IMG/VR virus record: IMGVR_UViG_3300007538_000137
Span: 1 to 27,425 of that record
Source: a virus
Reading direction: 5' to 3' (one strand)
Length of the DNA: 27,425 nucleotides
The translations under genes and the position numbers were made by a program. Every line of letters begins with the position of its first letter. The stretch's first letter is position 1. Below are positions 1-27,425 of this stretch, one piece after another. The notes under the pieces are model-generated. The model saw only the letters and a list, made by a program, of their open reading frames with translations, was not told where the DNA came from and made no database searches.

Positions 1-1809
1 GGTTTCTTTGGCGCTATGCACACGCGCTATAACTACAACTTTGCGCCATTGAACTTTGTGCGCGATACGTTAACCAACGCATGGAACATTGGCGCTAGTG
101 GTGATTTGGGTCCCGCCGAAGCTGCTAAATATTTGCGGCACGTGTCTACCCAAGTTGTTAAGAATGGTCTAGGCAAAGCATGGACAGTAGCTAGACTACA
201 CGAGAGTGGTAAACCAGCGGATAAAGCCAAACTAAAAAGTATGGCTGAAAAAGACCCGTTCGTAAAAGCCATGCTTGAGCTTATCAAATATGGTGGCAAG
301 ACTACTTATCTAGAAGGATTTTCACTCAAGTCTAACCTTGAAAAGTTGGATAAAGGTGTTGGTAACTCAAAGGTAGCAAATACCGTCGAAGGCTTTACAC
401 AGCTTATTGATAGCTGGAACTACATGTTTGAATTTACTAGCCGTGCCGCTGCGTACGAGTTACGTAAAGAGTCTATGTATAAACGCTTCATTAAAGAAGG
501 TATGAAGCCTGCCCAAGCCGATGTAGCTGCGGCTACAGAAGCCGCTATCTGGACTAAAAACTTAGCTAACTTTGAGAAGACAGGTACATATGGTCGCAAT
601 ATTGGTGCGCTGTATATGTTCTTCCGTCCAGCAGTTACGGGTGCTGTACGCGCCGCACAAGCTGCATTACCTGCTTTTCCATTCAGCGAAAAGTTTTATG
701 TTGACAGTCTGCCGCAAGACATAAAAGACGATCCAAAGCTCAAGGCGAAGTATCTTGAGAATTTCCGCAAAGATCGTAAAAACTCGCGGATCATGGTCAG
801 TGCTCTGATCGGGGCAGGTTACATGGCATACATGATGGCGGCATTGATGTCTCCTGATGATGACTGGGGGCGCAATAATGTCAAGAACGATAACATGCAG
901 CAGTGGACTCGCTATTGGCGGATACATCTGCCTGACGGCGGTATTGTGCAGATTCCTTGGGGTTTTGGTCTTGGCGCGTTTGCAGCTACCGGTGCCCAAC
1001 TTGCCGCCGCCGCCCACGGTAACGAGCCGATTGGGGACGCTCTAGGTAACATAGCTTTCAGCATTATGACTGATGCCTTCTTACCGCTACCCATATCTCG
1101 TATGTCGGCAATTGATGAGCCTGCAAGCTGGGTAGTAGACACTATCATGCCCACTACGCTTCGTCCATTGGTTGAGTATGTGATGAATAAAGACGGTCTT
1201 GGTCGCACAATTAACAGCGCGTCGCAGCGAAGAATGGGTGACGCATGGACAGGTGGCGACAAGATTAATGAGATGTATAAAGATGCGGCTCAGTATCTGT
1301 ATAAGGCGACGGAAGGGGCGGTAGACCTTAGCCCTAATACTCTCTACTTTTTTACCAACAGCTACGCGGATGGCATTGGTAAGATAAGTGAAACTCTATA
1401 CTCTTTTGGTTTGTTAGGCGCTGGGCAAAAAGAATTTAAAGCCAAGACAGATATACCATTCATTGGTTCTTTTATCGGCGCTGAAACAAACGTAGACTCA
1501 CGCGAATACGGTGAGATGGAAAAGAAGATCAAAAATATAGATGTGAGACTAAAAAGACTGTATCAGTCTGCTCCTGATGCGTATGCTAGCTTTGTGACAA
1601 AAAATCCTACATACCCTTTTGCCATCGAAGTGTACAAAGCTGGTCAAGGTGAGTTAAATGAGGTACGAAAACAAATGAACGAAGTACGAGGCATGGATGG
1701 CTTGTCGCCTAAAGAAAAAAGTAACGTACTTGAACAGCTTCAAAAGTTACAAAACAATATCAAGTATGGTATGAATTTACAATTTAAACTTTTAGGTATT
1801 CAACCCTAA
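1..1809 (+). CDS. 3' end of giant polyvalent/virion protein, LPD38-like
   Basis: The reading frame is open at the first base, with five codons (GFFGA) before the first ATG at 16, so this is the 3' end of a larger gene whose start lies outside the window. About 602 codons are visible. The motif NFAPLNFVRDT near the start and the later YGRNIGALYMFFRPAVTGA resemble the LPD38 region (large polyvalent protein associated domain) found in giant proteins of podovirus-like phages. Such proteins are usually packaged in the virion and may enter the host with the DNA. A hydrophobic segment lies at about residues 259-279 of the ATG-initiated part, and the C-terminus is charged and helical. It is the last late gene on the plus strand and ends overlapping the stop of the facing early gene. 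The family call is from memory of the motif. The frame itself is certain. Confidence 0.8.
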   Translation, partial: GFFGAMHTRYNYNFAPLNFVRDTLTNAWNIGASGDLGPAEAAKYLRHVSTQVVKNGLGKAWTVARLHESGKPADKAKLKSMAEKDPFVKAMLELIKYGGKTTYLEGFSLKSNLEKLDKGVGNSKVANTVEGFTQLIDSWNYMFEFTSRAAAYELRKESMYKRFIKEGMKPAQADVAAATEAAIWTKNLANFEKTGTYGRNIGALYMFFRPAVTGAVRAAQAALPAFPFSEKFYVDSLPQDIKDDPKLKAKYLENFRKDRKNSRIMVSALIGAGYMAYMMAALMSPDDDWGRNNVKNDNMQQWTRYWRIHLPDGGIVQIPWGFGLGAFAATGAQLAAAAHGNEPIGDALGNIAFSIMTDAFLPLPISRMSAIDEPASWVVDTIMPTTLRPLVEYVMNKDGLGRTINSASQRRMGDAWTGGDKINEMYKDAAQYLYKATEGAVDLSPNTLYFFTNSYADGIGKISETLYSFGLLGAGQKEFKAKTDIPFIGSFIGAETNVDSREYGEMEKKIKNIDVRLKRLYQSAPDAYASFVTKNPTYPFAIEVYKAGQGELNEVRKQMNEVRGMDGLSPKEKSNVLEQLQKLQNNIKYGMNLQFKLLGIQP

Positions 1810-2003
1810 CTAACGCGCCAAGCACGGACGCCGAGGTGCTCGTCTTTAGATGTGACGTAGCATTTAACTCGGATACCGTCCCGCTTGGCCCCGTTCTCTA
1901 TTGCATAGATCATTTCCGCAAAGCGAAGAGTAGGGACAAAAAAGCTCTCCCCCACTTCCATGCCTTGAAACGGAAATACCCACTCAGGTTCTTCAATCAG
2001 CAT
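1806..2003 (-). CDS. Small conserved phage protein (FPFxxMxVGESFFVP type)
   Basis: This 65 aa protein begins with a hydrophobic stretch and the motif FPFQGMEVGESFFVP, which recurs in short phage proteins of unknown function (possibly the DUF7303 group, recalled and not checked). The rest, with alternating basic and hydrophobic residues (GIRVKCYVTSKDEHLGVRAWRV), could form a small beta fold. Its start lies 11 bases inside the end of the primase gene, so translation is probably coupled. It is the last gene of the early transcript, and its stop codon overlaps that of the convergent late gene. No catalytic residues can be assigned. Confidence 0.75.
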   Translation of the reverse strand: MLIEEPEWVFPFQGMEVGESFFVPTLRFAEMIYAIENGAKRDGIRVKCYVTSKDEHLGVRAWRVS

Positions 2004-4827
2004 CTTGGATCAAGTCGTCAGATACAGGCGTTTTGAACCAATACAAATATGCTGGGTCGGTGCTGATGGCTGACTTCCACCCAGTGGTCAGACGCCCCTT
2101 CTTCATATCTATCAGCAGCCCACGCTCCTTCATGTCAAACTCAAATTCACGTATGCTGATCTGCTTCTCGGCAAGGAACTTCTTGAGTTCGCTCTTGGAC
2201 ACTTGTAGTAGCCCCTCATCGCTGACCATTCGCGCTACGATCTGACCACGTGGCTCCATAGACACGACACCCGATTTAATTACAAGTGTGTTGCCAAGAT
2301 TCTTGTTGATGAAGTCTCCTAGCACAGCGCTGTAATCTACAGAGTTGATCTTGACTACGTCATCCCGGATGTTAATCATGTTTAACACCATCTGATGGTA
2401 TATCTTTTCAATAGCATACCCTGTGATGTTACATTCGTTAGATATGGTTCCGGCACCGAAAGTTGATCCAATCAGGTTCTGGTAGAAGCGGTATTCAGCA
2501 TAGTCACCAAAGTCTTTTAAAAACCTATCTATCCAGTGATCGACATTATCTTGGATGTAGTTGTCACCCCTACGCATCAGCTCCTGTACAAACATCGGAC
2601 CTGCATGACCGTAGTTGAATCTAAAGTCATCAAAGATTTTACCGACCCGACTATCACGATCAAGCATAGCAGGGCGTTGTACTAAAAACTCAACCAGTCG
2701 GGCGTTCTCTCCGTCAGCGGATTCTTTAAGGGCCCCTAATTTGCCATATAGGGAATGGTTTGTGGTAAGCAGTGCAATCAGTGAAGCCGACATCTCGTAC
2801 TCACGTTCAGCGTTAACCGAGGCTTGCATACGAATCTTTGCTTTGCCGTGGGATACGTTATGGATTAAATTGCCTAACTCTTCTGGCTTTTTATCACCAG
2901 CTTCATCAAGACCAAACATTAAACTATGTAGACCGAGGTAACGCCCTGTCAGTCCGTTGTCTGTACTTTTAACGACGCTAAGCTCTTTAGGGTTACCAAA
3001 CATACTAAGCCCCGCATACAAAGCGCCAGTCTTAGCGGTGCCAGAACGCCCAGTAAGAGATACTGTGACGCCCGAAGTAGAAGTGAATGGCATCAGAATA
3101 GAACCTAAACCACACATGGACGCAAAAGCATGTATTTCAAAACCATCATGATTTAAAAAGTCTGTTATTTCACGCCATCTCTTATAGGTGCCAAGCGGCT
3201 TGAGATGTCTAGATATGCCACGTACAAACGGGGATGAAGGGGCTCTGATGATTTCGCCCTTACGGTTAATTTCATTTGTGCCTATAACAAAGCTACGTTC
3301 AGGCCATGTGGTGTCTGTAGGGTTTTCAGTCCAGCCCATCTGCATACGCATCTGCAGCGCCTTCTCCTGTGACTGTAGATACTGTCCCCACTTGATTAAG
3401 TAGTTCATGATATGTTGTTCGTGAGCAGAAGAAAATAAGACGCCGTTTGTAGCCATGGATGCTTTCAACGACTCTTTTGAGTAGATGCTTTTCATCGGCA
3501 GGAGGAATTCTTTTACCCCATCGTGCGGTAGCTCATAGCGCATCTCAAGACATTCACCATCATGAGGGCTGACCATACGAACTATTGGGTATAAATTATT
3601 CTGCAAAATGAGGATGGGGTCATCCTGTCTTTTGTTGCCCTTCTTATCAAGAACGGGGGGCGGCATAAAGTAAATGCCGCCGTTTACTCCACGGATGAAC
3701 GGATATAAGTACTCTGGAAAATCTTGAACCTTTTCGGCACTCTGTTCTTCCCGAACTGATTCCTCTTTATTTGGCGTGGGGGTACGCTTAAAGGTCTTTC
3801 CAAGCTGGATAGGTGAGGTGATTTTGTTTCTGTGCTGGCATCCATCACAACGTTCTGGATAGTTTTCAATAAACCAAGCGCAGGTTCTTGGGGCTGGAAA
3901 ACGACTCGCTTTTTCTTCTGTCTTATTGTAGTCATAGTCTTTATGAGCATTGGATATCTCATGAATCATGGTTGCGCCGTCATCGCAGAACTTAGCGATG
4001 GACAAGCCAGCAAACCATAGGGGTTCTTCTAAAGTGGCGGCATTGATGAGTATGTATTTAATCTGTTCACAGCCGCCCTCATCATCAATACTCTTCTGTG
4101 CTAACGTCTCAAAAGAAACGCCAAAGTTATCGAGCTTCAGTATTTCCTTCGTGTCGTCATCAAGACCTTTAGGCACGCTAGCCAGAATTTCTTGAATCTC
4201 TAAACTAGGCTCTTCCTTGGCGGTAGGCTCGCCGCCAAGCATTACTTTCATCTCGTCCCAGTCATACACCGTGATTTCTTCGCTAATCAGGGATGTCTCT
4301 ACCGGTGGATCAAACTTGTAGTTAAACGTTTCTGGCGCACGCATGATACGCGCCGCATCTGCCGTAACTACTGGGTCAATGGCTATGTGTGATAGGCACA
4401 GGGATTTAAACTTCTCTGCGTATATCTTCCATTCATCTTTAGGGATGTCGCGGTCAAAAATCCAGTAGGCGTGTATGCCACCGCCTGAATCTACAACCGT
4501 AGGCGAAGGTAACTTCGCAGCCCCGCACAGTTTATACAACGCAGTGTGCGCGTCGGCTTTATCTTGGTAGTCTTTGTTTGGACCGACATCAAGATCAATA
4601 AAGAACGAACGCAAGAACAAACAGTCGTCTGCCTTCCTGCTGTATCCTTCAAATGAACCTAGAGCTACAAAGGTATTTACACCCCGGCTCTTACACTTTT
4701 CAATAAGCTCAAACGCTTTATCAAGTGTCTCTGCAAAATGGTTTCTGAGTCTCTTATCGTTGTCTAAACCACTGACACAGTAGACACCCTGCGTAGGCAA
4801 TGCTTTCTCGTAGAATTGTTTTAACAT
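1993..4827 (-). CDS. AEP primase / DUF927 helicase fusion
   Basis: This is the likely replicative primase-helicase (944 aa). Residues 70-170 carry archaeo-eukaryotic primase (AEP) motifs: the metal-binding IDLD (D78, D80), SGGGIHAYW (H119) and DPVVTADAARIMRAPETFNYK. A Cys cluster at C316, C327 and C330 (CDGC) may bind zinc. The C-terminal half looks like the DUF927/superfamily 3-type ATPase, with Walker A GRSGTAKT at 593-600, Walker B LMFGLDEAG near 636-644 and a possible sensor at LLTTNH. It would prime and unwind at the fork for the polymerase at 10163-12031, and no DnaB or T7 gp4-type helicase is present. The start is set by the first ATG after an in-frame stop. No good Shine-Dalgarno sequence precedes it, and a terminator ends only 14 bases upstream, which is odd. 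Confidence 0.9.
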   Translation of the reverse strand: MLKQFYEKALPTQGVYCVSGLDNDKRLRNHFAETLDKAFELIEKCKSRGVNTFVALGSFEGYSRKADDCLFLRSFFIDLDVGPNKDYQDKADAHTALYKLCGAAKLPSPTVVDSGGGIHAYWIFDRDIPKDEWKIYAEKFKSLCLSHIAIDPVVTADAARIMRAPETFNYKFDPPVETSLISEEITVYDWDEMKVMLGGEPTAKEEPSLEIQEILASVPKGLDDDTKEILKLDNFGVSFETLAQKSIDDEGGCEQIKYILINAATLEEPLWFAGLSIAKFCDDGATMIHEISNAHKDYDYNKTEEKASRFPAPRTCAWFIENYPERCDGCQHRNKITSPIQLGKTFKRTPTPNKEESVREEQSAEKVQDFPEYLYPFIRGVNGGIYFMPPPVLDKKGNKRQDDPILILQNNLYPIVRMVSPHDGECLEMRYELPHDGVKEFLLPMKSIYSKESLKASMATNGVLFSSAHEQHIMNYLIKWGQYLQSQEKALQMRMQMGWTENPTDTTWPERSFVIGTNEINRKGEIIRAPSSPFVRGISRHLKPLGTYKRWREITDFLNHDGFEIHAFASMCGLGSILMPFTSTSGVTVSLTGRSGTAKTGALYAGLSMFGNPKELSVVKSTDNGLTGRYLGLHSLMFGLDEAGDKKPEELGNLIHNVSHGKAKIRMQASVNAEREYEMSASLIALLTTNHSLYGKLGALKESADGENARLVEFLVQRPAMLDRDSRVGKIFDDFRFNYGHAGPMFVQELMRRGDNYIQDNVDHWIDRFLKDFGDYAEYRFYQNLIGSTFGAGTISNECNITGYAIEKIYHQMVLNMINIRDDVVKINSVDYSAVLGDFINKNLGNTLVIKSGVVSMEPRGQIVARMVSDEGLLQVSKSELKKFLAEKQISIREFEFDMKERGLLIDMKKGRLTTGWKSAISTDPAYLYWFKTPVSDDLIQDAD

Positions 4828-4841
4828 GTCATTGCAGAGTC

Positions 4842-4864
4842 AAAAAGAGCGGGTTACCCCGCTC
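4842..4864 (-). terminator. Rho-independent terminator before primase
   Basis: On the minus strand a perfect 7 bp stem, GAGCGGG / CCCGCTC with loop GTAA, is followed at once by TTTTT. It lies 27 bases after the stop of the HTH gene and about 14 bases before the primase start codon. A sigma70 promoter cannot fit between it and the primase, so primase expression must rely on read-through, antitermination or a promoter upstream of the hairpin. Confidence 0.85.
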
Positions 4865-4890
4865 GATTAAGGTGGGACAAGTGCCCGAAG

Positions 4891-5211
4891 TTACTTAGAA
4901 AGAAAATGCTTGCGAATGAACAAGTCAAGATAGGCTTTCGCCGCCAAGTTGTTCTTCGCTGGTAGCATTTCTTTCTTCGTATCTTCGTCGATGCGCTCGA
5001 TCAACTTTTCAGCTAAGAGCTGGTTTTTGAAACGGAGCGGTTTGCCACGGAACCAGCTATAGATAGTCATCCGAGAAACACCCATTGCAACCGCAACATA
5101 TTTAGCTGGTAGGTTAGCGTTCACGCAAGCGTGTGCCAACTGTGTGCCTATTCTGTTAGGGTTTGCCTTATGTAGCTCAAGTAAAAAAGCTTCGCTGTAA
5201 GACCGTGACAT
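4891..5211 (-). CDS. HTH DNA-binding protein, candidate regulator
   Basis: This 106 aa basic protein has a helix-turn-helix at about residues 33-58. In the stretch LPAKYVAVAMGVSRMTIYSWFRG, MGVS makes the turn and MTIYSWFRG the recognition helix, in Cro/XRE style. A lysine-rich tail follows. It lies ten bases after the upstream 281 aa gene (TAA, then AAGGA, then ATG) and just before a terminator. It is the only clear DNA-binding regulator in the early region, so it is a candidate binder of the palindromes at the early promoters. It could instead act at an origin. Its target cannot be read from the sequence. Confidence 0.8.
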   Translation of the reverse strand: MSRSYSEAFLLELHKANPNRIGTQLAHACVNANLPAKYVAVAMGVSRMTIYSWFRGKPLRFKNQLLAEKLIERIDEDTKKEMLPAKNNLAAKAYLDLFIRKHFLSK

Positions 5212-5220
5212 TCCTGTTCC

Positions 5221-6066
5221 TTATTTCTTAGACCATTTCTTTACTACGTCAGAGATATCTTTCTCTCCTGTAGTAGCGGCTTTTGTTGATTCACGTTTAA
5301 TCGGAGCGGGTGTGTCCTCTACTTGGGCAACTTCTACATCGCCTGAAGTATCGCTCTGATACACGTTCATCTTAATAGCCGCCTCTGCTGCCATGCTTTT
5401 GGCTTGGTTAGCGATTGTTGGCAATACATCATCAGGCACTTTACCTGCGGGGCTAAATACTACCTTAGGTGTTGGTGACTTTGTGTCAAACGCCATGCGG
5501 GTAATAACGCGCCCTGCGCTAACGTTGTGAGACGCCAAGTGCTGGATGTAAGGACGGAAGGGCCAACGACCGTTATCTTCTTTACCGAAAGATGAAGTAG
5601 CTGGCAGAACCAACTGCATAACATCGCCTGATGGATCGTTAGGCAACACAACAGCGGTGCGCCATGACAAACGACAAGCGGTACCTGTACCACCTTGACC
5701 AGAACCTTTAACTGCTTTGGGGCAGTCTAGGCAACGGCTAGCCAATGGATTAGGTACTTCTTCATCAGGTGTTTCGGAATCAGTAGACCAACAAGCTGGG
5801 CTGATTTTCTGTCCTTCTTGGTAAGTAGCGTCGTAGAACATACGCGAAGCCTTGTGAGCCATCTTGACGAAAATCACATTCATGTGACGGTCTTCAATCG
5901 CGCCAATTTCTTTGCCCCCCGCATACTTACGGAAGACGCCACCTTTGATGGAAATACGCTTGTTACCTTGGCGTGCGCCGCCAGCAACCGCTAACGTATC
6001 TTCATCCAACCCCTTGATGGGAGCCAAGTCTGAACCACTAAACATCTCTACAAGATCGTTACTCAT
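5221..6066 (-). CDS. Cys-containing replication-module protein, possible ssDNA-binding
   Basis: This 281 aa protein is not firmly recognised. A middle section has a zinc-ligand-like pattern: one Cys in PACWSTDSETPDEE, then RCLDCPKA, then a single Cys in GTACRLSWRTAVVLP, perhaps a four-Cys site. The N-terminal part (KRISIKGGVFRKYAGG) and the middle look beta-rich, and the C-terminus from about residue 230 is charged and probably disordered. The zinc site, predicted beta core, flexible tail and place between the helicase and primase genes would suit a single-stranded DNA-binding protein, but this is context only. The tail ends KKWSKK and lacks the acidic tip usual for such proteins. The start is supported by AAGGA eight bases before the ATG. 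Confidence 0.75.
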   Translation of the reverse strand: MSNDLVEMFSGSDLAPIKGLDEDTLAVAGGARQGNKRISIKGGVFRKYAGGKEIGAIEDRHMNVIFVKMAHKASRMFYDATYQEGQKISPACWSTDSETPDEEVPNPLASRCLDCPKAVKGSGQGGTGTACRLSWRTAVVLPNDPSGDVMQLVLPATSSFGKEDNGRWPFRPYIQHLASHNVSAGRVITRMAFDTKSPTPKVVFSPAGKVPDDVLPTIANQAKSMAAEAAIKMNVYQSDTSGDVEVAQVEDTPAPIKRESTKAATTGEKDISDVVKKWSKK

Positions 6067-6092
6067 TTTAAATTTCCTTTACTGAACACAAC

Positions 6093-6512
6093 TTAATTAG
6101 AAGGCTTACGAACAACAATCGTAAATTCCTTCATGACATTCACCCCGGGAGGTAGCCCATCGCCACTGTTCTCGGACATGAATTGCTTGAAGTTTCCCTG
6201 ATGAATACGTGCTTCAAACAGGTCAACTGCACCATTTGTCAAAACAAATTTACGGAAGCTCTCGCCATCACTGACGGTGTAGCGCTCGTTTAATCGGCGC
6301 ACTACTGTACCACTAGCGGTGCGGATACTACCGGCATTGTTTTGATTACAAGTGTCTAGCATACGTGCTTCTAATGACTTCATGTCAGCCACTAGCTCAT
6401 CGTTTCTTGCCTTCCACTCGGATTCCATTCTTTCACGTTCATTCCTAATTGTCAAGTAAATCTTTACTAATTCTTCGAGATTTACATCCTCCATTACTGT
6501 GTCTTCACTCAT
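6093..6512 (-). CDS. Coiled-coil phage protein of unknown function
   Basis: This 139 aa protein has two parts. Residues 10-55 are strongly helical and charged (a coiled coil). The C-terminal part runs from SIRTASGTVVRRLNERYTVSD to LPPGVNVMKEFTIVVRKP, a pattern I recall from unnamed phage proteins near replication genes. The layout is loosely like Gp157-type proteins, but no activity can be assigned. Its ATG overlaps the TGA of the SNF2 helicase (ATGA, bases 6509-6512) and a GGAG lies in the end of that gene, so the two are translationally coupled and may act together. Confidence 0.75.
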   Translation of the reverse strand: MSEDTVMEDVNLEELVKIYLTIRNERERMESEWKARNDELVADMKSLEARMLDTCNQNNAGSIRTASGTVVRRLNERYTVSDGESFRKFVLTNGAVDLFEARIHQGNFKQFMSENSGDGLPPGVNVMKEFTIVVRKPSN

Positions 6513-8065
6513 ATACCTAACTCCTGTTTGTACAAATCAACCAAGCTCTCGTGTGAATCCACCTTGCTTTGAAGCATCTGGTAAACCCTACGCTCTGCCT
6601 CTGAGCCTTGCAGATGAACAACCGTCATGCTGTTCTTCTGTCCGACCCGATCAATACGCGCAATGCACTGCAAGTAAGTCTCCACGCTCATAACAGGTGA
6701 CCAGAACACTACTGTGTCGGCGGCTGTTAATGTAACTCCATGCGATGCTGACTGTGGTTGAATAACTAAAACTCGTGGATCACCCTGTGTCTGAAACCTA
6801 TTGATGATTTCAGCCCGCTCACGTGCGGGAACGTCTCCATTAATTACTTCATTAGTTATACCCTCCTGTGTTAAGTAGTTAGAAACCAAATCAATCGTAT
6901 GCCTAAACGGGACAAACACAATTACTTTATGCTGTGTTTCATCTAAGACTTCCATCAACGTGTTCAGTCGTGGTGATACATCAAACTCCACTACCTCTTT
7001 GGTGTCTGTGTATAAAGCACCGCCAGAAATTTGTAGTAGCTTGCTGAGTTGTGCCGCCGCATTGACCGCGCTAATTTGCTCCCCTGCCGCTTCAATCAAT
7101 AGCTGATTCTTTAGCTCTTTGTAGAACTTGCTGACCTGTGGAGTCAATGGAACCTCACGTGTCTGGTACACCAGCTCTGGCAGATCAAGGCAGTCTGCCT
7201 TCTCGTATCTGATGGCTGGCTGTAGCGCGTTGAACACGTCCATCTGAGATGTTTCACGTGGAACCCATTTAAATCGCGTCAACTGCCGCATCACTTTATC
7301 GCGCCATGCGGTCATGTATCGAGGTACGCCACTGGGGTTAACTAATTTAGCCAGCCCAAACGCATCCATTGGAGACTGAGAGGCAGGCGTGCCAGTCAGC
7401 ATCCATAGCTTTGTAGAGGGGGTAATCAGTTTAGCCAATGTCTTCCACCGTTTAGTCGTTACCGTTTTATAAGCGTTCGCCTCATCAATTACTATTAGGT
7501 CAAACCCTACTTTACTAATCTCTTCTTGAACTATGTTCACACCATCAAAGTTGATGACGACAAACTCATACTCACCCTTGATTACTTTTTTACGTTTTGA
7601 AGCATCGCCGTAGGCAACACCAACTGTCCGATGCATGGCGGTTTTGAATATGTCGGCTTGCCACGCTGAGTACATGATAGACAGCGGGCAGATGACTAGC
7701 ACTCGTTTGATTAGACCTAACTGCATCAGGTAGTCTGCCGCCCAGATGACCGAGGACGTTTTACCTGTACCAGCTTCATTGAAACAGAACGCTCTGTCAC
7801 GCAAAGCTAAGAACGAAGCGGTGACTTTTTGGTGAGCAAATGGCTCGTACATGCCGGGCCATTCGTACTTCTTTAACATTGGGTTAGGAGCATCTCCGTA
7901 GACGCGGGCTAGGCGTTGCATCTCTTGTACGCCCCAGTACACCACTACGTCTGCCATATCTCCATCGTCTTTTAATACTTCACATCGTTCAATGTGACCC
8001 ATTAAAAACTCTACTTCGTCGGAAGGTATGGTCATCCTTACGACTGTGTCATCAACTACATGCAT
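6509..8065 (-). CDS. SNF2-family DNA helicase/ATPase
   Basis: This 518 aa superfamily 2 ATPase has motifs in order: FAHQ (Q-motif-like) near 77-79, Walker A EAGTGKT at 97-103, motif Ia VICPLSIMYSAW, motif II IDEAN at 193-197, motif III LTGTPAS at 224-230, and motif VI QCIARIDRVGQ in the C-terminal RecA lobe. QxxxRxxRxGQ-type motif VI and the single compact helicase core are typical of SNF2-like phage helicases. It has no extra nuclease domain. In phages these probably remodel forks or recombination intermediates. Motif II reads DEAN rather than DEAH. Start ATG 8065 is preceded by TAAGGA. The end is ATGA-coupled to the coiled-coil gene. Confidence 0.93.
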   Translation of the reverse strand: MHVVDDTVVRMTIPSDEVEFLMGHIERCEVLKDDGDMADVVVYWGVQEMQRLARVYGDAPNPMLKKYEWPGMYEPFAHQKVTASFLALRDRAFCFNEAGTGKTSSVIWAADYLMQLGLIKRVLVICPLSIMYSAWQADIFKTAMHRTVGVAYGDASKRKKVIKGEYEFVVINFDGVNIVQEEISKVGFDLIVIDEANAYKTVTTKRWKTLAKLITPSTKLWMLTGTPASQSPMDAFGLAKLVNPSGVPRYMTAWRDKVMRQLTRFKWVPRETSQMDVFNALQPAIRYEKADCLDLPELVYQTREVPLTPQVSKFYKELKNQLLIEAAGEQISAVNAAAQLSKLLQISGGALYTDTKEVVEFDVSPRLNTLMEVLDETQHKVIVFVPFRHTIDLVSNYLTQEGITNEVINGDVPARERAEIINRFQTQGDPRVLVIQPQSASHGVTLTAADTVVFWSPVMSVETYLQCIARIDRVGQKNSMTVVHLQGSEAERRVYQMLQSKVDSHESLVDLYKQELGI

Positions 8066-8073
8066 ACTGTTCC

Positions 8074-8202
8074 TTACTTTAAGTAGCCCCTTACGGGGGC
8101 AAGTCGGCTAAGCCTGTCGCGCAATACAGAAGGATGGAGATCAACGCCGCTTAACTGACATGGTTTAAGGGATTGGGTGAAACCCCCCATGGACCCACTC
8201 AT
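8074..8202 (-). CDS. Possible 42 aa small protein (weak)
   Basis: An open frame of 42 codons fills most of the 154 base gap between the HNH-like gene and the helicase gene. Its stop lies in the TAAGGA that serves as the helicase ribosome site. The product contains LSGVDLHPSVLRDRLSRLAP, which looks like a short helical DNA-binding segment, but I do not recognise it. No convincing Shine-Dalgarno precedes its ATG. The gap also holds GC-rich inverted repeats (GCCCC/GGGGC at 8086-8100 without a T tract; TAACG/CGTTA near 8205-8221), so it may be a non-coding spacer. Confidence 0.35.
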   Translation of the reverse strand: MSGSMGGFTQSLKPCQLSGVDLHPSVLRDRLSRLAPVRGYLK

Positions 8203-8219
8203 GCCTAACGGTCGTCACG

Positions 8220-8525
8220 TTACTTACGTTCGCGTTTACTCGTCTCAGAAGCCAGCTTATGTCCTTTGCGACGGAACGAACGATTAGTGGAGGGGGATTC
8301 TATACGAACCCCGTCTTTGTTTGAACCACCTTTGGATAAAGCTTTTTTGTGGGCAATGTCCTTGCCTTCACGGGCATCGGCTTTACCGTTCCCGTTGGCA
8401 TCTTTGCCCTCTTTGTCCATCTTACGTCGAGCGCGTTGGCGCTCCATGCGGTTATCGTGTTCGCCTCTAGCTTTCTGTTGCTCGTATTCTTTTTTATACG
8501 GACGCGGCTTGTTTATATATGGCAT
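8220..8525 (-). CDS. HNH-like basic protein, degenerate
   Basis: This 101 aa protein is very basic. Its core GKDIAHKKALSKGGSNKDG followed by STNRSFRR matches the layout of short phage HNH endonucleases (usual form DHxxPLSKGG...NLRVVS...NR). H59 and N81 are kept. The residue before the histidine, normally Asp, is Ala, and the NL before the second helix reads DG, so catalysis is doubtful. The linker DANGNGKAD at 42-50 resembles a calcium-binding EF-hand loop, probably by chance. AAGGAG lies eight bases before the ATG. It overlaps the end of the 78 aa gene by 32 bases. It may be a nicking enzyme linked to replication or only a DNA-binding remnant. Confidence 0.75.
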   Translation of the reverse strand: MPYINKPRPYKKEYEQQKARGEHDNRMERQRARRKMDKEGKDANGNGKADAREGKDIAHKKALSKGGSNKDGVRIESPSTNRSFRRKGHKLASETSKRERK

Positions 8526-8730
8526 CTTGATGCTCCTTCATATCTCTGATAGCGGTAATCATCAGCTTAGTTTCAGCCATTGCGGTCAGAGCCTTTTCAA
8601 TGGCTTCGTCGTACTGTCGTTCAAGCATGGCGTGATGCGCTTCTTTTAGTGCTTTCTCAGCCATCATGCATGGGTATGCGTAGTCAATCATTAGGTTTCC
8701 ATCAATAATAGTCATAACTTTTTCGGACAC
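8494..8730 (-). CDS. Small helical phage protein
   Basis: This 78 aa protein is mostly helical (MAEKALKEAHHAMLERQYDEAIEKALTAMAETKLM) and ends in a charged tail. Similar short proteins with a LEgrydeAiekal-like helix are common beside phage replication genes, with no known activity. The start is GTG at 8730, with the ribosome site GAAAGGC formed by the end of the nuclease gene. An internal ATG at codon 6 is an alternative. Its 3' end runs 32 bases into the HNH-like gene, an unusually long overlap, so both starts deserve checking. Confidence 0.7.
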   Translation of the reverse strand: MSEKVMTIIDGNLMIDYAYPCMMAEKALKEAHHAMLERQYDEAIEKALTAMAETKLMITAIRDMKEHQDAIYKQAASV

Positions 8731-8732
8731 GT

Positions 8733-9401
8733 CTAACGCCTTTCTTTATAAAAGTCGCAGGATTTAACAGGGCACCATCCGCACAACGGTGTAGGGTTTG
8801 GATTCCATACATCGCTCTCAAATGAGGCAGTTAGACGAGCTAGATCACCTTCAAACGCGCCCCATAATTTATCTATGTCTTCGCGCTTGTACTCTTCTGT
8901 AAGGAAGCTATCGTGTACCACGAACAGAAGCCCTGCCTTAATTGTATTGACTTCGGGGTGATGTGCAAAGGTCATTAAGCCCATCAGCTTCAATTGTTTT
9001 GGGTCAGGGTATTTGTTACTGCCTGTTTTGTAATCAACAATGAAAGCTGTATCCCCATCTATAATAAGTAAGTCTACAATTCCGCGCACCCAGCCCTTGC
9101 CGTAGCTACAGGCATTGCGTTCTCTATCTAGGGCCATCTTCTGCTCTGGTAGACGCCTCCCCGGAATATCTTTTAATACATCCAGAACAGGTTTGAACCG
9201 CTCGTAGTTTTTAGCCAGTGGTACGTCTTCACCGACGTAGTCTTCACACGCTTTATGTACAGCCGTGCCATAGGACATCTCAGCAGTAACTTGCTTGGTA
9301 AATCGTTTGAGGACTTTAACTTCTTGATATTGTTTCGGGCAGTTAACATAGTCCTTGAGGGACGAGAACGACCATGTGTATGTTGGTTTGTCTTCGGTCA
9401 A
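8733..9401 (-). CDS. PD-(D/E)XK exonuclease, Cas4/RecB-like
   Basis: This 222 aa nuclease has the RecB/Cas4-type layout: an N-terminal SFSSLKDYVNCPKQY, the GTAVHKACEDY helix (H49), the catalytic core G-IVDLL (D110) and FIVDYKTG (D123, K125), a Q in the following helix, and a C-terminal Cys group PLCGWCPVKSC. C21 with the three C-terminal Cys could hold an iron-sulfur cluster as in Cas4/AddB, or zinc. It probably resects DNA in recombination or host DNA breakdown. The start is TTG at 9401. A strong GAGGAGG lies seven bases upstream and TTGA overlaps the stop of the small upstream gene, so the TTG is credible. Confidence 0.9.
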   Translation of the reverse strand: MTEDKPTYTWSFSSLKDYVNCPKQYQEVKVLKRFTKQVTAEMSYGTAVHKACEDYVGEDVPLAKNYERFKPVLDVLKDIPGRRLPEQKMALDRERNACSYGKGWVRGIVDLLIIDGDTAFIVDYKTGSNKYPDPKQLKLMGLMTFAHHPEVNTIKAGLLFVVHDSFLTEEYKREDIDKLWGAFEGDLARLTASFESDVWNPNPTPLCGWCPVKSCDFYKERR

Positions 9402-9550
9402 AATGGAGCCTCCTCAGTGGTTGCCAAAAGGGCGCGCTTGCGTATACTAGCTGCCAGCTTAATTACCCATGGGGGTTTAGCCCCGAACGGATTGATACAG
9501 ACTCCGGTCTTACTACAAAAGCCGTAGTCTTCTAATTTTGTTTTAGCCAT
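9398..9550 (-). CDS. 50 aa small protein
   Basis: A short open frame between the 73 aa gene and the nuclease encodes MAKTKLEDYGFC... with two Cys (C12, C18) and a basic helix (VIKLAASIRKRALL). It overlaps the end of the preceding gene by 8 bases, and its TGA overlaps the TTG start of the nuclease. Its 3' end carries the GAGGAGG used by the nuclease. Tight packing on both sides argues it is translated. I do not recognise the family. The opposite-strand frame over this region has no such context. Confidence 0.7.
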   Translation of the reverse strand: MAKTKLEDYGFCSKTGVCINPFGAKPPWVIKLAASIRKRALLATTEEAPF

Positions 9551-9764
9551 TGATTTTTTCCTTGCGCCCATCACGGTACTGCAACGTACTACCTTTACGG
9601 CTTGGGTATTTCATGTGGTCATCCGCGCCAAGGCGTACTGCGGGTGCGCTCAGTTCGTGTGGGTGGTAGCTACCCTCCATCGGTTTGAATGTGCGCTTCG
9701 CCGCAACGGTTAGTTCTTCTTTCCAGCTATCCCACATGGTCTTGGGTTTCAGTACTGTTTTCAT
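9543..9764 (-). CDS. 73 aa basic hypothetical protein
   Basis: This small basic protein has the segments TMWDSWKEELTVAAKRTFKPMEG and HELSAPAVRLGADDHMKYPSRKGSTLQYRDGR. It has no membrane segment or Cys motif, and I do not recognise it. Its ATG overlaps the TGA of the membrane-anchored gene (ATGA at 9761-9764), and its end overlaps the 50 aa gene by 8 bases, so it sits in a coupled string of small genes between polymerase and nuclease. Confidence 0.75.
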   Translation of the reverse strand: MKTVLKPKTMWDSWKEELTVAAKRTFKPMEGSYHPHELSAPAVRLGADDHMKYPSRKGSTLQYRDGRKEKING

Positions 9765-9988
9765 GCTTTCTCACTACCCCACAGATATCCAAGAACAAAA
9801 GCAACCACACATACCACCGCCATTAACCAATAAAGAGTTCTGACTAGTTCTTCCCAATCATCGGCGTATGGCTCAAAAAACTCATCCGTCAAGTCTATTT
9901 CTATTTCTTTCGGAGGTTCAGTACCAGCCATGACTCGGCGAACTAGCCTGACGTTAGACTTTAATAATTCTTTATAAACTTGCATCAT
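9761..9988 (-). CDS. 75 aa C-tail-anchored membrane protein
   Basis: The protein has a basic N-terminal part, an acidic middle (DLTDEFFEPYADDWEELV) and one C-terminal membrane segment (about residues 50-70, LYWLMAVVCVVAFVLGYLWG) with a short charged end, so most of it would face the cytoplasm. A longer frame starts 17 codons upstream, but AGAAGGGGAAGG just before the ATG pair at 9988/9985 favours this start, with a 17 base overlap with the zinc-ribbon gene. Its place in the replication block makes a lysis role unlikely. It might tether replication or block another phage, but neither is shown. Confidence 0.7.
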   Translation of the reverse strand: MMQVYKELLKSNVRLVRRVMAGTEPPKEIEIDLTDEFFEPYADDWEELVRTLYWLMAVVCVVAFVLGYLWGSEKA

Positions 9989-10163
9989 CCTTCCCCTTCT
10001 GTTTAACTTTAGATTTTGCATCGGTAACGCTCTCTTCATCTACAGTTTCTATGGTACGGAACTTATGTAGATTGCCACACTCAAGTGTGCGTCTACGCTC
10101 ATTGTTGTTTCGCATACGTGTCTCAAGGACCGTAGTCCACGCGCCGCATATAGGACACTTCAT
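9972..10163 (-). CDS. Zinc-ribbon protein, NrdR-N-terminus-like
   Basis: This 63 aa protein begins MKCPICGAWTTVLETRMR and continues with ERRRTLECGNLHKFRTIET. This is the zinc-ribbon layout of the NrdR N-terminus, with ligands C3, C6, C29 and H33, where NrdR itself has Cys. There is no ATP-cone, so it is not a full NrdR. The ATG at 10163 shares its A with the TAA of the polymerase (TAATG), with GGAG seven bases upstream. A TTG two codons earlier is less likely. It may bind nucleic acid near the polymerase. The exact job is unknown. Confidence 0.8.
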   Translation of the reverse strand: MKCPICGAWTTVLETRMRNNNERRRTLECGNLHKFRTIETVDEESVTDAKSKVKQKGKDDASL

Positions 10164-12031
10164 TAACAATCTCCATAGCTAACGGCGCAAGCCGCTTCGC
10201 AAGTTACTGGCAACCCTTCGGCCCACTCTGGTGCAACAGACATACATTTCATTATGTATGCCATTGCCTCATCCTTTTCTTCTTCTGGCACAACGCAAAC
10301 CGCCGCATCATGTACAGTCATCACCACAGGGTAACGCTTGTTTACCTCAAGCATCTGCTCCCCTACGACAATCCGCGCCAAGGCTTGCACCACGTTTTCA
10401 ACCAATGTGCCACCCCATATAGACACCAAGCCCTTACGTGATTTGTATTTGTATCCTGACCTAGCTTCGTCTGTGTTCCACTTCAACTCTGGATAACGGA
10501 TGTACAGACCGTTTGGTAGTTGCAATCCGTCGGGGGTAACAACTACGCAGTCATGCTTGCCATAGTAATATGGTTTCTGCTCACTAGGCCATGATGCTAT
10601 ATCTTTTAGAACGTTGTCCCCCTCATTCCATAAGTCTGTAACTTTGTTATTTGTTTCTCTGTATTTATCTACATAGCTCTTGGCAGTGTCTTCATCCACC
10701 TCAACACCTGGAGGGGTTGTCTTCAGCGTGTGCTGTAATTTTTTTGTACCAGTCCCATAACCTAGCCCCAAGATACAGGTCTTGCCAACAAATCGTTCGA
10801 TGGGATTAGCTTTACTGATCGGCTTGTTGTATATCTTGCTAGCGAACAACGAATAAACATCTTCACCGTTAGCGAACTGTTCTACAACATCGTTTTGTCC
10901 CGCTAGCCATACCAAGATACGCGCCTCAATTTGAGATGAGTCACAGTTAATGACCATGTATCCATCTGGCGCAATAACAGCGTTCTTGAGTGCTTTCTTT
11001 TTCTTGTCACGGCTTGGCAGGTTTTGAAAGTTAACCTTGTCCATGCCCGCCCAACGACCTGTGTGGGCGCCGTAGTATTTCAGCGGTATCGGTAGGTGGC
11101 CCTTGTTGCGTTTACCAACATCTATGAATCTCTCGATGCGTGACTCTTCAATCGTGGACTTCGTGCCAAGACGAACCGCGCAAAGCTCTTGTATTACGCT
11201 GTCTTCGTGTTCAAGTAGTTCCAAGAAACCATTGTCGTTTTTAGCAAGCGCAAAGGTCTGCTTACCAGTGGCGGGGCTTTCCTTCATCGGTACTTTGACG
11301 CCACGCTCTTCTAACAACTCAGCAAACATTTTGTTACTAGCTAGCTTCTTGCGCACGCCCTCAGCATCATTGCATTTAAGTTCATCCATTAAACTCTCAA
11401 GCAACGCGCGTTTCTCTTCTTCTAGCTCCACCGCTCGATCCTGTAGCAGTGCATCGTCCACCATCAGAACAGGGTTGGTGAACATCTTTAAAGTCATGTC
11501 TATCAGGTCTAATTCTTTTTCTGGAAACTTCTTAGCCAGAATAGCGAATAGCTTGTAGGTAAGCTCAACGTCATTCTTGCAGTACTCGCCGTAACGCGCT
11601 AGCTCTGTCTCAGTAAAATCTATACGACGTTTACCCTTGGCTTCAAGGACTTCTTCACCTTTGACGCCAATCTCGTAATATTCAGCCAACGCCTTGAGGG
11701 AGCCGCCTGCATCAACGCCATGAACCGCTCTAGCCATGCACAACGTGTCCAACAGATAGGACGGTTTGATGTTGAATATCCAGCTTAGAACCGCGCCATC
11801 AAACAAAGTGTTGTGGCACAGTAGGGCACTTTCATTCCATGGTAGGGTGGAAAGGTATTTACCAATCTCTTCGTGTGTGCCTGTAACCCACACGGTGTCG
11901 CTCTCATCCACTTTGACGCCAACGCCTATGACTTCAAAGCGGCGGTCACGTATGTACTCTTCTGTGGTCTGGGTTTTAAACCCTAACCCCTGCGCGTAGT
12001 ACGTCTCAAAATCCAAGGTGATTAAACTCAT
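10163..12031 (-). CDS. polA: Family A DNA polymerase with 3'-5' exonuclease
   Basis: This is the replicative polymerase (622 aa). The N-terminal DEDDy exonuclease has LDFET (D7, E9), HNTLFD (D78) and YGEYCKND (Y150, D154). The polymerase domain has the TGRW motif near 324-327, motif A CDSSQIEAR (D364, E369, R371), O-helix R413-x3-K417-x3-L421-x3-Y425 and motif C VHDA (H574, D575). L421 sits where E. coli Pol I has F762. Motif C reads HDA instead of HDE. There is no 5'-3' exonuclease domain, as in other phage PolA proteins. A terminator-like hairpin ends just upstream, and only a weak ribosome site (AGTAAG) precedes the ATG, so expression is probably kept low. Confidence 0.96.
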   Translation of the reverse strand: MSLITLDFETYYAQGLGFKTQTTEEYIRDRRFEVIGVGVKVDESDTVWVTGTHEEIGKYLSTLPWNESALLCHNTLFDGAVLSWIFNIKPSYLLDTLCMARAVHGVDAGGSLKALAEYYEIGVKGEEVLEAKGKRRIDFTETELARYGEYCKNDVELTYKLFAILAKKFPEKELDLIDMTLKMFTNPVLMVDDALLQDRAVELEEEKRALLESLMDELKCNDAEGVRKKLASNKMFAELLEERGVKVPMKESPATGKQTFALAKNDNGFLELLEHEDSVIQELCAVRLGTKSTIEESRIERFIDVGKRNKGHLPIPLKYYGAHTGRWAGMDKVNFQNLPSRDKKKKALKNAVIAPDGYMVINCDSSQIEARILVWLAGQNDVVEQFANGEDVYSLFASKIYNKPISKANPIERFVGKTCILGLGYGTGTKKLQHTLKTTPPGVEVDEDTAKSYVDKYRETNNKVTDLWNEGDNVLKDIASWPSEQKPYYYGKHDCVVVTPDGLQLPNGLYIRYPELKWNTDEARSGYKYKSRKGLVSIWGGTLVENVVQALARIVVGEQMLEVNKRYPVVMTVHDAAVCVVPEEEKDEAMAYIMKCMSVAPEWAEGLPVTCEAACAVSYGDC

Positions 12032-12043
12032 AACTTACTAAAT

Positions 12044-12077
12044 AAAAAAACTGGTATCAAGGGGCTTGCGCCCCTTG
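12044..12077 (-). terminator. Terminator-like hairpin before polymerase
   Basis: On the minus strand a perfect 8 bp stem CAAGGGGC / GCCCCTTG with loop GCAA lies 14 bases after the DUF3310 gene. A run of seven T follows, but only after a 7 base gap (ATACCAG), so it is not a canonical terminator. The last stem bases and the gap form the repeated motif TTGATACCAGTT (see 12049-12060). The polymerase starts 12 bases after the T run, leaving no room for a promoter. Confidence 0.6.
12049..12060. repeat. AACTGGTATCA motif, copy near polymerase
   Basis: This is one of four copies in the window of AACTGGTATCA (plus-strand reading). The others are at about 22150, 22979 and 24089. This copy lies between the hairpin and the T tract of the terminator-like structure upstream of the polymerase. 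All four lie in gaps between early genes and in the same orientation. Function unknown. Confidence 0.65.
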
Positions 12078-12091
12078 AACTAAGTGGAGGA

Positions 12092-12580
12092 TCAGCCTCC
12101 GAGCGAATCGCGGAATGACTTGGCTACTACTAGCTCTCTTTCAAGATACCATTTAGCCTTCTCTAAGTCTACGATTGCACTTGCTACGCGGTCTTTCGGG
12201 CGCATTAACTGCCCCTTCTTACCTGCACGACTGACATACTTCACCACGTTACCGAGATGGTAGTTCAGCCCTTTAGCTTCGATATAGTCAATAGTCTCAA
12301 TGCCACCGTCTTTGTAGTGCGGCGGCTCATTGACCAAATCAACATCTTTTGGCTTGTTCCACGATTCAACCAACTTAACAAGGTCGGTCTTTCTATCGCT
12401 AATTAGCTTTCCACTTGAGGGTGGGCTACTATTTTTAGCTTCTTTACGCACAAGATATAGCGTCGCATAAGCCTGTTTTATCGTGCAATTTAGTTTAGCA
12501 ACGATCTGTTTTGGTGTTACGTTAGGATTTGCTTTATGCATCTCACGAATCCGTGACATCAATGATTTACTCTTCTTCAT
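12092..12580 (-). CDS. HTH-DUF3310 protein
   Basis: This 162 aa protein has a C-terminal DUF3310 domain: VNEPPHYKDGGIETIDYIEAKG, then LGNVVKYVSRAGKK and the final helix with DLEKAKWYLERE. DUF3310 proteins are common in phages and are often labelled nucleotide kinases on thin evidence. No P-loop is visible here. The first 50 residues are basic, with a likely helix-turn-helix (NVTPKQIVAKLNCTIKQAYATLYLVRK), so this is a fusion of a DNA-binding part and DUF3310. ATG 12580 has GGAG seven bases upstream, whereas a start 23 codons earlier has none. It overlaps the 66 aa gene by 14 bases. Confidence 0.85.
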   Translation of the reverse strand: MKKSKSLMSRIREMHKANPNVTPKQIVAKLNCTIKQAYATLYLVRKEAKNSSPPSSGKLISDRKTDLVKLVESWNKPKDVDLVNEPPHYKDGGIETIDYIEAKGLNYHLGNVVKYVSRAGKKGQLMRPKDRVASAIVDLEKAKWYLERELVVAKSFRDSLGG

Positions 12581-12767
12581 GTTTATTCTCCGAATGGTTA
12601 AAAAATTTCTTCGCTGACGATAGCCGTGCTTCCTGCATGGCGTCAGCAATCTCGTATGCTGTGTCTGCTAGTTCTTTCTTTGTGTTCCACCTCGCTTTCG
12701 TTATTAACCCAAGTAACGCAAACCCCGCATGGAAGTCGCGCAAGTAACTAAGTTCATGTTCATCCAT
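12567..12767 (-). CDS. 66 aa helical hypothetical protein
   Basis: This is a small, mainly helical protein (YLRDFHAGFALLGLITKARW, then KELADTAYEIADAMQEARLSS) with a charged tail ending HEEE. Short proteins of this shape occur next to phage nucleases, with no known role. Its start lies 8 bases inside the end of the VRR-NUC gene, and its end overlaps the DUF3310 gene by 14 bases, supporting translation in the operon. I do not recognise the family with confidence. Confidence 0.72.
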   Translation of the reverse strand: MDEHELSYLRDFHAGFALLGLITKARWNTKKELADTAYEIADAMQEARLSSAKKFFNHSENKHEEE

Positions 12768-13041
12768 CTAACAAATCCTCCAACTCCTTCAGGTTATGTT
12801 CGTTAACCACAAGTGCAATACCGCCACAAGAACGTATATGTGCCATGTTAGATTCTTGCAGTCTAGTGGGGTTGTTACCTACAGTTTTAGCTTCAATGCC
12901 AATGAATCTACCTTTATGGCAAACTAAAAAATCAGGGACACCCATCGCGCCAAACCCTGTGCCAATGGGCATCGAGTAATAGGCGTCATGTGCTTTGAGT
13001 ATCTTCTTGATGTTGTTTTTTACTTTGCCTTCAGGTGTCAT
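12760..13041 (-). CDS. VRR-NUC nuclease (PD-(D/E)XK)
   Basis: This 93 aa protein is a minimal VRR-NUC domain. GVPDFLVCHKGRFIGIEAKT carries the catalytic D37, E50 and K52. The upstream helix begins TPEGKVKNNIKKIL, and the C-terminal ALVVNEHNLKELEDLL fits the usual final helix. Stand-alone VRR-NUC proteins of this size in phages are thought to resolve branched DNA, much like Holliday junction resolvases. It is ATGA-coupled to the 116 aa gene upstream (13038-13041). It is the second PD-(D/E)XK nuclease in the early region, beside the Cas4-like one at 8733. Confidence 0.9.
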   Translation of the reverse strand: MTPEGKVKNNIKKILKAHDAYYSMPIGTGFGAMGVPDFLVCHKGRFIGIEAKTVGNNPTRLQESNMAHIRSCGGIALVVNEHNLKELEDLLDG

Positions 13042-13388
13042 TCGGTACCTTTCATTGACTCAAGCGTGTCTCTATCCAAGACCAAACAAAAATACGTGTC
13101 TGATACGCGCCAACCCACTTCATCTAAGTCAGAGCTTTGGTTGTTTATGTAGACTGTTAGCTTCTGCAACCTACTTTCAGGCTCAAATAAAATACCCTTA
13201 CCGTTTGCTAGAATCATGGCGAACTTAGACTTCAGCTTTGCAGGCAGTGAAGAATCATCGTATGTTCTGTTAAACCCATCAGCAACATAAACTACATAAA
13301 CATCATCGACCTTACGAACTGGAACCCTGATTAGGTCCCAATTCTTAGGATGAACTACTGGACTAAGGTGCCCAATCAAGTGGTGCAT
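13038..13388 (-). CDS. 116 aa hypothetical protein
   Basis: I do not recognise this protein. It starts MHHLIGHLSPVVHPKNWDL and seems mixed alpha/beta, with strands such as DVYVVYVADGF, FAMILANGKGILFEP and DTYFCLVLDR. A GTG five codons upstream also works as a start. Both lie inside the end of the 318 aa gene (13 or 28 bases of overlap) and neither has a strong ribosome site, so translation is probably coupled. Its end is ATGA-linked to the VRR-NUC nuclease. It belongs to the operon headed by the MoxR/VWA genes. Confidence 0.72.
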   Translation of the reverse strand: MHHLIGHLSPVVHPKNWDLIRVPVRKVDDVYVVYVADGFNRTYDDSSLPAKLKSKFAMILANGKGILFEPESRLQKLTVYINNQSSDLDEVGWRVSDTYFCLVLDRDTLESMKGTE

Positions 13389-14332
13389 GGTACTGCCACC
13401 CAAGCACAGTCATAGTTATTGGGAGTCGTACTATAAAAGAACGCTACCTGTAGGTCAGGATCATATGCGTCTGTCAGCGGTAAGAAACCACCCACTCGAC
13501 GCATTACGCTATCTTCGTATTTGAGTTTAATCATCGTCATGATTGCCTTGAATCCTTCTACGTCTGCCGCGCTACGGTAACGCTTCAATGGCTCTGTTAG
13601 TTTGTACTTAGTGTCAGTGCTTTCGTCGGTAACATCTACCACTGCTTTACCTGCTACAGTCTCGCCATTCTCATACATACCAACGAGCAAGAAAGGCTTC
13701 TCAAACAGCTTGACACATTCCTTCTCCATGTCTTCGACCATTTTATCGTAGTCATTGAAAACGTCAAGTGTCTTTTTACATTTATCTAGGTCCAATGGCA
13801 ATGGTTTTGTATTGGTATTTTCCCCTAGTATCCGTGCAAGCATTGCGTGAATCTCTTCCACCTCAAATGGGCTACTCTTTCTCTTGCTACCACGAACAGA
13901 GCGTTTGTATTGAAAGACCGCAGTTATTTGGTCTAGCACTCTCTTTCTTATGACTTTATCCTCATTAGGCATGGCTTGTGTTCGCTTGATTGAAGTCATC
14001 AGTTGTGAGATTTTATTGCTCGTCAAAATAGAGCGGTCATGCTCGTCAAACGCTTTGCCCTTGCGATAGCCACGCATATACACAGCGTACATCAGCTTAC
14101 CATCACTGATATAGCTAAAAGCGTTTGCCACTGGGACGCCGTTTTTGTATGACATCAACCACCCATCAACGTATGAGTGGTCTTTCGGTAGCCTAATTCT
14201 TTCAGCGCGGATGACTTTCAGTCCGTACTTAAATTCCAATTCACGCACCAGTGGAAACGTATTTGAACCGCTAAGAGTTTCATACGCCTCCTGATCGCGG
14301 AAGCCATCTAACATGAATCTTTCTATAGTCAT
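13376..14332 (-). CDS. 318 aa unknown protein of MoxR/VWA operon
   Basis: This is a full-length gene of 318 codons that I cannot place. The N-terminal 110 residues look mixed alpha/beta (ELEFKYGLKVIRAERIRLPKD, VDGWLMSYKNGVPVANAFSYI). The middle is basic and helical (KRVLDQITAVFQYKRSVRGSKRKSS, then HAMLARILGEN). The C-terminal part is beta-rich (KPFLLVGMYENGETVAGKAVVDV) and ends DCAWVAVPCTT. There is no membrane segment, P-loop or obvious nuclease motif. It lies between a 60 aa and a 116 aa gene and is ATGA-coupled upstream at 14329-14332. By position it may be a partner of the ATPase/VWA pair. Confidence 0.8.
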   Translation of the reverse strand: MTIERFMLDGFRDQEAYETLSGSNTFPLVRELEFKYGLKVIRAERIRLPKDHSYVDGWLMSYKNGVPVANAFSYISDGKLMYAVYMRGYRKGKAFDEHDRSILTSNKISQLMTSIKRTQAMPNEDKVIRKRVLDQITAVFQYKRSVRGSKRKSSPFEVEEIHAMLARILGENTNTKPLPLDLDKCKKTLDVFNDYDKMVEDMEKECVKLFEKPFLLVGMYENGETVAGKAVVDVTDESTDTKYKLTEPLKRYRSAADVEGFKAIMTMIKLKYEDSVMRRVGGFLPLTDAYDPDLQVAFFYSTTPNNYDCAWVAVPCTT

Positions 14333-14511
14333 AATGTTTTCTCCTTCTGTTGAATCTTGATGGTGTAACCGAGCTTTTTGATTAGGTCGATTGAGTTTTT
14401 AGTGAGCGTAGTTGTGCCAGCTATCTTTGCAAACAACTTGGCATCTGTGCATACTGGATAGCACTTGTCATGTCCGTACACATCCCTTATCTCTACAATT
14501 ATTTGTTTCAT
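14329..14511 (-). CDS. 60 aa conserved phage protein
   Basis: MKQIIVEIRDVYGHDKCYPVC followed by LFAKIAGTTTLTKNSIDLIKKLGYTIKI matches a very widespread short phage protein of unknown function. The family usually reads vRDVYGxxxxYPxxxxAxxFAxIAGTKTLT. The start at 14511 overlaps the TGA of the 340 aa gene (ATGA), with AGGAGG ten bases upstream inside that gene. A longer frame from 14556 would overlap more and break the family pattern. The end is ATGA-coupled to the 318 aa gene. Confidence 0.85.
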   Translation of the reverse strand: MKQIIVEIRDVYGHDKCYPVCTDAKLFAKIAGTTTLTKNSIDLIKKLGYTIKIQQKEKTL

Positions 14512-15530
14512 AGCTGATATACCTCCTGTCCGTTGTAAATAATCATGTATCCCCAAGTGCTTGATGGCATGGGGTAGTCTGGTGAATGTTCTTTTAACTT
14601 AAACACATCTTGGTTCTGTGTGTATAAATACTTTTTGAACGTTTTACAGAAAGTAGCATACGCATCTTCCGTACTTATGCGCCAGTAACTCTCTCGGTGG
14701 GCAGAAGTCCAAGAATAGTCAATCCATCTTTTTATTCTTGGTATCTGCGCGATGGCTAGTAGAGCGTAAGCATCTAATGGCGCGTCTTTTATTATGGACA
14801 TACCCTCTTTAAGAAAAGAATCACAAGTTTCCTGCGAGATGAAAGTATTTTCTGTGTTCCCCACTCTTTCCTTGACGACGTCTGTTATTAGATTCAGATG
14901 AGATTCATAATCAAGTGACTTGAGAACCGCCTCGGTACGCTTGAAAAAAGTCTCATATGTGCCGAGCAGCTCTGCGCAATTCTTTCGGTTCAGTACCTTT
15001 GAATACACTTGTAAATCACCCACTGGCAATGTATGCCCGGTACATGACATCTTCAATCCATTGAACAGAGGGAATTTAATCTTACGTCTAAGGGACGTAT
15101 ATAGTATTCCACCCCGACGTGAATCGCTCATTACGCACCCAGTCTGGTCAAAGAACGACAAAAAATGCCTGTCACTATAAGCATAGCCAGTATCCTTATC
15201 AGAAAAAATCTCAAGACAGTTGTCTGGTTTTACCGTACCGACTATATTGGGCTCAATATCAAAAACGTAGTACACGGTTTTGTTCGTATCATAGTCAAGG
15301 TATGAATGAACTTTTTTGTTGTACGACGCTTTGGCTTCTTTATCTACATACACCATTTTGCTAGACCATCCGTTAGCAATGTCATACACATCATGCCCAT
15401 CCTCCTGCCGCACAAAGAAATGTTTTAGGTTGTGGTTCCTGTTCGCCAATGGATAACGGTTGGTCGTGCCGCGAAATGGCGCGGCGGTTTTTACGATTTC
15501 GTTTAATCGTTCGTATGCAAGACTTAACAT
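14508..15530 (-). CDS. 340 aa unknown protein of MoxR/VWA operon
   Basis: I do not recognise this protein. It starts LSLAYERLNEIVKTAAPFRG and has a beta-rich first half with many Tyr and Phe (HFFVRQEDGHDVYDI, KTVYYVFDIEPNIVG, RHFLSFFDQTGCVMSD). A helical second half follows (YETFFKRTEAVLKSLDYES; DAYALLAIAQIPRIKRWIDYSW). There are no P-loop, Cys cluster or membrane segments. It directly follows the VWA gene by 9 bases, with GGAG six bases before the ATG. Its steady place after an ATPase/VWA pair suggests it is a client, adaptor or effector, but nothing in the sequence proves it. Confidence 0.8.
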   Translation of the reverse strand: MLSLAYERLNEIVKTAAPFRGTTNRYPLANRNHNLKHFFVRQEDGHDVYDIANGWSSKMVYVDKEAKASYNKKVHSYLDYDTNKTVYYVFDIEPNIVGTVKPDNCLEIFSDKDTGYAYSDRHFLSFFDQTGCVMSDSRRGGILYTSLRRKIKFPLFNGLKMSCTGHTLPVGDLQVYSKVLNRKNCAELLGTYETFFKRTEAVLKSLDYESHLNLITDVVKERVGNTENTFISQETCDSFLKEGMSIIKDAPLDAYALLAIAQIPRIKRWIDYSWTSAHRESYWRISTEDAYATFCKTFKKYLYTQNQDVFKLKEHSPDYPMPSSTWGYMIIYNGQEVYQL

Positions 15531-15539
15531 TTTGATCTC

Positions 15540-16826
15540 CTAGTCATTGTTGATGTAAACACTCTGGCCGGTAGGTGGCTCAAAGCTACGATTACGGGTC
15601 ACCATCCACAAGGTTGGGCTAGAGATGTTCCACTTCAGATCACTCTCAAGATACCCGTCGGTGAACACAAGGACACACTCTGCCTCAATACGTTCTTTGT
15701 TTATGTATTCACTCACACATGAAGCCATAGTTCCCCCGCCGCCAAGTGGTTTGAGGATAGCTTTGATGTTTGAGTAATGACCCTGTTCAATGATTTGTTC
15801 ACCATGGACTTTGGTATCCCACCACAAGATGCGTACACGTTCTGGCGTGACCGTCTCGCAGATAGATGCCAGTTCCGTGGCAAACTCGGTTATCTCTTCA
15901 ACACCGATAGAACCTGACGTATCGATAGCCACAACAATCTCGCCTATCGTTTCGTCCTCGACGCTTGGTAGATAAATGTCATTAGCCATCTGCCGCTTGT
16001 TCATCCGCCGCCATGTGTACTCATCCTTACCACGTGTGGCTGACATAACGAACTCACGCAAGACCTGACGCCAATCAATCTTTGGTTTTAGTAGATCAGC
16101 AATAGTCTTGGGCATATTGCCGCCCAATCGACCTGCAAGTAACCCACCTTCACGCAGATGCTTCTCGATGTCTTTACCGATCTCCTCTAGTTCACCATCC
16201 GATAGGTTGCCGTCAAAGTCATGCTCATCTTGCTTAGAGATGTCATACTTCTTGCCATTGACTTCGACATAATCTCCGTTGCCATCGCTATCTTGCTTTC
16301 CACCCGAGGGTGTACCGCTATTCGATGGATTACCTTTGTCGCTCTTTTTACCACCATCGCCACCAGACTTAGCGTTCTGTTTGAGGTATCTGAACACTTC
16401 ACGCATCGACCAGTTGTGAAACATCGGGTCATACACACCGCCTTCAGGTAAGGTAACAATCTGCTCATGCTTGTTAGAACTTAGCGTTCCAGTGATATTC
16501 ATGATGATGTCATTCACGACAAAGTCTGCCGCAAGGTTCGCCATCTTGGGGTTCTCCTTGAACATAGTCTTGCCATACATCACCTGTTTCAGCGCAACGT
16601 GCAGGTTTTCATGCAGTATCAGCCCACGCAAATCGCTATCACCTAGATTGGTAATGAACTCGCGTCCATACCGTTTGTTGATACCGTCTGTGTATGCCGT
16701 AGGAATACCATCAACCACCTCTGACTTACCCATCAACATAACGCCTGAGTAGAGCGCAGTCTCTGGGTGCTTCATCAGCGCAATGTGGCTACGCTTTACT
16801 CTTGTCTCTTGAGTATCTTTATCCAT
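15540..16826 (-). CDS. VWA protein with HExxH metallopeptidase-like domain
   Basis: This 428 aa protein has two parts typical of the DUF2201/VWA group. The N-terminal part has HENLH (H72, E73, H76), an HExxH zinc-peptidase motif in GLILHENLHVALKQ, then NLAADFVVNDIIMN, whose D101 or N105/D106 might give a third ligand. A low-complexity Gly/Ser/Lys linker covers about 153-185. The C-terminal VWA domain has a full MIDAS: DTSGS (302-306), T366 in GGGGTMASC and D390 in VFTDGYLESD. It would bind a partner through a metal ion, most likely under control of the MoxR ATPase just upstream (gap 11 bases). Start: GGAG seven bases before the ATG. Whether the HExxH is catalytic is unknown. Confidence 0.9.
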   Translation of the reverse strand: MDKDTQETRVKRSHIALMKHPETALYSGVMLMGKSEVVDGIPTAYTDGINKRYGREFITNLGDSDLRGLILHENLHVALKQVMYGKTMFKENPKMANLAADFVVNDIIMNITGTLSSNKHEQIVTLPEGGVYDPMFHNWSMREVFRYLKQNAKSGGDGGKKSDKGNPSNSGTPSGGKQDSDGNGDYVEVNGKKYDISKQDEHDFDGNLSDGELEEIGKDIEKHLREGGLLAGRLGGNMPKTIADLLKPKIDWRQVLREFVMSATRGKDEYTWRRMNKRQMANDIYLPSVEDETIGEIVVAIDTSGSIGVEEITEFATELASICETVTPERVRILWWDTKVHGEQIIEQGHYSNIKAILKPLGGGGTMASCVSEYINKERIEAECVLVFTDGYLESDLKWNISSPTLWMVTRNRSFEPPTGQSVYINND

Positions 16827-16837
16827 GTCACATCTCC

Positions 16838-17953
16838 TTAGAACAAATCATGGTTGTTTTCTGCCCACTTACCAATCTCTTCGTTGTTACGCGCTAAACG
16901 AATACCCTTCGGGCTACGCATCATCATGGTAAAGAACACACTCTGTACTTCTTCCGATGGAATACGTTTAACGAACTGCATGAACTTGGACAACTGATCC
17001 TGCGTCTCTAGAACATCTACTGCCTGAAACATAATCATCAACTGCGCGCTGATGTCCTTCGGCACATCGATTGTGTCTGGGTGTTTCACGATGTCGCTAA
17101 CATCAGATAGAGTCTTCTCCAGCGACATGAACGCCGCCATGTCAGCCGCAAACGCCGCACCGACCGTACCTGCCAAACCCACCTTCACCGCATTTTCAGT
17201 CAGCTTGTCACGGTTCTTGACAATCACATCACACTTCGCAAGGGAGCGTGGCGACACGAACGACAACGCACCGTTGGTTGGTCTAAAGATGTATGGATTA
17301 TCTTTTTGCTCATCGCCTTGCGTGTAGCTAGCCAGACACCTTGGGAACATCGCAACTGCCGCACGCACAATGCGTGAGATACCATTGTTGCCTGCCCACG
17401 GTAACCATTCTTTAGGAGTTGGTTTCGACATTGGCACGATACACACACGGTTACCTGCGTGAGCAAGCATAGAGTCACCGACACCATCTGATGCATTGTT
17501 AGATGATGCAAACACGACCGACTTGCCTAACGGCTTGTCACCCACCATGCGCTCTAACATCAGCCGAGTGAACACGACCTGCAATAACTTGGGCGACTTC
17601 ATAAACTCGTCGAGCAAGATTACCTTTGGTTTGTCACTATTGAGATTAAACAGCGATGACACATAGTATTCCAATTGCTTTGACGCATGATTGGGGATTG
17701 TCATACCGATGTCCTGCATATCCTTCACAGGGCAGTCAACGTATATGTAATCGTACTTGTCACCGTCTATGTCATAGCCATCTTTGGGTGAGCGCCACTT
17801 GTCACCGTTATCTTCAGCTATCATGCTCAACAATGATGTCTTGCCACAGCCCGGCTCTGACTGCACAACCACAGTTAGTTCTTCACCTACCAGTGGAATG
17901 AAAGAGCGCAACTCATCAATTGACATTGCTTCGAGGGTGTTTACTTTACTCAT
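16838..17953 (-). CDS. MoxR-type AAA+ ATPase
   Basis: This 371 aa AAA+ ATPase has Walker A SEPGCGKTS (32-40), a DCPVKDMQDIGMTIP segment, Walker B VILLDEFMKS (111-120) and sensor 1 FASSNNASDG (149-157). That segment with its D and GMT-P residues is typical of MoxR/AAA_5 proteins. A helical C-terminal domain follows. MoxR ATPases act with VWA proteins as chaperones or remodellers of metal-enzyme or effector complexes, and here the VWA gene follows directly. GGAG lies nine bases before the ATG. It is in the operon from the promoter at 18989. It is not a clamp loader and lacks helicase motifs. Confidence 0.9.
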   Translation of the reverse strand: MSKVNTLEAMSIDELRSFIPLVGEELTVVVQSEPGCGKTSLLSMIAEDNGDKWRSPKDGYDIDGDKYDYIYVDCPVKDMQDIGMTIPNHASKQLEYYVSSLFNLNSDKPKVILLDEFMKSPKLLQVVFTRLMLERMVGDKPLGKSVVFASSNNASDGVGDSMLAHAGNRVCIVPMSKPTPKEWLPWAGNNGISRIVRAAVAMFPRCLASYTQGDEQKDNPYIFRPTNGALSFVSPRSLAKCDVIVKNRDKLTENAVKVGLAGTVGAAFAADMAAFMSLEKTLSDVSDIVKHPDTIDVPKDISAQLMIMFQAVDVLETQDQLSKFMQFVKRIPSEEVQSVFFTMMMRSPKGIRLARNNEEIGKWAENNHDLF

Positions 17954-17985
17954 GATTTAATACTCCATTAACTGATTGAAAAAAA

Positions 17986-18897
17986 TTACACGCATTTGAA
18001 CGCGCCGAACTTGCCAAGGATTTCGTCGATGTCGTCCTTGACTGCACTGCGCACTGCTTCACTGCCACGGATTGCTTTAGCGTCCACACCATTTAGTGCT
18101 TTCTCTAATGATGCCCGAGCATCCTCAAGTTCGCTCGCACCTGTTAGGTTGAACGATTTGAAAGTCTCGCACATCTCCTTGGCTCTCTCGATTGTCGAAT
18201 CGTAAATCTTACGTTTCTTGATCTTGATCTCACCATCTACCTCTGCCTCATCCACGCTACAACAATGACTGATGGACTTCATCACCTCGATGAACCTTGT
18301 TTGCTGTTCCACCATGACGTGGTTCACTATTTCTTCAGCCTGCTTGTTGTATGTGTTATACAAGTCTTCAGCGATGTCATTGGCTATCTGGCTGCGGAAG
18401 TCGTTCTTGGGTACCTCTGACGTAAACAAACGCAAGCCGAACTTAGATGCCAGTTCTTCGCGCGGCGGGTAGTCATCACGGTTAAACATATCGCCCTGCT
18501 TGAACGCCATGTCACTCACGATGCTATCGTATTCGCCGAGAAACTCACCGAGTAGTTTGCTGAACTCTGCCTCATGTGTATGAAACTCTTCCTTGAACTT
18601 GGGCATATCTACTGTGGGTAGCAAGTCTTGGCTGTTATTCCAGCGATATGTGCGACGCTTTACCCAGTTGTAGATGGTCTGCCGATAGTTCACGATAGCT
18701 TTGTGCTTGGGATGATCTGCTAGCAGATTCTTAACGTACCTACCTGCAGAACGATCAGCTCGTTTTGCTGTAGTAACCTCATTGCTGATGGTGCGGTCTT
18801 GCTTGGTAGCTGACCACACGTTGATGTCTACCGAAACAAGCAGGGCTGATGACGCTAACGAAATCAGATGCTTGGGCTGTTGTAATGCCATATCCAT
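17986..18897 (-). CDS. DUF3150-like coiled-coil protein
   Basis: This 303 aa, mostly helical protein is the first gene after the 19.0 kb promoter. The N-terminal segment LLVSVDINVWSATKQDR resembles the start of DUF3150-type proteins (l-DisxWsxxK), which also tend to sit beside MoxR and VWA genes. The call is from memory. Later parts include GEFLGEYDSIVSDMAF, KFGLRLFTSEVPKNDFR, long helices with AEEIVNHVMVEQQTRFIEVMK, and KKRKIYDSTIERAKEMCETF. It has no catalytic motif and is probably a structural or adaptor partner of the ATPase/VWA pair. ATG 18897 has GGAG seven bases upstream. A start 16 codons earlier reaches into the 5' leader and the inverted repeat, so it is less likely. Confidence 0.8.
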   Translation of the reverse strand: MDMALQQPKHLISLASSALLVSVDINVWSATKQDRTISNEVTTAKRADRSAGRYVKNLLADHPKHKAIVNYRQTIYNWVKRRTYRWNNSQDLLPTVDMPKFKEEFHTHEAEFSKLLGEFLGEYDSIVSDMAFKQGDMFNRDDYPPREELASKFGLRLFTSEVPKNDFRSQIANDIAEDLYNTYNKQAEEIVNHVMVEQQTRFIEVMKSISHCCSVDEAEVDGEIKIKKRKIYDSTIERAKEMCETFKSFNLTGASELEDARASLEKALNGVDAKAIRGSEAVRSAVKDDIDEILGKFGAFKCV

Positions 18898-18924
18898 GAT
18901 GATTCTCCATTTGGTTAAAACAAT

Positions 18925-18953
18925 TTCCACTATCACGTGGAACACTAACTAAG
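18925..18953. repeat. 29 bp repeat element, copy 1
   Basis: The inverted repeat TTCCAC-N6-GTGGAA (18925-18942) is followed by CACTAACTAAG. It lies about 40-57 bases downstream of the predicted transcription start of the 19.0 kb promoter, in the 5' leader, where the RNA could form a 6 bp hairpin. Copy 2 at 21530 has the same spacing to its promoter. Confidence 0.8.
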
Positions 18954-18988
18954 GGATAAGTTAAAGAACTTCATCGCCTTACCATTTC

Positions 18989-19017
18989 ATTATAGTATAA
19001 CTTGACATATGAGTCAA
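18989..19017 (-). promoter_or_regulatory. Sigma70 promoter with operator, 19.0 kb
   Basis: On the minus strand a -35 TTGACT (19012-19017) and a -10 TATAAT (18989-18994) are separated by exactly 17 bases. The palindrome TTGAC-ATATGA-GTCAA (19002-19017) covers the -35 box, a classic repressor position. The 30 bases over the promoter are identical to those of the promoter at 21594-21622. It drives the DUF3150-like/MoxR/VWA operon. Confidence 0.88.
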
Positions 19018-19035
19018 GAGTTTACCTAAAATACT

Positions 19036-19443
19036 TTAACCCCAGTCCGTTACTATCTGGCGCGAGATATCGATAACGGGGTCGCCATGTGTAGACGCCT
19101 TGCCCGCGTTAGCCATGTAGTGGTTGTCGTCTAGTTCTTCACCGATCCGCGCTTTCTCGTACCATATGCCTGAGTTGTTATCCTCGTCGTTGCACCAATC
19201 GTTGGCAATCTCAATGATGCGCTCGTGTGCCCGTACGTCTTGATATGAGTCGTACCACTTAACACTATCAGCCCTGAAGTTGATCGCGTAGTTCTTCTCA
19301 TCTATCTCTAGCTCATCTATGACCGTGGATGTCAGCTCGTTTTCGCGTATCTCGGCAAGAAATACATAGAACGACTGCCTATCCAACCTATCGTCATCCG
19401 ATTGAAAGCGCACCGTGTACGCCAAGTCTGATCTGTAACCCAT
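19036..19443 (-). CDS. 135 aa MGYRS-type phage protein
   Basis: This 135 aa acidic protein begins MGYRSDLAYTVRF, a start shared by a group of phage proteins of unknown function. It then has FYVFLAEIRENELTSTVIDELEIDEKNYAINF, KWYDSYQDV and HERIIEIANDWC. The pattern of two alternating strands and helices suggests a small alpha/beta fold. It is the last gene of the transcript from the 21.6 kb promoter. The next promoter lies just after its stop, and no terminator separates them. GGAG lies seven bases before the ATG. Confidence 0.8.
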   Translation of the reverse strand: MGYRSDLAYTVRFQSDDDRLDRQSFYVFLAEIRENELTSTVIDELEIDEKNYAINFRADSVKWYDSYQDVRAHERIIEIANDWCNDEDNNSGIWYEKARIGEELDDNHYMANAGKASTHGDPVIDISRQIVTDWG

Positions 19444-19444
19444 G

Positions 19445-19873
19445 TTAATTCTCCTTTGCGTGATTTATGAGTTTCGCTAGCAATACCATCAAGTCTTCGT
19501 CTGTCTGATACCCGAATGGTTCGTCACTATCTTCCCACACGTTTGGCATCATCACCTCGTAGGGCGCCTCGGCAGAGCAGTGCATGGTCGAACCACACAC
19601 AACCGATACCGTAAATACAGCGCCACTGGTACATGGAATACTATATTTGGCTTTGTATGATTTACCATTCTTCCTAGCCATCTCTGCCATGATGCCGTTC
19701 GGGTTGCGCAACGCTGACTCATACATGGAGTGGTAGCCCCACTCCACGATGTACTTGTTGAACGGTAGCTTAGGTTTCTCGTTGCCATGCTTGTCTGGTA
19801 GAAATACCTCCTCCATGCGATCAAACACAGCGTGCCTGTCCTCTAGCAGTTGATCTAGAGTTCTTCCAGTCAT
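19445..19873 (-). CDS. 142 aa hypothetical protein
   Basis: I do not recognise this protein. It has a helical N-terminus (TLDQLLEDRHAVFDRMEEVFLPD), a basic middle (MAEMARKNGKSYKAKYSIPC) and a beta-like stretch SGAVFTVSVVCGSTMHCS with Cys. A C-terminal helix LMVLLAKLINHAKEN follows. Start ATG 19873 overlaps the TGA of the NinX-like gene (ATGA), with GAGGAG five bases upstream, so translation is coupled. It belongs to a string of small accessory genes. Confidence 0.75.
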   Translation of the reverse strand: MTGRTLDQLLEDRHAVFDRMEEVFLPDKHGNEKPKLPFNKYIVEWGYHSMYESALRNPNGIMAEMARKNGKSYKAKYSIPCTSGAVFTVSVVCGSTMHCSAEAPYEVMMPNVWEDSDEPFGYQTDEDLMVLLAKLINHAKEN

Positions 19874-20262
19874 GACAACTCCTCTGGTAGTTCAACTTCA
19901 TCGCCCAACTTGGACGCAACGTAGCACCGCATAGCGGCGATTAGTGGTGTGGGGGCTGTCTCACATTTATACGGCTCATCACCGTTGTCAGTAGTGCAGG
20001 ACGTTTCGCAGTACCAACACGGCTCCCGCAGAATGACTCCATTCTCATCATGCACGGCTTCCGAAAACCAAACAGCTAGCTTCTCACGCTCAATGATCGG
20101 TCCACCTTGCGCCCAGTCGGTTGACGGACAAAACGTAACTGACCCTGCGGGCTGTGTTCCTATGCGTATATACGCACCAAAGTCTGTGATTATGTCTTTG
20201 TGCCCTAAAGCCACCGCCACCGCCCAGTCGAGCGCGGCGCCTGTTAATTCACTCGTTTTCAT
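19870..20262 (-). CDS. ninX: NinX-like DUF2591 protein
   Basis: This 130 aa protein matches the DUF2591/NinX pattern: MKTSELTGAALDWAVAVALG at the start and FCPSTDWAQGGPIIEREKLAVWF in the middle, with a conserved C-terminal part APTPLIAAMRCYVASKLGDEV. NinX proteins occur in the nin region of lambda-like phages and many others, with no known activity. An insert with Cys (CWYCETSC, then YKC) could bind a metal and is not typical of the family. AGGAG lies seven bases before the ATG, which overlaps the TGA of the 64 aa gene. A frame 70 codons longer covers that gene and is not real. Confidence 0.85.
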   Translation of the reverse strand: MKTSELTGAALDWAVAVALGHKDIITDFGAYIRIGTQPAGSVTFCPSTDWAQGGPIIEREKLAVWFSEAVHDENGVILREPCWYCETSCTTDNGDEPYKCETAPTPLIAAMRCYVASKLGDEVELPEELS

Positions 20263-20453
20263 TTGCTTTCTCCTTTGAAATAAGTCTTTGCCCTGTCCCA
20301 CAAACACAGCGCATCCATGACGTTCGTGTAGTGAATCGAGTCCTCCATGTCCACGCTGTCGTGACACTGTACAAACTGTTTTACATATGCCTCTGGTGCG
20401 TAGCCCATGGAGTCTGCGTATGCCTTTACAAAGGCGGCTTGTTCCTCGGTCAT
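20259..20453 (-). CDS. 64 aa hypothetical protein
   Basis: This small acidic protein begins MTEEQAAFVKAYADSMGYAPE and continues with FVQCHDSVDMEDSIHYTNVMDALCLWDRAKTYF, mostly helical. It has no known domain that I recognise. A strong AGGAG lies seven bases before the ATG. ATGA overlaps join it to the 56 aa gene before it and the NinX-like gene after it. Confidence 0.75.
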   Translation of the reverse strand: MTEEQAAFVKAYADSMGYAPEAYVKQFVQCHDSVDMEDSIHYTNVMDALCLWDRAKTYFKGESK

Positions 20454-20620
20454 GTCGGCTCTCCTTCCACATCTTCTACGCCTTCTTCATCACTCTCTAG
20501 TGCAATCAGGTTGTTGTCTGCCTGAAGTAGTGACCGCACTTCATCGTGCAGTTCGTTCAGCGCATCCTCTGCGGTCTCGCCTCGTACCCACACGGTACAT
20601 TCAAATTTATATGTTTTCAT
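20450..20620 (-). CDS. 56 aa acidic small protein
   Basis: This short frame encodes MKTYKFECTVWVRGETAEDALNELHDEV, then an acidic tail (LESDEEGVEDVEGEP). The strand-helix pattern KTYKFECTVWVRGETAEDALNEL is common in short phage proteins. Its ATG overlaps the TGA of the zinc-ribbon gene (20617-20620), and its TGA overlaps the ATG of the 64 aa gene. The AGGAG of the next gene lies in its 3' end. The gapless chain is good evidence for translation. Function unknown. Confidence 0.75.
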   Translation of the reverse strand: MKTYKFECTVWVRGETAEDALNELHDEVRSLLQADNNLIALESDEEGVEDVEGEPT

Positions 20621-20832
20621 TTAACTAACCCTCCCTTGTTGTTGATGCCAACTAAGTCGTCCATGTCGGTAAACAACATATAGTTGCTCTTGTGCATGGG
20701 CGCGATTGTCCATGACTTTCTCTCGTCACGCGCAGACGCCTCGCCACATTTGAGACACATCTTGTAGCCCAACGCCCAACGCTCGTAGGGGAAGTCGTCC
20801 CCACAGACGCGACACTCTATCCAATCTGTCAT
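20617..20832 (-). CDS. 71 aa zinc-ribbon protein
   Basis: Four cysteines form a clear zinc ribbon: C7-x2-C10 and C26-x2-C29, in IECRVCGDDFPYERWALGYKMCLKCGE. The rest (SWTIAPMHKSNYMLFTDMDDLVGINNKGG) matches a conserved tail seen in many short phage proteins of this type, whose role is unknown. It is ATGA-coupled on both sides. Binding to nucleic acid or a protein partner is a guess. Confidence 0.82.
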   Translation of the reverse strand: MTDWIECRVCGDDFPYERWALGYKMCLKCGEASARDERKSWTIAPMHKSNYMLFTDMDDLVGINNKGGLVK

Positions 20833-21044
20833 ACCGTCTCTCCTTGTTTTGATAATAAATACTCAGCAAGATGAGCGCGGGCTCTGGCAACTGCATCTGC
20901 AACGGACATGGCATGTACGGGGACAGTGCCGTATGGCATGGGCAATGACACTAAAAAGCGACGGTAGGGGGTGTGCGACCCAGCGCACCCAACACGCTCA
21001 ACCCTGTATTCCGTACCGTCCTCGTGGGTGTATGTACTTGTCAT
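20829..21044 (-). CDS. 71 aa hypothetical protein
   Basis: This small protein has an N-terminal beta part (TYTHEDGTEYRVERVGCAG) and a C-terminal helix (AMSVADAVARARAHLAEYLLS). It resembles short phage proteins of a beta-helix fold with no known role. The ATG follows the 79 aa gene by nine bases, with GGAG before it. Its TGA overlaps the zinc-ribbon start. Confidence 0.75.
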   Translation of the reverse strand: MTSTYTHEDGTEYRVERVGCAGSHTPYRRFLVSLPMPYGTVPVHAMSVADAVARARAHLAEYLLSKQGETV

Positions 21045-21053
21045 GTTTATCTC

Positions 21054-21293
21054 CTAAATGGTGTTGAGTTCTGTAGCCTGAATGTCAGCGTCGAGCAGTG
21101 CGTACCCTGCGGCTGTCTCACTGGTGCAGAGGCTAACGTGAATAATGTCTGACTTGATGGAACGCGCCAAGCTGTTGATTGCGGCAGGCGTGATGTAGTC
21201 TCCACGGTGGTACAGAACCTCCTTTGTGGTGGGGTTGATGATGTCAAACGTTACGACGAATAAGAATCCATCGAGGGGTGAAGAACTATGCAT
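21054..21293 (-). CDS. 79 aa hypothetical protein
   Basis: I do not recognise this protein. It begins MHSSSPLDGFLFVVTFDIINP, then EVLYHRGDYITPAAINSLARSI and IIHVSLCTSETAAGYALL, an alpha/beta pattern. Its ribosome site AAGGAGATCATC before the ATG is nearly the same as those before the genes starting at 24369 and 18897, which suggests these small early genes share a leader type. A competing frame on the same strand is a shadow. It is the second gene after the 21.6 kb promoter. Confidence 0.75.
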   Translation of the reverse strand: MHSSSPLDGFLFVVTFDIINPTTKEVLYHRGDYITPAAINSLARSIKSDIIHVSLCTSETAAGYALLDADIQATELNTI

Positions 21294-21312
21294 GATGATC
21301 TCCTTGATGATG

Positions 21313-21483
21313 TTAAGCTACGAGGCGTAAGCCTGATTGTGTGTCGACCAACCCCTTGCAGTCAGACAGGTCTAACTTGGTGAGGTTGTTCACTAGTTCA
21401 GGCAGGGTGATGAGACCATTGCAGTACATGGCTATGGCTTCTGATGCAGATTCGGTCAGTTGGTTGTATTCTGATTGTGTCAT
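21313..21483 (-). CDS. 56 aa first gene after 21.6 kb promoter
   Basis: This short frame encodes MTQSEYNQLTESASEAIAMY and continues to TLPELVNNLTKLDLSDC, a mostly helical, acidic protein I do not recognise. AGGAG lies six bases before the ATG, the gene is headed by a strong promoter at 21594-21622, and a good ribosome site for the next gene follows the stop, so it is very likely real. Confidence 0.72.
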   Translation of the reverse strand: MTQSEYNQLTESASEAIAMYCNGLITLPELVNNLTKLDLSDCKGLVDTQSGLRLVA

Positions 21484-21529
21484 GGTGATCTCCTGTAATT
21501 AAAAAACGATGAGCCTTGAAAAACATTAG

Positions 21530-21558
21530 TTCCACTGTCACGTGGAATACTAATTAAC
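21530..21558. repeat. 29 bp repeat element, copy 2
   Basis: TTCCAC-N6-GTGGAA (21530-21547) is followed by TACTAATTAAC. As in copy 1, it lies about 40-57 bases after the predicted start of transcription from a sigma70 promoter, and can form a 5' leader hairpin. Three further copies (22077, 22905, 24016) are not in a leader. Confidence 0.8.
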
Positions 21559-21593
21559 GATGTAGAGTAGTTTGTTCTCTGCCCTACACCTCT

Positions 21594-21622
21594 ATTATAG
21601 TATAACTTGACATATGAGTCAA
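21594..21622 (-). promoter_or_regulatory. Sigma70 promoter with operator, 21.6 kb
   Basis: On the minus strand a -35 TTGACT (21617-21622) and a -10 TATAAT (21594-21599) have a 17 base spacer. The palindrome TTGAC-ATATGA-GTCAA (21607-21622) overlaps the -35. The promoter is the twin of the 19.0 kb one and heads the nine small genes from 21483 to 19036. Confidence 0.88.
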
Positions 21623-21654
21623 GGCTTTGGGTAAGAAAGTTAGATAGGGTGGTT

Positions 21655-22017
21655 TTGTTCTAATGTTCTAGCTTGTTCTATTTTTTTGACTTTACATATA
21701 GAACAAGATTTTAGTGGTGCTGATTTTGTAAGTTGTTGATTTTCTTATATATTATTTTATAATAAGTATAGTATAAGTGTACTTGTTCTAATGTTCTAGT
21801 AATTTTTAGGGGGATACGGTTCTATTTTGTGTTTTGGGGTGAGGCTTTGCATTTGCTGGGAAGGACGCTTGATCCACACTTTTTCAAATTTTTGCCCGTC
21901 CCCTGCAAAAAACGTAGAACATTAGAACAAAACGCTTGGAACCCGCATAAAACCTAGCTTTTTTTGTTCTAACTTTACATTCAAAATCGTGTTTTGTTCT
22001 ACTTTTTTGTAGAACAA
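21655..22017. repeat. GTTCTA/TAGAAC iteron array, candidate origin
   Basis: Gene-free stretch (21623-22076) with twelve copies of GTTCTA or its complement in 361 bases. Plus copies start at 21657, 21665, 21675, 21785, 21793, 21819, 21966 and 21996. Minus copies start at 21699, 21915, 21923 and 22010. Eight carry the longer TTGTTCTA form. The 16-mer TTGTTCTAATGTTCTA occurs directly at 21655 and 21783 and inverted at 21915. An AT-rich block (about 21730-21780) lies between. This is the layout of an iteron-type origin with an unwinding element. A dense operator array is the alternative. No gene is apparent here. Confidence 0.7.
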
Positions 22018-22076
22018 GGCGGCAAACAACCCCCAAAAACTTCATCTACCGTTCTCAGAAATGAAGTACAGAGTAA

Positions 22077-22105
22077 TTCCACGTCCACGTGGAACACTAA
22101 TTAAG
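22077..22105. repeat. 29 bp repeat element, copy 3
   Basis: TTCCAC-N6-GTGGAA (22077-22094) is followed by CACTAATTAAG. It flanks the iteron region on its right side. A TGTACT lies at 22066-22071, 5 bases after it on the minus strand, but no convincing -10 box follows, unlike copies 4 and 5. Confidence 0.8.
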
Positions 22106-22131
22106 CACCTAGCATGGCATCGCGCGCTGGC

Positions 22132-22164
22132 TCTCGCGCGGGGAAACAGAACTGGTATCAAATA
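22132..22164. repeat. 33 bp intergenic repeat, copy A (with AACTGGTATCA)
   Basis: A 33 base stretch identical to 22960-22992. It runs from a CGCGCG-rich segment through GGGGAAACAGAACTGG to ATCAAATA. It lies between the terminator of the 199 aa gene and repeat copy 3. In copy A, the two CGCGCG blocks could form a hairpin (CGCGCG-N8-CGCGCG, 22120-22141). Confidence 0.8.
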
Positions 22165-22172
22165 GCAGGCAC

Positions 22173-22198
22173 AAAAAAAGCCAGCCCGAAGGCTGGCT
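22173..22198 (-). terminator. Terminator of the 199 aa gene
   Basis: The minus strand has a perfect 8 bp stem AGCCAGCC / GGCTGGCT with a TTCG loop, followed by seven T (plus-strand A tract 22173-22179). It starts 16 bases after the stop of the 199 aa gene, as a canonical Rho-independent terminator. Confidence 0.92.
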
Positions 22199-22214
22199 GT
22201 GAGTTATTAGGGTT

Positions 22215-22814
22215 TTACCTTAGGACTGACCAGAAAGCATCCACCGCCATTTTGTATTTGACTACATTAGCCACCGCGTCACCTTTTGCCTGTTTGATCT
22301 TGCAGGACTTCTCTTGTGCCTCAAACATTTTGGTAAGTGACTCAACAAAAGTTAACTCAGTTCTGGTTGACTTACCATTCTGGTGGTTTATGAGTTTTTT
22401 AGCCTGTGAGACCAAGGCGTTGAACCTGTTTGAACAGTAGGTTTGAGTGTCTTTCCTGATCTTACCGACTATACCATGAAGGTTCGGGTTCTCTGTTTTG
22501 AGTTTACCGAACTCTTGGTTTGAGAATGAAAAGGCAAAATCGACACTTACAGTGACTCTCTCAGCGCCCTTTTTAGCCTTCACATCATCCTCAGGTAGGT
22601 AATTACCATCAACGACTACGAAGGTTTTTGCAGGCTTGTTCTCAGAGTATCTTAGGCGGTAGCCCTCGAATAACTCTGACTTAGCCTCTGGGCTTGTGGT
22701 CTCTGGGAACCCTGCGATGTGGTCAATAGCCCATTGTGCCATTGACTCGACTACATCACCAGCCTGTGCTTGTTTATAACCAAGGTCACGAAGCGAACTA
22801 ATTGTATCTTGCAT
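22215..22814 (-). CDS. 199 aa paralogue A of unknown family
   Basis: This protein is a clear paralogue of the 212 aa protein at 23283-23921. Both have AGFPETxSPEAKxELxxGYR, then GAERVTVSVDFAFSF and NQEFGKLKxENPxLH, then TYCSNR. The family is not known to me. It is soluble, alpha/beta, with no membrane segment. ATG 22814 has GGAG nine bases upstream, while a TTG five codons earlier is in the ribosome site and less likely. The gene has its own promoter (22875) and terminator (22173), so it can be expressed alone and probably highly, as for moron-like genes. Confidence 0.85.
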   Translation of the reverse strand: MQDTISSLRDLGYKQAQAGDVVESMAQWAIDHIAGFPETTSPEAKSELFEGYRLRYSENKPAKTFVVVDGNYLPEDDVKAKKGAERVTVSVDFAFSFSNQEFGKLKTENPNLHGIVGKIRKDTQTYCSNRFNALVSQAKKLINHQNGKSTRTELTFVESLTKMFEAQEKSCKIKQAKGDAVANVVKYKMAVDAFWSVLR

Positions 22815-22874
22815 GATACTACTCTCCAAAAAGTTAATGAAACATCACCTAGAACCCTTCTAAGTGATGATTCA

Positions 22875-22903
22875 ACTATATCAACCCCGAACCCTTAAGT
22901 AAA
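22875..22903 (-). promoter_or_regulatory. Sigma70 promoter of the 199 aa gene
   Basis: On the minus strand a -35 TTTACT (22898-22903) and a -10 TATAGT (22875-22880) have 17 bases between. Repeat copy 4 ends two bases upstream of the -35, the position of an activator or UP-type site. Confidence 0.78.
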
Positions 22904-22904
22904 G

Positions 22905-22933
22905 TTTCACACGGGAGTGGAACACTAATTAAG
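22905..22933. repeat. 29 bp repeat element, copy 4
   Basis: TTTCAC-N6-GTGGAA (22905-22922), one mismatch in the left arm, then CACTAATTAAG. It directly abuts the -35 of the promoter of the 199 aa gene. Copy 5 has the same place next to the promoter of the 212 aa gene. Confidence 0.8.
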
Positions 22934-22959
22934 CCTCGCGCGGTCTGACTCGCACGCCC

Positions 22960-22992
22960 TCTCGCGCGGGGAAACAGAACTGGTATCAAATA
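22960..22992. repeat. 33 bp intergenic repeat, copy B (with AACTGGTATCA)
   Basis: Identical over 33 bases to 22132-22164. It lies between the terminator of the 61 aa gene and repeat copy 4. Upstream of it the region is CGCGCG-rich, as in copy A. Confidence 0.8.
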
Positions 22993-23000
22993 CTGGGCGC

Positions 23001-23023
23001 AAAAAAACCCGCCGAAGCGGGTT
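23001..23023 (-). terminator. Terminator of the 61 aa gene
   Basis: The minus strand has a 7 bp stem AACCCGC / GCGGGTT with a TTCG loop and a T run that follows (plus A tract 23001-23007). It starts 7 bases after the stop of the 61 aa gene. Canonical Rho-independent terminator. Confidence 0.92.
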
Positions 23024-23030
23024 GGGTGAA

Positions 23031-23216
23031 TCAGTAAAACTTCTTTTCTTGAATGACATCATTGGACATCCAAAATTCGGCAAGTTTGGTGATGCCCTCG
23101 TTTTCAAAGACAGAGACAATAGGGGTACTTCCACCGAATCGGACGGTATAAAATCGGTCTCGACCAAACTGTCCAACTGCATGAGCCATCAAAGTTTTCA
23201 TTATTTCAATTTGCAT
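23031..23216 (-). CDS. 61 aa hypothetical protein
   Basis: This small protein begins MQIEIMKTLMAHAVGQFGRDRF and continues YTVRFGGSTPIVSVFENEGITKLAEFW, a small alpha/beta pattern I do not recognise. The start at 23216 has GGAG six bases upstream. A longer frame from a GTG at 23246 begins inside the preceding terminator and is unlikely. It has a terminator after it, but its own promoter is not visible: only 20 bases separate it from the terminator of the 212 aa gene, so it depends on read-through. Confidence 0.72.
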   Translation of the reverse strand: MQIEIMKTLMAHAVGQFGRDRFYTVRFGGSTPIVSVFENEGITKLAEFWMSNDVIQEKKFY

Positions 23217-23235
23217 TTTAATCTCCATTAGGTAG

Positions 23236-23261
23236 AAAAAACCCACCCTTTCGGGTGGGTT
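23236..23261 (-). terminator. Terminator of the 212 aa gene
   Basis: The minus strand has a 9 bp stem AACCCACCC / GGGTGGGTT with a GAAA loop and a T run (plus A tract 23236-23241). It lies between the 212 aa and 61 aa genes, with no room for a promoter before the latter. Confidence 0.9.
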
Positions 23262-23282
23262 CCTAAGTTAGACAGTTAAGAG

Positions 23283-23921
23283 TTAGGCATTCCAGACAGT
23301 ACGGAATGCTACAACCGCTTGGTTGAATCGCTTGACGTCAAGATCACTATTGTTGCCCCTTGATACCGCATTACGCAGACGCGTTGGTGCGATATTCTTG
23401 AGCCAATCGTCTACGAATTCATCGAACGTCTTATTGGCAACCCGTTCGCGTTCTTTGCCGTCGTTGGTTAGTTTCTTAGCCGTGCGCTTAAGATCACCTA
23501 GACGGTTAGAACAGTAGGTACTGCATTTGTCGCGTACTGTCTTGATTAGGCTATGCAGTTGCGGGTTTTCATCTTTCAACTTGCCGAATTCTTGATTAGT
23601 AAAAGAATACGCGAATTCGACGCCAACTGTAACGCGTTCCGTCTTATCCGATGGTGCTTCCGATAATTGCTCGACGTTGGCGTAAACCCCATTTAATACC
23701 GCGTATGTTTGGGCTGGATTCAATTCGTTGAATTTCATCCGATAGCCGTTGTAGAGCTCGTCTTTAGCCTCTGGACTAATCGTTTCAGGGAATCCCGCGA
23801 CTGTATCAAGACAGTATCGGGCGACTGATTCAATTGTCTGCGTTGCCGATGCTTGACGGTATGCACCATCTTTAAGCGATTTGAAAGAAACCGCGTTTGC
23901 GGCAGTACTTGCTTTTGTCAT
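23283..23921 (-). CDS. 212 aa paralogue B of unknown family
   Basis: This is the paralogue of the 199 aa protein at 22215-22814. The shared parts are the N-terminal VAGFPETISPEAKDELYNGYR, ERVTVGVEFAYSFTNQEFG, KLKDENPQLHSLIK and STYCSNRLGDLKRTAKKL. The C-terminal end differs and has its own basic segment (FDEFVDDWLKNIAPTRLRNAV). Family and role are unknown. The first ATG (23927) has a GGAG only two bases before it, while the next ATG (23921) has eight bases of spacing and is preferred. It has its own promoter at 23986 and its own terminator. Confidence 0.85.
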   Translation of the reverse strand: MTKASTAANAVSFKSLKDGAYRQASATQTIESVARYCLDTVAGFPETISPEAKDELYNGYRMKFNELNPAQTYAVLNGVYANVEQLSEAPSDKTERVTVGVEFAYSFTNQEFGKLKDENPQLHSLIKTVRDKCSTYCSNRLGDLKRTAKKLTNDGKERERVANKTFDEFVDDWLKNIAPTRLRNAVSRGNNSDLDVKRFNQAVVAFRTVWNA

Positions 23922-23985
23922 GTTCATATCTCCATAAAATGAACGATTGAAATATCAATAGGGCGATTTCCCTACTGACGAGTTA

Positions 23986-24014
23986 ATACTATCCTAAGTG
24001 ACAGCTTATGTACA
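23986..24014 (-). promoter_or_regulatory. Promoter of the 212 aa gene
   Basis: On the minus strand a -35 TGTACA (24009-24014) and a -10 TAGTAT (23986-23991) have a 17 base spacer. Weaker than the promoters at 19.0 and 21.6 kb. Its layout matches the promoter of the paralogue: repeat element, two bases, -35. Confidence 0.65.
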
Positions 24015-24015
24015 G

Positions 24016-24044
24016 TTTCACGAGGGGATGGGACACTATTTAAC
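24016..24044. repeat. 29 bp repeat element, copy 5 (degenerate)
   Basis: TTTCAC-N6-ATGGGA (24016-24033), followed by CACTATTTAAC. The right arm has diverged, but the tail CACTA and the place two bases upstream of a -35 match copy 4. Confidence 0.7.
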
Positions 24045-24086
24045 GATGCGCCCACCACGCACGCGCCCAGTTGCGCCCAGCGAAAA

Positions 24087-24099
24087 AGAACTGGTATCA
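24087..24099. repeat. AACTGGTATCA motif, copy beside 67 aa gene
   Basis: AGAACTGGTATCA (24087-24099) lies between the terminator of the 67 aa gene and repeat copy 5. A short inverted repeat TAGTAG-N5-CTACTA (24106-24122) lies between the motif and the terminator. Confidence 0.65.
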
Positions 24100-24137
24100 C
24101 GCTAGTAGTAGGACAGCTACTAATATATAGAGGGCAC

Positions 24138-24161
24138 AAAAAAAGGGAGCCGAAGCTCCCT
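24138..24161 (-). terminator. Terminator of the 67 aa gene
   Basis: The minus strand has a 7 bp stem AGGGAGC / GCTCCCT with a TTCG loop and a run of seven T (plus A tract 24138-24144). It starts 4 bases after the stop of the 67 aa gene. Confidence 0.92.
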
Positions 24162-24165
24162 GTGG

Positions 24166-24369
24166 TTAGAACGGAAGGTCTACGTTGATCTCCGCTTTCT
24201 CTTTGGCTTTGCGTAGGTCATCTACGTATTCCGTCATGGTTTGTGCTAGTCTGAAGAAGTGTTCGTCACCGAACTGCTCCCAATGATCTAAACACCAGAT
24301 GGCGTTCTTCTGCGCCTTCTCAATAAGGTCACCGTAATACTCAGCTGAACCGATAGGTAATGTCTTCAT
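24166..24369 (-). CDS. 67 aa helical hypothetical protein
   Basis: This small protein runs from MKTLPIGSAEYYGDLIEKAQKN to DLRKAKEKAEINVDLPF, mostly helical and charged. It contains CLDHWEQFGDEHFFRLAQTMTEYVDDL. I do not recognise it. The ribosome site AGGAGATCATC lies directly before the ATG. It follows the 53 aa gene with a GC-rich hairpin between, and it ends at a strong terminator, so the two genes form the first short transcript of the early region. Confidence 0.75.
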   Translation of the reverse strand: MKTLPIGSAEYYGDLIEKAQKNAIWCLDHWEQFGDEHFFRLAQTMTEYVDDLRKAKEKAEINVDLPF

Positions 24370-24384
24370 GATGATCTCCTAAGT

Positions 24385-24400
24385 GGGGGCTTTCGCCCCC
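24385..24400 (-). other. GC-rich hairpin between two small genes
   Basis: The minus strand has a 6 bp stem GGGGGC / GCCCCC with a GAAA loop, starting 7 bases after the stop of the 53 aa gene. No T run follows, so it is not a canonical terminator. It may stabilise or trim the mRNA, or act as a leaky pause site before the 67 aa gene. Confidence 0.6.
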
Positions 24401-24406
24401 GTTGGT

Positions 24407-24568
24407 TTAACGATAGTAGCGTGTTGCTACTGTGCGTCCGAACAAGTCAGTAACGATGCCGAACATATCTTGCTTCGGGTAGCTGTAAAGCCACTGCATC
24501 GCTGATGCCTTAGTCCATGCTGTGTGGGCGATCTGCTTGTTGCCCCATTGAATCTCTACCAAATACAT
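24407..24568 (-). CDS. 53 aa first early gene
   Basis: This short protein begins MYLVEIQWGNKQIAHTAWTK and continues ASAMQWLYSYPKQDMFGIVTDLFGRTVATRYYR. It is basic and beta/helix, and I do not recognise it. The start at 24568 has GGAG six bases upstream. A frame reaching 24862 crosses the divergent promoter region and its C-tracts, so it is not real beyond this ATG. It is first after the promoter at 24607. Confidence 0.72.
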   Translation of the reverse strand: MYLVEIQWGNKQIAHTAWTKASAMQWLYSYPKQDMFGIVTDLFGRTVATRYYR

Positions 24569-24606
24569 AACGATCTCCGTTGTCCCTGCGATGTTGCAGT
24601 GTCTAC

Positions 24607-24635
24607 AGATTAACCAAAACGGCTGGAAATGTAAA
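24607..24635 (-). promoter_or_regulatory. Leftward early promoter, 24.6 kb
   Basis: On the minus strand a -35 TTTACA (24630-24635) and a -10 TAATCT (24607-24612) have 17 bases between. It is the first early promoter and drives the 53 aa and 67 aa genes. Confidence 0.75.
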
Positions 24636-24639
24636 GTTT

Positions 24640-24826
24640 GGCAAGGGATTGGCGCACCCCCACCCCCCAAATTCTCGGTTAGGAGTCCCGCGCCTCCCTT
24701 ACTCTTTAATCTGCACAAATAACCCCCCATTTTCCAAAACACCCCCCACCCCCTACTGTGTTTTTTCACAGTGTTTACTAACTCCGACTTATCAAACACC
24801 CCCCGGGTAGGAGTCCCAGACACCCC
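24640..24826. other. C-tract rich divergent region with repeats
   Basis: No gene seen between the early and late promoters. Runs of five to six C occur at about 24657, 24663, 24723, 24742, 24749 and 24799. GGTTAGGAGTCCC (24677-24689) and GGGTAGGAGTCCC (24805-24817) are direct repeats 128 bases apart with one mismatch. ACTGTG-N6-CACAGT (24755-24772) is an inverted repeat with an all-T centre. A regulatory, packaging or end site is possible. Confidence 0.65.
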
Positions 24827-24854
24827 TTGCACAAAAAATAATATATGGTATAGT
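24827..24854 (+). promoter_or_regulatory. Rightward promoter of the terminase operon
   Basis: A -35 TTGCAC (24827-24832) and a -10 TATAGT (24849-24854) have a 16 base spacer that is A/T-rich. It is preceded by the second copy of the GAGTCCC-containing repeat. It drives the late plus-strand genes from 24884. Confidence 0.75.
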
Positions 24855-24883
24855 TTGACCATTCGAGGAGAACCTCTGCTGAT

Positions 24884-25447
24884 ATGTCCGAATTAGTGCC
24901 GCCCATCGAGGAAAATATTCCTTTGCCAGATAACGCTAAAGAAGCGTTCCCTGATCTGTCGCCTGCTCAAGAGTTGCAGCAACGCGCTAACGTTATTAAG
25001 TTGATGGCGGACTTAACAGGCAAAACAATCGATCCCACCGAGGAAAACGCAACCCAAGCTAAAGAATTAGCTAAGCAAATGGTGAGCGATCCTAAGCTGC
25101 GACCCGACTTCGCTAAATACCCTAACGAGACTCTTGCCTTCCTTGCCGGAATGGTTGCTCAGATGAACGTGTCCATAGTGGATGAGCTATCTGACTTAAA
25201 GATGTACGTCGTCAACAAGCTCATCGAAGAGGTAGAAAATGCCCGCGATGCTAAAACACGTGTGACTGCTCTAACTAAATTAGGCGAAATTGATGGAGTA
25301 GACGCATTTAAGAAGCGTACAGAGGTAACTCATAAGCATCAGACCATTGAAGAAGTGGAAAGTGAGTTGCTTGAGACTCTAAGTAAGCTAAAAACACGTG
25401 TCATTGATGTTGATGCAAAGGTAGTTACCGATGTCAATGACGCTTAG
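24884..25447 (+). CDS. Terminase small subunit (putative)
   Basis: This 187 aa protein lies immediately before the terminase large subunit and overlaps it by 17 bases, the usual position of the small subunit. It is mostly helical and acidic at both ends (MSELVPPIEENIPLPDNAKEA; then IEEVESELLETLSKLKTR). A middle part LRPDFAKYPNETLAFLAGMVAQMN and KTRVTALTKLGEIDGVDAFKKRTEV suits oligomer formation. No canonical HTH is obvious, so the call rests on context. It would recognise the packaging site and regulate the ATPase. Ribosome site GAGGAG lies unusually far (about 13 bases) from the ATG. Confidence 0.78.
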   Translation: MSELVPPIEENIPLPDNAKEAFPDLSPAQELQQRANVIKLMADLTGKTIDPTEENATQAKELAKQMVSDPKLRPDFAKYPNETLAFLAGMVAQMNVSIVDELSDLKMYVVNKLIEEVENARDAKTRVTALTKLGEIDGVDAFKKRTEVTHKHQTIEEVESELLETLSKLKTRVIDVDAKVVTDVNDA

Positions 25448-26945
25448 TCAAATACACGAGCTTGAAAAGCTCATTCCACACATGGCTGATGCGGATAAAC
25501 GCCGCACAAATGAGCTAATTAAGAAGTGGTATGCCGAGTCTACACAGAAAATAGGTAAAGATAACTTCCTAACCTTCGTAGATCACGTGTATCCGGGCTA
25601 TAAAGTAGGCCCACATCACCGCCGTTTAGCCAGAATCTTTGAAGAAATCGCTGAAGGCAAGAAAAAACGGGTTATTGTCAATATTGCACCCCGTCATGGC
25701 AAGTCTGAACTTATATCTTATCTAGCACCGGCATGGTTTCTAGGTAAATACCCTCATAAAAAGATCATTATGGCGTCCCACACAGCTGATTTGGCTGTGA
25801 ATTTCGGTAGAAGAGTGCGAAATTTGGTTGGTTCTGACGCTTATAAAGATATTTTCCCGCAAGTTGAGCTTCAATCTGATTCTAAATCGGCATCACGTTG
25901 GGGTACTAACTTCCAAGGCGAGTATTTCGCTATCGGTGTAGGAGGTGCGCTGGCCGGTCGTGGTGCTGATCTTTTTATCATCGATGATCCTCACTCAGAA
26001 CAAGACGCAAAGACTGGAAGACCCGATGTTTTCCTGCCAGCGTGGGAATGGTTCCAATCCGGCCCTATTCAACGTCTAATGCCCGGTGGCGCGATCATTA
26101 TCGTCATGACTCGTTGGTCTAAATTGGACTTGACCGGTCAGGTGATTGCACAAATGGCGAGGGAAGAGGATGTAGATGAGTGGGAGGTTGTGGAGTTCCC
26201 GGCGATTTTGAACGATAAGCCCCTGTGGGGGGATTTTTGGTCGCTGGAGGAGCTGCTGTCTAAAAAAGCAGGCATGGACCCGCGCTACTGGCAGGCTCAG
26301 TACATGCAGAACCCCGTGTCTGAAGAAGGTGCGCTGCTGAAAAGAGAGTGGTGGCAGATTTGGGATAAGGACGATCCGCCGCCATGTGAGTTTACAATCA
26401 TGAGTCTTGACGCGGCCCAAGAAGCCAATAACAGGGCTGACTACAACGCGTTGACTACTTGGGGTGTGTTCTTTAATGAGGACACAAAAAACTTCAACAT
26501 CATCCTGCTAAACGCTATTAAGAAGCGGTTGGAGTTCCCCGATCTCAAGAGGTTGGTGTTAGAAGAGTACCAATTATGGGAGCCAGACGCGTTCGTGGTG
26601 GAGAAGAAGTCCAACGGTTCGGCGTTGTATCAAGAACTCAGACGCATGGGTATTCCGGTAGGGGAGTTTACACCGGGTAAAGGACAGGACAAAATATCAC
26701 GTGTGAACGCAGTCTCCGACCTGCTGGCCTCCGGCATAGTGTGGGCACCTGATCGCAGGTGGGCTAGAGAGGTCATGGAAGAGTGTAATGATTTTCCTAG
26801 TGGTACTAACGACGACTTGGTTGACTCTACTACACAGGCTTTGATTAGATTCAGGCAAGGTGGGTTTATTCGATTACCTACTGATGAACCAGAAGAAACC
26901 AAATGGTTCAAAAGCGCTCGACGTGAGCGGTTTTACACAGTTTAA
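25431..26945 (+). CDS. terL: Terminase large subunit
   Basis: This 504 aa packaging motor and nuclease has an N-terminal ATPase with Walker A APRHGKSE (86-93), Walker B LFIIDDPHS (181-189) and coupling motif MTRWSKLDL (226-234). The C-terminal RNase H-like nuclease has MSLDAAQE, VVEKKSNG and GTNDDLVDS as the likely metal-binding acids. The N-terminal DNFLTFVDHVYPGYKVGPHHRRL is typical of the Terminase_6-type group. It cuts concatemeric DNA and pumps it into the prohead. The ATG overlaps the end of the small subunit; a second ATG at codon 3 could be used. Confidence 0.96.
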   Translation: MSMTLSQIHELEKLIPHMADADKRRTNELIKKWYAESTQKIGKDNFLTFVDHVYPGYKVGPHHRRLARIFEEIAEGKKKRVIVNIAPRHGKSELISYLAPAWFLGKYPHKKIIMASHTADLAVNFGRRVRNLVGSDAYKDIFPQVELQSDSKSASRWGTNFQGEYFAIGVGGALAGRGADLFIIDDPHSEQDAKTGRPDVFLPAWEWFQSGPIQRLMPGGAIIIVMTRWSKLDLTGQVIAQMAREEDVDEWEVVEFPAILNDKPLWGDFWSLEELLSKKAGMDPRYWQAQYMQNPVSEEGALLKREWWQIWDKDDPPPCEFTIMSLDAAQEANNRADYNALTTWGVFFNEDTKNFNIILLNAIKKRLEFPDLKRLVLEEYQLWEPDAFVVEKKSNGSALYQELRRMGIPVGEFTPGKGQDKISRVNAVSDLLASGIVWAPDRRWAREVMEECNDFPSGTNDDLVDSTTQALIRFRQGGFIRLPTDEPEETKWFKSARRERFYTV

Positions 26946-26954
26946 GGACATATT

Positions 26955-27425
26955 ATGGCAATGGACAAAGGTTTATACGCGGCCCCCGAAGGCATTACAG
27001 ATGTAGAAGATTTGGAGCAGCCAGCTATTGAAATTGAAATCGAAGACCCAGAATCAGTAAGTATTGGCATCGACGGTATCGAAATTGAGCTGGAAAAACG
27101 AGAGCCGACGGCAGAAGACTTTGACGCTAACCTTGCCGATTTCATGGAAGACTCAGAGCTTGAAGCGCTGGGTGGTGATTTAGTTGCTGAGTTTGAGAAA
27201 GACATTGGTGACCGCAAAGAATGGATTCAGACCTATGTAGAAGGTTTGAAACTATTGGGCTTGAAGTACGAGGACCGTACCGAGCCTTGGGAAGGGGCAT
27301 GTGGTGTGTTCCACCCAATGCTCACCGAGTCCGTTGTGCGCTTTCAGAGTGAAGGCATTACAGAAACGTTCCCAGCCGCAGGTCCTGTAAAGACACAGAT
27401 CATTGGTAAAGATACCAAAGACAAA
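26955..27425 (+). CDS. Portal protein, 5' part
   Basis: The frame starts with ATG at 26955 (AAGGA upstream) and is open to the last base of the window, so the gene continues outside; 157 codons are visible. The protein has an acidic, low-complexity N-terminus (IEIEIEDPESVSIGIDG), then DIGDRKEWIQTYVEGLKLLG, WEGACGVFHPMLTESVVRFQ and TFPAAGPVKTQIIGKD, which I recall from portal proteins of podovirus-like phages. Its position directly after the large terminase fits a portal. The opposite-strand frame is a shadow. Confidence 0.85.
   Translation, partial: MAMDKGLYAAPEGITDVEDLEQPAIEIEIEDPESVSIGIDGIEIELEKREPTAEDFDANLADFMEDSELEALGGDLVAEFEKDIGDRKEWIQTYVEGLKLLGLKYEDRTEPWEGACGVFHPMLTESVVRFQSEGITETFPAAGPVKTQIIGKDTKDK

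Follow-up and report, generated by a model that had tools for sequence, protein, structure and literature searches.

A repeated palindromic element with lineage-specific stems in an uncultivated phage group and a candidate phage-encoded reader

We analyzed positions 1 to 27,425 of the IMG/VR record IMGVR_UViG_3300007538_000137, from an uncultivated phage; this whole stretch of 27,425 nt is referred to as the window. Its features include an ATPase gene (16838-17953), ORF 17986-18898, and two paralogous genes referred to as the p family, together with a repeated element of about 29 bp (Table 1). Read on the minus strand, the element consists of an outer arm, CTTAATTAGTG or similar, followed by the 6-N6-6 inverted repeat TTCCAC-N6-GTGGAA. 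On the plus strand, the pattern TTYCAC-N6-GTGGAA-N-ACTAAYTAA was matched exactly at 18925, 21530, 22077, and 22905, all in intergenic DNA, while the reversed-pattern control gave no match. Although the sequence at 24016 (TTTCACGAGGGGATGGGACACTATTTAAC) is a clearly degenerate copy, it shares the context of the copy at 22905 and is homologous by position. All five copies are oriented with the sense strand of the leftward early genes, bearing out a preliminary description that had listed five sites in a single orientation. The core with up to 2 mismatches gave 28 matches, compared with 4.5 +/- 2.7 in shuffled sequences (near-palindromes being counted on both strands). Requiring the arm and tolerating at most one stem mismatch left five sites in the window, every one with the window's own stem; four other stem types had no such site, and looser matches without the arm are present inside genes.

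Table 1. Features of the window discussed in the text. Promoter boxes are our own reading of the minus-strand letters.
Feature	Position	Strand	Remarks
HTH-like protein, binder proposed in the preliminary description, not supported	4891..5211	-	about 95% identical across stem switch
Element copy 1, leader context	18925..18953	-	arm CTTAGTTAGTG + TTCCAC-GTGATA-GTGGAA, about +41 to +58
Promoter of copy 1	18989..19018	-	-35 TTGACT 19017-19012, 17 bp, -10 TATAAT 18994-18989
Element copy 2, in the leader of the gene run from 21483 to 19036	21530..21558	-	same position relative to its promoter as copy 1
Promoter of copy 2	21594..21623	-	layout identical to copy 1 promoter (TTGACT, 17 bp, TATAAT)
TTGTTCTA / TAGAACAA repeat array	21652..22010	.	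in a gene-poor stretch adjoining copy 3
Element copy 3, no promoter directly after	22077..22105	-	beside TTGTTCTA repeat array
p-family gene, downstream paralog, candidate reader	22215..22814	-	start ATG with SD TTGGAGAG
Promoter after copy 4	22875..22903	-	-35 TTTACT 22903-22898, 17 bp, TATAGT 22880-22875
Element copy 4	22905..22933	-	one base upstream of -35 of the 22215-22814 gene
p-family gene, upstream paralog, candidate reader	23283..23921	-	AF2 mean pLDDT 89, no fold match
Promoter after copy 5	23986..24014	-	-35 TGTACA 24014-24009, 17 bp, TAGTAT 23991-23986
Element copy 5, degenerate	24016..24044	-	one base upstream of -35 of the 23283-23921 gene

The copies occupy two kinds of promoter context. 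Copies 1 and 2 had been placed at about +40 to +57 of a sigma70 promoter, which holds with the measured positions; copy 1 lies upstream of the Shine-Dalgarno (SD) sequence of ORF 17986-18898 and occupies the same place in about 45 distinct relatives, in which its promoter is also conserved. For copies 4 and 5, the described context upstream of a -35 box stands, although the gap is one base rather than two. The promoter of copy 4 is conserved in relatives as CTTTACTTAAG. The leader copies end well before the SD, and the -35 copies lie more than 80 nt from the start codon. Copy 3, which the preliminary description had set against an iteron array, indeed lies beside the repeats at 21652-22010, and its neighbourhood was matched in four relatives (G003, L009, L054, and L097).

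Several further motifs accompany these copies. A perfect palindrome, CTTGACTCATATGTCAAG, covers the -35 of both leader-type promoters (19001-19018 and 21606-21623) and occurs nowhere else in the window. It has the same 6-N6-6 geometry as the element and is largely conserved in relatives whatever their stem type; a conserved regulator, for example the HTH protein at 4891, may bind there. A second conserved motif, TTGANACCAGTTNTT (plus strand GAACTGGTATCA), is found at 22149-22160, 22977-22988, and 24088-24099, about 45-55 bp upstream (in the sense direction) of the copies at 22077, 22905, and 24016 and after the terminator of the preceding gene, and recurs near elements in relatives. The repeat array, a possible replication origin, has TACCGTTCTCAGAA nearby and adjoins an element copy in relatives too. 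Three genes contain degenerate element-like sites, DUF2201 at 16298-16315, the ATPase at 17881-17898, and HTH-DUF3310 at 12409-12426, in each case where relatives carry lineage-specific copies.

Relatives were gathered through the ATPase (80 viral loci) and through ORF 17986 (57 viral loci); every one is a metagenomic contig, and none is cultured. Among phage isolates, no similar DNA was found for the window at the megablast or blastn level, the p23283 protein had no tblastn match among 50,697 phage records, and the best ATPase matches (Erwinia, Vibrio, Acinetobacter, and other phages) reached only 22-26% identity. The match in the genome collection was one 7.6-kb contig in an actinobacterial metagenome-assembled genome, possibly misbinned.

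Both promoter contexts are kept in about 80 related viral contigs. About 45 distinct leaders upstream of the ORF 17986 homologue share one layout: a sigma70-type promoter comes first, then a hairpin where the transcript begins, and the palindrome stands between a TTAGNG-like linker and the SD. The context at the p genes was found in 57 instances, nearly all with identical spacing and mostly following the consensus TAGYG-TCCCAY-NCCCCN-RTGRAA-C-TTTACTTAAG; a conserved arm-like TTAAG on the far side of the palindrome, after the -35, overlaps the promoter. The copies cluster in one non-structural early region of 10-12 kb. The two checks proposed in the preliminary description, conservation in relatives and density inside coding regions, were run, and neither spoke against a single factor acting at both contexts. 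In four relatives (L063, L088, L090, and L140), a small upstream ORF separates the promoter from the ORF 17986 homologue, and in the first three of these the element lies inside it.

Each genome carries its own stem in essentially all copies, even in some inside genes. The stem is TTCCAC in the window, G003, G025, and G032; TCCCAC in G006 and G031; TTCCGTC in G001 and G021; ATCTGTC in G002; CCCAGC in G011, G022, and G023; and TCTCACG (given also as TCTCAC) in L030/L033. A scan of 12 long genomes for sites with an arm and no more than one stem mismatch recovered the genome's own stem almost exclusively; the exceptions were TTCCAC-type sites, two in G006 and one in G021. Relatives with 95-99% identity in core proteins nevertheless differ in stem at the compared copies. 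The clearest natural experiment is the comparison of G001/G021 with G022, in which orthologous sites change from CCGTC to CCCAG between flanks that are up to 93-95% identical. The same switch is seen within genes, namely in the ATPase gene, the DUF2201 linker, and a zinc-finger gene, and the DUF2201 copy is lost in G021. The case of the ATPase gene is weaker than the intergenic and DUF2201 cases, as it could partly reflect codon constraints (DPLPDG). A gene-conversion-like spread of the repeat is disfavoured, since the in-gene copies switch with different flanks. Because both contexts are conserved and all copies of a genome change stem together, the suggestion of the preliminary description that one sequence-specific factor acts at two promoter contexts is well supported.

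A trans-acting reader that switches specificity should be alike in G001 and G021 but different in G022. Among the genes of the early region, the two p paralogs fit best. They lie directly downstream of the -35-type copies, and the promoter of each p gene carries the element, an arrangement that an autoregulator would be expected to show. Their identity is 94-95% between G001 and G021, which share a stem, but 28-29% across the switch from G021 to G022, over which the ATPase (98%), polA (99%), terL (95%), and, within 92-99%, HTH-4891 and most neighbours are nearly unchanged and ORF 17986 retains 84%. No other genes shared within the early region diverge along with the copies, a few small ORFs with no detected counterpart in G022 being left unjudged. 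Other stem changes behave likewise, with p identities of 49-53% between G021 and G002 and about 56% between L030 and L187. The relationship also had predictive value in contigs found by p sequence alone: L181, 95% identical to the p of G021, has CCGTC, and L183, 100% identical to the p of G022, has CCCAG (L183 and L184 look like near relatives and are not independent cases). Over all relatives, the partial correlation between stem distance and protein identity was -0.46 and -0.52 for the p paralogs and -0.55 for polA; since p is no stronger than polA, it is the close-pair comparisons, and not this test, that single out p. The link between p and the site is correlational, with few independent specificity switches behind it (about four or five with p genes on both sides).

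AF2 predicted p23283 with good confidence (pLDDT 89) as a mainly helical protein whose one long helix spans 120-153. Compared with PDB and BFVD, the model gave no match with E below 0.001 (the best Z, 5.1, is not informative), and neither a DNA-binding fold nor a known protein family could be recognised for p. Around the long helix, residues 105-155 show 100% identity between G001 and G021, which share a stem, and 49% between G021 and G002; this region may carry the specificity, which we offer as a lead only.

Other candidate readers were considered. The HTH protein at 4891-5211, named as the binder in the preliminary description, keeps about 95% identity and an unchanged HTH region across the switch, in two relatives with entirely different stems. 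It is an unlikely reader rather than an impossible one, because cluster A repressors with identical HTH can have different stoperators (PMC6550527). The protein encoded at 12092-12580, in which an N-terminal HTH-like region is joined to DUF3310 and whose linker DNA contains an element-like site, was also rejected, its HTH part being nearly unchanged between genomes with different stems.

With moderate confidence, we propose that the copies are operators of a phage-encoded, sequence-specific regulator, most likely the paralogous p family, whose sequence switches together with that of the site, and that they serve in autoregulation and as a roadblock in the leaders. At the p-gene promoters, where the site covers the region up to the -35 and TTAAG overlaps the promoter, a bound regulator, presumably a dimer, would control transcription, most simply by negative autoregulation. 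Because the conserved TTAAG arm follows the -35, repression appears at least as likely as activation at these copies. A protein bound at about +41 to +58 of the two main early promoters would obstruct transcription or attenuate it, and the leader site is possibly active as an RNA hairpin as well.

The evidence on whether the element acts as DNA or RNA differs between the contexts. The preliminary description had offered an RNA hairpin in the leaders as an alternative, and it fares well for the leader copies, with their perfect inner stems and second hairpin at the transcript start, but not for the -35 copies. In its full form, the alternative states that the leader copies are RNA elements, with one stem-loop (SL1) at about +1 and the palindrome as a second (SL2), bound by a protein or by RNA polymerase to control translation, mRNA stability, or antitermination, the -35 copies being a separate use of the sequence. 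All seven SL2 stem pairs covary, with double changes; sliding the partner columns by 1-3 reduced paired cells from 85% to at most 43%, and the four innermost pairs are 100% complementary in leaders. A DNA palindrome read by a dimer, however, predicts the covariation equally well. SL1 folds better than its shuffles in 93% of leaders (mean energy -9.7, compared with -6.0 for shuffled sequences), and its arms change together while staying complementary. GNRA-like loops occur in 4 of 13 distinct leader G..C loops and in 1 of 20 other such sites. The -35 copies, on the other hand, show C.A mismatches in 39 cells and G.U pairs in 16, the opposite of what RNA pairing would lead one to expect, and lie outside the transcript of their promoter, indicating that they act as DNA. 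Orientation is mostly with transcription, but the arm is antisense at one copy each in G002 and G001, and an Rfam covariance-model search of the whole window gave no match above the gathering score. We therefore consider a purely RNA-based function of the leader copies unlikely, and take DNA binding as the common function of the copies, while regarding a further role as RNA in the leaders as a serious prospect.

Less probable still is a host DNA-binding protein as the reader, with the stem lineages infecting different hosts and p being host-interaction proteins that change likewise. Tail fibre proteins also diverge between G021 and G022 (27%), which makes host change a confounder. The fibre does not track the stem, however, being 74% identical between G021 and G002, with different stems, and 70% between G021 and G001, with the same stem, whereas p tracks it in both comparisons. 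We consider it very improbable that the copies function in replication, partition, or packaging and not in the control of transcription: copy 3 does lie beside a possible origin, in an arrangement conserved in relatives, and the copies do cluster in one early region, but four of the five hold fixed positions relative to promoters over large sequence divergence.

Returning to the phage-encoded regulator, a bolder and doubtful extension is that the p proteins could represent a hitherto unrecognised class of sequence-specific nucleic-acid-binding regulator with no known fold, reading one element in two forms, as DNA operator and as leader hairpin. Quick switching of specificity might then leave near-identical phages with incompatible regulatory codes, possibly excluding each other in co-infection.

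The observed pattern is a clear case in which the sites of an entire putative regulon switch recognition sequence jointly, outside the mycobacteriophages and in an uncultivated phage group, and a protein family without a known fold is named as the likely reader. Matched, near-identical genome pairs on either side of the switch allow a direct test of the way in which a phage regulator acquires a new specificity along with its 5 to 13 scattered sites. A further question is whether such switching divides closely related phages into separate regulatory groups.

The closest analogues are the cluster A stoperators, the cluster K ESAS, and the cluster O repeats; in its workings the element resembles the first two, but geometry and context set it apart from all three. 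In cluster A, which consists of temperate phages, each genome has 20-30 stoperators, asymmetric sites of 13 bp to which an HTH repressor binds, stopping transcript elongation (PMC6550527, PMC9283540). In both systems, many sites per genome lie mostly in one orientation, some at promoters and others not, and site consensus and regulator (here a candidate) diverge together between lineages. The present element differs in being an 18-bp 6-N6-6 inverted repeat with one arm, in about 5-13 copies, with a candidate reader of no known fold. A search limited to tyrosine integrases (PF00589) gave no match in the 12 long relatives, whose contigs may be incomplete, and this makes a role in lysogeny somewhat less likely. 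ESAS have 17-bp halves, are tied to a SAS located 3-7 bp from the start codon, and are thought to bind unidentified DNA-binding proteins, RNA pairing being unsupported according to the authors (PMC3203893). Like the present element, they are inverted repeats that precede early, non-structural genes in one orientation and have a consensus that differs per subcluster, as it does here per lineage. Here, in contrast, the halves are 6 bp with an arm, the contexts are fixed relative to promoters, the leader copies pair, and there is no SAS-type link to the start codon. The 17-bp palindromic repeats of cluster O are likewise multi-copy palindromes with no assigned function, partly inside genes; they number more than 30 invariant copies whose orientation is not meaningful, and the accessible part of their description contains no account of concerted sequence switching between relatives (PMC4351075). 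Finally, the leader copies resemble HK022 put RNA in having two stem-loops at or near the 5' end of the early transcripts of a long operon. The put RNA acts as RNA only, causing antitermination through the beta' zinc-binding domain without a protein factor (PMC9378689), whereas the present element also lies upstream of -35 boxes and has lineage-specific stems.
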